51,168 nucleotides of DNA from a virus. Within the stretch, counting starts at the first letter, position 1; each line of letters opens with the position of its first letter. Below, one piece after another: positions 1-51,168 of the stretch. The position numbers were made by a program, and so were the translations under genes. The notes beneath the pieces are model-generated. The model did not search any database, had not been told where the DNA came from, and worked only from the letters and a program-made list of their open reading frames with translations. The stretch lies in the IMG/VR virus record IMGVR_UViG_3300036760_000389, positions 1 to 51,168 of that record, one strand, 5' to 3'.

Positions 1-3
1 GGA

Positions 4-129
4 TGTATAGTGCTATATATTATAATACAGCCCCGTCGAAAATATGGCGGCAAAACACATGTCTAAGTTTGTACAAAGTTGTATGCCTATCTACAACTTT
101 ATTATTAATAATGACTACTCTTGTATGCT
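4..129. repeat. terminal direct repeat, left copy
   Basis: These 126 bases are identical to positions 51043-51168; including the preceding GG the match is 129 bases with one mismatch at position 3. This means a circular assembly or terminally redundant virion DNA, with a unit length of about 51.04 kb. An exact overlap close to 127 bases is also what a k-mer assembler leaves on a circular contig, so it need not be a biological terminus. Confidence 0.95.
68..100. repeat. nested inverted repeats upstream of terminase
   Basis: TTTGTACAAA (68-77) is a perfect palindrome. It overlaps a second inverted repeat, AAAGTTGTA (75-83) and TACAACTTT (92-100), 9-base arms around an 8-base loop. The pair lies between the divergent promoters at 50.93 kb (minus) and 0.16 kb (plus) once the ends are joined, so an operator or protein-binding site is plausible. 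It is AT-rich and has no clean T-run, so I do not call it a terminator. Confidence 0.5.
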
Positions 130-161
130 TATGCACAGCAAAAATAGTCGCGGGGAATAAG

Positions 162-191
162 TTGACTTCGAGGCGCGACTTGTGTTACACT
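162..191 (+). promoter_or_regulatory. sigma-70-like promoter for head genes
   Basis: TTGACT (162-167), an 18-base spacer and TACACT (186-191) preceded by TG at 183-184 form an extended -10 promoter. The predicted start is near 198, on the second ATG of the terminase small subunit, so the message may be leaderless. Its -10 region (TGTTACACT) resembles the other promoters called here at 42.75, 50.03 and 50.93 kb. Confidence 0.55.
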
Positions 192-833
192 ATGAGTATG
201 GGAAAAACTGCGACTCAAGAAGGTTGCTCTGCCTCGGTGGAGCGGTATGGGATTAAATCTGTTCGGCCTTACCATAAAGAGTTAGCGCGGCGCGTAGTGC
301 TTGGTGCCTCGTCTAATTCATTGTGTAAAGAATTTCATATCTCTCAGTGCTACCTATCCATCATTATCAACTCCCCGCTGTTCAAACTTGAAGTTGATAG
401 GTTGCAGACAATGCGTGATCAGGGTGTGGCGGATGTGACTAAGACATTACAGGAATTATCCCCTCTTGCCCTTGACGTTCTTGAACGCACGATGTACTCC
501 ACTACCAGTGAGAAGAATAAGATTAAGATAGCTGAAAGCATCCTTGACCGTGCAGGGTATGGTACAATCCAGAAGGGTATCCTCGACGTAACTGCCCGAA
601 GTGAGAAAGGTTATAGTGACTTAACCCTTGAAGAAAAACGTCGCCTTGCCACTGAACGCATTGAGCGGATGAAGAATGAAGCCGATACCAAAGCGGAAGC
701 ACTTAAATCGGCGGAATCTATCTCTGTCGAATTTGAAGCCCTTCCCACATTCACTAATATTGATAGTGATGAGTGTTCACCTGTTGAACGTACTGTGGAA
801 GAACTCTCGCGTAAATTTGTGGGGTGTGATTAA
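192..833 (+). CDS. terS: terminase small subunit-like protein
   Basis: The predicted product is 213 residues. It would bind phage DNA and load the large subunit for packaging. Evidence is its place directly before terL, an N-terminal helix-turn-helix-like stretch (about residues 25-60, with ARRVVLGASSNSLCKEF), and a charged helical middle and C-terminus. The frame is open from position 3, but 192 is the first sensible ATG and 198 an alternative lying at the predicted transcription start. No good Shine-Dalgarno precedes either. A later GTG at 237, 11 bases after AAGAAGG, is a weaker option. The family is sequence-diverse, so the call rests on position and helical content. Confidence 0.65.
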   Translation: MSMGKTATQEGCSASVERYGIKSVRPYHKELARRVVLGASSNSLCKEFHISQCYLSIIINSPLFKLEVDRLQTMRDQGVADVTKTLQELSPLALDVLERTMYSTTSEKNKIKIAESILDRAGYGTIQKGILDVTARSEKGYSDLTLEEKRRLATERIERMKNEADTKAEALKSAESISVEFEALPTFTNIDSDECSPVERTVEELSRKFVGCD

Positions 834-834
834 A

Positions 835-912
835 ATGGTAACTGTTGAAGAAGTTGATGAAAATTGGATTCAACAAAGGTATTGTAAGGGAGAAATAAAT
901 GAATCCCTATAA
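835..912 (+). CDS. possible 25-residue peptide between terminase genes
   Basis: An ATG one base after the terS stop opens a 25-codon acidic reading frame (MVTVEEVDENWIQQ...) that ends inside terL, overlapping it by 14 bases. The only upstream purine run is GGGG at 819-822. It could be a coupling peptide or chance. I recognise no family. Confidence 0.3.
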   Translation: MVTVEEVDENWIQQRYCKGEINESL

Positions 913-2440
913 CACCGTAATTGATAGTGCAAGCGAATCCGACCTCCTTGAAATCCTCGAAATGACCGAGACTTGGGCTGCGAAGGATGAATCTAAATTC
1001 AGCGTCTACGCCCCTGCACCTATTTTAAAGTATGCTCACGCTTCTCCTGCAAAGACTCGTGTCATCCTTGGCGGTAATAGATCGTCTAAGACATATGGCA
1101 CTGTGATGGAAGCTTGTGCCCAATTCCTTGGCAAAGCCCCTAAATCCATCGCCGCGTCGATGCCAACGCACCGCCTCGATCCCAGTCGTCGCACCCGTTT
1201 ATGCACCGTTGATTATCCCAACAACTTCTCTAAAGTGATATGGCCCTACATCCAGCAATTCATCCCTTCAGATAGCATCGTTGATGTAGTGAAAGATTCA
1301 GGCAGGGTGCGTGCTGTTACTAACACAAAAGGCGGTTTCATTGAATTCATGATGTATGAGAGTGAAGTCTCAAAGTTCCAAGGTGCCTCGCGCCATTGTG
1401 TTATTTACGATGAGCAACCCCCACAAGAAATTCGGGATGAGAATCTCATGCGCCTCGTCGATACCAACGGTGAGGAAGTCTTCGCTCTCACCCCTATTCA
1501 AGAAGCTAATTATGGCCAAACTGCGCCTTGGATCAATGATGAGTTGTACAGCAAAGCAAGTCGCATCGTTGAGAAGGTTGGTGATGAAATCACCGAGACC
1601 CACAACCCTGAAGGTGATCCCGAAATTGAGGTGTTCTTCGCCAACATCTTCGACAACCCTGCTATTGATGCAAGTGCCGCTGAGCGTCTCCTTAGTAGGT
1701 TTACTGATGAAGAACGCGAAGTTCGTACCACCGGACACCTTTTATTCCTCAGCGGCCTCGTCTACAAAGAATATAACGAGCGCATTCATCTCATAGATTC
1801 CTTCGACGATTGGTGGAAGGGGGATAATAAGAACGATTACACTCTCTACATTGCTATAGACCCCCATCCTCGTACTCCTCATAATATACTGTTCCTCTGT
1901 GTAAGGCGCGATGGTCTTTTATTCTTAGTTGATGAAATCTTCTCTTCCGCTGATAGTGCTATCGATCTTGTCAATATGATTCAGGAACACCAGCGCGGTA
2001 AGGTAGCTAACCTCATCATCATCGACCCTCTTGCATATACCCGTGACCCTTCCAACGGTTCTTGTTTCGCCTTTGATCTTGCCGAGGCAGGTTTATACCC
2101 TATTCCTTTAGTTGCCTCAAAAGATAAAGCGCGTGGCATCCTTCGCGTCCGCGAAACTCTCAAGGATACCAGTGGTAATACTCGCATCTTTATCAACCGC
2201 AACTGTAAAAACTTTCGCTACGAAATCACCCACTATGTTTGGGATTCATATAAGAAGAGCACCGCTGCGTCGAAGGGTATGAAGCAAAAACCTGTAGACA
2301 AAAGTGACCATGCAATGGAAAATCTTTACAGATTACTTCTTCTCGACCCTCAGCACACTGAGATGCAGATGCACAACATTGCAGATAGTGTAAGACGCCA
2401 GCGTCTTCAAGTTGGGCGCAGCCAGAGCACAGGATACTAA
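899..2440 (+). CDS. terL: terminase large subunit
   Basis: The 513-residue packaging motor has an N-terminal ATPase and C-terminal nuclease. Walker A is GGNRSSKT at residues 58-65; Walker B is VIYDE with D171 and E172. RNase H-like nuclease acidic residues appear at IAIDP (D321), IIIDP (D376) and KSDHAMENL (D470). Length is normal for the family. The start is preceded by AGGGAGAAATAA. The protein acts at the portal vertex of the procapsid, translocating and cutting concatemeric DNA. Its group (headful or cohesive-end) could help decide whether the terminal repeat is physical. Confidence 0.93.
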   Translation: MNPYNTVIDSASESDLLEILEMTETWAAKDESKFSVYAPAPILKYAHASPAKTRVILGGNRSSKTYGTVMEACAQFLGKAPKSIAASMPTHRLDPSRRTRLCTVDYPNNFSKVIWPYIQQFIPSDSIVDVVKDSGRVRAVTNTKGGFIEFMMYESEVSKFQGASRHCVIYDEQPPQEIRDENLMRLVDTNGEEVFALTPIQEANYGQTAPWINDELYSKASRIVEKVGDEITETHNPEGDPEIEVFFANIFDNPAIDASAAERLLSRFTDEEREVRTTGHLLFLSGLVYKEYNERIHLIDSFDDWWKGDNKNDYTLYIAIDPHPRTPHNILFLCVRRDGLLFLVDEIFSSADSAIDLVNMIQEHQRGKVANLIIIDPLAYTRDPSNGSCFAFDLAEAGLYPIPLVASKDKARGILRVRETLKDTSGNTRIFINRNCKNFRYEITHYVWDSYKKSTAASKGMKQKPVDKSDHAMENLYRLLLLDPQHTEMQMHNIADSVRRQRLQVGRSQSTGY

Positions 2441-2441
2441 C

Positions 2442-2576
2442 ATGACTATAATCACAATGTATATCAGCGAAGAGCACCTTAACGATTACATTGAACAAGG
2501 ATGGTCGTGTTGCTTCTTCAAGTTTTATAACCTTGATACTATGTCGTTTATAGCAAGTAGGGAAACAGGATACTAA
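2442..2576 (+). CDS. small hypothetical protein, 44 aa
   Basis: The ATG follows AGGATACTAAC two bases after terL, and the stop overlaps the next start as TAATG, so it sits in a translationally coupled chain. The product (MTIITMYISEEHLNDYIEQG...) contains adjacent cysteines (WSCCFF) and no membrane segment. I recognise no function. Confidence 0.6.
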   Translation: MTIITMYISEEHLNDYIEQGWSCCFFKFYNLDTMSFIASRETGY

Positions 2577-2773
2577 TGCGCTATATAAAAGCACATGATG
2601 GTGATGTAATTCAACCAATAATGAAAGGTTACAAAATGCGTTGCTGTGATTGTGACCTTGTCCATCGCATAGACTTTAAAGTTGTAAAGCACGGAAGAGG
2701 ACATAAAGTTTTATTCGAGATTTGGAGAGACGTAAGAGCAACAGCAGCATGTAGACGCAAGAAGGGGAAATAA
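2576..2773 (+). CDS. small Cys-containing phage protein
   Basis: This 65-residue basic protein has the CCDC motif (residues 23-26) followed by LVHRIDF and a C-terminus ending RATAACRRKKGK. That combination recurs in small proteins between terL and portal or in early regions of many phages, with unknown function; metal or nucleic-acid binding would fit the Cys and Arg content. It is joined by TAATG overlaps to both neighbours and has AGGGAAACAGGA upstream. Confidence 0.8.
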   Translation: MRYIKAHDGDVIQPIMKGYKMRCCDCDLVHRIDFKVVKHGRGHKVLFEIWRDVRATAACRRKKGK

Positions 2774-4827
2774 TGTCAACACCTGAAGAATTACAGGCCC
2801 AAGAACAACAGACCACTGCTGAAATGGAGCATCTCTACACCGCTATCCAAGTCGCTAAGAATGAAGTAGTAAATGTTGCTGCTCTCATTGAGAACGTTAC
2901 CGTTCCAGCATTCAAAGACATCTACAACGAACAACATCTCATGACTGGTCCTGAAGTCCTCACGCAAATGGGTTCCATTGTCATCGAAGACCTTGTGAAC
3001 GACCTCGCCTCGCGCCAAACATGGGAAGATAATGTCGCTCAAATTATAAAGTTATTCAGTAACTTCATGGATACCAAGACATACCCTTGGAAGAACTGTT
3101 CCAATGTATGCCTTCCTGTCCTGACGATTGCTGCAATTCAGTTTCACGCTCGCGCTTATGAAAGCATCATCCCCGCTCGTGAAGTCGTCCATACAATCGC
3201 CGTCGGAGATGAAGATGTTGAGAAAGCCGAACGTGTCCAAAAGTACATGAACTACCAGTTGTTATACAAAATGACTGAGTTCTGTGAGAGTATGGATAAG
3301 ACACTCTTACAACTTGCACTAATTGGAAGTGTGTTTAGAAAGACCTATTACTCTTTCACGTTAGGCCGATGTGTAAGTGAATATGTCAGCGCTAAAGATC
3401 TCGTTGTGCCATACTATTGCCAAGACTTCGACACCGCGCCTCGTAAGACACATCTTATCCCATTGACTGTTAATGATATAAGGAAGAGAGTTGCTAAAGG
3501 TATATTCCTCGCCAAGGCTTGGGATTATAAAGCCGGCACACTAAGCGATGTTACATCAAGTAGCATCAAAGATGCTAAAGACAGCATCCAAGGTACTCAA
3601 GAAGGATTTGATACAATAGGAACTCCAAGAGTATTCGCTGAGCAGCATCGCAATTGGGACCTTAATGGTGATGGAATCGCTGAACCTTACGTTATTACTG
3701 TCGATGTTGAACGTCGTGAAGTTGTACGCATCACGAAGCGTTCCTTCAACGATGCAAATGGGAAAGAGCAGTCGATTGAGTACTTCACACATTATTATTT
3801 CCTCCCTAATCCTGAAGGTATCTATGGCCTTGGCTTCGGTACATTACTCAGGGGCTTAAACGAAGCAATGAACACCATCCTAAACGAAGTCGTTGATGCA
3901 GGTAGCCTCGCTAACCTCGTAGGTGGATTCATCGCTAAGCGTTCTGGTCTGAGTAAAGGCGACCTCGTGTTTGAGCAGGGTACATTTAAAGAAGTTGAAA
4001 CCTTCCTCGACGATATAAATAAGGCACTCTTTGTGTTTGACTTCAAAGGCCCAAATAACACTTTATACAGCACCCTTGGCCTTCTGTATGAATATGCAAA
4101 ACTCGTCACCTCGGTGAGTGAAACGATGACAGGGCAATTACCTTCCTCAGACACTCCTGCAAGCACGGTTTTAGCTCTTCTTGAGGAAGGCCGTAAAGTT
4201 TATAGCGCCATTCACGCCAGGATTCACAGATCATTCCACAAAGAACTGCGTAAAATATATATACTCAACAGTATCTTCTTCGATGAAGATGAATACTTCA
4301 AGGTTTTAGGCGAGCGTAACATTCCACAGGGAGCGCAAGAAAAGATAGGCCGCAGTGATTTTGTAGGGGATACTGATGTTATCCCTGTAAGTGATCCAAA
4401 GATCATATCTCGTGCGGAAGAAGTCATGAAAGCCCAGCAAATAGTCGCTGATGTACGTCAAAATAGCCTCACCAGCGGTAACCAAATGGCAAACTATACC
4501 GCTACCTATGACTTATACAAAGCACTTGGTACACGCAACATCGACAGAATACTTCCTAAACCCGAAGCCCCTGTTGCAATGTCACCGCTTGAAGAAAATT
4601 CTTCTATGTTTCAGGAAAAAGGGGTTGAAGTCTTACCTGAAAACGATGATCTTGAGCATATCCGTATACACGAAGCGTTCAGCACAAACCCCGTGTACGC
4701 CGCAGAGATGAGTCCTAACTCCAAGAACTTATTCGACTTCCATCGCAAATCTCACATTGCGCAAATGTACCTCAAACAACAACAGAAAGGAAAGGGTGCA
4801 CCAAGTGCTAATCAAAGATTGGCTTAA
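2773..4827 (+). CDS. portal protein
   Basis: This 684-residue protein directly follows the terminase genes and precedes scaffold and capsid genes. Portals form the dodecameric ring through which DNA is packed and ejected. The size, an acidic helical N-terminus, a central mixed region (IAEPYVITVDVERREV) and a helical stretch near residues 440-490 (VTSVSETMTGQLPSSDTPAS) fit large portals of podoviruses. I infer the role from synteny and these features. The start overlaps the upstream stop (TAATG). Confidence 0.82.
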   Translation: MSTPEELQAQEQQTTAEMEHLYTAIQVAKNEVVNVAALIENVTVPAFKDIYNEQHLMTGPEVLTQMGSIVIEDLVNDLASRQTWEDNVAQIIKLFSNFMDTKTYPWKNCSNVCLPVLTIAAIQFHARAYESIIPAREVVHTIAVGDEDVEKAERVQKYMNYQLLYKMTEFCESMDKTLLQLALIGSVFRKTYYSFTLGRCVSEYVSAKDLVVPYYCQDFDTAPRKTHLIPLTVNDIRKRVAKGIFLAKAWDYKAGTLSDVTSSSIKDAKDSIQGTQEGFDTIGTPRVFAEQHRNWDLNGDGIAEPYVITVDVERREVVRITKRSFNDANGKEQSIEYFTHYYFLPNPEGIYGLGFGTLLRGLNEAMNTILNEVVDAGSLANLVGGFIAKRSGLSKGDLVFEQGTFKEVETFLDDINKALFVFDFKGPNNTLYSTLGLLYEYAKLVTSVSETMTGQLPSSDTPASTVLALLEEGRKVYSAIHARIHRSFHKELRKIYILNSIFFDEDEYFKVLGERNIPQGAQEKIGRSDFVGDTDVIPVSDPKIISRAEEVMKAQQIVADVRQNSLTSGNQMANYTATYDLYKALGTRNIDRILPKPEAPVAMSPLEENSSMFQEKGVEVLPENDDLEHIRIHEAFSTNPVYAAEMSPNSKNLFDFHRKSHIAQMYLKQQQKGKGAPSANQRLA

Positions 4828-5002
4828 TCTCCAGAAAACAAAAGATGTCCTCGCTTACCTCCACAGTGAGAGGCAGAAACATCTTGAATCAATATTATCT
4901 TCGGCAGATACAGTATCAACAGCCGCGAGAGTGATTGGCTTTAGCCAAGCAATTAACACAATAGAAAGGATGGAAGAGAAAGATGTCCCAGATAGTAACT
5001 GA
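4805..5002 (+). CDS. small helical protein overlapping portal end
   Basis: I choose GTG 4805, eight bases after AAAGGAAAGG, giving 65 residues: an amphipathic helical protein (LAYLHSERQKHLESILSS, later INTIERMEEKD). The frame is open further upstream (ATG 4757) but only inside the portal gene. It overlaps the portal by 23 bases and the GroES-like gene by 20. A minor head-assembly helper is possible; no family is recognised. Confidence 0.65.
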   Translation: MLIKDWLNLQKTKDVLAYLHSERQKHLESILSSADTVSTAARVIGFSQAINTIERMEEKDVPDSN

Positions 5003-5369
5003 CAGACGCATTGATTATTCAAAGCCAGTATTTGGTAATGATGTTACACAGGAAGAGGTGGAGTATAAACCTGTCAACATAGCACAAATAATCAAGGACT
5101 TTCCAATAGTCCCGTATCCTGGTAGGGTTTACGTTGTGCAAGCCGAAGTTGAGAAGTCTAAAGGTTTATACATCCCAGTCTCCGCACAGAAAGAAGGCGA
5201 GATGCAGACGAACTTCGGATGGGTAATCGCTTGTGGCGATAACGTCGATTTCTGCAAACTCGGTGACAAGGTGTTCTATGGTCGTTACAGTGGCAGTTGG
5301 GTTCTCGATATGCAATATCGTGTGATGAATGAAGAAGACCTTCTCGGGAGGTATAAGTCCAATGATTAA
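4983..5369 (+). CDS. GroES-like co-chaperonin
   Basis: The 128-residue product has the GroES pattern: PYPGRVYVVQAEVE (about 44-57), a mobile-loop-like KGLYIPVSAQKEGE, then GWVIACGDNV, KLGDKVFYGRYSG and YRVMNEEDLLG. GroES-type proteins cap host GroEL and help fold capsid proteins, as T4 gp31 does. Lying between portal and scaffold, it probably helps fold the capsid protein of this phage. The N-terminal 40 residues extend beyond a usual GroES. Start is ATG 4983 after GGAAGAGAAAG. Confidence 0.8.
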   Translation: MSQIVTDRRIDYSKPVFGNDVTQEEVEYKPVNIAQIIKDFPIVPYPGRVYVVQAEVEKSKGLYIPVSAQKEGEMQTNFGWVIACGDNVDFCKLGDKVFYGRYSGSWVLDMQYRVMNEEDLLGRYKSND

Positions 5370-5496
5370 ACCTGTTGGTGGAGGTTTATATAAGGTAGTC
5401 TCCCACAGTGGTAAGAACCTATCAAAGCCTATGTCAAAGAAGGCTGCAAAGGCTCGCCTTGCTGAAGTGGAATACTTTAAACATAAGGGTAAATAG
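5362..5496 (+). CDS. small basic protein, 44 aa
   Basis: GGGAGG lies ahead of ATG 5362, which overlaps the end of the GroES-like gene by eight bases. The product starts MIKPVGGGLYKVVSHSGK and continues with a Lys/Ala helix (SKKAAKARLAEVEYF). Very similar short basic proteins of about 40-60 residues are common near head genes in phages and have no assigned role. Confidence 0.75.
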   Translation: MIKPVGGGLYKVVSHSGKNLSKPMSKKAAKARLAEVEYFKHKGK

Positions 5497-5523
5497 CCGC
5501 ATCGCGGCGCAAAGGAGATTGAA

Positions 5524-6372
5524 ATGGCAGATGAACTTGAAGTAAAAGTAGAAGAAGAAAAAGCAAATTCTGATGAAACTGGAAAGGGAAAGAAGCAGGA
5601 AGATCCTCCTGAAGGATCACCCCGCTGGAATGAGATATACTGGAAAGCAAAAGAGGGCGAACGTGCTATTGAAGAAGCAAAAGAACTTAAGCAGCTCCTC
5701 GCCACTAAAGAAGCAGGCATCGAAGAGATGCGTAAGTGGAACAAGGCAATCGTTGAATCGCTTGACAGTGTTAAAGGGGCAATCTCTGATACCACTAAAG
5801 ATGACGATATAGCTAAACTCGACGTGAAACTCTCCGAGTTGAAAGCGGCAAAGCGCGAAGCGCGAGAGAAGGCTGACTTCGACAAAGAGAGCAATATTGA
5901 TGACAAAATCGTTGATCTTAAGTTTGAGATTAAGGAGATGAAGGCAGCGCCGAAGGTTGTGGTTAAACCTACTCCTACTGCTGAAGAAGGTATTAAACCT
6001 GAAGACGAGAAAATCTACAAAAGCTGGATTCACTCTACCGAGTGGTATCGTACAGATCCTAAGATGAGAGGGGCTGCCATCAAGATGGAGAAAGAAGTAT
6101 GGCAAGACCCTGATTTCGAGTATGCCGATTTACCTGAAATCCTTGCTGAAGTTAAACTTAGAGTTGAGAAAGAGTTTGATTATAAACCAAAGCCACACGG
6201 GAATAGGCGTAGCCAAGATGGAGTTGAGGGTGCTGGCGGAAGTGGTCGTGTTACAGTTGTAAAACTCTCCACCGCCGAACAAGACCTTGCTCGCAACCTT
6301 GGCGTCAGTAACGAAGACTATGCAAAACAAAAATCATTAATAAATAGGCAAAAAGCCGCAGGAGTAAGATAA
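5524..6372 (+). CDS. head scaffolding-like protein
   Basis: This 282-residue, highly charged protein has a disordered acidic start, a long Glu/Lys/Ala coiled-coil-like region (about residues 40-145) and a basic C-terminal part (GNRRSQ near 225, then a short helix with LARNLGVSNEDY). That architecture and its place between portal and capsid genes are typical of a scaffold, which shapes the procapsid and leaves or is cleaved before packaging. AAAGGAGATTGAA precedes the start. No protease motif is visible. Confidence 0.75.
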   Translation: MADELEVKVEEEKANSDETGKGKKQEDPPEGSPRWNEIYWKAKEGERAIEEAKELKQLLATKEAGIEEMRKWNKAIVESLDSVKGAISDTTKDDDIAKLDVKLSELKAAKREAREKADFDKESNIDDKIVDLKFEIKEMKAAPKVVVKPTPTAEEGIKPEDEKIYKSWIHSTEWYRTDPKMRGAAIKMEKEVWQDPDFEYADLPEILAEVKLRVEKEFDYKPKPHGNRRSQDGVEGAGGSGRVTVVKLSTAEQDLARNLGVSNEDYAKQKSLINRQKAAGVR

Positions 6373-6758
6373 TGGAAACAGTAAAACCAAACATAGCAGA
6401 CAAAAGTACAACTCCATGGAAACCAGCACAGATTCTTGATGTGAAATCCATCCCAGGTTTTCGTTTACGGTGGGTTCGCAAAGACAATCTGGAAAAGAGC
6501 AAGACTGAAGGTTGGATTCCAATAGAGGCAAAGGATTACCTTGTACGCACTATCATCGACGGCACACCACTTGGTACATACGTAACCAAGCGCAATCTTA
6601 TCTTATGCAAAATGCCAGAGGCGATGGCAAAGGGCCGTGATGCATACTACGCTGCAAAATCAAAGGAAGCACTTGCAGAAACAAAGCGTAAATTTGTAGA
6701 TGAGGCTGGGGGCAAGGGATTGACCTACAGCGAATTTGAAGACGAAAGTAAGACTTAA
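6372..6758 (+). CDS. conserved head-module protein, 128 aa
   Basis: The start overlaps the scaffold stop (TAATG). The product has the phrase GFRLRWVRKDNLEKSKTEGW (about 30-49) and a helical Lys/Ala-rich C-terminus (YYAAKSKEALAETKRKFV). Proteins with a RWVRKD...EGW core sit next to scaffold or capsid genes in other phages; their function is not established. A capsid-assembly accessory is the likeliest role, by position only. Confidence 0.7.
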   Translation: METVKPNIADKSTTPWKPAQILDVKSIPGFRLRWVRKDNLEKSKTEGWIPIEAKDYLVRTIIDGTPLGTYVTKRNLILCKMPEAMAKGRDAYYAAKSKEALAETKRKFVDEAGGKGLTYSEFEDESKT

Positions 6759-6775
6759 GGAGGTTAAAAAGGAAA

Positions 6776-7294
6776 ATGGCAAATAAAGATTTCCCAAGCG
6801 GTTTTGAACCTATCGATCATCTCACCGGTGGTCAGATTAGATCACACACCTATACAGTTACCACAGGCCAAACTATATATAAAAATGACCCTGTGATGTT
6901 GGTTGCTGCTGGCACAGTACAAGTAATAGCCGCGACTGATGATGTAAAGTGTATAGGTGTTGCGGCTGACTATGTAAACGATAGTGCCAGTGTTGGTGGC
7001 AAAACAATTCAGGTCTTCGACGACCCAAATATCATATGGGCTGTCCAGTCCACTACAGGTCAAACACCTGGCCTTACCGAAGTTGGTGCGTCAGCCGACA
7101 TGATCACCTACGCCGCTGGAAGCAGCACAACTTATCTTTCCATTATGGAACTCGCTGCTGCTTCGGCTCAAACAGCAATGTTTTTAGTGCTTGGCAAAGT
7201 CGATTCCCCCGATAACGCTTGGGGCGAACATTGCAAACTAAAAGTAATCTTCAACGAGCACCGTTATAAGGGTGCTGGCGCAGTTGGAATATAA
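6776..7294 (+). CDS. capsid decoration-type structural protein
   Basis: The 172-residue beta-rich, Thr/Val/Ala-rich protein (VTTGQTIYKNDPVMLVAAG, later IGVAADYVNDSASVGGKT) has the composition of capsid-stabilising or DUF2190-like proteins. It lies just upstream of the capsid gene with AAGGAGG at its ribosome-binding site. The surface decoration role is inference. It ends GAGAVGI 14 bases before the capsid start. Confidence 0.7.
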   Translation: MANKDFPSGFEPIDHLTGGQIRSHTYTVTTGQTIYKNDPVMLVAAGTVQVIAATDDVKCIGVAADYVNDSASVGGKTIQVFDDPNIIWAVQSTTGQTPGLTEVGASADMITYAAGSSTTYLSIMELAAASAQTAMFLVLGKVDSPDNAWGEHCKLKVIFNEHRYKGAGAVGI

Positions 7295-7308
7295 GGGAGG
7301 TAATGTAA

Positions 7309-8202
7309 ATGCCAATATATACTAAAGACATGCCAGAGCTCCTTGAACCTGGACTTCGTACAATATGGGGGACAGAGGACAGAGCTTGGGCTGAAGAATT
7401 CAGCAAAGTTTTTGATGTGCAAAGTACAAGTAAAGCAACCGAAACTGACTTCGGTCTCAGCGGCTTCGGCCTCGCGGTGGCAATGGGTGAAGCTGACCCC
7501 ATCACTTACGATACAGTATATCGTACTTACAAACAAACTTACACCGCCATCCTGTATGGGTTGGGTTTCATCATCACTCGTATAATGTACGAAGACGACC
7601 AGTACCGCCAGATGAATCAACGCCCAAAATCGTTAGCACGGAGTATGAACGAGACTGTTGAAATCTATGCTTTCGATATTCTCAACGGCTGCTTCGCCAC
7701 CACCAAAAGTGCTGATGGCTCTTACATTTGTTCCACTACCCATCCGTACAAAGGTGGAACTTGGAGCAACAGGCTTGACCCCTCCGCCGATCTCGACATA
7801 ACTTCATACGAGCAAGCCTTAATTGGCATCGGAGAGTTTATTAATGACAGAGGCTTAAAGTACAGAGCAATGGCTCGCAAGCTTATCGCCAGCCCCGCGA
7901 ACGCATTTATGGCCGATCAGATTCTGAAATCTGCCCAACTCCCCGGTGGTGCTAACAACGACATCAACCCTGCACAGGGAACGATGCCTGAAGGTGTATT
8001 TGTAGGCCACTTCCTCACTGACCCTGATGCTTGGTGGATTAAGACCGACGCCCCTAACTGCCTTAACTTCTTCTGGAGAAGGCAGAAGGAATTTGCTAAC
8101 GACAGCGACTTCCAGACCGACAACGCACAGTATAAATCGACGATGAGACTTGTTGCTGGTTGTACTGACCCTCGCGGCATTTACGGAAGTAGCGGCGGAT
8201 AA
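7309..8202 (+). CDS. major capsid protein
   Basis: The 297-residue protein is the best candidate for the HK97-fold shell subunit: position after scaffold, typical length, aromatic and proline-rich C-terminal domain (TDPDAWWIKTDAP near 240) and an N-terminal region with alternating helical segments (SLARSMNETVEIYAFDILNG). No N-terminal prodomain is evident, fitting a separate scaffold. GGGAGG lies ahead of ATG 7309. Codon use is richer in C-ending codons than most of the genome, in line with high expression. Confidence 0.85.
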   Translation: MPIYTKDMPELLEPGLRTIWGTEDRAWAEEFSKVFDVQSTSKATETDFGLSGFGLAVAMGEADPITYDTVYRTYKQTYTAILYGLGFIITRIMYEDDQYRQMNQRPKSLARSMNETVEIYAFDILNGCFATTKSADGSYICSTTHPYKGGTWSNRLDPSADLDITSYEQALIGIGEFINDRGLKYRAMARKLIASPANAFMADQILKSAQLPGGANNDINPAQGTMPEGVFVGHFLTDPDAWWIKTDAPNCLNFFWRRQKEFANDSDFQTDNAQYKSTMRLVAGCTDPRGIYGSSGG

Positions 8203-8363
8203 TGGGTTTAACGCGTGATATAGGCAACCCTCTGCGAACGAGGCGACCTATGATTGGGGGAAAGGCACTTGCTTGCGTAAGGCAGCAAGTGTCACCCTCC
8301 CCCCAAACTAAACGTAAACATAGCATCAAAAATCCTCTGTCTGCAAAGCAGATGGGGAAGTAA
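8202..8363 (+). CDS. possible 53-residue basic protein after capsid gene
   Basis: ATG 8202 overlaps the capsid stop (TAATG) and opens 53 codons (MGLTRDIGNPLRTRRP...), strongly basic. The strong hairpin at 8254-8306 lies inside the frame, so the sequence may be constrained as RNA rather than protein. The first residues MGLTR resemble the start MGVTR of the next gene, which could reflect a duplicated start region. Confidence 0.4.
   Translation: MGLTRDIGNPLRTRRPMIGGKALACVRQQVSPSPQTKRKHSIKNPLSAKQMGK
8254..8306 (+). promoter_or_regulatory. strong stem-loop downstream of capsid gene
   Basis: Outer arms TTGGGGG (8254-8260) and CCCCCAA (8300-8306) enclose inner arms CACTTGCT (8266-8273) and AGCAAGTG (8284-8291), with a 10-base loop. 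No T-run follows, so it is not a simple intrinsic terminator. An RNA-processing or message-stabilising element that shields the abundant capsid message from 3' exonucleases is plausible. Confidence 0.55.
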
Positions 8364-8377
8364 CCCTGGAGGATAAT

Positions 8378-9094
8378 ATGGGAGTAACAAGATTTACTGG
8401 TGGACTTGGAGTAGGTAAACCTAATAAAACAGATAATACAGGTGGGCAATATAACTGTGCAATTCCTGTAATCGCAGATTTAGGTTCTCCAATTGCTCTT
8501 GACATTGACTCTTTGATTGATGGTGCTACTTCAACAGAGTTACCTAATGCAACCACAAAAACATACACAACTGCAAACATAGGAACCAGCCCTTGTGATG
8601 GTGTAAATGCAACTTGGATTCTTGCAACCCCTCGTAATGTGACTTGTATAGCAACACATTCTACAAGTATTGTTGCTACAACTATCCTTGTTACTGGTAA
8701 AGATGTGTATGGAATGACAATGTCAGAACTTCTTACTATTACCGCAACAGGTACAAGTAAATCTGTATCTGGCAATAAAGCATTTAAAAGTATTACTTCT
8801 ATTGCAATAACTTCTGCAGGTAATTCTACTACTAATACTATAGAAGTTGGGCATGGTGACATCCTCGGTTTACCTTATGTAATGGCAAGTGACAATACAA
8901 TTCTTAAGGAATTAAAGGGTGGAGTAGCAGCAACAGCAGGGACTACTGTTCTCGCTGCAACAACAAGTCCAGCAACAACAATCACTGGGGATGTTAGAGG
9001 TACATATCTTCCTAACTCTGCCTGTGATGCATCACAGTATAAGATAATTTATATTCCTACATCATTATCGAATAGGGGAGTTACACAAGCATAG
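8378..9094 (+). CDS. structural protein, Thr/Ser-rich beta protein
   Basis: The 238-residue protein has little charge and many Thr, Ser, Ala and Gly residues (ITSIAITSAGNSTTNTIEVG), typical of decoration or head-fibre proteins. It begins MGVTRFTGGLGVGKPNK. GGAGGATAAT lies upstream. It is isolated by hairpins on both sides (8254-8306 and 9105-9139), which suggests separately controlled message levels. AT-rich codons contrast with the capsid gene before it. Confidence 0.7.
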   Translation: MGVTRFTGGLGVGKPNKTDNTGGQYNCAIPVIADLGSPIALDIDSLIDGATSTELPNATTKTYTTANIGTSPCDGVNATWILATPRNVTCIATHSTSIVATTILVTGKDVYGMTMSELLTITATGTSKSVSGNKAFKSITSIAITSAGNSTTNTIEVGHGDILGLPYVMASDNTILKELKGGVAATAGTTVLAATTSPATTITGDVRGTYLPNSACDASQYKIIYIPTSLSNRGVTQA

Positions 9095-9104
9095 TTTAAC
9101 TCAA

Positions 9105-9139
9105 GGGGATGTACGTTCACAAGTTGATCGTACATCCCC
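9105..9139 (+). promoter_or_regulatory. stem-loop between structural genes
   Basis: GGGGATGTACG (9105-9115) and CGTACATCCCC (9129-9139) form a perfect 11-base-pair stem with a 13-base loop. It is followed by ACTCATTAAGGAG, not by a T-run, so it more likely stabilises or processes the message than terminates it. The ribosome-binding site of the next gene follows closely. Confidence 0.65.
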
Positions 9140-9158
9140 ACTCATTAAGGAGAATGAT

Positions 9159-9539
9159 ATGGCAGACGCAGTATCCACACAAATACTCACAGAAAGCGCG
9201 AGCAAGATAGTTATAAAGTTTCTAAATGTCTCTGATGGAACAGGTGAGTCTGATGTTGTTAAAGTTGATGTAAGTGCATTAACCCCTGCTTGTTCCACCG
9301 TTTCAATCGCAAGAGTCCAATATATGACCGATGGTATGGGAGTTAGGATGCTATGGGAAGCTAACGCAGATGTAGTAGCGCTTCTCATTCCAAGCAATCA
9401 AATAGGTGATATGTCCTTCTCTCCTGCACTGTCTAACAATGCAAGCACTGGTGTAACAGGCGATCTTGCATTCACAACCTTTGGTCACACTAATGGCGAC
9501 ACTTATGTGGTAATCTTACATCTTAGGAAGCATGTATAA
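9159..9539 (+). CDS. conserved virion protein, 126 aa
   Basis: This beta-rich protein (SASKIVIKFLNVSDGTGESD; MTDGMGVRMLWEANADVV) resembles small virion proteins next to capsid genes in many podovirus-like genomes. Role unknown; head decoration or head completion are possible. AAGGAG precedes the start, and the stop overlaps the next start (TAATG). Confidence 0.65.
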   Translation: MADAVSTQILTESASKIVIKFLNVSDGTGESDVVKVDVSALTPACSTVSIARVQYMTDGMGVRMLWEANADVVALLIPSNQIGDMSFSPALSNNASTGVTGDLAFTTFGHTNGDTYVVILHLRKHV

Positions 9540-9715
9540 TGCGCGTCACACATAAAGGATTAAGTTTCAAAAAGAACGATAGATGGGTAGTTTGTCCACG
9601 ATGTAAGTTTGACTATCGTGAATCTGAGATGGTAGAAGAGTGGACAGGTAAGAAGGTATGTCTAAGATGTGTAGATGATCCACCCGAGATGAAGAGTAAG
9701 AGTGCAAAATACTAA
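9539..9715 (+). CDS. small zinc-ribbon protein, 58 aa
   Basis: The start overlaps the previous stop. Two CxxC knuckles, CPRC (19-22) and CLRC (41-44), are separated by FDYRESEMVEEWTGKKV. Short zinc-ribbon proteins with WNGxxVC-type second knuckles are frequent in phage structural regions; the function is unknown. Confidence 0.75.
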   Translation: MRVTHKGLSFKKNDRWVVCPRCKFDYRESEMVEEWTGKKVCLRCVDDPPEMKSKSAKY

Positions 9716-9733
9716 AGTAACAAGGAGGATGTT

Positions 9734-9883
9734 ATGAGTGCAATTCTCGTAGTGATAATCGCAGTGGCAGCTTTTATAGCTGGTATATTGGTTGGCAGGG
9801 CCAACCCGAAGAAGGCGGACAAACTGGCGGGGATCACCGAGGACCTGAAGAACAAAGCACAGGATCAATTCAAAGGGAAATAA
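9734..9883 (+). CDS. single-span membrane protein, 49 aa
   Basis: AAGGAGG precedes ATG 9734. Residues 3-20 (AILVVIIAVAAFIAGILV) form one membrane helix, followed by a basic, helical cytoplasmic-type tail. It is the first gene of the lysis cassette, directly before the holin-like gene, so a lysis accessory (pinholin or antiholin-type) role is possible. GC-richer codons start here. Confidence 0.7.
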   Translation: MSAILVVIIAVAAFIAGILVGRANPKKADKLAGITEDLKNKAQDQFKGK

Positions 9884-9884
9884 T

Positions 9885-10175
9885 ATGCCGATAGTCAAGA
9901 CGATAATCTTGCAGCTCAAGAGGGTGTACTTTGAATTGCTGATGATAATTGTATTGGGCGTTATTCTTTTTCTCCTATCCAGTGATACGAGGGCGGCCAT
10001 GGATATGTTCTTATTCAAGGCCCTGCTCGTAAGCGCGGGAGTAGTTCATGCCCATATCATCAGAAACCTGATCTTCCCCTATATCGACTTCAACGAATCG
10101 AAAGACCCTTACCATAAGGCGATGATAATCATGATTTACGCAGTTGTCATATTCGCATGGAGTCGCGGCGGGTGA
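9885..10175 (+). CDS. holin-like membrane protein
   Basis: The 96-residue protein has about three hydrophobic segments (LLMIIVLGVILFLL near 18-31; LFKALLVSAGVVHAHII near 43-59; MIIMIYAVVIFAWS near 80-93). Phage holins are small multi-span proteins that permeabilise the inner membrane at a set time. Its position before the transglycosylase and the 19-base overlap with it support the role. An initiation signal is unclear, so coupling to the preceding gene is likely. Confidence 0.72.
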   Translation: MPIVKTIILQLKRVYFELLMIIVLGVILFLLSSDTRAAMDMFLFKALLVSAGVVHAHIIRNLIFPYIDFNESKDPYHKAMIIMIYAVVIFAWSRGG

Positions 10176-10747
10176 TAAAGACCCTCGTCATCATTCTGTT
10201 ACTTGTGACTCCAGTTCAGGCGCTTGACCGCTGTCAAGACTTTGTGACGGATATCCGTATTCAGCACTGGAAATACTTCGGTCTGAATTTCCCTTATTGG
10301 TACGGCGTTGGTCAAGCAAGACAGGAAAGTAACTGCAAGCCGCATGTTACAGCCTTTGACGCCGGTATGGGCCTCACACAGTTCATGCCTGCAACATGGA
10401 GGGGTGTTGAGAAGTACCTCGGACACCTTGACCCTTACAACCCGGAACATTCAATCAGAGCACAGGCATGGTATATGTACCAGCTTCATAAAGAGAACTG
10501 GGACGGAGTCCTGTGGTTAACGTATTGTTTTTACAACTCAGGCAGCGGAACAATGAGGAAGGAATATAAGAGGGCAGGTGTTACTGATTACGATGCAATG
10601 AAGGCTGTCTGCAAACGCAGAGTTCTTATATTGAAAAGTGGCGAGAAGCTTGATCTTTGCAAAGTGGGTTATGACTATCCGAAGCGGGTGTTTCAATATG
10701 GACAGCGGTACAAAATCTCAGATGATAATAACTGGAGGTTCTGGTAG
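10157..10747 (+). CDS. lytic transglycosylase endolysin
   Basis: This 196-residue SLT-type muramidase would cleave peptidoglycan glycan strands. An N-terminal signal peptide (TLVIILLLVTPVQA, cleavage after about residue 22) implies Sec export. The fold follows: catalytic Glu57 in GQARQESNC, then GMGLTQFMPATW (70-81) and YCFYNSGSG, the usual SLT Gly/Gln/Phe and N-x-G elements. A signal-bearing endolysin with a holin suggests a SAR- or Sec-dependent lysis scheme. Confidence 0.88.
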   Translation: MESRRVIKTLVIILLLVTPVQALDRCQDFVTDIRIQHWKYFGLNFPYWYGVGQARQESNCKPHVTAFDAGMGLTQFMPATWRGVEKYLGHLDPYNPEHSIRAQAWYMYQLHKENWDGVLWLTYCFYNSGSGTMRKEYKRAGVTDYDAMKAVCKRRVLILKSGEKLDLCKVGYDYPKRVFQYGQRYKISDDNNWRFW

Positions 10748-11164
10748 ATGAATATTCCTTTCCAGATAGGCATCCAATTTCACGAAGTTCTTATCACATT
10801 GCTCACTTGTTTTTTACTGTTTGTTCTTGCGGTGTACCTAACTGAGAAGATAAAAATAGGTATGAATAAGAAAGCTGCTATCTTTGGAAGTCCCGAGGTC
10901 TGTGGAGCCTGTAATGCCATGATTGAATCAAGAAAAATACCTTATATAGAAAATGAACAGAAAATTTTGCGTGCGCCGGATGGGGTCCTTGTAAAATTGG
11001 ATCATTCCGTTACAGAGCTTACAACGACAACGGCATCATTGGAAAAACGAGTAGAAAAATTATTTACCATGATTGAAGGCGACTGGCAGGAGCAGATAAA
11101 GTCGCTCAAGATAAAGCTATCTGAGAAGGATGAGCAGATTCGAAGATTAGAAAATAAGGGATGA
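10748..11164 (+). CDS. membrane-anchored coiled-coil protein
   Basis: The start immediately follows the transglycosylase stop. One N-terminal membrane segment (VLITLLTCFLLFVLAVYL, about 14-31) is followed by a CGACN motif (53-57) and a C-terminal coiled coil (about 80-138). In a lysis cassette this could be a spanin-related or regulatory protein; no family is recognised. Confidence 0.65.
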   Translation: MNIPFQIGIQFHEVLITLLTCFLLFVLAVYLTEKIKIGMNKKAAIFGSPEVCGACNAMIESRKIPYIENEQKILRAPDGVLVKLDHSVTELTTTTASLEKRVEKLFTMIEGDWQEQIKSLKIKLSEKDEQIRRLENKG

Positions 11165-11165
11165 T

Positions 11166-11360
11166 ATGGCGCAAGGTGAATCTCATCATATTCCCGGTCC
11201 GGAGAGTCCTTTGAAGACATTATTCTTGAACTCGTCTAAGGGCGAGAAAGAAGAATTTATGTTATGGCTTGTTGACCGATACCCGGAATTTATCTGTTTG
11301 CTTCTTAGGACTTCGATATATGCGGAAAATGTTAAGTGCAGAGGTGATGAAAATGGTTAA
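11166..11360 (+). CDS. small hypothetical protein in lysis cassette
   Basis: The 64-residue product starts MAQGESHHIPGPESPLK and has an aromatic and hydrophobic middle (EEFMLWLVDRYPEFICLLLR). AAGGGATG precedes the start. It overlaps the following gene by eight bases. Unknown function. Confidence 0.55.
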   Translation: MAQGESHHIPGPESPLKTLFLNSSKGEKEEFMLWLVDRYPEFICLLLRTSIYAENVKCRGDENG

Positions 11361-11718
11361 CGGTGGCAGTAAGATGACGACCTACATATTTGTAGGGATA
11401 GCGGCAATCCTTCTGATTATCCTTGTGGCCTTTGCATGGCAGGGAAATAAAATTCCTATTATGAAAAATCTGATCGAGAGACAGTGGGCCGAACAGCAGA
11501 AGGCCATTGAAGATAAGCACAAGGCAGAGATTGAGATAAAGGATAAGCAGATAGAAATATCCGAAAACAATCTTAAGGTGCTATCAAAAAACTATTCATC
11601 TTTGATTAAGAAAATTCAGGATAAGGCGAAGCAGAGAATGGATATTAAGCCTCCGAAAGACGAACAGGAAATTGTTGACAGATTTGATAAACTTGGATAT
11701 AAGGCAGTAGTGAAATGA
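11353..11718 (+). CDS. inner-membrane spanin-like protein
   Basis: ATG 11353 follows AGAGGTGATGAAA, better than ATGs at 11269 or 11374 in the same frame. The 121-residue product has an N-terminal anchor (YIFVGIAAILLIILVAFAW) and a long charged helix through about residue 95, the layout of i-spanins (Rz type). With the next gene it could join inner and outer membranes in the last lysis step. Inference from architecture and position. Confidence 0.62.
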   Translation: MVNGGSKMTTYIFVGIAAILLIILVAFAWQGNKIPIMKNLIERQWAEQQKAIEDKHKAEIEIKDKQIEISENNLKVLSKNYSSLIKKIQDKAKQRMDIKPPKDEQEIVDRFDKLGYKAVVK

Positions 11719-12134
11719 AAAAAGACGAAAAATTGTTGGTCTTTATGTTGCTTTTTTTAATATGGTGTATGTGTTTTAATCTTACATTTTGTGGTAAAGT
11801 TCATGCCGACATCTGCATGGATGCTCAGACTGCCGGGAAGCTTATTGTCGAGGTCGAGCAGGGCAGGGTGAGTTCAGATATCTGTCTGATTAAGGACGAA
11901 CAAATACAGGTGCTTCAATCTCAAATAGAGGAATTGAAAAAGATCATCCAAATAAAAGACGAGGAACTTTTAATAAAAGATAGTGCAATCGCATCCTTGA
12001 ATAGTCTCATCGAAAGACAAAAGAGTGATTGCAATGCAATGCTCAAGGAAGCAAAACCTTCTATTTTTAAGCAGATACTTTCCGGTCTTGGGTTTGTCGG
12101 GGCCGGTATTTTGATAGGAGTTTTAGCGTTATGA
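11715..12134 (+). CDS. spanin or Rz-like lysis protein with two anchors
   Basis: The start overlaps the previous stop (ATGA). The product (139 residues) has an N-terminal signal (LLVFMLLFLIWCMCF) with LTFC as a possible lipobox or VHA as a signal-peptidase site, a central coiled coil (about 50-110) and a C-terminal membrane helix (LGFVGAGILIGVLAL). A single protein anchored at both ends fits a unimolecular-spanin plan; a lipoprotein partner of the preceding gene is the alternative. Confidence 0.6.
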   Translation: MKKDEKLLVFMLLFLIWCMCFNLTFCGKVHADICMDAQTAGKLIVEVEQGRVSSDICLIKDEQIQVLQSQIEELKKIIQIKDEELLIKDSAIASLNSLIERQKSDCNAMLKEAKPSIFKQILSGLGFVGAGILIGVLAL

Positions 12135-12156
12135 AATATTTTAAAGGTGGTACAAT

Positions 12157-13845
12157 ATGCTAACAATACCTATACCCGCAAGTTATGTTTTACCGATAGC
12201 CTCCGGCTCAGTCCTTGGTGGCATAAAGGTCGGAACCCGTTTGTCAATTACAGATGGGGTTCTAAGTGCCGACGTTCAGACCACAGATATCTCAGGCAAG
12301 GAAAATGTCGGAGTTGCTGCCGGATTGGTTTCTGACCATGCCGCTTTGCTTACAGGTGTTCATGGATTATCAATAACGTCCGGTAAGGTTTTGACCGTTC
12401 AGGACAATGTGACTATTTCAGGTGCATTGGGTACTGCTGCATATGTCGCTGAGTCGGCCTATGCCCTTCTTGCTGGTCGTGCTGGCGGTCAGACCTTAAT
12501 TGGAGGCACTGCCGCTTCTGAAACTTTAACCCTGCAATCCACTTCAAACGCCACGAAAGGTAAAATCCTTTTTGGAACTTCGGCTTATGATGAGGTGAAT
12601 AATAGGCTGGGCATCGGGACGACGAGTCCAAACAATACCATTCAGGTAGCAAATTTAATCAACTTTGATAATACTGATTTCAACACCAAACTCGGTTATC
12701 AGGCGGGTCTGAACATAGTAGCAGGTGCTCAATACAATACTTTTCTCGGTTATCAAGCAGGATTATCAAGTGCCACATTAAGCACCAATGCGGCGGATTA
12801 TAATACGGGAATTGGTTATCAAGCCCTCTATTCCAACACCACAGGCTACCAAAACACTGCTAATGGTGTGAATGCCCTCCTCTACAACACCACAGGCAAC
12901 CTAAACACTGCTAATGGTGTGAATGCCCTCCGCTCCAACACCACAGGCTACCAGAACACCGTCAATGGTGTGAATGCCCTCCGCTCCAACACCACAGGCA
13001 ACAACAACACCGCCAATGGTATGCAAGCCCTCTACTTCAACACCACAGGCAACAACAACACCGCCAATGGTATGCAAGCCCTCTACGACTTAGGCATCGC
13101 CCAAACAGCGGGTAGTTTCAATGTTGGGACAAGCTATACAATCAAAACAATAGGCACGACTGATTTTACCTTAATCGGTGCAGCATCTAACACAGTCGGC
13201 GTAGTATTCACCGCAACGGGAGTAGGTTCAGGCACAGGCACAGCCACACCCAATAACACGAATAGCAACACGGCTCTTGGCTACAACACAGGCAGAGGAA
13301 TTATCTACGGCACTGGAAATACTATACTTGGTGCAAATGTAGCAGGGCTTGCCGCAGGGCTGACCAATAATATCATCATCGCTGACGGAGCGGGGAATCA
13401 GAGGATAAATGTAGATAGTAACGGCAACGTCGGCATCGGGACGACGAGTCCCACTGCAGTCTTACACTTGAAAGCAGGCACAGCCACTGCTTCAACTGCA
13501 CCGTTTAAATTTACATCAGGCGTTTCACTTACTACAGCAGAAGTTGGAGCAATAGAATTTACGACAGACGATTTCTTTGCCACGATAACAACGGGGGCAA
13601 GCAGAAAAGGAATTGTTTTAGATGACGGAGCAAGACTTACAAGTGGGAAGATACCAGTCGCCACTACCAATGGTAGGTTAGTGGACTTAACTGCTCAAGC
13701 TCACGAAGCAGACGCAAAAGCAGATTATGCCGCAGGGGATTTGGACACAGAGGCGGAAGTTATTACAACGATCAACGCTACCAATGCAAAAATAAACGCC
13801 TTACTCGTTAAATTAGAAAATCTTAAATTATTAGCAACATCATAG
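12157..13845 (+). CDS. tail fibre with 17-residue repeats
   Basis: This 562-residue protein has five or more tandem 17-residue repeats of type NTTGxxNTANGxxALxx (residues ~227-310), a beta-helical motif of trimeric fibres. A TVGVVFTATGVGSGTGTA insert (about 349-366), common in phage fibres, follows, then GNVGIGTTSPTAVLHLKAG and a C-terminal helical trimer region (about 500-562). It should be a fibre or spike part that contacts the host. Shine-Dalgarno AAAGGTGG. It sits in the lysis cassette, consistent with exchange of host-range and lysis genes together. Confidence 0.8.
   Translation: MLTIPIPASYVLPIASGSVLGGIKVGTRLSITDGVLSADVQTTDISGKENVGVAAGLVSDHAALLTGVHGLSITSGKVLTVQDNVTISGALGTAAYVAESAYALLAGRAGGQTLIGGTAASETLTLQSTSNATKGKILFGTSAYDEVNNRLGIGTTSPNNTIQVANLINFDNTDFNTKLGYQAGLNIVAGAQYNTFLGYQAGLSSATLSTNAADYNTGIGYQALYSNTTGYQNTANGVNALLYNTTGNLNTANGVNALRSNTTGYQNTVNGVNALRSNTTGNNNTANGMQALYFNTTGNNNTANGMQALYDLGIAQTAGSFNVGTSYTIKTIGTTDFTLIGAASNTVGVVFTATGVGSGTGTATPNNTNSNTALGYNTGRGIIYGTGNTILGANVAGLAAGLTNNIIIADGAGNQRINVDSNGNVGIGTTSPTAVLHLKAGTATASTAPFKFTSGVSLTTAEVGAIEFTTDDFFATITTGASRKGIVLDDGARLTSGKIPVATTNGRLVDLTAQAHEADAKADYAAGDLDTEAEVITTINATNAKINALLVKLENLKLLATS
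12834..13088 (+). repeat. 51-base tandem repeats within fibre gene
   Basis: Five imperfect copies of a 51-base unit, each starting near AACACCACAGGC, encode the NTTG repeats. Copies differ by point changes; the last two are nearly identical. Such arrays can change copy number by slippage or recombination and so vary fibre length. Confidence 0.85.
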
Positions 13846-13853
13846 GGGGCCAT

Positions 13854-14141
13854 ATGGAATACCTAAAAAAGGATGACACTACTTTACAGGTCGTCAAGCC
13901 AGTAGAGGTTAAAGAGGAGACTCACGATTACACTTTAGATTTTTTGAAACAGCAGGAGGTTCAGATTACAAAGCAGAGGGATGATTTCGTGGTGGCAAGG
14001 GAAGCCGAACTAAAGGAAGTGAATGAACTTATAGCTCAGTGTGAAGTTCTTGGCATAAAATCAAGGGTCGAGATTGCGGAAGTTGCGAAGCTGGAAGAAG
14101 TTATTCCCGGAGAAATTACGCCAAAGGAGGTAATAAAATAA
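13854..14141 (+). CDS. coiled-coil protein downstream of fibre
   Basis: The 95-residue, Glu/Lys-rich helical protein (FLKQQEVQITKQRDDFVVAR) follows the fibre gene by eight bases and has GGGGGCCAT at its start. Small helical proteins in this place often act as fibre chaperones or trimer connectors; that role is by position only. Stop overlaps the next ATG. Confidence 0.6.
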   Translation: MEYLKKDDTTLQVVKPVEVKEETHDYTLDFLKQQEVQITKQRDDFVVAREAELKEVNELIAQCEVLGIKSRVEIAEVAKLEEVIPGEITPKEVIK

Positions 14142-14320
14142 TGGCAAAGATTGAACTCACTGGAGAAGAAAAGAAACTCATTGAATCACAGAGATTGCTT
14201 ACCGAGAAGATAAAGGCTTGCTCGGATGAAGTGAATGAAGTGCTTAAGAAGCACGGCATGACATTGCAGCTTGTTGGGAGTCCACAAATTGCTGTTGTGC
14301 CGGTGAGACAAAATGGCTAA
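14141..14320 (+). CDS. small helical protein, 59 aa
   Basis: AAAGGAGG lies upstream and the start overlaps the previous stop (TAATG). The sequence (MAKIELTGEEKKLIESQRLL..., ending VVPVRQNG) is helical with a short beta tail. It overlaps the next gene by eight bases. Unknown role, probably in the fibre operon. Confidence 0.65.
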   Translation: MAKIELTGEEKKLIESQRLLTEKIKACSDEVNEVLKKHGMTLQLVGSPQIAVVPVRQNG

Positions 14321-14882
14321 TGTAAAAAAGATAACCGCCGATTACTCAGCCACAGGGTTGACCGTTTATGCAATCGTGAGGAGAGAAGCGGATGGATACC
14401 GATTGAATGATGCAGATGGAGCTTTCGCTTCCGCACCCGCCGATCCCTTTTTATCCTTAGTTGAGGATTCTGTTATTAAAGGTCGGTATGAGGTATCGGA
14501 ATCAAGAACGGCATGGAACGACGGGCTTTATACAATCGTCGTTTACAAGCAGGCCGGGGGTTCACCGTCACCTGTAGCAGACACGATCATCGGTACAGGA
14601 GAGATGTACATTAAAAGTGATCTGGAAATTCTGTTTGATGCGTCTGTAGCATCAATAGAATCACAGGACATTGCTGGCTTGCAATCTGACGTATCTTTGA
14701 TGCTTGCAATGATTAAAAATAAGAAGTATTTGGAGAAGATAGGTTTAGTTTGGCATCTAATTATACGAGATGACACTGACGCCACAACTATTTTAGATAA
14801 AGTTTTACAAGACATAGACGGCAATAATATCAGTGATATACAAGCAGGTATTATTACTAAGGAGCTTGCATCAAGTGTATAA
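14313..14882 (+). CDS. conserved structural protein, mosaic
   Basis: The N-terminal ~125 residues (YSATGLTVYAIVRREADGY, then EVSESRTAW) match a recurring phage structural domain, probably a beta sandwich found in tail or fibre regions. From about residue 130 (base ~14,710) codons become AT-rich and the sequence changes to an acidic helical tail ending IQAGIITKELASSV, suggesting a recombination joint inside the gene. Function unproven. Confidence 0.68.
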   Translation: MANVKKITADYSATGLTVYAIVRREADGYRLNDADGAFASAPADPFLSLVEDSVIKGRYEVSESRTAWNDGLYTIVVYKQAGGSPSPVADTIIGTGEMYIKSDLEILFDASVASIESQDIAGLQSDVSLMLAMIKNKKYLEKIGLVWHLIIRDDTDATTILDKVLQDIDGNNISDIQAGIITKELASSV

Positions 14883-15111
14883 TAGTTTAACACTTGGGCA
14901 AGGATTAGGCAAAAGTACAGCAATTCTTGCTTGGGGATTAGGTAATAATGTATTAGGTAATAATTTATTAGCCGCAAACGTATTTTACATAGCAACTATA
15001 GTTAAATTAAGTGGTATAACTTTTGTAACAAATGCAAACGATATAATATTTAATGCTATTACTTCTAAAAGTAATACTATTAACTTTAAGTCTAAACAAT
15101 ATGGTGAGTAG
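14875..15111 (+). CDS. small Gly/Asn-rich structural-type protein
   Basis: GTG 14875 is 10 bases after AAGGAG and overlaps the upstream gene by eight bases, giving 78 residues. The start (YNSLTLGQGLGKSTAILAWG) repeats LG/GN units, and the rest is beta-prone. The frame also extends upstream to ATG 14833, but no ribosome-binding site supports that. Perhaps a minor tail or head-completion protein. Confidence 0.55.
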   Translation: MYNSLTLGQGLGKSTAILAWGLGNNVLGNNLLAANVFYIATIVKLSGITFVTNANDIIFNAITSKSNTINFKSKQYGE

Positions 15112-15120
15112 GAGGTATTA

Positions 15121-16116
15121 ATGCTACCTATATTTATATCTGGCACTGTGCAGCATATAGTACTTAGTTTTGTTGATGAAGATGGAACTGCTGTAACTCC
15201 AAGTACCGGAAGTTACACAATAGTAGATGTATACTCTGGAATAGTTATTAAAGCGGCAACAACTATAACACCCAGTTCTACATCTTACACTATAACACTA
15301 TCTTCAACTGATACAGCAATTCAGAACACCACAAGACTTGCAGAATTGCGGGTTATGCAAGTTTCATTTACCTATGGATCGTCTATTATTGGTAAGGCTC
15401 AGTATTTCTACCAACTTGATAACACCGCATTGTTAAAAGGAGTACTTGCACAATTAGTCGATTCAGCACGAAACACCGCAAGAAATAAAGGAGCGAATGT
15501 TCCAGCAGATGGGTTGCTTTGGGATTCCCAGGAACTTATAGAGTATCTTGATGAAGGCCAGGATGAGATATGTCGTAGAGCATATGTCCTTGAAGATCGC
15601 TCCACCGCAACAGTATGCACAATGGCATTGACTGCTGCAATCGCAAAGTATGCATTGCACGCAAAGATAATTATGGTGGATACTGTCCTTGCGACTTGGA
15701 CAGGAGAGCCGCTGACTAAACAATCAGAGAGGGAGATGGATGAACAGTTACCCGGATGGAGAAGTGAAACAGGAGAACCTACATCTTACATCATAACTGC
15801 AAGTAATGAATTAATATTATACCCAAGTCCTGACATTGATTACGGGGATATAACCCTTGTTGTTAAACGACTACCATTGAATCATCTTGGTATCACATAC
15901 CCAACCCCTGAAATTAACGAGAGATACTATGAGGATATGAAACTATGGTGTTTATATAAGATGTTCTCTAAACGTGATACAGAAACTGAAGACGGGAAGG
16001 TTGCAATGTCATACAGACAACTGTTTGAAGCAAGTGTAGGAGCACGCCCATCAGCAGATATAGAACGTGTGATGAGTGTTCAGAGTCAGAATATGAGAAT
16101 AAAGGTGAGGAGGTAA
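15121..16116 (+). CDS. head-tail adaptor protein with N-terminal extension
   Basis: This 331-residue protein has a beta-rich N-terminal ~100 residues and then the adaptor core: LLWDSQELIEYLDEGQDEIC (about 131-150), EPTSYIITASNELILYPSPD (about 217-236) and a C-terminal helix with YEDMKLWCLYKM. Such adaptors sit under the portal and join it to the tail. The order after the capsid module fits. AGGAGG precedes the start. Confidence 0.75.
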   Translation: MLPIFISGTVQHIVLSFVDEDGTAVTPSTGSYTIVDVYSGIVIKAATTITPSSTSYTITLSSTDTAIQNTTRLAELRVMQVSFTYGSSIIGKAQYFYQLDNTALLKGVLAQLVDSARNTARNKGANVPADGLLWDSQELIEYLDEGQDEICRRAYVLEDRSTATVCTMALTAAIAKYALHAKIIMVDTVLATWTGEPLTKQSEREMDEQLPGWRSETGEPTSYIITASNELILYPSPDIDYGDITLVVKRLPLNHLGITYPTPEINERYYEDMKLWCLYKMFSKRDTETEDGKVAMSYRQLFEASVGARPSADIERVMSVQSQNMRIKVRR

Positions 16117-16118
16117 GT

Positions 16119-17006
16119 GTGTTAGTAACATTTACAGTTAAACCGATTAAAGGTGTTAGCGCACTTGACACACCTGTTTATGATAATCCGGGAACCATTA
16201 TTGATGTTGTGAGTGCTGGGAGTAATATAGATTTTAATAATGTGGGTGGATGGTCAAGGCGCGGTGGTTTTATTAAACGCTATTCAGGCACCCCACACAG
16301 TTTCGATCAGTACAATCATGGATACTTTGTTGAAGGTGGAAACCTTAAAAAGTATAGCGACACTGCTTACACTGCAAGTACGATTGCAACTTTACTGAGC
16401 AACAATAGAATGTGGTATTGCAAATATCTTGATAAAGTATTTTGCTCAAATGCTGTAAATATAGGTTATATTAAACAGGATGTATACACATCGTTTCCTG
16501 TTACCACCGAACCTTTCAAGTCGCGTATGCTTCCAGGTCACATTATTGAGTATTATCATAATCGCCTTTACACCGCAAATCATGAGGGTATTACATACTC
16601 TGACGCGGGTAACCTATACGTCATTGACATCAGAGGATTTAGGATGAGAATGGCAACTGAACCTACTCTTCTCGCCGCTGTTGACGATGGTCTTTACGTC
16701 TCTGACGGAGAGCGTATAATGTTCTGGAAAGGCAATGATCCTGATGAGATGGTGCAGATTGTTGTGGCAGAGTATGGCGCGATTAAGTGGAGTCAGGTTC
16801 ATGCAGAGAGATTATTAGTAAATGAAGGACTTAAAACAAATGTAGTGTTATTTAATACAGAGCAAGGGATGTGTATTGGTGGCGCTGGGGGAGAGTTAGT
16901 TAATCTTACTATTGATAAGATAGCAGGTGACACCTACCTCCACGGGGCATCATTATTTAGAATCAATAACAACATACCACAGTTTTTAACTGTGGGTATA
17001 GTTTAA
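16119..17006 (+). CDS. beta-propeller tail or stopper protein
   Basis: GTG 16119 follows GAGGAGG. The 295-residue, aromatic, beta-rich protein has propeller-like blades (GGWSRRGGFIKRYSG; LYTANHEGITYSDAG; GLYVSDGERIMFWKG). Comparable proteins follow the adaptor in podoviruses and form the tail nozzle or stopper. Structural role inferred from fold signs and synteny. Confidence 0.65.
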   Translation: MLVTFTVKPIKGVSALDTPVYDNPGTIIDVVSAGSNIDFNNVGGWSRRGGFIKRYSGTPHSFDQYNHGYFVEGGNLKKYSDTAYTASTIATLLSNNRMWYCKYLDKVFCSNAVNIGYIKQDVYTSFPVTTEPFKSRMLPGHIIEYYHNRLYTANHEGITYSDAGNLYVIDIRGFRMRMATEPTLLAAVDDGLYVSDGERIMFWKGNDPDEMVQIVVAEYGAIKWSQVHAERLLVNEGLKTNVVLFNTEQGMCIGGAGGELVNLTIDKIAGDTYLHGASLFRINNNIPQFLTVGIV

Positions 17007-17018
17007 AGGAGGAGTTAA

Positions 17019-17825
17019 ATGGCAGGAACATTAATTTTATCTACAGGATGTAGGAATGGTTTAGCACAGGGTAAAGGGATTAAGGAGATGTTTGAGGATG
17101 CGGTACTTTATGGTTATGATGGTTCAGTCCCAGCGACTGCAGATGTCGCACCCACCGGTAATCTTTTATTCAAGCTTACTAAAGATGGCGCAGCTCTTAC
17201 AGCATCAACAGTCTCAACAAGGCAAGAAGCTAATGTTACTTGTGTGAAGGGAAGTACGAATGATACAGTCACCCTTATATGCTCTACTCCATCTAAGACC
17301 CTTGTGTATACTCAGGTTGCTGGGGATAGCACGAATGATATCCTTGCAACAAGTCTTGCGACGGCTATTAATGCTGATGCTACTCTAAGTCCTGTGATGG
17401 AAGCTATTGCTATTATAGGTGCGGGGGTTACAGAAGCAGTTTTATATCTTAGGGCAAGATATGCTGGTGAGCCATTTGTAATAACAAGCATCACAGGTTC
17501 TGGTGGGATCACTACTACACTGAATGATATAACCGCTAATGCTAGAATCAACAGCCTCCACCTTGGTACAGCGACACTGGGTTATGTTGAGAAGGAAACC
17601 GCATATGATTGGGAAGGTGTTGGTCTTATTGCTGGAACTTGCTCATACGCCAGGTTTGTTCATAATAATGATCTTGGGACTAACAATGCAACCGATCCAA
17701 GGTTGCAGATGAATGTAGCAACTTCTGGTGCAGCATTAAATCTTGCTGGTTCTACTGGAATCGTGGTCGGTGGCCCTGTACTTGTATCTTCGTTCAAACT
17801 CAACATTAAGTACTTGGTGAGCTAA
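17019..17825 (+). CDS. tail structural protein, 268 aa
   Basis: A start near LILSTGCRNGLAQGKGIKEM precedes a Thr/Ala-rich beta region with an internal helical segment (STNDILATSLATAINADATL). Low charge and repetitive Thr suggest a virion protein of the tail tip. AAAGGAGGAG lies upstream. No specific family recognised. Confidence 0.65.
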   Translation: MAGTLILSTGCRNGLAQGKGIKEMFEDAVLYGYDGSVPATADVAPTGNLLFKLTKDGAALTASTVSTRQEANVTCVKGSTNDTVTLICSTPSKTLVYTQVAGDSTNDILATSLATAINADATLSPVMEAIAIIGAGVTEAVLYLRARYAGEPFVITSITGSGGITTTLNDITANARINSLHLGTATLGYVEKETAYDWEGVGLIAGTCSYARFVHNNDLGTNNATDPRLQMNVATSGAALNLAGSTGIVVGGPVLVSSFKLNIKYLVS

Positions 17826-17835
17826 AGGAACTTTA

Positions 17836-20514
17836 GTGTCAAGAACCATCCGTTATTACGGTGATAAGAAACTTGCATTCGCTTACACTCCTGAGGTCGA
17901 GAGGTTATTACTTAACCTCAAGGCCTCAATGGGAGATGTACCTACTTACATGCCGACACCGTTTGTGTACAAGGATGGGACTAAGATACAGGTGATTAAG
18001 AATTTTAATGATACTATAGTTAATGTTATGTCACCATATACAACTATTGTTACCCCAGTAAAAAATGGTACACTTGAAAGGCTTATCTTAACAACTGAAT
18101 TTGGAGTTATGGCTTTTGAATTGAGTTTTGTTGGCGAAGTATATGTCTTGAAACCTGTTGATTTTACAGTAGTCTCAAATACCGAATATCGCATCTATCC
18201 AAGTTCTTATATTGACTGGGAGAAGATGGAGTTCTTCCGGGGTAGTTCGATGCACACAGATAACCATGTGGACGGGTACTTATTCGGAAATCAACCAACG
18301 GGCAAGCGTCTTCATAGTGCATATGTAACAACAAGTGCATGTGCATATAACAATTATAAGGGATATAACTATGGCGGCATGGCATATGATTTATATGCCC
18401 CATACATTACATCTTTTGCAGGCAGACATTATATCTCTCAAAATCCTGTTTATCTATATGAAGACGATTCAGGTGGAACGACTCATATTTATACTCCTTT
18501 CGGGGAGAATTGTAATCCTAAATTCGGGGCAGGTACATCTCAATCAATCCAACTTTTGAACCCTGAAATCCCAGGTCGTTTCTATATCGTTGACGCCCTT
18601 GGCAGAAGGCCTTACGAAATCGAGCCTTTAAATAACAGCGGTAAGATTATATCTGGTTCGGATGCCATATCTAAAGACCCTTGGGCACAGCAAGACCTTG
18701 GATGGTTTTATTGGATTTCGTCAAACTGGCTTGCATATCCTGAAGGTGTAAGTGAGATAAAAGATAACGATAGAACAACCGGCAAATATATGATAACTCA
18801 ACTTGCGGGGGCGATTCATACTCCAGCAAGCGGAATGTTTAGTGTGGGGTATCCTCATTGCAATATCACAGGGACTAACCTAAGTCCCAGTGTTAGTATT
18901 TACCAGGATTTCAGGCAAATGTGGGGCTGGCATACTAATCATATCGAATGCGATTATCCAGTTGTAGTCACATATCAAACTGCTAACGGGAACTCAACAA
19001 CTTATCATGCAGACATCCCATTTCACGATACAAAGATAATTGATATAAGCACACAAGATTTATATACGCCGATTCCAATTCTATATTTTTTCTATCAGAC
19101 TCAAGTAGGGGCATCAACAATGCCAAACTGGCATCGGGATCACCGCAGATATAGTGGGGATACTGTGACCCATGATGTATTTGCAACATTAGGGGGGCAG
19201 AAATATATCTACAATAAGCAGGAGCGGCATGAAATATATAACCATTATTGGACATGGCATAGCGTGCCAAGTGGGCGAGAAGCTTTTCCTGAATGGGGAG
19301 TTTATTATGAACAGGCAGAGGAGTCAAAAATAGGAACCGATAAGTTTCATATAGGTAGCGATCTTATTCGGGAAAATACATATTCGTGGATTCATCGCAC
19401 TTATTATGACCCATACCACCCTTTTTTAGATCGTTGGGCAATATTAGCAGATGTTGTTGGAGGGGCTAACAGACGCTTTACACCAACTAATGAGATATAT
19501 GATGAAACAAAACTTATGGAGTATGACTATATAGACCAAAATAACTACATTTGTTTTCTGCACGACAAACATTACGAGAAAATCCGTGATGACAAATTCT
19601 TTTATATAGATGAATCACAATGGAATCTTGTTCTCCAGGATTATACAGAGACAAAGTCTGAGGCACATAGTTATAAATTGCTTTATAAGTTGGATGGTAG
19701 CACACATGAAATCGAACTTGCCACAAATCAATGGAGTGCCGCATGGCAATTATATGCAGACAGAGATATGATATATAATCCACCTTATCATGGATGGGCT
19801 ACCTTTAAACCTCAGTTCAACAAACCTAATAACCGAAGAATATATGGGCTGTCAACTTATATATCAGACAATAGTTTCCTTTACACCTATTTGCTTGAAG
19901 ATGTGTTTCAGGAAGTAACCGGGGAGATAAATGATTACCAGGATGCATGGGGTGTTTATGTTTTCTCTCCTAAAGAAACTTTTACAACCATCCATCGGGT
20001 TATCGGGGTAATCAGTCGTGGGCGGGATGGAATAACGCAACAGGGATATAGGCAGGAATTTATTTATCCTGCAATGACTGTAAGTGATACTGTGGGGTAT
20101 GAGGCCACGGCAGAATATAGTGGGTTATTAAGTACTAAACTCGTAGGCGATAGAAATATAGCGGTGTCCCCAATGAATCCTTGTTCGGTTGGCCCTATTA
20201 CCTCTCCTATCCCAATATCTATTGCAGTTGGTGGGGAGAACCAAATTAAGGTAACAGCACAAACACATAAGGATGCAACTCATTATGTAGTGTGGGTAAG
20301 CGACCCCCGGGCTTTTCGGGGGCAGTCATGGGAGAGAGGTGGCGGAGGTAATTGGTATGGCACATTCATAACTATAAAGCCTGAGTACTTATTTACAAAC
20401 CCAAGTACGATATGCTCCCAGATAAACGGGATTGGGAATGCAGCAATATCAGAGAATAGTTTGTTCAAACCAACAACACTAATACCAGCGATAGGAGTCT
20501 ACTATCCTGAGTAA
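17836..20514 (+). CDS. large aromatic-rich tail protein, candidate receptor binder
   Basis: GTG 17836 follows AAAGGAACTTTA. The 892-residue protein is unusually rich in Tyr, Trp and His (YNNYKGYNYGGMAYDLYAP; NHYWTWHSVPSG), with no transmembrane or coiled-coil region. Position between tail nozzle-type genes, size and aromatic surface-like content suggest a tailspike or carbohydrate-binding tail protein. I see no catalytic motif. A short Gly-rich stretch (RGGGGNW) lies near residue 836. Confidence 0.55.
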   Translation: MSRTIRYYGDKKLAFAYTPEVERLLLNLKASMGDVPTYMPTPFVYKDGTKIQVIKNFNDTIVNVMSPYTTIVTPVKNGTLERLILTTEFGVMAFELSFVGEVYVLKPVDFTVVSNTEYRIYPSSYIDWEKMEFFRGSSMHTDNHVDGYLFGNQPTGKRLHSAYVTTSACAYNNYKGYNYGGMAYDLYAPYITSFAGRHYISQNPVYLYEDDSGGTTHIYTPFGENCNPKFGAGTSQSIQLLNPEIPGRFYIVDALGRRPYEIEPLNNSGKIISGSDAISKDPWAQQDLGWFYWISSNWLAYPEGVSEIKDNDRTTGKYMITQLAGAIHTPASGMFSVGYPHCNITGTNLSPSVSIYQDFRQMWGWHTNHIECDYPVVVTYQTANGNSTTYHADIPFHDTKIIDISTQDLYTPIPILYFFYQTQVGASTMPNWHRDHRRYSGDTVTHDVFATLGGQKYIYNKQERHEIYNHYWTWHSVPSGREAFPEWGVYYEQAEESKIGTDKFHIGSDLIRENTYSWIHRTYYDPYHPFLDRWAILADVVGGANRRFTPTNEIYDETKLMEYDYIDQNNYICFLHDKHYEKIRDDKFFYIDESQWNLVLQDYTETKSEAHSYKLLYKLDGSTHEIELATNQWSAAWQLYADRDMIYNPPYHGWATFKPQFNKPNNRRIYGLSTYISDNSFLYTYLLEDVFQEVTGEINDYQDAWGVYVFSPKETFTTIHRVIGVISRGRDGITQQGYRQEFIYPAMTVSDTVGYEATAEYSGLLSTKLVGDRNIAVSPMNPCSVGPITSPIPISIAVGGENQIKVTAQTHKDATHYVVWVSDPRAFRGQSWERGGGGNWYGTFITIKPEYLFTNPSTICSQINGIGNAAISENSLFKPTTLIPAIGVYYPE

Positions 20515-20532
20515 ATAAAGGAGGATACGAAT

Positions 20533-21282
20533 ATGGCAGTAATAGCGGCAGATATAGTTAGTTACAAATCAACAACGGAAGGTGATACAATGGCATGTGG
20601 GGGGGCAATTGATACAGGAACTGTAATCAGTTCTGGTACTGATAATAATTTATTTGGGGCAATTACAGGCGCTGAAGCTGCATCAGGCGTTACTAAGTAT
20701 CGCAAGATGTTCCGCAAAAACACTAACGGAGCGGATACATGGTACGCAGTCAAGGCGTGGATTTCACTCCAGCCAACAACCGGTGCATTGTCTGTCGCTC
20801 TTGGGGTGAACCATGCAGATGATACAAGAGCTAATATGAGTGAATTGACTGCATGGAGCGCAGCAGCGAAGGTGTCACTTACCTCCAGCGGTTCCGATAC
20901 GAGAAATGTTGTTATCTATGGTGAAGTTGCAGGGGTCTATACCGCTGAAACTGTAGCGTTAACAAGCACATCGGAGGTGCTTTCGACTAATACATTTGAT
21001 TTAGGAAGAGTATTTATGATAGTCCCTGCCACAACTGACACAACTACCGTCACAATTAAGCAGGGTACGGGTGGCACAACAAGGGGAGCTATTGCCTCTG
21101 GGGGCAAGGTCTGTACTTATTTCAGAACAGGTGCGGATATTGACACTAAACTTGAGGGTTTCTCACACGGGGATATTGCAACAACTGGTGTGGCTGGATA
21201 TTGGCTAAAACTGATTATCCCTGCGTCTTCAATAGTAGCAACGGCAGTACCAATGAAAGTCAAGACAGAAGGTAGTGCATAA
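20533..21282 (+). CDS. tail structural beta protein, 249 aa
   Basis: AAAGGAGGATACG precedes the ATG. The 249-residue Thr/Ala/Gly-rich protein (TVTIKQGTGGTTRGAIASGG) contains a YRKMFRKNTNGADTWYAVKA segment like those in phage surface proteins. Probably a tail or fibre component; nothing enzymatic is visible. Confidence 0.6.
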   Translation: MAVIAADIVSYKSTTEGDTMACGGAIDTGTVISSGTDNNLFGAITGAEAASGVTKYRKMFRKNTNGADTWYAVKAWISLQPTTGALSVALGVNHADDTRANMSELTAWSAAAKVSLTSSGSDTRNVVIYGEVAGVYTAETVALTSTSEVLSTNTFDLGRVFMIVPATTDTTTVTIKQGTGGTTRGAIASGGKVCTYFRTGADIDTKLEGFSHGDIATTGVAGYWLKLIIPASSIVATAVPMKVKTEGSA

Positions 21283-21294
21283 GGAGTCTAATCT

Positions 21295-23337
21295 ATGGGC
21301 TTAACACGAATAACGCCTGTTAATATAACGCCACTTTCTACCGGTTGGCAGACAATTGATGTATCAAGTTACTGTCCTCCGGGGACTACGGGCATACTAT
21401 ACCAATACATTAATGCCGCTGCTGTTATAGGTTATATTTTTGGAATCAGGAAAACAGGTTCAACAGATAACAGGCCAAAAGAAACCTGTGCTGCAACACA
21501 ATACCATGGAGCGATTGGAGTAAGTACAGGATTAAGTGTTGATATTTACCTTAATTATCTTACATCTCAATCTATATATATGGTTGGGTACTTTGATGCT
21601 GATGCAGTATTTTTCACTAATGCGGTTGATAAGTCATTATCTGCAACTGCGACCCCAACAATAATTGATATATCTTCTGACACAGGTACAGATACAGCAA
21701 TCGGAGCGATTTTTAGTGTAGAAACTACTAACTATTTACAGTCTTGGTTTTTGCAAAAATATGGGAGTACAGACAATCGTCTTCAACAAGTAAGATATCA
21801 ATGTTGTGCATTTATTGGAGTTGACGCTTCTGAGCAATGTGAAGGTCAAATAGCTTCAACTACTGTAGACTTTTGGCTTATTGGATATTTTAAGGATGGG
21901 GTTACTTTCAATACAAATGCAACTGATATTAGTCTTTCTGGAATTGCTGCTTACGCTGATTTACCTGCCATAGGTGCGAATGAAAATGCAATAATCGAAG
22001 TCGTCTCAACATCACAGAGTCATAACTATGCATTCAGGAAGAACGGTGATACGACCGATGAATATCATGGAGTACCATACCATGGTTGGGCTGTAGCTGA
22101 AGCCGACGCAAGTGGGATAGTTGAAGGGAAAATCGCAAATACTGATGTTGATTTTTATTTAGGTGGGGTGTTCGGAGAGTTAGCTGTTTTGGTATCTAAG
22201 GAAGACGAACTCCTATTTAACGTGGAGGAGATTGCCAGGCTTGTATCTAAGGATGATGAACTAAAGTTTGATATAGGGATTCCGATATCGAGAGAGGATA
22301 CCTTAAAGTTCGATATTGAAGCAACTGTAGATGTATCCAAGGAAGATGAACTACAGTTTGATATTTCCGGAATCACCCTAATTGCCAAAGAAGATACCCT
22401 CGAATTTGATATTGCGACTTATACGCACAATGAAGGTACTATATACCAGAATATTGAAGTTGAGTGTGAAGCTGAAGGCTACTCAGTAAGAAGAGGGGAA
22501 ATTGATGTAGATATTACAATAGAATGTGAAGCTTCTGGTTACACAGGAAAAGTTGCGACGGTTGATTGTGATATTGAGATTACTTGTGATGCTAACTCTG
22601 GCACAGTTATTGAAGGTGATATTGTTATTGAAGCAGAAGGTACGCTTACCATTGGCAACCTTGGTACTTCTGATAACAGCATCGTAGTTGAAGTTGAAGC
22701 AACTGGTTATGCAAGAGGTGCAGGGACAGTTGATGCGGATATCATAATCGAACTTGAGGCTACAGCTTATGTAGGGATTGTGGGGATTGTAGATTGTGAT
22801 ATTGAAGTTAGTGTCGAAGCACTTGCGAATGCAACTCTAACAACAGGGGTGTATGAATGTAAAGTTGTGAATACAAAGACAGGAGCGGTGTCGCTGTATA
22901 CTAACTTTGGCTTTGACTCCTTTGCCATTGTGAATGATAAAGTCCTTGCAACAAGTCCAACAGGGATACATGAGTTGACGGGCGATCTTGATGAGACAAC
23001 AAAGATTGCAGCGAGTGTTACAACACATATAGTTGATCCTAATAATCCTGTTCCTCGAAGGGTTATGGATGGGCAGTTACTTGGCTCGGCAGCAGGACGA
23101 ATTAAAGTTACTATAACCTGCGACGATTTTCCATCGTATGAAGATATAGTAAGTAACTTAACCAACGCTATACGAAGGGCAAGGATTAAGTTCCCCGAAG
23201 GATTCTCTGGGGAACACTACACCTTCAAGATTGAAAATGTCAATGGATGTGACTTTGATTTAGATGAGTTTAAAATCGTCACGCAAGAGAAAAGTGAGAA
23301 TGCTGAAGTTGCAAGGAATGAAAGGAGGGTACGATAG
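21295..23337 (+). CDS. tail protein with two tandem repeat families
   Basis: This 680-residue protein has an N-terminal pair of similar domains (about 1-300; DVDFYLGGVF and TVDFWLIGYF recur). Next are five ~18-residue repeats of type SKEDELxFDI (about 300-375), then about six ~25-residue repeats DIxIExEAxGY (about 380-520). The C-terminal domain (about 525-680; SPTGIHELTGDLDETTKIAA, then a conserved RARIKFPEGF) looks like a tail-hub domain. Likely an elongated tail or fibre protein. AAGGAG lies upstream. Confidence 0.65.
   Translation: MGLTRITPVNITPLSTGWQTIDVSSYCPPGTTGILYQYINAAAVIGYIFGIRKTGSTDNRPKETCAATQYHGAIGVSTGLSVDIYLNYLTSQSIYMVGYFDADAVFFTNAVDKSLSATATPTIIDISSDTGTDTAIGAIFSVETTNYLQSWFLQKYGSTDNRLQQVRYQCCAFIGVDASEQCEGQIASTTVDFWLIGYFKDGVTFNTNATDISLSGIAAYADLPAIGANENAIIEVVSTSQSHNYAFRKNGDTTDEYHGVPYHGWAVAEADASGIVEGKIANTDVDFYLGGVFGELAVLVSKEDELLFNVEEIARLVSKDDELKFDIGIPISREDTLKFDIEATVDVSKEDELQFDISGITLIAKEDTLEFDIATYTHNEGTIYQNIEVECEAEGYSVRRGEIDVDITIECEASGYTGKVATVDCDIEITCDANSGTVIEGDIVIEAEGTLTIGNLGTSDNSIVVEVEATGYARGAGTVDADIIIELEATAYVGIVGIVDCDIEVSVEALANATLTTGVYECKVVNTKTGAVSLYTNFGFDSFAIVNDKVLATSPTGIHELTGDLDETTKIAASVTTHIVDPNNPVPRRVMDGQLLGSAAGRIKVTITCDDFPSYEDIVSNLTNAIRRARIKFPEGFSGEHYTFKIENVNGCDFDLDEFKIVTQEKSENAEVARNERRVR
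22190..22420 (+). repeat. tandem acidic repeats within tail gene
   Basis: Five degenerate ~54-base units encode (V/I)(S/A)(K/R)(E/D)D(E/T)LxFDI. DNA copies share GTATCTAAGGAxGA-type starts but have diverged, so the array is old rather than freshly expanded. Confidence 0.75.
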
Positions 23338-24851
23338 TGGCAAGCACACATGACGAAGTTGATGAAATTGTAACCAGTTCTACAGGGGTTGTTGAAGAAA
23401 AGTTTGCTGCGGCAATGACGTATACTGCAGATATGTATAAAGTTGTTACAGATATATTAGAACAGTTACAATCAGCATTACTTGATACAAAAACACAAAA
23501 TGCGGATGTAGAAATAGATGATGTAAGCAACCCTCCTACATTTGATGAGTTAAAGCAAGAGGTTCCTGATATGGAAGCACTTGAGAATAAACTTGAGGAT
23601 ATAATAGATACTATTGCAGAGACTGATAGACCGAACGATCCTGCTTATGTTCCAGTAACACCGGTTACTCAGATAAGTGCTGAGGATATAGCCGATCCAA
23701 AGGAGCCTCCTACTCTCACAATTCTCCCATTCACAGATAGATTAAATGATGCAAACCTCAACTTTGATTATGATATGAAGAAGCTTAGTTGGAGTGAAGA
23801 TCCTTATACTTCAACCTTATTCACCAACCTTCAGAACTGGTACAACAATGTTATCACAACTGGTGGTACAGCTATGCCCCAGTCTGTCCAAGATGCTGAG
23901 TATGCAAGGGATGTAGTAAGAGCAACGCAAGCAAAAGCGGATTCTATTAATTCAGTTATACAGGTATGGTCGAAGAGAGGGTTTGATTTACCTACAGGGG
24001 ATATTGAGAAGAAGGTTTTATCTACTGAATTAGAGTGGATGAACGCCCGACTTGATAAATCCAACGCTATCCTTGTTGAAGTGTGGAAGTTGGAGCAAGC
24101 CAACATTCATAAAGCGATTGAGGTAGGCACTGCGTTTGAAGCTAAAGCTATGGATTATGTAAATAGTATGCGGAATAGAGCGTTGCAAACCCTTATAGAA
24201 AACCTTAACATAGCTATAAAAATCATAACCGTTGAACTGGCTAAACTTGAATACAGATTTAAAGAGTTCCAAATTAAGTATCAAGTTTGGGATGCTGATA
24301 ACAAAGTGGAACTTGAGAAGATGCAAGGGTATCTGGGAGAGATGGAAGGGTATAAGGCTAAACTCTCAGGACTCCTTATGAAATATAATGTGCTGATAGA
24401 GAATATGAAGGCAGGGATTACATATAATGAAGAACAGTTAAGAGAGTTCCTGGGTTACGTCGAGATGTATAAAGTTGATGTAGGGATTGGAGTTACAAAG
24501 GCCGAGATTGGAATGAAGGCTATGACGGTTGAAGCCGCGACGTTTGATTCCATTGCTAAAGCCTACGAGGTACTTGGATCTCTTGATGCAAAGGTATATG
24601 ATGCTAATGTGCAGAAAGCGATTGCGGAAGCACAGGTTAAACTGAGAAATGCTGAGATAGAGATAGGGAATTATGAACGTACTAAAACAATGATTCTTGG
24701 TACACTTAGTGAGATAGGTAAACTTGCGGCGCAAATAATGGCTTCATCGCTGACCAGTGTGAGTGCGCAAGCGAGTATAGCCGCAGATGGAAGAGCAAGC
24801 TTGGATTATCAGTATTCAGAAAATCATAATTATGATGATACTACAATATAA
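23337..24851 (+). CDS. helical virion protein, 504 aa
   Basis: GTG 23337 overlaps the previous stop (TAGTG) and follows AAAGGAGGG. After a variable N-terminus comes SWSEDPYTSTLFTNLQNWYN (about 150-170), then long alpha-helical segments to about residue 480 (MDYVNSMRNRALQTLIENL; AEAQVKLRNAEIEIGNYER). Proteins with the NWYNNVITTGGTAMP motif occur in podovirus-type tail regions; likely a tail-tube, needle or internal protein. Confidence 0.7.
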   Translation: MASTHDEVDEIVTSSTGVVEEKFAAAMTYTADMYKVVTDILEQLQSALLDTKTQNADVEIDDVSNPPTFDELKQEVPDMEALENKLEDIIDTIAETDRPNDPAYVPVTPVTQISAEDIADPKEPPTLTILPFTDRLNDANLNFDYDMKKLSWSEDPYTSTLFTNLQNWYNNVITTGGTAMPQSVQDAEYARDVVRATQAKADSINSVIQVWSKRGFDLPTGDIEKKVLSTELEWMNARLDKSNAILVEVWKLEQANIHKAIEVGTAFEAKAMDYVNSMRNRALQTLIENLNIAIKIITVELAKLEYRFKEFQIKYQVWDADNKVELEKMQGYLGEMEGYKAKLSGLLMKYNVLIENMKAGITYNEEQLREFLGYVEMYKVDVGIGVTKAEIGMKAMTVEAATFDSIAKAYEVLGSLDAKVYDANVQKAIAEAQVKLRNAEIEIGNYERTKTMILGTLSEIGKLAAQIMASSLTSVSAQASIAADGRASLDYQYSENHNYDDTTI

Positions 24852-24863
24852 GGAGGATAGATA

Positions 24864-25772
24864 ATGGCAAGAACATACACAGATGAAGATGTAGAAGCAT
24901 TTAGTGGTGAGAATGGAACTATCTATCCACCTTCTACTACAACAAGTCCAATGGTGGTTAATGCACAACAAGAGAGATATGGTCAAAACAACAGCACCAA
25001 CCCCGCACCACCCACACCGAAGGTATTTGATGATAAAAGAGTTTCTGGGTTGTTGGATACCTTCAATTCACTTATGGAAAAAGCACAAGGGACACATAAA
25101 GCGAGAGCCGCACAGATATATAGTGGACTTGCAAGTGTAGTTGGTGGGATGATGGGTGATGTGATGAAGCAAATAGGGCAAGATACAGAGGCATCAACAT
25201 CTGCAAGAGGCCAGGATATCACAATGCGAGGGCAAGACCAAGCGTATCAACTTGGGTTGAGTAGATTATCGCTTGATGCAGCGAGTCATAGCGAAACTGC
25301 TTCGTATCATAATGCAATGTTAGGTAAGATGGCGGATGAACTTGGATTGAATAAGGAAAAATTTGCGAATGAGAAAGCTGAATTTGCTACACGGAGTGGG
25401 CTTGATGCACTGAGGGTTGCTGAAGAGCAGAAGAGGACTGGGATTGAGCAAGGCCGACTTGATATGATGAAAGATGTTGCAACATCAGGGAAGATGGAGA
25501 GTGCTATAGCACAACAGGAGAATATATATGCGAGGGGTAAAATTTCTGCACAAGAGAAATTAGGTGAGCTTGGCCAAACTTCAGGATTCTTTGGTTGGGG
25601 TGCTAAGCCTACTAAAGCACAAAATGCTGTAGATGCATTAGAAGTTCAAAGACAATCAGGACTTGCAGCTATTTATAAAAGGTATGGGACGGATCCTAAT
25701 ACTGGTGCTTTGTCATCTGTTCCTGCTGATGATGCAGTGCCGTATTGGAAGCAAATTCTTGGGGTTCAGTAA
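24864..25772 (+). CDS. internal virion-type helical protein
   Basis: The 302-residue protein has a Pro/Thr-rich start, then a helix-rich, Gln/Ala/Gly-rich body with LYSGLASVVGG-type and RGQDITMRGQDQAYQLG repeats. It ends directly in the start of the giant downstream gene (TAATG), as internal core or ejection proteins often do. AAGGAGG lies upstream. Confidence 0.62.
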   Translation: MARTYTDEDVEAFSGENGTIYPPSTTTSPMVVNAQQERYGQNNSTNPAPPTPKVFDDKRVSGLLDTFNSLMEKAQGTHKARAAQIYSGLASVVGGMMGDVMKQIGQDTEASTSARGQDITMRGQDQAYQLGLSRLSLDAASHSETASYHNAMLGKMADELGLNKEKFANEKAEFATRSGLDALRVAEEQKRTGIEQGRLDMMKDVATSGKMESAIAQQENIYARGKISAQEKLGELGQTSGFFGWGAKPTKAQNAVDALEVQRQSGLAAIYKRYGTDPNTGALSSVPADDAVPYWKQILGVQ

Positions 25773-28700
25773 TGGCTCTGCAACCTTGGGAGACAGTTAC
25801 ACAAGACCTTGAGTTTCAGCAGCAACCTTTCGAGGTGAAAGAGAAGGTTGCGTCGAACTATGTTGAGATGATGAAGAAGGATGACCCATCATTCAGGTAT
25901 CAAACTGATGATGTGCAAGAACAAGTTAAACAGAAGTTACTGGCACCATTCGCACCGAAGGCACCTGATACTTACAGTCTTGAGAATATGCAAGGTGCTT
26001 TAGATATGGCTAAAGAAGGATTCCACGCATTAATTGGTGGGGTTGGTAATGCTATAACTAAGAAAGTGGGGGAGTTAGGGGTAGATACTAAACGAGTAGG
26101 TGAAGTAGCAAAAGCAGCCTGGGAATGGCCTAATCCTACTAATGAGCAAGTAGCAGAGAACCCTAAAACATGGGGGGCTGTTGTAGCTGGCTCCGAAACA
26201 CTTCAGGTGGTGGCTAATACTTTATCGAGCTATATGAATGCCGCAACTGGAAATATTGCTACAGGTTTACTTGGAGTTGAGATACCTAAATCTAAGACTG
26301 TGATAGAATCTACTGCTCGCGGTGTAGCGGAGTTTGGTGGTATAGTGGCTGGACCGTACAAAGTGGCGCAAGCACTATGGAAAGGGACGGAAGAAGCTAT
26401 TAAGACATCTCCTGTCGCAGTGAATTACCTTAGGGACATTGCGCAGCAATCTGCTGTGATGAGTACTGCAATGGGGATAGCGGAAGTGGCACCAGCAATC
26501 GGTGGAAGCACAACGGTGAATGAGGCCACGAATAAAGTTATTAATGCAATGAAAGGTGGAGCTATAATTGGTGCGGCATATCCAGCAGCAGGAGTTATAC
26601 CAACTGTACCTTTACGTGTTGCAGTAGGGGTGGGATTACTTGATTTATACAGAAATAATGGAAAGTTTGGAATAGATGACTTTGTAAAAGAAGTGGTGCA
26701 GGGTGTACAAACCGGAAATATTTCTCCTGAGTTAACAGATAAAGCGTTTAACTACGCTATGGATATATTTTTCCTTACTAAGACACCATGGGTGAAGGAT
26801 AGTATCGCAAAATTAATTCCTTTGTCTAATACGGATAAACTTGCGAAGGAACAATTTGATGTGCAAGATAAAGCAGGAAAAGTGGATGATGCGAATAAAA
26901 CCAAGATTGATGTTGTTGCAGGATTGCAAGATATGTTTAAAAATCATCCTGAACAGTTTGACGCATTTGATAAAGCGTTGTCAGGTGAGAAAGAACAAGT
27001 TGCTGTTGATTTAATTAAGGGGAAGAACACTGCCCTTCGTAATGCACTGTCTGCTATGTTTGGCAAGATAGGGGTGAAGGAGAAGAAACTTCCGCCAGCG
27101 CTAGAAGCTGCTCCGACTGAAGTAATTGAACTTCCTGTTGAACCTGTAAAACCTTTATCTAAGAAAGAGTTAGGTGCAGCACAAAAAGAAGCTAAAGAAG
27201 AAGATATGGTAAGGACTGCCCTTGCCGATAAACCTATCCCAGCAGCAGACATATCAAGTTGGAAAGGATTTGAGCGGCTTGCTGATAATTATGTAGAGAA
27301 GTCAGGCGCGGAGTCTGCGTTCTATATAAATAAAGCACTTGAAGCTAAGGATAAACACGAGGCGTTTATTAAGGCATTGACGATTGGGATTACTGATATG
27401 GAGAAAGTTAATTCTGAGACGGCACAAGAAGCGGCGGATATCCTTGTAAAGAATGTTACAGGAAATGCTGTCGAAATAATTGATGGGTATATTAATTTGA
27501 TTAAATCAGTTCCTGGGGCATCTGATTATCTTAAAGCAAGAGTTGCAAGGTTGGAAGGTTGGTATAAAAACCTTGCAAAAATGAAATGGCAGCAAAGGGT
27601 TAATGATGGAAAAGAGCCATTAGAAGCTATGGTTGCAGATATGGTTGATATTGAAAATGAAATAGCTAAACCAGAGAATCAGAAGTTTAAGCAGGGTGTG
27701 GATGAAGCTGTGAAAGCAGCGAAGTTGAAGGGAGATGAGATTCCTATTGTTGCGGAGCCCGATGAAATTCTTTCAACTGGGGCTGGAGATATAGGGAAAG
27801 TTGAAGCAAAAGTTGAACCAACTTTAACAGCAGAAGTTGCCCCGCCGATTGCCGATCAAGGTGTGAGCGGGCAGCCCAAGGATACTCCAGAAATTGCAGC
27901 AGCAAAAGCACTTGCTGAGCAGCATAATCTCACCTTCAATGGTATGCAGAAGTGGCATGATGGGAAAGAGACTCCTGTTTATACTGATAATGTCACAGGG
28001 TCTACGTTCTATGCCACAGAAGGAATGGATGTAGGTAAGAAGGCAGAGGAAGTAAGGAAGGCTTTTACCCAGCAGGTTATTGAAGGGCAAGGTGTGAGCG
28101 CACAGCCTGTTGATAATCGTAAGGTTGATCGTACACAGACAGTTGAATCCCTCACTCGTAATTTAGGACTGATGCAAGAGATGCTTACGATTAGGAAGGA
28201 AGTTCCTGGGAAAGATGCTGCGCATCAATCACTTAACCAAGATGAGATTGATCGATTGGAGAAAAAGATTCCTGAGGTGCAGGCGCAACTGGAAGCGTTG
28301 AAGAATAGTAATGTGACGCCAGAGGTGGCGGCAGCCTTTGCTGCGGCAGAACCACCTGCGGCAGAACCACCTGCGGCGGAACCTCCAAAGTTCACCCCCG
28401 ATACTATCGATCAATATGGGATTCCTTTAGTTAAACAGTTGTCAGAAGCCACTACAACTAAAGAGAAACATGTTATAAAGAAACAGATTGCTGAGCTTAA
28501 AGCACAATATTATAAAGCAGCAGATGCTACGCCTGCTGGAGATTTTATTGCAGGAAGTCCTGAAGCACTTGCTATGAGAAGGTTAGTTGATGCAGAACGA
28601 AAGGCAATGTCACCACCCGAACGGATGGTGAAAGATGCAGTTAAAGTATTAGTTGATCCTGAACATGCAGATTGGGAAGCGATTGCGAATCAAGCGGAGC

Positions 28701-31036
28701 CTACAGTAGAGGATTTGAAGGGGATAGAAACCCATCCTGTTGCTGATGTTACCGCGCCAAGGTCAAGGATGACAGAAGAGCAGGTGCAGAAGGCTAAAGA
28801 CTTTATTAAGAATTATGGTAAGAATAAACTGTTCGGCGGCGCACCTGGAGTTGATTATATTAAGGCATTGAAAGATGTAGCGGTGTATCATATCGAGCGG
28901 GGGTTGGATAGTGTGCAAGAGTTTGTGAAGAAGATTGTGAGTGAATTTGGAGAGATGGCGAGAGGATATGCGGTTAAGGCTTGGGAGCAAGCGAAAAGTG
29001 AGATGAAGGCTACACCCACAAGTGCTGAACCCAAGGTTATGAATGAGCAGGCTTACACTGAGGCGTTTAATGCAGTAAAGGAAGAGGCTAAAGCACAAAA
29101 ATGGATCATCTCTGACGAGCGGCTTAAGGCAGCAAATGATGCGTTTAAGGATATATCTACGTTACACCTTAATCCTGTTAATCTTGCGAAGGCATTAGTC
29201 GAATCTGCGATAGGTTACACTGAGCGCACGAAGGCGGGGATGTCCTTTCATAACTGGGCGAATGAAATTATAAACCTTGTAGGGGATAAAGCAGCAGCGG
29301 AGAAACTTAGACCTTACCTTCACAAGGCGTGGCTGGAAGCACAGAGTAAGATAGGTGTGGTGGGTGTAGCACAACCTTATGATAAAAAGAAAGGGATTGT
29401 AGAAGTTGGAAGATTTAAACAGGGATTACAGGTGTTCTCAACCTATCATCAGACACTGGAAGCATATAAAGGGCCGAATGCAGATCTTGTTCACTCTATT
29501 CCCAACACTATGATTGTTAAGGATTTTATCCCAAAGCAGATGTGGGTGGTGGATAACTTTGGGAAACTTGATGATGCGATGAAAGGGATTGTGATGTCAC
29601 CACTGTCGAATAGAACAGGAAGATTGGGGAAGGAATCTAACGCCCTCGGCCAGCAGGTGGTTATGATACTTGATAAGTATGAAAATCCTAATGATGCTAA
29701 AGGTAAAGGGTTTACAGCGGAAGCAATTGATCGCGCGAATAAGTTAAGAGCCTGGGAGCAAGAGAAGATGGCGGAGATGCAGAAGGCAGGTGTTACTGAT
29801 AAACAAGGCCATGCTATACAAGCATTACCTGGCCATTTTGCTCACTACATTGAGAAGATAAACTTGCTTGGCAACGTTCAAAAGTATGTTAAGGACGCAC
29901 TTGATGGCAAGAGTGATGATATTATAAATGCGGTAACTGGGGCGGAGAATGTTTATGGAAGGACTAAGCCTATGCCAAGGTTTGGGCCAGCAGAGAAACG
30001 TACAGGAGATATGAAAGACTTTGAAACGAATCCACTTGTGGTGTATAGGAGATATGCGATTGCGGTGTCGAGGATATTATATGACAAACCTGCTGTGTTG
30101 AAGGCAAGACAAGCGATTTCAAAAATGCCTGATGGCGCGATGAAGGATTATGCGACAAATTTTGTGCGGGACTACCTTGGAATAATGGATCAAACAGGTA
30201 ATGTGTTTAAGGCAATAGATAGAAAGGTGGCAAGAACAGGCGCGAGGTCAATATTATTTTTGAATACAGGATTGCAAACACTTCATATGGGTCGCATATT
30301 AACGCAAATTAATCCTGAACTTGGAGAGATTAATACGCTTAAAGGATTAGGGAAACTTATTATGCACCCTGCTGAATCTTATAATGAAGCTAAGAGTGTA
30401 GGACTGCTTACACCACAAATGATTCCTAATCGCTTCCAGAGGCCGATGGAACTTCTGGATAAGATTGGAAACTTTGGTGACTTTGGGAATGGGATAGCGA
30501 AAATCGTGGCGTATGAAGGAAGCAAAGCTAAAATTATGGACGAGCAACCAAATTTGAGTGAGCGCGATACAAGAATTTTAGCCGCTAAAGAAGCGATGAG
30601 GATTGAGGGGATGATAACGCCAGTGACTAAGGCATTTGCGATGGAGAAGTTGCCAAGATCACTCTTTGCTTTCAAATATTGGGTGCAGAAGTATATGGAG
30701 AATGCAGGTAGGGCGGGAGCGGCAGCGGTAAATGATCCAAGTTTTGCTAACTTAAAACGAGTAGGAAGTTACATTTACAGTGGTGTGCTTGCTGCATATA
30801 TATCTGAAGAATTAGGATTGAAGCTATTTCATTTATCTGCTTACACATTTCAAGTAGCCTCTCCTATTGCAGGGCTTGCAATGAATGTGGGGAGGGTGCT
30901 TATGAGTTCAAAGCTTAGTGCAGATGAAAAGATGAAAGGTGTCGCGCTGTTGATAGCACAATGGGGTACACCAGGTGGGGTATCGATTCCAAGAGAGATA
31001 AAGAAGAAGGGGTCAGCAATATCTGCTAATGAGTAA
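25772..31036 (+). CDS. giant internal or ejected virion protein, 1,754 aa
   Basis: ATG 25772, overlapping the previous stop, is preferred to ATG 25745. The giant protein is last in the late operon, where podoviruses encode DNA-ejection proteins. It has hydrophobic Ala/Gly segments (about 210-310), a charged and Pro-rich linker with PPAAEPPAAEPP (about 860-870), a long helical part, and a C-terminal region resembling the ends of large polyvalent phage proteins (RSILFLNTGLQTLHMGRIL, later YIYSGVLAAYISEELGLKLF). No lytic or ADP-ribosyl motif stands out. Membrane passage of DNA is the inferred role. Confidence 0.65.
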   Translation: MALQPWETVTQDLEFQQQPFEVKEKVASNYVEMMKKDDPSFRYQTDDVQEQVKQKLLAPFAPKAPDTYSLENMQGALDMAKEGFHALIGGVGNAITKKVGELGVDTKRVGEVAKAAWEWPNPTNEQVAENPKTWGAVVAGSETLQVVANTLSSYMNAATGNIATGLLGVEIPKSKTVIESTARGVAEFGGIVAGPYKVAQALWKGTEEAIKTSPVAVNYLRDIAQQSAVMSTAMGIAEVAPAIGGSTTVNEATNKVINAMKGGAIIGAAYPAAGVIPTVPLRVAVGVGLLDLYRNNGKFGIDDFVKEVVQGVQTGNISPELTDKAFNYAMDIFFLTKTPWVKDSIAKLIPLSNTDKLAKEQFDVQDKAGKVDDANKTKIDVVAGLQDMFKNHPEQFDAFDKALSGEKEQVAVDLIKGKNTALRNALSAMFGKIGVKEKKLPPALEAAPTEVIELPVEPVKPLSKKELGAAQKEAKEEDMVRTALADKPIPAADISSWKGFERLADNYVEKSGAESAFYINKALEAKDKHEAFIKALTIGITDMEKVNSETAQEAADILVKNVTGNAVEIIDGYINLIKSVPGASDYLKARVARLEGWYKNLAKMKWQQRVNDGKEPLEAMVADMVDIENEIAKPENQKFKQGVDEAVKAAKLKGDEIPIVAEPDEILSTGAGDIGKVEAKVEPTLTAEVAPPIADQGVSGQPKDTPEIAAAKALAEQHNLTFNGMQKWHDGKETPVYTDNVTGSTFYATEGMDVGKKAEEVRKAFTQQVIEGQGVSAQPVDNRKVDRTQTVESLTRNLGLMQEMLTIRKEVPGKDAAHQSLNQDEIDRLEKKIPEVQAQLEALKNSNVTPEVAAAFAAAEPPAAEPPAAEPPKFTPDTIDQYGIPLVKQLSEATTTKEKHVIKKQIAELKAQYYKAADATPAGDFIAGSPEALAMRRLVDAERKAMSPPERMVKDAVKVLVDPEHADWEAIANQAEPTVEDLKGIETHPVADVTAPRSRMTEEQVQKAKDFIKNYGKNKLFGGAPGVDYIKALKDVAVYHIERGLDSVQEFVKKIVSEFGEMARGYAVKAWEQAKSEMKATPTSAEPKVMNEQAYTEAFNAVKEEAKAQKWIISDERLKAANDAFKDISTLHLNPVNLAKALVESAIGYTERTKAGMSFHNWANEIINLVGDKAAAEKLRPYLHKAWLEAQSKIGVVGVAQPYDKKKGIVEVGRFKQGLQVFSTYHQTLEAYKGPNADLVHSIPNTMIVKDFIPKQMWVVDNFGKLDDAMKGIVMSPLSNRTGRLGKESNALGQQVVMILDKYENPNDAKGKGFTAEAIDRANKLRAWEQEKMAEMQKAGVTDKQGHAIQALPGHFAHYIEKINLLGNVQKYVKDALDGKSDDIINAVTGAENVYGRTKPMPRFGPAEKRTGDMKDFETNPLVVYRRYAIAVSRILYDKPAVLKARQAISKMPDGAMKDYATNFVRDYLGIMDQTGNVFKAIDRKVARTGARSILFLNTGLQTLHMGRILTQINPELGEINTLKGLGKLIMHPAESYNEAKSVGLLTPQMIPNRFQRPMELLDKIGNFGDFGNGIAKIVAYEGSKAKIMDEQPNLSERDTRILAAKEAMRIEGMITPVTKAFAMEKLPRSLFAFKYWVQKYMENAGRAGAAAVNDPSFANLKRVGSYIYSGVLAAYISEELGLKLFHLSAYTFQVASPIAGLAMNVGRVLMSSKLSADEKMKGVALLIAQWGTPGGVSIPREIKKKGSAISANE
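28343..28387 (+). repeat. three 15-base tandem repeats in giant gene
   Basis: GCGGCAGAACCACCT occurs at 28343 and 28358, with a diverged third copy at 28373. It encodes AAEPP repeats in a flexible linker. Recent slippage is likely because the first two copies are identical. Confidence 0.85.
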
Positions 31037-31047
31037 GAGGGAAGAAG

Positions 31048-31064
31048 GGGAGGTTTAGCCTCCC
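31048..31064. terminator. bidirectional hairpin between convergent operons
   Basis: GGGAGG (31048-31053), loop TTTAG, CCTCCC (31059-31064), followed on the plus strand by TTCCTTTCT. It lies just beyond the giant late gene and inside the last codons of the first convergent minus-strand gene, so it probably ends rightward and possibly leftward transcription. The stem is short and the T-tract broken. Confidence 0.6.
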
Positions 31065-31255
31065 TTCCTTTCTAACTCTTTATACATCCGCTCTCGTTTT
31101 ATGGCTACCTTGCAAGGTACACAAATTCCATCAACTTCTACCGTTTTAAGGGTGCAACCTTCGTTGAGGCATTTTGTAGGGATGAGACTACGATGCCTTC
31201 CAGAGGTGAAATCAAGTTTACGGGTAGGGATGGGTTTGTTTAAGGTGATTGTCAT
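31055..31255 (-). CDS. small zinc-ribbon protein, last gene of leftward operon
   Basis: The 66-residue protein has C29, C34, C45 and C48 (CLNEGC and CVPC) with a charged C-terminal helix (RERMYKELERKGG). Its start overlaps the upstream stop (ATGA). Probable metal-binding DNA- or protein-interaction module of unknown role. Confidence 0.7.
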   Translation of the reverse strand: MTITLNKPIPTRKLDFTSGRHRSLIPTKCLNEGCTLKTVEVDGICVPCKVAIKRERMYKELERKGG

Positions 31256-31443
31256 AATGGCCTCTGTTTTTTGCGGCTATAGTAAGAGCAACCTTTGCAC
31301 TCTTCTCCTGGATTTTTGCCTAAAAGTACAGCAAATGGGAAGAGCTTCTTTTGTTTCTCACACCTTGCCCCATACTCCTGTGGATATGAGGGACGCCCTT
31401 CCTCTCCACCGCCCCAATTAAAGTAATAACATGATGTTTTCAT
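31252..31443 (-). CDS. small Cys-rich protein, 63 aa
   Basis: GGAGGAAAGTGA precedes the ATG. The product has aromatic and Gly residues in YYFNWGGGEEG and cysteines at residues 5, 28, 49 and 52 (CKGC). It may bind metal; no family is recognised. Confidence 0.62.
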   Translation of the reverse strand: MKTSCYYFNWGGGEEGRPSYPQEYGARCEKQKKLFPFAVLLGKNPGEECKGCSYYSRKKQRPL

Positions 31444-31583
31444 TCACTTTCCTCCTTATCTTCGATGCTCATCTTTTCAATAACGCTTTGTAATGATGCC
31501 ACCTGTTCCCTTAACCCTTCAATAACAGGACACTCGTTACACTGACACTGTGGACAGTAACTATTGCATTTTAGGTCTGGCAC
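31440..31583 (-). CDS. Cys-cluster coiled-coil protein, 47 aa
   Basis: GTG 31583 follows GGAGGAGTTAAA and overlaps the ATPase gene end by 13 bases; the stop overlaps the next ATG. Five cysteines lie within residues 6-18 (CNSYCPQCQCNEC), then a heptad-like helix (GLREQVASLQSVIEKM). It looks like a metal-binding cap on a coiled coil. Its function is unknown. Confidence 0.65.
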   Translation of the reverse strand: MPDLKCNSYCPQCQCNECPVIEGLREQVASLQSVIEKMSIEDKEESE

Positions 31584-32812
31584 TTTAACTCCTCCTTCTT
31601 TGGTAAATCTTCCATATTAATATCTTCAAGGTTTTTGAGCCATATATAATATACCTTGGCGTCTACTACCTCTTCCTTTATTGCTTTAGCTTCTTTCAGT
31701 ACATTGAAGATGTGTTCAAGGTTAATGGGATTAACGTTGCGCCATATTTGGCCGAACACTTGCTCTTTAGCGAGGCGCTTGTGCATCTTGAGGAGCTTCA
31801 TAATGTCATCAATATCAGTGGCGAGGATGCTACGCCCAGCTGCGCCAAAGGCATCACTGAGGCGAGTTTCAGTATTCTCAAGAATATCAAGGGCATATTG
31901 TATATGGTCAAGTGTAATAATCTTATTATTGCTAATGGAAGCAGAGATTACCATAGATGTTTTAAGAAGATGGATATGTTTGCGCGAGAAGTAGCCCATA
32001 AATCTTTCATCGTCTCTCATAGGATTAGGGATAGGGTGTTCATACCAATGAGTAAACCATTTATCTGCTTCAATGGATAAAGTAAATTCTCCTTGAAGTG
32101 CTGCCATTTGTTGTATGTCAAATGTTAAATTATTATATAGTATTACTTCTTCTGGAGTAAGTTTTGGCCTTGCATTAAGTTTACGCGGAGCGTCTTCGAC
32201 AATAGTGATGAGACGCGAAGCGAAACCTTCGCCTATGGCCGTAGCAGAAACAGTACTGGCAAAACTTGTAGGTGTTGCTCCGCCGATTAAATTAACCCAT
32301 TCTCCTTCAATAGGGTATGCGCCTCTACCCTTAGTTTTATACTCCCATTTATCTTTACAATCAAACCAGTCGGTGAGCCATTTCATCATATCTTTATCCA
32401 TGATGAAGAAGACACTGAGTTCTTCGGCTACTATAGTAACAGAACTATGCCTGATAGGTTCAGCATGTTTATTTATTGACGTAGCTTCTGATGATAAAGA
32501 CAGTTTGAGTTCCTCTACAATGGAGGCTCCTGTTGTACTGTCAGCAATATAATGGATGTTTTTTACCTTATCCGCCATTGATGTTGCAATGCCTATCGCA
32601 GTGTTCTTGCGGGTGCCGGGAGGGCCGACAAGGACTATATAGAGGTTAGGGTAGATGTTGAAAAATCCCCAGTTTAACCATACCTTACGCTGCAGACACG
32701 AGGCTATGACACTGATGGCGGACCACATATGGTAGTTAGTGGGAGCTTCGCTCTGTTGGGTGTACTGGATGTATGTATCGAGCCAGAAGCCTGCTTTGCG
32801 GGAGTCACTCAC
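31571..32812 (-). CDS. DUF3987-type replication ATPase
   Basis: This 413-residue protein has Walker A GPPGTRKNTAI (63-73), and the family phrase NYHMWSAISVIASCLQRKVW (about 26-45). An Asp/Glu pair in VTIVAEELSVFF is the probable Walker B. DUF3987 proteins are RecA/DnaB-type ATPases often in phage replication modules, commonly as helicase with or without primase. No primase zinc finger or TOPRIM is fused here. Overlaps the downstream-encoded Zn protein and the upstream gene by ATGA. Confidence 0.75.
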   Translation of the reverse strand: MSDSRKAGFWLDTYIQYTQQSEAPTNYHMWSAISVIASCLQRKVWLNWGFFNIYPNLYIVLVGPPGTRKNTAIGIATSMADKVKNIHYIADSTTGASIVEELKLSLSSEATSINKHAEPIRHSSVTIVAEELSVFFIMDKDMMKWLTDWFDCKDKWEYKTKGRGAYPIEGEWVNLIGGATPTSFASTVSATAIGEGFASRLITIVEDAPRKLNARPKLTPEEVILYNNLTFDIQQMAALQGEFTLSIEADKWFTHWYEHPIPNPMRDDERFMGYFSRKHIHLLKTSMVISASISNNKIITLDHIQYALDILENTETRLSDAFGAAGRSILATDIDDIMKLLKMHKRLAKEQVFGQIWRNVNPINLEHIFNVLKEAKAIKEEVVDAKVYYIWLKNLEDINMEDLPKKEELKCQT

Positions 32813-33138
32813 TTGGAATTCCTGAGCGCGAGAAGGGCTTGGAGGTCATCGATGGAGAGACCTTTGAGGAGGTCTAGCTTCTCGTTGGATGCTGGAGCAG
32901 GTTTTGAATTACGATTTCTCCATTTGGCTTTCTCATAGTCAAGGAAAGGATACCAACCGCAGTCAATACCCCATATTGTGCCGTTACACTGGCAACACTG
33001 GACGAAGGTGGCTTTAAATCCTATAGTTGCTATATCTGAGACTGCTCTGCTATCATCGCTGTCAAAGGTAGAAACATCAACATTTAGTTCTCTACCATAA
33101 AAGTTAAAATGTGTATGTTGGCATATATTACATCGCAT
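32809..33138 (-). CDS. zinc-binding protein near replication ATPase
   Basis: The 109-residue protein has CNIC (3-6) and CCQC (48-51) knuckles, an aromatic segment (GIDCGWYPFLDYEKAKWRNR) and an acidic C-terminal helix (LSIDDLQALLALRNSK). Its context suggests an accessory to helicase or primase action. A separate zinc module supplying DNA binding to the following ATPase is an inference. Confidence 0.6.
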   Translation of the reverse strand: MRCNICQHTHFNFYGRELNVDVSTFDSDDSRAVSDIATIGFKATFVQCCQCNGTIWGIDCGWYPFLDYEKAKWRNRNSKPAPASNEKLDLLKGLSIDDLQALLALRNSK

Positions 33139-33376
33139 ATTTCTTTCTGCTCCTTTTTGCTTTCTTACAAAGCCATATAATATAAAACTTAAGGATGGAA
33201 TATGTGTTTGTTTCCATACAAGCTCTAACTATATCTATGTTTATAGGTATACCTTTATGTTTATGCTTAATACGTGGAATAAAACCTTCATAGTACATAT
33301 AGCATCCATTTTCCTTTGCTAACATAATTATTCCAGGGGTAACTAAATCTAATATTGATAAAGCATCAATTCTCAC
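33128..33376 (-). CDS. hypothetical protein, 82 aa
   Basis: It overlaps both neighbours (ATGA with the polymerase gene stop; 11 bases with the next gene). The product has mixed hydrophobic residues (IIMLAKENGCYMYYEGFIPR) and a strongly basic end (KKAKRSRKKYAM). Ribosome-binding signal TGGAGGGAT upstream. No family recognised. Confidence 0.6.
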   Translation of the reverse strand: MRIDALSILDLVTPGIIMLAKENGCYMYYEGFIPRIKHKHKGIPINIDIVRACMETNTYSILKFYIIWLCKKAKRSRKKYAM

Positions 33377-35802
33377 TTCATATCCCTCCAGTTAATCCCA
33401 CACTTAATGTCGATTGGTATAGTACATACTCTCCCTTTAATCATGACTGGGATTGACATTAACTTATGCAACTGGTTATGGACGAAGAATGTGAGTTCAG
33501 GTGGATGCTGCACGAGAATGCTGTCATGGACATTCAGTAGAACTTCGATACTTTTGTATGGCGCACACAGCTTATTGTATACATTGATAAGGCCAAGGTT
33601 TAAGATGTGAGCGGCGGTCTCTTGGGGGATGTAGGCCAAACCCTGCTTGAGAAGTTCAGGCCCATACCTGTCGAAGAACTTTCTCTTTCTGCCTAATGGT
33701 GTTATAAGTATCCTATCTTTCTTAAGTTGTTGGTCTACTTCACTATGCCACATTGCAAGGTTCGGGCTTCTGTCTCTGAAGCGCTGGATGAGTTTCTCGG
33801 CGTCGGCCTTTGGTATCTTTAGGTTCATGCTGAGAGTGTATGCGCCGACGTTGTAGTTACCTGCGTGGCGGGTGGTCTTGGCGCGATGGTAGAAGGATTC
33901 AGTGTCGCGGCCTTCTTTGTGGCATATCTTTTTATCTCTGGCTATAGCATCAGGAGTAAGTGCGGGCCATATCATCATCGCTGTGTGGGTGTGGATGTTC
34001 TCTCCGTTGATGAACTTGGAAATGAGGAGTTCGTCTTCGCATAAGTAAGCGACGATCATAGCTTCCGCACCTTTAAGGTCGGCCTCGCTGAAGATTTTGC
34101 CTGGGTCAGGTACAACGATGTTACGAAGGCTGGCTTTGACGTTCTGAAGGTTGGTGGCGCTACCGAAGATACCAACACTTGATGAGAGTCTACCAGTGGC
34201 GGCTCCAGTACTGTTGAAGGAGCATCTCCATCTGCCATCCTCTCCATCGCCAGGCGCTTGGAGGTGATTACTGAGAAGAACCGATGCCTCACGGAAGCCA
34301 ATGATGTTCTTGAACTCTGGGGATTTGACTGCAAGTTTGTCGAGAGCCTGTTTGTTGGTGGAAGGCTTGCCATCTTTCATAGGCGGCTTAAGGCCGAGTT
34401 TATAGATAAGTTCGAGTACTTGTTTAGGTGAGCGTAAGTTTATCTCACCATATTTAGCAGTAAATATCTCTTTGTTATGCTTAAGCTTCGCTGTCATGTC
34501 TATGACGTGTTGGGTGCGAGCGGATTCGTCAATGCGAACTCCGCGCAACATCATGTAGAGCAATGGTTCGAGGAGTTCCATCATAAAGTCGTAAGTATGG
34601 GTGACACCTAACTCTTTCATCTCGTTCTGCAGAGCATAGTGGCACTCAAGGGTGACGGCTGCATCATTAGCGTTGTAGCGCCATAATGCCTCATCGTTGG
34701 ACTTGCCATCGATCCATTTCTTTAGCTCATCTTTATAATAGGGTTCGTCGGTGTAGATGGAGGAGATAAATGCTAGGGACTTTGTTTTCATGACACGTTT
34801 AGCCTTGGAAGAACCTTCTTCCTTTTGTTCACCTGACAAGTCAGGATAACAAGTGTGTTGGGCTATCATAGTATCATGCCACGGCTTAGTGGGCAGGATG
34901 CCCCAGATGCGGATGAGATACTGGAGGTCGTAGGATATATTTTGGCCTACCTTTGAGGCTTTGCTTTCCAGTAGAAATTGGATACCTTTTAAGACTTCGT
35001 GCAGTCTGCTGATGCTACCCCAGTAATGCTTGGTGGTAGGAATGGATATAGCAATGTTTGGCGATGAGGATAATGCAATGCAAGTTATATCGGAAGGGGA
35101 AGTTTCAATATCGAAACTTACCTCCGAAGCGTTGTTTGTGTATATGTAATCTACTACATCGCTGTAAGTAGGAGCGACTCGTAACTCGCGCTGTGGATAC
35201 TTCACCTCAGGGAATGCACTCTGCACTTTAACCTTCTCTAAATCACACTGAAGCACAGCCCCAAGTTTCCAATCGCGGATGACAGCAGCAGGGTGGTAGG
35301 AAGCGATTATTTTAATGATGCGACCTGAAGGGAGGGTGCAAGGTAATATCGAGCCACGCCAGATGCTTATCTTCGACTGGCCTGTTAATGCCCATAGTGC
35401 GCTATTACCAAGAGGGACGAAAACATTAGCTTTGACATTCTCAAGGCGAGCAAGAAGGGATGCTTTAGCGTCGATGAGAGCTTGTGTAGGACGTGAGCCG
35501 CTCCAGAAGATGCTGAAGTCATTCTCGTTCTTAGGACGGCGGATGCCACTGTAACCAAGCGTCTCTTGGTGCTTATAGAATGTAGCGGGGCGCACCTGTA
35601 TAAGGTTATCAATGTAACACTGATGACGGATGATGCCAGTGGCATGGAGTTTTATGTTAAGGATGTTGCCGGACATTCCTACGAAAGGTTCGTGAGCAAG
35701 TTCTTCATCATGGCCAGGGGCTTCACCGATGAAGGCGATGCGAGCTGTGAGAGGGCCTACAGCTGGAACGAATATAGATTCAAATAGCTTTGTATCTATC
35801 AT
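33373..35802 (-). CDS. UDG-exonuclease-family A DNA polymerase fusion
   Basis: A single 809-residue chain. Residues ~15-190 are a family 4/5 uracil-DNA glycosylase-like domain (GEAPGHDE at 26-33, EPFVGMSG, SYHPAAV near 169-175). Residues ~225-400 form a DnaQ-type proofreading exonuclease with D231/E233 (FDIETS), D292 (NISYD) and D380 (YNANDAA), all apparently intact. Residues ~400-809 are Pol A: motif A ADLKGAEAM (D575, E580), motif B with K642, H646 and Y650, motif C VHDSI (D760). SPO1 polymerase has a comparable UDG domain. ATG 35802, after CAGGAAAA, is preferred to GTG 35823. Confidence 0.92.
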   Translation of the reverse strand: MIDTKLFESIFVPAVGPLTARIAFIGEAPGHDEELAHEPFVGMSGNILNIKLHATGIIRHQCYIDNLIQVRPATFYKHQETLGYSGIRRPKNENDFSIFWSGSRPTQALIDAKASLLARLENVKANVFVPLGNSALWALTGQSKISIWRGSILPCTLPSGRIIKIIASYHPAAVIRDWKLGAVLQCDLEKVKVQSAFPEVKYPQRELRVAPTYSDVVDYIYTNNASEVSFDIETSPSDITCIALSSSPNIAISIPTTKHYWGSISRLHEVLKGIQFLLESKASKVGQNISYDLQYLIRIWGILPTKPWHDTMIAQHTCYPDLSGEQKEEGSSKAKRVMKTKSLAFISSIYTDEPYYKDELKKWIDGKSNDEALWRYNANDAAVTLECHYALQNEMKELGVTHTYDFMMELLEPLLYMMLRGVRIDESARTQHVIDMTAKLKHNKEIFTAKYGEINLRSPKQVLELIYKLGLKPPMKDGKPSTNKQALDKLAVKSPEFKNIIGFREASVLLSNHLQAPGDGEDGRWRCSFNSTGAATGRLSSSVGIFGSATNLQNVKASLRNIVVPDPGKIFSEADLKGAEAMIVAYLCEDELLISKFINGENIHTHTAMMIWPALTPDAIARDKKICHKEGRDTESFYHRAKTTRHAGNYNVGAYTLSMNLKIPKADAEKLIQRFRDRSPNLAMWHSEVDQQLKKDRILITPLGRKRKFFDRYGPELLKQGLAYIPQETAAHILNLGLINVYNKLCAPYKSIEVLLNVHDSILVQHPPELTFFVHNQLHKLMSIPVMIKGRVCTIPIDIKCGINWRDMK

Positions 35803-35992
35803 TGTATTTTCCTGTTCTGTCACAGTATATGTTAATCAATATATCTACTTCTGTGCTTGGCCATGCAAACAGCGATACATTGTTGAATTCAAAATGTACT
35901 ACTACATTTAAAATCTTTGCAATTCGTATAGCTTCAATACAAGTCACATCAAGGAAAGCACCTGGTGCTGGTTTAACTGTTAATTCGATCAT
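35780..35992 (-). CDS. small beta protein before polymerase, 70 aa
   Basis: Start overlaps the previous stop (ATGA), end overlaps the polymerase start by 23 bases. The core VVVHFEFNNVSLFAWPSTEV resembles small phage proteins with a FxFNxV-type beta strand, function unknown. Confidence 0.62.
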   Translation of the reverse strand: MIELTVKPAPGAFLDVTCIEAIRIAKILNVVVHFEFNNVSLFAWPSTEVDILINIYCDRTGKYNDRYKAI

Positions 35993-36186
35993 TTATGCAC
36001 CAATCCTTGCGACGCACAACCTTTGATGAAGCATTGTAAGGTAGAACGCAAAACTGGTTTATTGCCAAACTTAAGTATAGCAGCATTATAGTCAATAAGT
36101 AAATTTGTGGCATCTGTAAAACTTTTTACATGATATTGATTTTGGTTCTTTTTAAGTGCTGAGTTTATATGATCTGCTATTGTCAT
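35989..36186 (-). CDS. small helical protein, 65 aa
   Basis: AAAGGAGAAACA precedes the ATG. The product MTIADHINSALKKNQNQYHV... is helical, with two Cys in IKGCASQG-type context. Stop overlaps the next start. No recognised family. Confidence 0.6.
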   Translation of the reverse strand: MTIADHINSALKKNQNQYHVKSFTDATNLLIDYNAAILKFGNKPVLRSTLQCFIKGCASQGLVHK

Positions 36187-36226
36187 TGTTTCTCCTTTGT
36201 TTTATGGACGATCACAACTTGAACGG

Positions 36227-36553
36227 TTATTCTGTTTGTGATAATTCTAACAATATTTCCTTTGCTACTCTTCTATGGCAATATGCTTCGTTTACGCAAA
36301 AGCATACAAAAGTAATATCTTCTACTTTGATTTGTTCTATAAGTAATAAAAACTCTTCCCAGCGTGTTTTAGTTCGTTGAAATATTAATTCTCTATACCT
36401 TTCTTCATATATTGCCCAAGAAATTCTGCCTTTCTTAAAGCTCATTACAAGTTCCCATGTTGGAGCAAAACAATGACCTTTGCTGTTTTTTACTGTTATA
36501 TCAACTACTCTACCTATAATATCTTTAGCACCTATTCTTGCTGTATATATCAT
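36227..36553 (-). CDS. DUF488-like protein
   Basis: The 108-residue product has the DUF488-type end VCFCVNEAYCHRRVAKEIL (about 83-101), an upstream APTWELVMSFKKG and YEERYRELI. DUF488 proteins share a Cys/His/Arg motif of unknown activity, sometimes suggested to be phosphatase- or nucleotide-related. It overlaps the methyltransferase stop (ATGA), so it is probably co-translated. Confidence 0.7.
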   Translation of the reverse strand: MIYTARIGAKDIIGRVVDITVKNSKGHCFAPTWELVMSFKKGRISWAIYEERYRELIFQRTKTRWEEFLLLIEQIKVEDITFVCFCVNEAYCHRRVAKEILLELSQTE

Positions 36554-37845
36554 TGTATCACCTGCATCTTCCCTTCATCTTTCATTTCTAAGGCTTTAGC
36601 GATGCGCTGTAAGCCGTTGTTGTAAAACTTAGGATCTAATTCAAACCCTACTGGAATGCAACCTCGCTTGATTGAGGCAACCACAGATGAGCAAGAGCCT
36701 GCGAATGGGTCAAGGGTGGTATGACCAGGCAAACAGAATCTCGACAGAAGCTCTTCCATCAATTCAAGCGGTTTCTCTGATGGATGGATACGATCCATTG
36801 TGTTGATGTTAGTACACTGGATGACATTGTTCGTGCCAAGTTTAGCGAGCGTGAACATCCCGCGAGTGCCATAGACGAAATACTCATAGCCACGGTTGAA
36901 GTATTTTTCAGGCACATTACACCGCCCTGTGTTCTTCTTAACCCATATTCCAGGTAGGGCATCCATGGCATATCCTATCTCACGAAATTGGTCTGCGAGC
37001 CATTGACTATATTTGTAACCGCAGAATAAACACACCGCGGAGTCAGGTTTCATTACACGGTTAATATCAGGGAGAAGGGCTTCGAGTAAGCCTTTGAAAT
37101 AATCTTCTGCATCATTATATGAGTCTTTGTTTTCAGGGGGTATATCACTGATACTGTGAAACATAGTGTCGCTCAAATTGATGCCATAGGGTGGGTCGGT
37201 GAGGAGGACGTTGATGTGAGCGTCGGGAACAGTTTTGATAAGAGAGATAGAGTCTCCGTTGAATAAATAATTCTTGGCTTTAAGACCATACTTTTTCTTA
37301 CTGTTGCGTAGAGCAAGCTCGGCCATAGCTTCATCAAGTTCATATTTCTTCAAAGCTTTAAGAGCCTGTTCCTTAGTACGGCAGCGTTCAAATACATCAG
37401 GAGATTCCTCAAGCGCGCGAGCAAGTTGGAGATTGGTACTGACACCACCAAGGGACATTTTTATTTTCTCCGCAGTCTTGCGCCCACTCCATCTATCGCC
37501 ATATTTAAGGATAAGCATTTTGTGAAGTTCCTCGGTGATCTTGACTTCCTCTTCCCACTCGAAGGCTTTCCTGTCGATGTTTTCGATTGCTTCAATGATG
37601 AGGGAGTCAAGTTCAGCGTACTTGCGATAGATGACATCGATGTGGGTAAGTTTAAGATGGAGGCAAGCGCGAAGGCGACGCTCTCCAGCAACGAGTTTGT
37701 TATCTTCGGTGAGGATAATGGGGTATATCTGTCCATGATGTTTGATGGAGTCAGCAAGTTCTTCAATGTTACCGAGCTTCTTGCGCTGGCGATTGCCAAT
37801 CTCGATGGCGCTGATTTCAACAGAGTGAATGGTTTTCTTATCCAT
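36550..37845 (-). CDS. ParB-domain N4/N6 DNA methyltransferase fusion
   Basis: ATG 37845 follows AGAAAGGAAAG and gives 431 residues. The N-terminal ~180 residues are ParB/Srx-like (EELADSIKHHGQIYPIIL, GERRLRACL near 54) with a helix-turn-helix-like part. The rest is a beta-class amino-methyltransferase: motif IV DPPYGI (217-222) before motif I DPFAGSCSS near the end, then VGFELDPKFY. The methylated base would be N6-A or N4-C. Phage ParB-methyltransferases may protect DNA from restriction or mark it for replication. Confidence 0.88.
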   Translation of the reverse strand: MDKKTIHSVEISAIEIGNRQRKKLGNIEELADSIKHHGQIYPIILTEDNKLVAGERRLRACLHLKLTHIDVIYRKYAELDSLIIEAIENIDRKAFEWEEEVKITEELHKMLILKYGDRWSGRKTAEKIKMSLGGVSTNLQLARALEESPDVFERCRTKEQALKALKKYELDEAMAELALRNSKKKYGLKAKNYLFNGDSISLIKTVPDAHINVLLTDPPYGINLSDTMFHSISDIPPENKDSYNDAEDYFKGLLEALLPDINRVMKPDSAVCLFCGYKYSQWLADQFREIGYAMDALPGIWVKKNTGRCNVPEKYFNRGYEYFVYGTRGMFTLAKLGTNNVIQCTNINTMDRIHPSEKPLELMEELLSRFCLPGHTTLDPFAGSCSSVVASIKRGCIPVGFELDPKFYNNGLQRIAKALEMKDEGKMQVIQ

Positions 37846-38128
37846 TTGCTTTCCTTTCTGCGATGAGGCGCAAGAAATCCTTTTGGTCTTCAGCACTCAT
37901 CCCTGTAAGGAGATCGTTGATGCGGCGAGCCTTGTTAGATTTGATGGCTTTAGCTTTACGAACTTTGGTAGTGTGAATGATAGGTTCTCCATCTTCATCG
38001 ACGCCATCTTCAGTTTCAATTTCTTCGGTTTGAAATACGCGTAGTTTGCGCAGGACGCTGATTTTGCGTTCCAGTTCCTCATCGGTGAGGTCAGAGTTAG
38101 GTGTGGCTAAAAGGTCTGTGAGTACCAC
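37838..38128 (-). CDS. terminase-like or DNA-associated small protein, 96 aa
   Basis: GTG 38128 follows AAAGGAGG and overlaps the preceding stop (TAGTG); the ATG 38164 start lies inside the upstream gene. The product starts with a short acidic helix (LTDEELERKISVLRKLRV), then basic linker KVRKAKAIKSNKARR and a C-terminal helix (DQKDFLRLIAERKANG). Function unknown. The basic centre suggests DNA contact upstream of the ParB-methyltransferase. Confidence 0.6.
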   Translation of the reverse strand: MVLTDLLATPNSDLTDEELERKISVLRKLRVFQTEEIETEDGVDEDGEPIIHTTKVRKAKAIKSNKARRINDLLTGMSAEDQKDFLRLIAERKANG

Positions 38129-38328
38129 TATTCCTCCTTTTGGCTTTCTATTATATTTAAACAAGCGAACTCGCCATGTAATTGTATAGCAGCTTTGTTA
38201 TAAGCTAAAGCTGCTTCCTCTTGGTTAGTGAATACACCAAGATAAAAACATTTACCATCTTTGTTTATTGAAGCCACATAATTTCGTAACTTCAATCGTA
38301 CTGTGACCGATACGGATGGCATTGACAT
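38128..38328 (-). CDS. AP2-domain DNA-binding protein, unclear start
   Basis: The AP2 fold signature is clear: YVASINKDGKCFYLGVFTNQ followed by EEAALAYNKAAIQLHGEFA and CLN. AP2 domains bind DNA by a three-stranded sheet and occur in phage homing proteins. Here the domain is alone, 66 residues from ATG 38328, with no Shine-Dalgarno, and its first half overlaps the RHH gene by 77 bases in the +1 frame. It may be a start-coupled gene, a fusion made by frameshift, or a decayed N-terminus. Confidence 0.72.
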   Translation of the reverse strand: MSMPSVSVTVRLKLRNYVASINKDGKCFYLGVFTNQEEAALAYNKAAIQLHGEFACLNIIESQKEE

Positions 38329-38455
38329 AATCCCGAAGGAGGCGGCGGATGATGATGGATGTGACGCCTGACTCAGGGACTATTTTTTTAAACTCTTTCC
38401 ATAGTTCAATAGGAACTTCAATGTGGATGCAATGAACTTCTTTATTACCACTCAA
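38252..38455 (-). CDS. ribbon-helix-helix DNA-binding protein
   Basis: The 67-residue product has an Arc/MetJ-like pattern: strand VHCIHIEVP (7-15), helix ELWKEFKKIVPE, turn SGV, helix TSIIIRRLLRDYVNAI. The remaining C-terminus (IGHSTIEVTKLCGFNKQRW) corresponds to the AP2 region read in another frame and looks non-native. A transcription repressor or regulator of the leftward operon is possible. Confidence 0.7.
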   Translation of the reverse strand: MSGNKEVHCIHIEVPIELWKEFKKIVPESGVTSIIIRRLLRDYVNAIRIGHSTIEVTKLCGFNKQRW

Positions 38456-38813
38456 GCTTTACCTCCTTTACCTTCTCGTTTATTTCTATCAAGTCTTCCC
38501 ACCCAACACCTGCTGCAAACAAAGAGTTTATTCTCTTGTTTATAGTAGGTATAGTTAGTATAGGTGTAAACTCCCACCATTCAGAGCCGTCATATTCACC
38601 TCTTTCAAGATATGTGTTATCTTCAAAAATAATTTTTAAATCTTGCGCTACTTCTGCCGCACCATAACTTGCATTATATTCTTTATCAGCAAGAACTTCA
38701 AACTCTTCCCACGAACAATTATACCCAGAAGTAATTGAACCAATAAATGTGATTTCTTCTGGTATATGCTTACTTGTAATTATAGCTTCTTTTGTTTCTT
38801 CTAAAAGGTTCAT
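38445..38813 (-). CDS. hypothetical protein, 122 aa
   Basis: GTGAAAGGATAATAG precedes the ATG. An acidic, aromatic protein with the phrase YLERGEYDGSEWWEFTPI (about 70-87), typical of a small conserved phage family without known function. Overlaps the RHH gene by 11 bases. Confidence 0.65.
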   Translation of the reverse strand: MNLLEETKEAIITSKHIPEEITFIGSITSGYNCSWEEFEVLADKEYNASYGAAEVAQDLKIIFEDNTYLERGEYDGSEWWEFTPILTIPTINKRINSLFAAGVGWEDLIEINEKVKEVKLEW

Positions 38814-38817
38814 TCTA

Positions 38818-39207
38818 TTATCCTTTCACCCTTGTATCTATCGTCATCAAGCGTCTAAGCATAACGTCGAAACAGGTGGTGCCTGGGCCACAGCTGTGTC
38901 CAGCAGCCATAATAAACACCTTGTAACGGTCATTCTTGCTTGGCACATATAAGAATAAGCCTGTTAAAAGCTCACATAACTCGCTGAGGTGAGCGTTGGC
39001 GCATGTACCACTCTTGCCAAGGTCAGCAAGGACTTTGATGATCTTGGTCTTCTCTTTATCTTCGTATACGATATGGGTGTAGAGATTCCCACAATGTGTT
39101 TTATCTACAAAACTGTCGTTAGGTAAGGCATCTTTAGAGATAGGTTCTATGAGAGCTCTAAGAATGTCTAATTGTTTCTGGAACTCGATGTCAATGGGTG
39201 TGGCCAT
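38818..39207 (-). CDS. stand-alone TSCPD-domain protein
   Basis: ATG 39207 follows AAAGGAGGATAT. In 129 residues it contains LADLGKSGTCANAHLSELCE (about 64-83) and GPGTTCFDVMLRRL (about 109-122), the paired Gly/Cys motifs of the TSCPD domain known from the C-terminus of B12-dependent ribonucleotide reductases. Small isolated TSCPD proteins occur in phages; a role in nucleotide metabolism or redox regulation is not proven. No reductase gene is present here. Confidence 0.72.
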   Translation of the reverse strand: MATPIDIEFQKQLDILRALIEPISKDALPNDSFVDKTHCGNLYTHIVYEDKEKTKIIKVLADLGKSGTCANAHLSELCELLTGLFLYVPSKNDRYKVFIMAAGHSCGPGTTCFDVMLRRLMTIDTRVKG

Positions 39208-39229
39208 ATATCCTCCTTTAGTTTTATTT

Positions 39230-39312
39230 AAGCCCACCCTTGCTTTAATCGGTGTCCAGCAAGAACTTGGAGAAGGGCAATGATACCCTTTACCGAAGTA
39301 GGTGGTGGGCTT
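39230..39312 (-). ncRNA. candidate cloverleaf-like structured RNA
   Basis: In the gap between the SSB-like and TSCPD genes, minus-strand AAGCCCACC and GGTGGGCTT form a 9-bp closing stem. Inside are a short TAC-TTCG-GTA hairpin, AAGGG...CCCTT with 8-base loop, and CTTGCT...AGCAAG with a 13-base loop: four helices in 83 bases. It lacks T8, GG in the D-loop and TTCRA in the third loop, so it is not a normal tRNA. It may be a cis-acting leader of the TSCPD gene. A 30-codon GTG frame also runs through it. Confidence 0.5.
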
Positions 39313-39322
39313 ATACGCACAG

Positions 39323-39757
39323 TTATGCTTTGTAGAACTTAGATATTACTTTCTTTGGTGAGTAACCAGCTGTCTGTTCAGTGGTGATGGTGATACCAAC
39401 CTCGTTGTTAAGTGCCTCTTCAGGATCGAAACCTTCCGGAGTGATGTTTACACCCATTGCAGCTAACGCTCTGCCAGACATCTCCTGTGCCTTCTTTGCT
39501 TTCTCTGGTGTCCCGCCGGTAAAGTAGAACTCGTGGAATAAATTGATGGGATTACCTTTTTCACCCACGGTGGATAGCTGTATCTGTATCCGTCTCTTCT
39601 CGTTGGGAAGGGTTCCCCATCTGTCAGCATCCACATCAGTAGTACCGTCGTTGTTCCACTTCTCGCCGATCTTTTCTTGGTAAGTTACCTTTTGCACTCT
39701 TGCTGTGTGTTCTCCATCTGTTACTTCTTCAACAGTTAAGTCTACATCGAATTTCAT
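39323..39757 (-). CDS. SSB-like protein of replication module
   Basis: The 144-residue protein is beta-rich, with a DUF669/SSB-like pattern: TARVQKVTYQEKIGEKWNND, NEKRRIQIQLSTVG and an acidic, helix-containing C-terminus. It precedes the Sak4-like and nuclease genes in a recombination cluster. Single-strand binding is inferred from position and size; the aromatic DNA-contact pattern cannot be proven here. Confidence 0.55.
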   Translation of the reverse strand: MKFDVDLTVEEVTDGEHTARVQKVTYQEKIGEKWNNDGTTDVDADRWGTLPNEKRRIQIQLSTVGEKGNPINLFHEFYFTGGTPEKAKKAQEMSGRALAAMGVNITPEGFDPEEALNNEVGITITTEQTAGYSPKKVISKFYKA

Positions 39758-39770
39758 CTTTGCACCCTCC

Positions 39771-39959
39771 TTATTTTGCGCCTGCGCCTGCAGGCTTGGT
39801 TATTTTCTGTTGAAACCAGAAGTCTATATCATCAGATAATTTTTTAACTTTGTCTTCAATATTATCGTCTTGTTCGATGGAAACAGTTATATCAAATCTG
39901 ACTGATGTATAGTTCCCTGTATTGAATGTCTTACCAACAGTGATCTCCTTGACTACCAT
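39771..39959 (-). CDS. conserved small phage protein, 62 aa
   Basis: The start MVVKEITVGKTFNTGNYTSV follows a pattern common in short phage replication-module proteins. A helix with ESV/KVKKLSDDIDFWF follows, and a Pro/Ala tail. Overlaps the next gene by seven bases. Function unknown. Confidence 0.68.
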   Translation of the reverse strand: MVVKEITVGKTFNTGNYTSVRFDITVSIEQDDNIEDKVKKLSDDIDFWFQQKITKPAGAGAK

Positions 39960-40147
39960 TTCACCTCCTTAGGGACTGTGATGTCGCTCTCTTCAACATA
40001 TATTTGCTCAATCACTATAGAGATTGGTATTCCTTCACTTATTGTATACCCACTTTTTGATAGTGCTTTTCTGCATATGTTTAAGATTGTTGTTTTATGA
40101 CTTCCTACTTGACCTATAGCTTGTAATGTAACACCGGTTCTTTGCAC
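39953..40147 (-). CDS. mini P-loop protein with altered Walker A
   Basis: The 64-residue protein resembles the short phage proteins with one Walker A motif and a helix (LQAIGQVGSHKTTILNICRK). Here GxxGxGKT is replaced by GQVGSHKT, with His in place of the key Gly, so nucleotide binding may be lost. It overlaps the Sak4-like gene stop by one base and may regulate it. Confidence 0.6.
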   Translation of the reverse strand: MQRTGVTLQAIGQVGSHKTTILNICRKALSKSGYTISEGIPISIVIEQIYVEESDITVPKEVKW

Positions 40148-40899
40148 TACTTTACCTCCTTCACCGGAAGATATTTCTTCAGCTCGTGATACGTCGCTGG
40201 TATTGGGGAAGGGAGGCTCAGTGATGAACCTGCATTAAATCTACCCTTCCTTTTGGTGTACCATAAATGCTTATCCTGCTCTACCATCTGGCGGTACAAC
40301 TCATTGGTGTAACGCCCCATTGCTTTACCTAAGTTAGCACTGATGCCAAGCGGAAACTCTTTAATCTCGCCAGTAAGTTCATCCTTATCGATGGCCTCGT
40401 GTGCTACAAGGATTACAAAGTCCACTGGCATCTCTTTCATCATTGTAAACCATTTGTCGAGTAATCCATCGAAGAAGATGTAGTCGCCAGGTCTGGGATT
40501 AGGGATACTGTTAGTAATCATGAGTAAGTTCTTCCATACGCGGAACATCCGCGAGAGGCTATCTAGCACAACAGTTTTATACTTACCAGGATTCCCGAAT
40601 ATCTCTTTTGTCTGTGCGTTGAACTTATCGTTGATCTTCAAGGAGTCCTTTGCGAAAGCGGGTGCGGTTTTAGCATCAAGGCTAAATTTGAAGTCTAAAT
40701 CCTGCTGGCCTCCGCTTTCATACATAGGCACAACTTCGATTTCCTTCCAATCAGGATTTACCAATGTGCCATCGGTGTTCTTGGCGGTGGTGGCGCTAAG
40801 GAACTTCCCATCATAGTCAAGATACTTCATAGGTTTAGGGAAGGTGCAGGCACTGACAGTCTTGCCAGTCATGTAATCACCACAGATGGTGATTAACAT
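40147..40899 (-). CDS. Sak4-like RecA-fold ATPase
   Basis: ATG 40899 after AGGAGAAGGAATA gives 250 residues. Walker A is GDYMTGKT (7-14); Walker B is TVVLDSLSRM; sensor-type DFVILVAHEAID follows. Sak4 proteins are small RecA-like ssDNA-annealing or strand-exchange ATPases. With the SSB-like and PD-(D/E)XK nuclease genes it forms a recombination module typical of lytic phages. Confidence 0.8.
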   Translation of the reverse strand: MLITICGDYMTGKTVSACTFPKPMKYLDYDGKFLSATTAKNTDGTLVNPDWKEIEVVPMYESGGQQDLDFKFSLDAKTAPAFAKDSLKINDKFNAQTKEIFGNPGKYKTVVLDSLSRMFRVWKNLLMITNSIPNPRPGDYIFFDGLLDKWFTMMKEMPVDFVILVAHEAIDKDELTGEIKEFPLGISANLGKAMGRYTNELYRQMVEQDKHLWYTKRKGRFNAGSSLSLPSPIPATYHELKKYLPVKEVK

Positions 40900-41042
40900 T
40901 ATTCCTTCTCCTTTACTTGTGCATCTGCCAAGTTGCATGCTATATCCTTAAGGCCCTGGATGGCATCACGCTTCAGTATGTCTGACATACTGGTGTATGA
41001 TATATCTTTGACGCCTTGTATGTAGTCTTGAATAGGGTTCAT
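40899..41042 (-). CDS. small helical protein, 47 aa
   Basis: Below usual size limits: MNPIQDYIQGVKDISYTSMS... through AQVKEKE. Its stop overlaps the Sak4-like start (TAATG) and GAAGGAGTAATCC precedes its own ATG. Highly helical and charged. Function unknown; perhaps a coupled recombination accessory. Confidence 0.62.
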   Translation of the reverse strand: MNPIQDYIQGVKDISYTSMSDILKRDAIQGLKDIACNLADAQVKEKE

Positions 41043-41045
41043 GGA

Positions 41046-41213
41046 TTACTCCTTCTCGTCTTTGGCGGCTTCATAACCATTATTATAACCTTCCTCATAA
41101 ACTGCTTGGGCTACTTCTTCGATGAGGTCTTTAATTTCATTCTTTGCATCTTTATCTGCAACGTGGGATAAGATGCCTTTAAGTGTCTTCTCTTTATCTC
41201 CAGTTAATAACAT
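41046..41213 (-). CDS. small acidic helical protein, 55 aa
   Basis: AAAGGAGAGAAAA precedes ATG 41213. MLLTGDKEKTLKGILSHV... then EEGYNNGYEAAKDEKE. All helix, acidic. It lies between the nuclease and Sak4-like genes. Unknown role. Confidence 0.62.
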   Translation of the reverse strand: MLLTGDKEKTLKGILSHVADKDAKNEIKDLIEEVAQAVYEEGYNNGYEAAKDEKE

Positions 41214-41228
41214 TTTTCTCTCCTTTGC

Positions 41229-42119
41229 TTATGCTGAAATAAGGTTGCCCAAAGGCAACCAAGGTTTGATTATATATTCGCCAGGGACTGTGATGTCGCT
41301 TCTGCCGTGAGGGTTTTCATAGAGCTTACACACAATGTGGTAAGGGCAATCACTTCCGATGAGTGGCACACATTGATTAGTGTCCATACTGAAAAAGTCG
41401 TCGTGCTTATCCTGCTCTATTTTAGCAAACCAATGCGCGACGTTACGATGCCATTCAGCAAGCTCCTCGTGGGTGCGAGTGGTTGGAATGCGAAAGGGGT
41501 CTTTGCGTTTCTTGGAATCTTCATGGATAGGAATTACGTCGAGCGTACCGCTTAAAACATCTTTGCCTAACAAGACAGATGCCATAAACATATACCCTTC
41601 GATTTGCATGTTAGGCTTGCCTCGCAGTTGCCACCTATCTCCCACCACCGTAGTAGTCTTAGTCTCGTTGATGCCGATGCCATAAGGGGTGTCCTTGATA
41701 GCGTCTATAAGCCCAACATAGAGGAAGTCGCCAAGGTCAACTGCACCTCCTACTTCAACATGGAGAATGGTACTCACATCATCGTTCCAGCGGGTGAAGT
41801 AGTTACGGAGGCATGCTTCAGCAACTGTAGCATTGCGCTTGGTGCCTTCAACTTTGATCTCCTGCATGATGGGGATAGCGGTGGCGATTCCCTTCTCTAC
41901 GGCATCGTTGAACGAAGCACCAGCAAGTCGCGCACGGTGGTAGTCGGCGATAGCAGCGTGATAGGCTTTACCATTGGTAAGAGCAGGGTGATCGGTGGCG
42001 GTGGTGATGTGCTGGATGGAGCGCCACCAGTATTTGCGTGGGCAAGTCATGTACATAGAGAGACTGGAATAGTCAATCCAAGGTTTATTTTCGATTTGAT
42101 TAAGTTTGAGAAAGTTCAT
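41229..42119 (-). CDS. Cas4/RecB-like PD-(D/E)XK nuclease
   Basis: In 296 residues: N-terminal CPRKYWWR with C26, nuclease core with D139 (GLIDA) and ETK at 152-154, and a C-terminal C250, C258, C264 cluster. This Cys arrangement is that of 4Fe-4S Cas4/AddB-type exonucleases. It probably acts as a DNA exonuclease generating single strands for the Sak4-like protein. GGAGATAAAC precedes the start. Confidence 0.8.
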   Translation of the reverse strand: MNFLKLNQIENKPWIDYSSLSMYMTCPRKYWWRSIQHITTATDHPALTNGKAYHAAIADYHRARLAGASFNDAVEKGIATAIPIMQEIKVEGTKRNATVAEACLRNYFTRWNDDVSTILHVEVGGAVDLGDFLYVGLIDAIKDTPYGIGINETKTTTVVGDRWQLRGKPNMQIEGYMFMASVLLGKDVLSGTLDVIPIHEDSKKRKDPFRIPTTRTHEELAEWHRNVAHWFAKIEQDKHDDFFSMDTNQCVPLIGSDCPYHIVCKLYENPHGRSDITVPGEYIIKPWLPLGNLISA

Positions 42120-42190
42120 TGTTTATCTCCATTCTTAAAGGATGAAATTATGGTTCCAGTATACAGTCACCAAAAACCTCTTGTTGAAAG

Positions 42191-42565
42191 TTATGCCGGC
42201 TGTGCTTCCCTTCTCTGCTTCGCCATCTCTTTCAATGCTGTGATCTCTTCCTCGCTCATGTCACCCAACAGGTCAACGAGCTCCTTCTTGGTCATACCAC
42301 TACGGCCAGTGGAAACGCCAGGAATCCATTTAGATACTAAATCCTGAGCTTCGGCGTTATCCTTAGCTTTGTAGCAAAGGCGTCTGGCATCAATTATGAT
42401 AGTCGCCATTGCTTTTTCGTATGCTACGTTCGCGCCCCATACCTGCGACATCTCGTCGAGGTCAACAGGAACGTTAAAGTCAACGCTGTGCTTAGTGAAT
42501 ACCTTGTTGCCTTCTTCATCCTTATCGCCTGTGTCGATACTGTAATTAAGTTTTTCGATCTTCAT
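42191..42565 (-). CDS. conserved small phage protein, 124 aa
   Basis: AAAGGAGGTGAAACACAC precedes the ATG. The product is acidic with VDLDEMSQVWGANVAYEKAM (about 34-53) and a C-terminal helix (MSEEEITALKEMAKQRREA). It is the first substantial gene after the promoter at 42.75 kb, so is probably made early. No known function. Confidence 0.65.
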   Translation of the reverse strand: MKIEKLNYSIDTGDKDEEGNKVFTKHSVDFNVPVDLDEMSQVWGANVAYEKAMATIIIDARRLCYKAKDNAEAQDLVSKWIPGVSTGRSGMTKKELVDLLGDMSEEEITALKEMAKQRREAQPA

Positions 42566-42607
42566 GTGTGTTTCACCTCCTTTCTTTGATGGAATAGATA
42601 ATTGGGA

Positions 42608-42676
42608 TTATCTTCGCTTTTTACTTGCTATGATGATGAATATGATGATGCAAAGGATGAGAATGAATGTAGTCAT
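42608..42676 (-). CDS. 22-residue membrane peptide
   Basis: ATG 42676 overlaps the stop of a 9-codon leader (ATGA). The product is almost only a membrane helix (TFILILCIIIFIIIASKKRR). The 65-codon frame continuing upstream to 42805 would begin before the promoter's start, so I reject that longer form. Confidence 0.45.
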   Translation of the reverse strand: MTTFILILCIIIFIIIASKKRR

Positions 42677-42702
42677 ACAGTAAGAATTACGGATGGGGTC
42701 AT
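42673..42702 (-). CDS. 9-codon leader peptide
   Basis: AGAGGAGAG lies seven bases before ATG 42702, giving a nine-residue peptide that ends in TGA overlapping the next ATG. The strong ribosome-binding site suggests it passes ribosomes on to the 22-residue membrane peptide. Confidence 0.35.
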   Translation of the reverse strand: MTPSVILTV

Positions 42703-42752
42703 TGTTTTCTCTCCTCTCTGATTGTGTGTTGCCGCTCTTTGAGCGTATATTT

Positions 42753-42781
42753 AGTATAACAAATTGTGTGTACGTTGTCAA
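42753..42781 (-). promoter_or_regulatory. strong extended -10 promoter for replication operon
   Basis: On the minus strand TTGACA (42781-42776), 17-base spacer, TATACT (42758-42753), with TG one base upstream of the -10. This is near consensus. Start near 42746, leading into genes at 42.7-31.05 kb. An imperfect inverted repeat (AACAAAATT...AATTTGTT, 42781-42802) sits right upstream and may be an operator. Confidence 0.85.
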
Positions 42782-42833
42782 ACAAAATTGGACGAATTTG
42801 TTCAAAACCGACCAAAATTGTATGTTTCATCTT

Positions 42834-42965
42834 TTATTTATTGTGCTGAATGCTCAAGTCGTGAACGGTTAGCGTGGTGGGGACTCCCGTTATTAAACTA
42901 TTGATTCCTCCAGCTCCTACTCCAGCTCTCGCTCCCGCTCCTGCTCCTGCTCCCGCTATTTTCAT
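42834..42965 (-). CDS. Gly-Ala dipeptide-repeat protein, 43 aa
   Basis: ATG 42965 opens MKIAGAGAGAGARAGVGAGG followed by a non-repetitive tail INSLITGVPTTLTVHDLSIQ. The repeat is coded by 6-base units GGAGCN. Frame is supported by its clean end and its place after the DUF6948-like B gene. No clear Shine-Dalgarno. Similar low-complexity composition to the neighbour at 43.4-43.6 kb. Confidence 0.5.
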   Translation of the reverse strand: MKIAGAGAGAGARAGVGAGGINSLITGVPTTLTVHDLSIQHNK

Positions 42966-42993
42966 ATGCAATACGCAACACTACCGCATTCAT

Positions 42994-43347
42994 TTATTTC
43001 TGGCTCCGAGGCAGAACAAGTCTCCACGGTCTGATTATTACCACTGAACCCTTCATTATGAAAACAAGCCCATCGGGGAACGGTTCCACTTCATTGAAAA
43101 TCCCTGACTGCATGGCCTGTGCATATCTTCCGGTGTCCACAATCCATGCACACTGGTCAAGGATAAATTCGTCACATTTGATAGCAACCAATCGTCCCGT
43201 GTAGTATTTTGTTACAGTTTCGATATAGTACTTTTCTCCAATGACATACGGCCCCGATCCTTCTTCGCATGGTACGTTCGGAAGTACTGTTGACTTTTTA
43301 ACGTATTCCTCGCCATTCACAACAATTTCGCATTCTAAATTTTTCAT
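42994..43347 (-). CDS. DUF6948-cassette partner protein B
   Basis: This 117-residue protein follows the Gly-rich gene with AAAGGAGAGAG upstream. GPYVIGEKYYIETVTKYYTG (32-51), CAWIVDTGRYAQAMQSG and FNEVEPFPDG align with matching segments of the 43.6-44.0 kb gene (YVIVRTYSAGVFMGHL; WMWDGAATLSQLAI), suggesting distant paralogues. Related proteins pair with DUF6948 proteins in phages and prophages; function unknown. Confidence 0.68.
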   Translation of the reverse strand: MKNLECEIVVNGEEYVKKSTVLPNVPCEEGSGPYVIGEKYYIETVTKYYTGRLVAIKCDEFILDQCAWIVDTGRYAQAMQSGIFNEVEPFPDGLVFIMKGSVVIIRPWRLVLPRSQK

Positions 43348-43370
43348 CTCTCTCCTTTTAAATAAGTATT

Positions 43371-43622
43371 TTAACCGTAACCGGAACCGTAACCGGAACC
43401 GTAACCGTAACCGTCACCAGAACCGTCACCGTAACCGTCACCGTCACCGGAACCGGAACCGTAACCGTCACCGTCACCGGAACCGGAACCGTAACCAGAA
43501 CTGGAACCAGAACCGTCACCGGAACCGGAACCGTAACCGTAGCCGGAACTGGAACCGTCACCAGAACCGTAGCCGGAACTGGAACCGGAACTGGAAATGG
43601 AACCGTTTGCTATCTTTTCCAT
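43371..43622 (-). CDS. Gly-Ser-Tyr-Asp repeat protein, 83 aa
   Basis: After a short non-repetitive lead (MEKIANGSISS) the whole protein is Gly alternating with Ser, Tyr or Asp (SGYGSGDGSSSGYGYG), to a Tyr-Gly end. It is strongly acidic, has no hydrophobic segment and 14 or so regularly spaced Tyr. The [G/S]Y[G/S] pattern is like phase-separating or glycine-loop proteins; adhesive or scaffold roles are only inference. Coupled to the upstream DUF6948-like gene by a 13-base overlap. Coded by slippage-prone 6-base units. Confidence 0.75.
   Translation of the reverse strand: MEKIANGSISSSGSSSGYGSGDGSSSGYGYGSGSGDGSGSSSGYGSGSGDGDGYGSGSGDGDGYGDGSGDGYGYGSGYGSGYG
43376..43600. repeat. hexanucleotide tandem array
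   Basis: About 37 units of the form (T/G)(A/C)ACC(G/A) on the plus strand (GTAACC, GTCACC, GGAACC). All variants preserve Gly in one frame of the minus strand while the alternate codon varies among TAC, TCC and GAC. Copy number should be unstable through replication slippage. Confidence 0.9.
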
Positions 43623-43969
43623 ATAGGTACTCCTTGAATTGATTTAACCGCTTTTTTTGTGCAAGGGATTATCTCAATAGCTTGCAAGAGAAGTATTTCC
43701 GGTACTGGCATAGGGAATTTGCAACCAGACGGGTTAGATGTTCCATCTATGGCTAACTGTGATAGTGTAGCCGCACCGTCCCACATCCATAATCTTCTGG
43801 CATCTTGCAACATTACTTCTTGCCCAATTCTTGATTTAAGATGTCCCATAAAAACACCTGCCGAATAAGTTCTAACAATTACATAGTTTTCATACTGGTC
43901 ATTGTTTCTGATGCTATCTTTCCGCACATATTCGGTCTCATCAATTTTAATCATTTCAGGGTTTGACAT
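43610..43969 (-). CDS. DUF6948-like protein A
   Basis: AAAAGGAGGATTAA precedes the ATG. The 119-residue protein has the DUF6948 pattern: YVIVRTYSAGVFMGHLKSR (29-47), EVMLQDARRLWMWDGAATLS (51-70), FPMPVPEILLLQAIEIIPCT and a VPIWKR end. The family has no established biochemical role. It is the first gene of a four-gene cassette that ends at 42834. Confidence 0.75.
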   Translation of the reverse strand: MSNPEMIKIDETEYVRKDSIRNNDQYENYVIVRTYSAGVFMGHLKSRIGQEVMLQDARRLWMWDGAATLSQLAIDGTSNPSGCKFPMPVPEILLLQAIEIIPCTKKAVKSIQGVPIWKR

Positions 43970-43987
43970 TTAATCCTCCTTTTAATT

Positions 43988-44015
43988 GAGCGGGCCTCCG
44001 GGGGGAAACCCGCTC
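43988..44015 (+). terminator. hairpin, terminator-like on plus strand
   Basis: GAGCGGG (43988-43994) and CCCGCTC (44009-44015) are followed by TTTTA on the plus strand. The surrounding genes all read leftward, so this could stop antisense transcripts. On the minus strand it precedes the DUF6948-like gene and has no T-run, so it may be a 5' stabiliser there. Confidence 0.5.
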
Positions 44016-44193
44016 TTTTACTCCGCAACAGTACCCATACTGCAAATTGAAAACTTGCCGACCGTTTATAGTCTGGTTCAGGACTTTATTTAAGCTCTGC
44101 CTATGCGTGATTTTAAGGGAACTAAGTATCCCACCTTGTACAATTCTTCATCACCATAATGAAGCCACGTTGGCCGTGATCTCCCCTGCATAG

Positions 44194-44280
44194 TGGGGTT
44201 GCTGGTTAGGCATCTTTCGCCTTCACAGAGCGGTTCAATGTTTAATTCCCGGAGGCCGGATTCGATACCGGCATGACCCA
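44194..44280 (+). other. tRNA-like remnant
   Basis: 87 bases start TGGG and end CCCA, with a D-arm-like TGC-TGGTTAG-GCA and a T-arm-like GCCGG-ATTCGATA-CCGGC. The acceptor has mismatches after four pairs, the T-loop has eight instead of seven bases, and the anticodon arm is poor, so I treat it as degenerate or coincidental, not a working tRNA. The minus-strand 63-codon frame at 44090-44281 overlaps it and has no ribosome-binding site. Confidence 0.35.
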
Positions 44281-44281
44281 T

Positions 44282-44438
44282 TGATTATGCGCTCTGGTTT
44301 GCTGGCTCTTTGGGTCTTACCAGAGTCAATTAGCGTTTACTTTACACATAATTCTCGGCAGGGTTAGTCTTCGGCTTTTGCCTATTTCCCCCACTCTCAA
44401 AATTCCGCACCATGCGCTTCCGCCACTCCGGGTACTGA
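44282..44438. other. short non-coding interval with inverted repeat
   Basis: CTCTGGT (44292-44298) and ACCAGAG (44319-44325) form an inverted repeat with a 20-base centre. The rest is the out-of-frame tail of the C2H2 gene discussed next, or non-coding. Confidence 0.4.
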
Positions 44439-44618
44439 CTATTTATGTTCTTTATGGACTGCCTGAATTTTTTTACCTCCTTTCTTTTCTCCAATATAGA
44501 GATTGTTCTTGAAGTGTTGGCTGTAATGCTCTTCGAACTTTTTACTTCCTGCACGATGCCAACGGTTGCAAATTGTGCAGGAATAATTTGTTACTTTTAA
44601 TGGTATTTGATTTACCAT
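44439..44618 (-). CDS. C2H2 zinc-finger protein, possibly frameshifted
   Basis: AGGAGGTGATGTGAG precedes ATG 44618; product 59 residues. CTICNRWHRAGSKKFEEHYS (14-33) plus H35 gives C14, C17, H31, H35, a C2H2 finger. After a 7-A run (plus-strand T-run 44468-44474) the frame ends soon, while the neighbouring frame continues to 44342 with NINSQYPEWRKRMVRNFESG. One A fewer would fuse them into ~92 residues. Confidence 0.7.
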   Translation of the reverse strand: MVNQIPLKVTNYSCTICNRWHRAGSKKFEEHYSQHFKNNLYIGEKKGGKKIQAVHKEHK

Positions 44619-44619
44619 C

Positions 44620-44814
44620 TCACATCACCTCCTGTCTTAAGGACATATTATCTCCAGATAGTTTCGCATTCTTTGTAAGTGAAGCATTCTCTTCCTCAAG
44701 CTCCGCAATCTTACTAAGAGCCTCACATAGAGGGCATTTGTGATACCGATTCTTATGGTCATAATCGGTATATACAATCGAATCATGCCCATTAAAACAC
44801 ATCTTCATGCTCAT
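44620..44814 (-). CDS. zinc-knuckle coiled-coil protein, 64 aa
   Basis: AAGGAGGGATTGAG precedes the ATG. CFNGHDSIVY (6-15) then CPLC (27-30) suggest a metal site, followed by a coiled coil (ALSKIAELEEENASL). Such small proteins are frequent in early phage regions; role unknown. Confidence 0.7.
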   Translation of the reverse strand: MSMKMCFNGHDSIVYTDYDHKNRYHKCPLCEALSKIAELEEENASLTKNAKLSGDNMSLRQEVM

Positions 44815-44870
44815 CTCAATCCCTCCTTAATTAAGTCCTTAAGGGTTCGGGCTCCTCCACGGTTTTATTC

Positions 44871-45029
44871 TTAGAAGTCATATTGAAAATCCTTCCTATA
44901 CCCACATCTTTGACATTGGACATATCCAAAAACAGAACTCCCGTTATTGATAGTTACCATCGTATGAAATCTATGTCCGAAGATAGAACATAAAAGTTTT
45001 TGAAATTTATCTATAGTTTTAGCCTTCAT
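44871..45029 (-). CDS. small Cys/His protein, 52 aa
   Basis: ATG 45029 follows GGAGGGAAG. CSIFGHRFHT (14-23) and CQRCG (39-43) form a likely zinc site, of a type seen in small phage proteins (C..FGH...CxRC). The frame is open farther up, but the upstream part belongs to the 20-codon gene region. Confidence 0.65.
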   Translation of the reverse strand: MKAKTIDKFQKLLCSIFGHRFHTMVTINNGSSVFGYVQCQRCGYRKDFQYDF

Positions 45030-45081
45030 CTTCCCTCCAAAAATGCTTTTCTTCGTTCTTAATCTGATTGTCCAAGGCCAT
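45019..45081 (-). CDS. 20-residue peptide
   Basis: ATG 45081 lies seven bases after AAGGAG. MALDNQIKNEEKHFWREDEG ends by overlapping the next start by 11 bases. The good ribosome-binding site and the overlaps suggest it is translated, perhaps to couple the next gene. Confidence 0.4.
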   Translation of the reverse strand: MALDNQIKNEEKHFWREDEG

Positions 45082-45085
45082 GGCA

Positions 45086-45208
45086 TTACTCCTTCTCTTG
45101 TTGGCTATGTTCTACAGAAATAGTCATTTTTATAATTGTAGAAACTATTGCGTAAAAAGTAATCACACCAGCGACAAATCCGATAAATGCAGCAGCTAAG
45201 TTATCCAT
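45086..45208 (-). CDS. single-span membrane protein, 40 aa
   Basis: GGGAGGCTTAG precedes the ATG. Residues ~5-27 (AAAFIGFVAGVITFYAIVST) are a membrane helix, then a short charged tail. Role unknown; one of several tiny membrane proteins in this operon. Confidence 0.62.
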   Translation of the reverse strand: MDNLAAAFIGFVAGVITFYAIVSTIIKMTISVEHSQQEKE

Positions 45209-45505
45209 CTAAGCCTCCCTTGTTTGTTTTATAAGTCTCTCAACACACTCATAATAAGATTCAGCAAGTATTCCTGATTTATGCTTTTTCATTACCGTCT
45301 CAAGCAAATTCAATATATCGGAATGCTGTCGTGCCATATTTCTAAATATATCTCTCTCTTTTTTAATTAATTGCTTCTCAATAGTTTTAGCCAATTTTAT
45401 ATTGGCCTTAATAGCATGGTTTATTAAGACAAGAGAGGTTGATAAAATTTTATCTTCTGTTTTCATCCTTCTCCTCCTTATGACCTCACCGGTTTTAGCT
45501 TTCAT
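45209..45505 (-). CDS. helical basic protein, 98 aa
   Basis: Starts MKAKTGEVIRRRRMKTEDK. Both ATG 45505 (after GAGGGAAG) and ATG 45466 (after AGGAGGAGAAGG) have ribosome-binding sites, so two forms are possible. The rest is a long helix (LVLINHAIKANIKLAKTIEK; LAESYYECVERLIKQTREA). Unknown. Confidence 0.6.
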   Translation of the reverse strand: MKAKTGEVIRRRRMKTEDKILSTSLVLINHAIKANIKLAKTIEKQLIKKERDIFRNMARQHSDILNLLETVMKKHKSGILAESYYECVERLIKQTREA

Positions 45506-45599
45506 CTTCCCTCTTTAAATGCCTCGCATATATCATCCAACATAATATTCCCATATCCACCGGCTCGTTACGTGAGAGGTTTGATATGCTCCCACACTT
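45506..45599 (-). other. short gap with micro-ORFs
   Basis: Between two genes, two tiny overlapping frames could be translated: one 19-codon frame with GILCWMIYARHLK and one 13-codon frame MLDDICEAFKEGR. Neither has a strong signal apart from GGTGGAT, so I make no gene call. Confidence 0.3.
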
Positions 45600-45770
45600 T
45601 CAACTTTGAGATGCCATCAATTGTGATCCATAATTTGCCTGTTCACAGTCGTCAAGAAGGGCAAGGATTTCATCCGCACTATAAACAGATGAAGGACAAC
45701 TCCCCATTTTATCAATATTATGTTCTTCATTACGCTCAATTATCTCCGCAATCTGATCTCTCAAGGTCAT
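45600..45770 (-). CDS. small acidic protein, 56 aa
   Basis: GGAGGAAAAGCC precedes ATG 45770. MTLRDQIAEIIERNEEHNI is helical, and DEILALLDDCEQANYG follows. Overlaps the preceding gene by four bases. The MxRDQIAEII-type start is common in phage small proteins. Unknown role. Confidence 0.62.
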   Translation of the reverse strand: MTLRDQIAEIIERNEEHNIDKMGSCPSSVYSADEILALLDDCEQANYGSQLMASQS

Positions 45771-45988
45771 GGCTTTTCCTCCTTCTCAACTTCGATAGAA
45801 AATTTTAGCACCCTATCTTCGTGCCCAAATAAATGAAAAGGGTATATCTTATATAATCCCTTGTTAAATGTACTCTTGTCGTGTTTATTAGGATTATGTT
45901 TGGTTAACCGTTTAAATGTTTCTCTGTCGACATCAAAACAAAAACACTCATAATCACCACTTGGTATTGCTTTAAAAATTACTTTCAT
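45767..45988 (-). CDS. conserved hypothetical protein, 73 aa
   Basis: AAGGAGGAGAAGGG precedes the ATG. Beta-rich start MKVIFKAIPSGDYECFCFDV and C-terminal HEDRVLKFSIEVEKEEKP. Start overlaps the restored stop of the frameshifted gene upstream (ATGA), which supports the restored frame. Confidence 0.65.
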   Translation of the reverse strand: MKVIFKAIPSGDYECFCFDVDRETFKRLTKHNPNKHDKSTFNKGLYKIYPFHLFGHEDRVLKFSIEVEKEEKP

Positions 45989-46309
45989 CCCTTCTCCTCC
46001 TTATACCCCAAGAACTCCCCCACCGCGTCTATGAACTTCGAGGGATTAATAAATTCTGATAGAAAAAAAAACTAATCCCTGATAATCTAATAAAGCCCAT
46101 AATTTTAATTTTTCACAGTAATATTTTATAAACTTTTCACAAAATTCTTCATCCTTTCCTATCCACCCCCACACCAGCCCTAAGCCTTCGTAGGTGTCGA
46201 GGTTGGGCGTTTTACTCCAACCTCCTTTTGCAGTATGTGTCCATTCTTGATTATACTGACCTCCCAACTTCTCAACGATAAACTTGTGAAGCTCTTCTCT
46301 ATCATTCAT
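45985..46309 (-). pseudogene. hypothetical gene with homopolymer frameshift
   Basis: As written, the frame from ATG 46309 (MNDREELHKFIVEKLGGQYN) stops at 46046 after a run of nine A on the plus strand (46063-46071), ending in an unnatural SIRIY. With one base fewer, it continues as LSEFINPSKFIDAVGEFLGY and ends at 45985 with an ATGA overlap to the next gene. I annotate the restored ~107-residue gene. It may be a sequencing error, slippage or true mutation. Function unknown. Confidence 0.65.
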
Positions 46310-46790
46310 CCTTCTTACCTCTCAGCGTTCCCATGATATAATCCTTAATCGCATCCTCATTCTCAAGCACTGGCTCCTCCTCTTTGTTAATGATGGCATG
46401 GATTCTACGAGTGATAATATCACCTACAACAGGTGAAAGCTGCTTATTCTCAGTCACGCTCTCAAGGCGGTATGCCTCATCCATCATAGCTTGTGTGAGC
46501 TTTGGTTCGTTAAATTTTCCCAGTGACCAAAGCACCATAATGTTATCGCGCGTAGTGGCTTTACATAGCTTCAGCAAGTTGGGGTCGGAATGGTAGATTA
46601 TACCACGGATGCGTGCTACCCAGTATTGGGCTTGCTGGAAGTTGTTACATATGTGTAGGACGATGCCATGTTCTTCCAGTTTGCCAAGGATGGTGGAGTC
46701 CATCACACCAAGGCGGTAACCTTGGGTGTATTTACCAGTTTTAACCATAGGGAAGCGCGGTTGGTTGTTTCTGAGTATCTTATTTGTCAT
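46302..46790 (-). CDS. hypothetical protein, 162 aa
   Basis: AAAGGAGGAAT precedes the ATG. Mixed alpha/beta protein with GIVLHICNNFQQAQYWVARI (about 44-63) and a C-terminal helical region rich in Glu/Lys. The largest protein in this early block. No family recognised. Confidence 0.65.
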   Translation of the reverse strand: MTNKILRNNQPRFPMVKTGKYTQGYRLGVMDSTILGKLEEHGIVLHICNNFQQAQYWVARIRGIIYHSDPNLLKLCKATTRDNIMVLWSLGKFNEPKLTQAMMDEAYRLESVTENKQLSPVVGDIITRRIHAIINKEEEPVLENEDAIKDYIMGTLRGKKDE

Positions 46791-47007
46791 ATTCCTCCTT
46801 TGGAAGCTTACGCTTTGCCCATCGGTTTAGGTCAATCATGCTACAGCATCGTTTCACCTCTTCGATAAAGATGAATTTGTTGAAACGAGGATTCTCGGCC
46901 TTAAGCCGTTCTGCGATGTCGCAGGCAAATGTAATCTTGTTAGTGATGCCAAGGTAATTGGCACGACCGATGGCGTTGGCGAGGAACTTAAAGTCGCGCT
47001 TGGTCAT
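46780..47007 (-). CDS. conserved small phage protein, 75 aa
   Basis: Starts MTKRDFKFLANAIGRANYLG, then FACDIAERLKAENPRFN and a basic tail. Small helical proteins starting with RDFxxLAxxI occur in many phages. Start overlaps the upstream stop (TAATG). Confidence 0.68.
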   Translation of the reverse strand: MTKRDFKFLANAIGRANYLGITNKITFACDIAERLKAENPRFNKFIFIEEVKRCCSMIDLNRWAKRKLPKEEYDK

Positions 47008-47180
47008 TACTTCTGCACCTCCATAAGGCTTCCGTTATTCCTTGCCGCTACCCAGCCAGCATTCCATTCCGATCGCACAAAGGTGTGCCAGAATATCATC
47101 CCAAAGGCAACGCCAAGGACAATGTTAAGGATGATACTGTAGATGCAAAGCCATAGTCCAAAGTCATGTTCTTTATTCAT
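47007..47180 (-). CDS. membrane protein, 57 aa
   Basis: Hydrophobic segment GLWLCIYSIILNIVLGVAFG (8-27) extends toward MIFWHTF, then a short soluble tail. Overlaps both neighbours (8 bases upstream, TAATG downstream). The ribosome-binding signal is weak, so coupling is likely. Confidence 0.58.
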   Translation of the reverse strand: MNKEHDFGLWLCIYSIILNIVLGVAFGMIFWHTFVRSEWNAGWVAARNNGSLMEVQK

Positions 47181-47337
47181 TTGTAGGAGCTTCTTCTAGT
47201 TTATTTACCCTCATTGGTTCTTCGCGTTTATCATACACCCATAATCCACATTGGGTGCAACGTAGTATTGCTTGGCCGTAGGATAATAATTCTTGTGACC
47301 ATGAATGTTCATGAATAATGCGGATAACTTTAGTCAT
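47173..47337 (-). CDS. small CxxC protein, 54 aa
   Basis: MTKVIRIIHEHSWSQELLSY then CTQCGLWVYDKREEP with C27 and C30, only one knuckle, so metal binding would need a dimer or the His residues. It starts two bases from the previous gene's end, overlapping the next by eight bases. Confidence 0.58.
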   Translation of the reverse strand: MTKVIRIIHEHSWSQELLSYGQAILRCTQCGLWVYDKREEPMRVNKLEEAPTNE

Positions 47338-47339
47338 TG

Positions 47340-47594
47340 TTATGCGGCTCCTTTCTTTTTATGGTTTTTACTACATCTTAAGCAATAATATACTTCGTGA
47401 ATATGTTCTCCAAAAGGAAATGTACGTTTTACTATGCTGTCGCCTTGCACAGCATTATCGCTGTATATAAGGTGTTTACAAACTTCACATTCTACTATAT
47501 ATTTACTAAGCATTATTTTATTGCGTTTATAGTAATCTTCAATACCCGATGTGATCATAGCTCTAAGTTTTTTGTCTGATATAAACATAAACAT
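47340..47594 (-). CDS. zinc-ribbon protein, 84 aa
   Basis: AAAGGGG precedes ATG 47594. Two knuckles: CEVC (36-39) and CLRC (71-74), with a basic end KNHKKKGAA. The N-terminal part is helical. Unknown role; a host-target binding protein is possible. Confidence 0.66.
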   Translation of the reverse strand: MFMFISDKKLRAMITSGIEDYYKRNKIMLSKYIVECEVCKHLIYSDNAVQGDSIVKRTFPFGEHIHEVYYCLRCSKNHKKKGAA

Positions 47595-47613
47595 TTTAGA
47601 CCCCTTTCTATCT

Positions 47614-47838
47614 TTAATCTAAATAATCCCTATCCCCACTCGGAAACTCCACCATTGCTGGCGCATTATCATGGAGATGCTTTGCGGCGCGGATTACATC
47701 CGCATTCTTATCTTTATCATACATCACAAACTTTACTTGGTCGTTGCATTGTGAGCACTCCCAAATGATGTTACCTTTTGCATCGGTGAAACATGTGCAT
47801 GCGCCACCACATCGTTTACACTTTATGGAATCATTCAT
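47614..47838 (-). CDS. zinc-ribbon protein, 74 aa
   Basis: CKRCGGACTC (7-16) and CSQC (28-31) form a zinc ribbon near the N-terminus; then VKFVMYDKDKNADVIRAAKH. GAGACGAAAG precedes the start and the gene overlaps the previous stop by eight bases. Confidence 0.66.
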   Translation of the reverse strand: MNDSIKCKRCGGACTCFTDAKGNIIWECSQCNDQVKFVMYDKDKNADVIRAAKHLHDNAPAMVEFPSGDRDYLD

Positions 47839-47938
47839 CTTTCGTCTCCTTTACTATCACATATCGTATTGTAAGTATAACTATAGCCGCTCCAAACATT
47901 GCTACCCAATCAATAAAGGTGTTGATGGAGTCTATCAC
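47831..47938 (-). CDS. single-span membrane protein, 35 aa
   Basis: GTG 47938 overlaps the previous stop (GTGA). IDSINTFIDWVAMFGAAIVI then LTIRYVIVKETKDE: one membrane helix. Too short for usual calling but bounded by overlaps on both sides. Confidence 0.52.
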   Translation of the reverse strand: MIDSINTFIDWVAMFGAAIVILTIRYVIVKETKDE

Positions 47939-48117
47939 CTCACTTTCCCAAATTCTGTATGTAAGCGCCATGCCCAGTTCTTAAAGGGCGATTGGCCAAA
48001 TCTACGGTTCATCTGTTCACCTTTGGTGGCGGTGATGACTTTACGAAAGCCACCGCGCCACTTACGTTCTTCGATGATGTCTCCTTGCGCATTTCGTATT
48101 ATAATAGTTGTCATCAT
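47935..48117 (-). CDS. small basic protein, 60 aa
   Basis: AAGGAGACT precedes ATGATG. Starts as beta strands (TIIIRNAQGDIIEERKWRGG) then basic RRFGQSPFKNWAWRLHTEFG. Possible nucleic-acid binding; unrecognised. Confidence 0.6.
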   Translation of the reverse strand: MMTTIIIRNAQGDIIEERKWRGGFRKVITATKGEQMNRRFGQSPFKNWAWRLHTEFGKVR

Positions 48118-48124
48118 AGTCTCC

Positions 48125-48475
48125 TTATAGTGGGCAGTCTACACTGCGGCCATCTTCAGTAATACACTCCAGCGCTGAACCACATATAGACTTTTGCTTC
48201 TTTCTTAACGCCTTTAATAATATATTGTAAGCCCTCTTATTTACTGCACAAAATGCATAGTTTTGTGGTGGCTGCCACGTTCGTTCTACAATGCTATACT
48301 TTACCTTATAAGCTTTCGCAAGGCTTTTTATAAATCTTCGTTCATCCTTTGGGTGAAGATGGATCGTTGTTTTATCAATTCCTGCCACAAAGCAGGTAAC
48401 TTTAAACTTTACTTTGGGTAACATCCATACAAACACAATCTCCTGCCCACGTACATCACTGAATTTGTCTTTCAT
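48125..48475 (-). CDS. hypothetical protein, 116 aa
   Basis: ATG 48475 after GGGAGACAAAG (six codons inside the ATG at 48493). Mixed beta and basic sequence: EIVFVWMLPKVKFKVTCFVA, then RRFIKSLAKAYKVKYSIVE and a C-terminus ending SVDCPL. No family recognised. Confidence 0.6.
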   Translation of the reverse strand: MKDKFSDVRGQEIVFVWMLPKVKFKVTCFVAGIDKTTIHLHPKDERRFIKSLAKAYKVKYSIVERTWQPPQNYAFCAVNKRAYNILLKALRKKQKSICGSALECITEDGRSVDCPL

Positions 48476-48798
48476 CTTTGTCTCCCATGGCATAAATATG
48501 TCTTCGCTCTTTCAATCATTCTATCCACCAGCATCTCCTTTGGCAATATCATTAAATTAGCCTTACAACTTTTACACGACTCATGCTCCATCTTGAAGTC
48601 ATCAACCACCTTGCCAAGGAATGTTGCAGATTTTTGCGACTCCCATGTCGCCCCACACAGTTTACACGTATGGTAATACGTTACATCATGCACTGTTACC
48701 CTTTTACTCACCTTACGGTTATCTTTATTCAACTTTGATGTCAGTGCCTTCATCACTGCTGGATCATCGAGGAGTTTTATAAGGGCGGCTTTATCCAT
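48472..48798 (-). CDS. zinc-ribbon protein, 108 aa
   Basis: ATG 48798 after GGAGACACAACCC. An N-terminal helix (AALIKLLDDPAVMKALTSKL) precedes CKLCG (45-49) and a distant CKSCK (74-78). Stop overlaps the next start (ATGA). Possibly interacts with host replication or transcription proteins; inference. Confidence 0.65.
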   Translation of the reverse strand: MDKAALIKLLDDPAVMKALTSKLNKDNRKVSKRVTVHDVTYYHTCKLCGATWESQKSATFLGKVVDDFKMEHESCKSCKANLMILPKEMLVDRMIERAKTYLCHGRQR

Positions 48799-49015
48799 GG
48801 GTTGTGTCTCCAACTGTATGATTGTAAGAGTTACTTTCGTGGTCATCAAGGATATATTCCCTGATCTGTTCATTCACTCTCTTACTACGAGTCATAGGCC
48901 ATTTCTCTGTCCCTACCCGCAACACCCACCGATGGCACAATAAGCAATGTGATATTTTTCTGGGTCTACCGAAGCTTGTTTCATCTATTACTCTTCCGCA
49001 TATTTTACACTTCAT
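48791..49015 (-). CDS. zinc-finger-like protein, 74 aa
   Basis: ATG 49015 after AAGGAGAGAAAGAT. CKICGRVIDETSFGRPRK (3-20) then CLLC (25-28): two knuckles as in small phage finger proteins. Basic middle. Overlaps next gene by eight bases. Confidence 0.66.
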   Translation of the reverse strand: MKCKICGRVIDETSFGRPRKISHCLLCHRWVLRVGTEKWPMTRSKRVNEQIREYILDDHESNSYNHTVGDTTHG

Positions 49016-49034
49016 ATCTTTCTCTCCTTCTGTG

Positions 49035-49100
49035 CTATGCATACATAAAACACAAGGTGGTGCCAAGCATAAATATCCCTATTGTTATAATAACCTCCAT
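49035..49100 (-). CDS. 21-residue membrane peptide
   Basis: ATG 49100 overlaps the previous stop (TGATG) after AAGGTGAGG. MEVIITIGIFMLGTTLCFMY plus Ala is almost only one membrane helix. Strong signals for such a short frame, but length makes certainty low. Confidence 0.45.
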   Translation of the reverse strand: MEVIITIGIFMLGTTLCFMYA

Positions 49101-49309
49101 CACCTCACCTTCACAATCACACCACCCTTAACCTGCGCCTCGGCATACCATGTATGTGCTGCAGGATAATGTGGGCCTTCGAGGTAGATTGTGCCATCTT
49201 TAACCTCAGATCCCCCAAAAGGGCCAGGCTGGAAATATGTAACACGCTTGCCTTCCGCAAGACTTTCCTTTAATGCTTTCTTCGTCTTATAATTGGTAGT
49301 GGTGTACAT
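49100..49309 (-). CDS. conserved small phage protein, 69 aa
   Basis: AAAGGAGAGAAGTAA precedes the ATG. The core VTYFQPGPFGG, GTIYLEGPHYPAAHTWYAEA and VKGGVIVKVR is a well conserved short phage family of beta character without known role. Confidence 0.75.
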   Translation of the reverse strand: MYTTTNYKTKKALKESLAEGKRVTYFQPGPFGGSEVKDGTIYLEGPHYPAAHTWYAEAQVKGGVIVKVR

Positions 49310-49465
49310 TTACTTCTCTCCTTTCAGGTTATCTTGCATCCTCAACAGTTCCAGCAGAGTATAGTAAACTTTGATGCCGCCAAGTGTGTAACATTGTATC
49401 ATTGTAGTCTCTCCTTTCATCCTTATGTAAAGGTTACAATCACCGTTCACATCATGAACAGTCAT
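49310..49465 (-). CDS. small hypothetical protein, 51 aa (or 30 aa)
   Basis: ATG 49465 after AGGATGATGCA gives 51 residues: MTVHDVNGDCNLYIRMKGET, then MIQCYTLGGIKVYYTLLELL. An internal ATG 49402 after AAAGGAGAGACTACA has the better ribosome-binding site and would give 30 residues. Unknown. Confidence 0.5.
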   Translation of the reverse strand: MTVHDVNGDCNLYIRMKGETTMIQCYTLGGIKVYYTLLELLRMQDNLKGEK

Positions 49466-49469
49466 TGCA

Positions 49470-49655
49470 TCATCCTACGCGCTTTGCATACCCTATTGCA
49501 TTCCTATATTCTATAAATACCGCATCCTTCTTCCCTTTGTGTGATACATGAAACCTCTCCGTGTCTGGATTCCATGTCACCACGCATCCCCCAATCTTGT
49601 GTTGCTCTACCATTGGCGTACCATCACTACATTTCTTCATCTTACATATCATCAT
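49470..49655 (-). CDS. small Cys/His-containing protein, 61 aa
   Basis: AAAAAGGAGAAAAACG precedes ATGATG. MMICKMKKCSDGTPMVEQHK then VVTWNPDTERFHVSHKGKK, C-terminus IEYRNAIGYAKRVG. Beta-prone with scattered Cys. No family recognised. Confidence 0.62.
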   Translation of the reverse strand: MMICKMKKCSDGTPMVEQHKIGGCVVTWNPDTERFHVSHKGKKDAVFIEYRNAIGYAKRVG

Positions 49656-49669
49656 CGTTTTTCTCCTTT

Positions 49670-49771
49670 TTATTTACTAAGTAATACTATCCCCCATACC
49701 ATAAGGCTTACAGAAATAATAATATCAAATATTTTTGGTACTTGTCTTTCTGTTTTTGGTAAATCTTCCAT
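49670..49771 (-). CDS. 33-residue membrane protein
   Basis: ATG 49771 starts MEDLPKTERQVPKIFDIIIS, then VSLMVWGIVLLSK: a short cytoplasmic start and one membrane helix. It overlaps the upstream frame; no strong ribosome-binding site. Confidence 0.42.
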   Translation of the reverse strand: MEDLPKTERQVPKIFDIIISVSLMVWGIVLLSK

Positions 49772-49850
49772 CTATACCGCAGGACTGGCATACAAAATTG
49801 TCCCGCTCTTTTATATAATTACTCCATTCGTCCATGCAGAGAAAAAGCAT
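49725..49850 (-). CDS. 41-residue CxxC protein, HNH-like start
   Basis: AAAGGGAG lies eight bases before ATG 49850; this is the first gene after the regulatory region. WSNYIKERDNFVCQSCGIDG (9-28) matches the beginning of HNH nucleases (helix, RDxxxCxxCG), but no HNH core follows: the frame stops after 13 residues. Either a truncated HNH remnant or a small zinc protein. Confidence 0.5.
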   Translation of the reverse strand: MLFLCMDEWSNYIKERDNFVCQSCGIDGRFTKNRKTSTKNI

Positions 49851-49883
49851 TAAGTTTACTCCCTTTCAATTTATTTCAGCCGA

Positions 49884-49900
49884 GTGGCAAATTTTGTCAC
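49884..49900. promoter_or_regulatory. operator-like palindrome
   Basis: GTGGCAAATTTTGTCAC is a 17-base near-perfect dyad upstream of the first leftward gene's ribosome-binding site. Its AAAATTTG core resembles the AT-rich words at the 42.78 kb promoter. A repressor or RHH-protein site is possible. Confidence 0.45.
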
Positions 49901-50107
49901 TTTTGAAGCATCTGCTCTGTTTGTGTTATATTGATAGTAGCACTCTTTAGTACTTTTTTGATATATTGATAGGCGCGATTAGTGGTTGTAATATTGTCCT
50001 AACGTTTCGTTAGAAAAAAAAATTAATTATAACATTATGACAACTACTAATTACTGCCATCAATATATCAATATAACCACAATACTACTACTATCACTAT
50101 AACACAA
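49901..50107. other. AT-rich iteron region, candidate origin or control region
   Basis: TATATTGAT occurs at 49927-49935 and 49962-49970, and its complement ATCAATATA at 50059-50067 and 50067-50075, i.e. two direct copies facing two inverted ones. Between them lie a CTAACG-TTT-CGTTAG hairpin (49999-50013), a run of nine A and an extended -10 promoter. Iterons plus AT-rich DNA and a hairpin are typical of replication origins and of early control regions. No gene is seen. Confidence 0.55.
50026..50034 (-). promoter_or_regulatory. extended -10 promoter for early leftward genes
   Basis: On the minus strand TG-T-TATAAT gives a perfect -10 (50031-50026) with the TG extension at 50034-50033. The -35 (TAATTA region) is weak, which the TG can offset. 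The transcript would start near 50019 and carry the hairpin at 49999-50013 at its 5' end before the gene at 49850. Confidence 0.55.
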
Positions 50108-50245
50108 ACGGGCCGTTTTGGCCACGTTAACGTCAGGGTATATAAACGTACGACCCGGGCGCCGGAAACGCCGCCACGGCCCTCACGTTACGCCACGGCC
50201 ACGGTCCCGTGGTATAACCACACACGGTTCCCGTCCGCCGCGACA
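50108..50245. other. CpG-dense GC-rich block
   Basis: No gene. The block contains GGCCGTTTTGGCC, CACGTTAACGTC, CCCGGGCGCCGG, a CCACGGTCCCGTGG palindrome and GTGGTATAACCAC. Its GC and CpG content is much higher than the AT-rich stretch beside it. It may be a protein-binding array, origin part or foreign insertion. Confidence 0.5.
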
Positions 50246-50251
50246 ACAAAA

Positions 50252-50269
50252 GGCGGGATTGCTCCCGCC
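50252..50269 (-). terminator. intrinsic terminator of the 50.3-50.9 kb operon
   Basis: On the minus strand GGCGGG, six-base loop, CCCGCC is followed by TTTTGTTG. It lies 14 bases after the stop of the 123-residue gene and insulates the early control region. Confidence 0.75.
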
Positions 50270-50282
50270 CTTCGTCCATCCG

Positions 50283-50654
50283 TTAGGCATCCTCCTTCGC
50301 TGCCTTGTAACTGCTAACCAGCTCTTGTATCTGAGCTATTGACAATCCGGCAAATTCCTTGATTAAAGCAGATACTTCACTCGATGTATTTTTCTCCCAA
50401 TCGGTAACTGTGAATGGGATACCCTTGGCCGTCAATTCCTTTGACACCAATTCCGCATCGCGACCGCCGAATTTCTTTTTGTTGGCCTCACCAATATCCT
50501 TTTGCAACCATACCCTAAACCCATACTCAGTCCATTTATCCACTTGTGTTGAATCGTACACATCAGCCAAGTCAGGTATACTCACATCAATATTAAATAC
50601 CTTGCCTATGCCGGCCTTTGCGTCTTGCTCGTTCTTACAAATTCTAACTTTCAT
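50283..50654 (-). CDS. hypothetical protein, 123 aa
   Basis: AAAAGGAGACTACA precedes the ATG. Beta-rich start (KVRICKNEQDAKAGIGKVFN), middle RVWLQKDIGEANKKKFGGRD, a C-terminal helix GLSIAQIQELVSSYKAAKED. Second gene of a two-gene operon ending at a terminator. No family recognised. Confidence 0.68.
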   Translation of the reverse strand: MKVRICKNEQDAKAGIGKVFNIDVSIPDLADVYDSTQVDKWTEYGFRVWLQKDIGEANKKKFGGRDAELVSKELTAKGIPFTVTDWEKNTSSEVSALIKEFAGLSIAQIQELVSSYKAAKEDA

Positions 50655-50677
50655 TGTAGTCTCCTTTTGTTTAGTTG

Positions 50678-50878
50678 TTAGTACAATACGTTGTATAGTC
50701 TGTCTATCAACGCGTCAATTGCCGGCCCTCCATATATACGGAGGCATTTAGCCACGTACGCATCATCTGACAGGTTTTCCGGTTTCCAACCGGCATCAAC
50801 AAATTTACACATGTCTAATAAACGCATCACCCTGACGTTTTCTGTGCTTGGCCATACATAATCACTAAAGTTTTGCAT
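50678..50878 (-). CDS. hypothetical protein, 66 aa
   Basis: GGAGGTGAAAGTCA precedes the ATG. MQNFSDYVWPSTENVRVMRL and LRIYGGPAIDALIDRLYNVL: helical, acidic. First gene after the divergent promoter, so likely very early. Unknown. Confidence 0.66.
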   Translation of the reverse strand: MQNFSDYVWPSTENVRVMRLLDMCKFVDAGWKPENLSDDAYVAKCLRIYGGPAIDALIDRLYNVLY

Positions 50879-50924
50879 TGACTTTCACCTCCATTCTTAA
50901 TTGTTAGTAAATTGTTTTATTCTT

Positions 50925-50954
50925 ATGTTAACACAAAACAAACGTATTTGTCAA
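50925..50954 (-). promoter_or_regulatory. promoter for the 50.3-50.9 kb operon
   Basis: Minus strand TTGACA (50954-50949), 18-base spacer, TAACAT (50930-50925) with TG before it (TGTTAACAT). Perfect -35. It is divergent from the terminase promoter across the circular join. Confidence 0.65.
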
Positions 50955-51018
50955 GCGGTATTTGCGCCGACCGTCCCATCTAATCAATCACATCCTTATT
51001 ACCCCTACCTGTGAAGCC

Positions 51019-51042
51019 GGGGGGGGGGCGGGGGGGGGGGGG
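51019..51042 (+). repeat. poly-G tract at the join
   Basis: Ten G, one C, thirteen G directly precede the right terminal repeat. At the left end the repeat is preceded only by GGA. It could be a true G-quadruplex-capable tract or an artefact of two-colour sequencing and assembly. Confidence 0.7.
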
Positions 51043-51168
51043 TGTATAGTGCTATATATTATAATACAGCCCCGTCGAAAATATGGCGGCAAAACACATG
51101 TCTAAGTTTGTACAAAGTTGTATGCCTATCTACAACTTTATTATTAATAATGACTACTCTTGTATGCT
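51043..51168. repeat. terminal direct repeat, right copy
   Basis: Identical to positions 4-129; see the left copy. No gene is contained except the upstream part of the terS region. Confidence 0.95.

Follow-up and report, generated by a model that had tools for sequence, protein, structure and literature searches.

A phage gene pair encoding a DUF6948 protein with a predicted Sm-like fold and a Gly-X dipeptide-repeat partner, and a second module built on the same plan

Do small folded proteins and low-complexity repeat proteins that alternate in a phage cassette act together, and in what process? The question is raised by four minus-strand genes in IMG/VR record IMGVR_UViG_3300036760_000389, whose entire 51,168 bases form the window analysed here. 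A first-pass annotation of this DNA had read the genes as one cassette in which two related proteins, A and B, are each followed by a Gly-rich repeat protein, and had proposed an undescribed phage system for assembling a matrix, a condensate or a host inhibitor. In the window, the structural genes (a terminase with a weak match, an SU10-type portal and a capsid gene) are on the plus strand, and the genes of DNA metabolism are on the minus strand, encoding a primase-like DUF3987 protein, a DNA polymerase A with a UDG domain, a ParB/N4-N6 methylase, a Sak4-like protein and a PDDEXK exonuclease. The A/GX/B/SX cassette (Table 1) sits upstream of these minus-strand genes and has the same direction, and a search near it gave no structured RNA or tRNA. 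A putative promoter at its downstream end probably serves the next genes, in a region where the promoter count is not above that of shuffled sequences.

Table 1. Positions of the cassette features in the window
Feature	Position	Strand	Basis
A, DUF6948 protein, 119 aa, predicted Sm/LSm-like 5-strand barrel	43610..43969	-	Pfam, AF2, Foldseek
Shine-Dalgarno-like AAGGAG for GX, within the A coding sequence	43630..43635	-	sequence
GX, 83-aa Gly-X dipeptide-repeat protein (X = S/Y/D)	43371..43622	-	sequence, conserved partner, frame test
Hexanucleotide array GGTNNC coding for GX	43373..43606	.	TRF, hexamer statistics
B, 117 aa, second family without a Pfam model, predicted Sm/LSm-like barrel	42994..43347	-	relatives, AF2, Foldseek
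SX, 31-aa Ser-X repeat protein (X = G/R/E/W)	42898..42993	-	conserved frame after B
Sigma-70-like promoter TTGACA-17-TATACT, 11/12 match (putative)	42753..42781	-	just downstream of cassette

Protein A, described earlier as DUF6948-like, is a clear member of Pfam family DUF6948 (PF22253; E = 2.7e-31, 108 bits against a curated cut-off of 27), to which Pfam gives no function. The other features first noted for this half of the cassette, namely the GX frame of 83 residues, its 13-nt overlap with A and the hexamer array, are all real in the sequence, and the AAGGAG lies 7 nt upstream of the GX ATG. We collected DUF6948 loci from viral and bacterial contigs using A alone and an alignment of its relatives, the repeat not being used, and obtained 153 loci (the window included), each with at least 60 nt downstream. 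A Gly-X ORF was scored when it had at least four dipeptides and its start fell between -80 and +60 nt relative to the DUF6948 stop. Such an ORF, with X = Ser, Tyr or Asp, was found directly downstream of DUF6948 in 148 of the 153 loci, and had at least eight dipeptides in 139, compared to a Gly-X follower after only 9 of the 1487 control ORFs (120 aa or longer) taken from the same loci. When the DUF6948 proteins were clustered at 90% identity, GX was present in all members of 132/138 clusters; at 70% identity it was present in all members of 32/37 and in some member of 34/37. Among the five loci that lacked it, two have degenerate 3-unit runs (L124 and L149), one has none (L150), and two carry DUF6948 genes that look truncated or broken (L157 and L159). 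Where GX seemed to lie some 300 nt farther downstream, the exception was false, arising from a tblastn match that started upstream of an in-frame stop or from the choice of start. The expected linkage of DUF6948 with Gly-dipeptide genes in other phages, many of them unrelated, is thus far beyond chance and near-universal.

The spacing of the two genes is also conserved. GX starts 10 nt before the DUF6948 stop codon in 105 loci, as it does in the window, and a Shine-Dalgarno core precedes 48 of 122 GX starts (background 9.8%) and 30 of 60 SX starts, compared to 10-13% at control places. The overlap, the conserved start position and the Shine-Dalgarno core strongly support the translational coupling of A and GX that had been suggested from the overlap. 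Many IMG/VR and genome contigs end within the GX array (for example L016, L020, L026, L033-L036, L041 and L100), which indicates that the repeat breaks assemblies; databases probably count too few GX genes and hold them in truncated form.

The same association was seen from the side of the repeat. Scanning viral contigs for nine consecutive GGYKMY hexamers gave at least 120 stretches; among the matches listed, 59 had DUF6948 directly upstream, 21 were too near a contig end and 40 were others. Thus, of the 99 listed arrays with room upstream, 59 were adjacent to DUF6948 and 2 more had it in the same ORF (L180) or nearby (L194). Many of the remaining 38 listed arrays consist of nothing but (GS)n or (GA)n and lie in other surroundings, and most of the mixed S/Y/D/N arrays among them follow remote relatives, mostly of the type 'DRGFVYVG...' or 'DRGWIFAGDV...'. 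These relatives have no DUF6948 match in Pfam, and profile comparison joins them to the family (97% between the core and group 1, and 97% between groups 1 and 2). The ORF of L180 holds a DUF6948 domain and a GX array within 236 residues; it is the only clear fusion seen and, as a natural one, supports a joint function of both parts. PHROG 18306, which is matched by A at positions 154-231 and, weakly, by a GX protein at 57-134, may represent a fusion in the other order.

A longer arrangement of the repeat occurs in gut Bacteroidales/Clostridia-type contigs, where the GX tract is flanked by a short leader and a domain of about 150 aa with a conserved WHHxLTGSCxxGR-like motif (L006, L007, L060, L113, L115, L118, L119, L123, L127, L131-L134, L136 and L138). 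No Pfam or NCBIfam model matched this domain above cut-off. The embedded position of GX in these phages indicates that the polymer can also be part of a longer chain.

The second half of the cassette follows the same plan with other sequences. B has no Pfam match, the DUF6948 profile included, and a pattern search with B alone gave no relatives, so that an alignment was required; a viral scan of IMG/VR then gave 125 relatives, of which 80 were taken for neighbourhood study, and the window together with the usable loci among these made a set of 79. The only relative among phage records is MW202573.1, in which the overlapping ORF MNAAIIRAGLDASWSWSWSWSRSRS... then follows. In the window, the ATG of SX directly follows the B stop codon, and SX reads MNAVVLRIAYENSGSRSRSGSESWSRSWRNQ; at 31 aa it is a short copy compared to the family median of 74 aa. 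Across the set, a Ser-X ORF follows B in 73/79 loci, X being mostly Trp, Arg or Gly, with the start most often 1 nt before the B stop and a leader of consensus MN(A/Q)xxxRxG(F/Y)(D/E). The Gly-Ala protein of 43 residues assigned here by the first-pass annotation (45 aa from a TTG start in the ORF list) is a wrong frame. It is the +1 frame of the SX array, in which the choice of Ser codon decides between RG, AG, QG/HG and LG; Ser-X, by contrast, stays constant. In a reverse scan for (TCGNGG)7, 60 arrays were adjacent to B, 31 lay too close to the end of a contig and a further 30 did neither, so that B precedes 60 of the 90 SX arrays with room upstream. Several of the non-B arrays are preceded by a third small family, C, which hhalign relates to B at 96.7%.

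Family C ('NYIYTGKLVGVN...IVYETG') has no Pfam match and precedes SX arrays in L380, L386, L420, L441, L459, L473 and L480. In L070/L359 (contig 3300045141_000102) B is immediately followed by an HNH endonuclease-like ORF, and in L455 such an ORF immediately precedes an SX array, which suggests insertion into a B-SX pair.

The peptides themselves, and not only the arrays, appear to be translated and maintained. In GX arrays the Gly codon may be GGC, GGT, GGG or GGA and third bases vary, while X stays Ser (.35), Tyr (.29) or Asp (.23); in SX arrays the Ser codon may be TCG, AGC, TCA or TCT, of which TCG and AGC are more than one step apart, and X stays Arg (.31), Gly (.31) or Trp (.29). This variation of codon types between phages with constant peptides argues that the peptides are selected. 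Arrays with a conserved start share the frame of that start in 109 cases vs 4 for GX and 45 vs 3 for SX, and the SX leader varies in a coding-like manner (entropy 0.92, 0.76 and 1.72 bits at codon positions 1, 2 and 3). The length of GX changes by whole hexamers, from 53 to 89 aa in Pectobacterium phages whose A proteins are 92-100% identical, and in Barba isolates whose upstream 1,315 nt are the same, a single hexamer separates the GX genes. These Rheinheimera Barba phages (MT4972xx, MK7197xx; L366-L368) comprise 115 isolates on one host with a remote DUF6948 gene and GX, and their GX, varying by hexamer steps and single changes, is a natural length-variation series; in Barba1A, GX is gp017 and the barrel protein gp018. 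A composition test found aromatic stickers on flexible polar spacers in both polymers, with opposite chemistry: GX is acidic with Tyr (net charge negative in 110/114, median -9) and SX is basic with Trp (positive in 50/51, median +11). We regard A-GX and B-SX as very probably real, selected two-gene modules.

The two modules are, in general, separate. A was found on 5/50 B contigs and B on 1/50 A contigs, that is, together in 6/100, values that are lower bounds since contigs may be fragments. The tandem of A-GX and B-SX in the window is an uncommon co-occurrence, and the earlier view of the four genes as one unit does not hold. An obligate partnership of A and B through opposite charge was considered and dropped as a general rule for the same reason. 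As the modules seldom share a contig, the common principle is a barrel with an aromatic-sticker polymer rather than charge pairing, and the opposite charges of GX and SX fit no single electrostatic role.

AlphaFold2 models both A (pLDDT 94.5) and B (pLDDT 86.7) as small beta-barrels. The Foldseek PDB matches listed for the two are of Sm/LSm type or contain such a domain, with probability 1.00 (examples are 1i8f, 1lnx, 1jri, 6ppn and 3by7); NatC (6yga series), Edc3 (6am0) and TIP60 (7xm1, 7eq9), also among them, we take to be Sm-fold cases. E-values ranged from 1.6e-3 to 3e-2 (best 3.7e-3 for A and 1.6e-3 for B), with no PDB match below 0.001 for either protein, and no Sm protein in the PDB was matched by the A-family profile. 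The Sm1 motif DxxMN was found in 0/94 and 0/70 members of the A and B families, and an Sm2-like hydrophobic-[RK]-G in the C-terminal half in only 11/94 and 7/70; canonical U-RNA binding is therefore not supported. On these models, an Sm-like fold is likely for both proteins, which are best described as Sm-like in predicted fold and not as members with canonical RNA binding. The first description of B as distantly similar to A agrees with this shared predicted fold, on which the relation rests, and finds marginal agreement in sequence (BLASTP E = 0.043; hhalign 42-84% depending on the alignment).

The best overall explanation, to which we give a probability of about 0.5, is that each module consists of a translationally coupled Sm-like barrel and a sticker-and-spacer polymer used in early DNA metabolism. 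A with GX, and separately B with SX, would be two-component modules in which barrel and disordered dipeptide-repeat polymer are produced together through translational coupling and act together. The barrel would be the folded core, probably ring-forming, and bind nucleic acid or peptide; the polymer would place aromatic stickers along Gly/Ser spacers, Tyr in the case of GX and Trp in that of SX, and would add charge through Asp and Arg, respectively. Gly or Ser spacers that carry aromatic residues are, in textbook terms, typical of chains that phase-separate. Together the two partners would most likely build, on phage RNA or on ssDNA, either a condensate or a multivalent particle, and the assembly would act in the early replication/recombination programme. 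Linkage, overlap, frame, peptide selection, length change by hexamer steps, predicted fold and one fusion make up the computational support, from which we infer physical interaction, ring formation, nucleic-acid binding and condensation. Binding between barrel and polymer, or their action within a single assembly, is more likely than not. Condensate formation is plausible; that the assembly is specifically a condensate on nucleic acid is a tentative proposal. An early-infection role is suggested by the neighbours of these genes, which belong to DNA metabolism in the window and to recombination or replication in phiPLPE (RecE, Bet), Pappous (exonuclease VIII, Erf, SSB), CV-1-33 (Gp157, ERF) and Barba1A (polymerase, exonuclease). 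Speculatively, phages of many bacterial lineages might use an Sm-like ring that receives its tail in trans from an overlapping gene to build early RNP or ssDNA condensates, acidic Tyr-Gly-Ser and basic Trp-Arg-Ser tails being answers to the same problem.

Other functions for the polymer were weighed against this explanation. It could be an inhibitor or toxin acting on the host, with the barrel as chaperone, regulator or antidote: a pair of small genes that overlap and seldom occur apart would suit such an arrangement, and the fast change of peptide length between near-identical phages fits an arms race, but simple slippage would also give that change, GX peptides are acidic whereas SX peptides are basic, and the PADLOC defence library gave no match except one marginal AbiEi (E = 0.027), so we hold it improbable. 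Nor were the defence-system, NCBIfam and PHROG matches informative in general. Structural material, of the virion or of an intracellular matrix, with the barrel as its dedicated binding or assembly factor, is suggested by the silk-like Gly-X alternation and by the gut-phage repeat placed between a short N-terminal leader and a domain of about 150 residues. Small barrels of the Tudor/SH3-type class bind repeat peptides, and the phage barrel could be a reader of this kind; the genes, however, lie in the early DNA-metabolism region outside the structural block, and this role too seems rather unlikely.

The acidity of GX and the early gene position would suit an anti-defence decoy in which GX mimics nucleic acid or absorbs a host factor and is delivered with a nucleic-acid-binding barrel. 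Nucleic-acid mimicry cannot be common to both families, however, as SX is positive, and we consider the decoy quite improbable. That the hexamer arrays are DNA or RNA elements with incidental coding capacity is consistent with their being slippage-prone and with the many contigs that end in them, but is very unlikely and already disfavoured: the hexamer DNA differs (Ser as AGC vs TCG) with the peptide kept, the arrays keep to the frame of the conserved start, and the leader varies as codons do.

The module with a coupled barrel and polymer has partial likenesses among known systems. Eukaryotic SmD1/SmD3/SmB, with their RG tails, and LSm4 are Sm/LSm proteins with low-complexity tails, and the phage modules likewise associate an Sm-like barrel with a disordered dipeptide-repeat chain; in contrast, the phage chain is in a separate overlapping gene (in the window and in all but L180), its repeats are G-[SYD] or S-[WRG], and the canonical Sm1/Sm2 RNA-binding residues are absent or rare. 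The FUS-family [S/G]Y[S/G] and SR (Ser-Arg) sequences are known low-complexity domains. GX resembles the former in being rich in [G/S]Y[G/S] and SX the latter in being Ser-Arg/Ser-Trp, but GX and SX are far more regular and are separate small phage-encoded proteins. The nearest published analogue is found in Borgs, whose Sm ribonucleoproteins have N-terminal tandem-repeat disordered regions with units of 4-17 residues in the same chain; such regions occur in 5/19 Sm proteins, with Sm1/Sm2 motifs preserved (PMC9879509). Common to both is a mobile-element Sm protein, or for the phages a predicted Sm-like one, with a rapidly evolving tandem-repeat disordered region, but a separate partner gene holds the phage dipeptides in about 97% of cases. 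In the open-access literature we found no paper naming DUF6948 or describing these repeat proteins or pairings, and no account of the near-obligate Gly-X neighbour of DUF6948; mention elsewhere is possible. Both barrel-repeat pairings are apparently undescribed as far as that literature goes, and to this extent the original proposal of an undescribed phage system holds.

If the proposed module is real in function, it would be a widespread phage gene pair in which a folded barrel and a low-complexity polymer are separate, nearly obligate partners, although its members are mostly annotated as unrelated hypothetical proteins and the repeat gene even as 'lamprin'. It would offer a minimal, genetically tractable system for the role of low-complexity dipeptide polymers, in which near-identical phages of the Rheinheimera Barba and Pectobacterium sets supply natural variants in length and one architecture bears two opposite chemistries.

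Two further features of the window lie outside the cassette. The DNA polymerase A ORF (33373-35823, minus strand) carries an N-terminal UDG superfamily domain (Pfam UDG, E = 1.2e-18; DNA_pol_A, E = 4.5e-44). On the plus strand, a 51-bp tandem repeat of 4.9 copies at 12832-13083, inside a 562-aa ORF (12157-13845), is probably a tail-fibre-like repeat.
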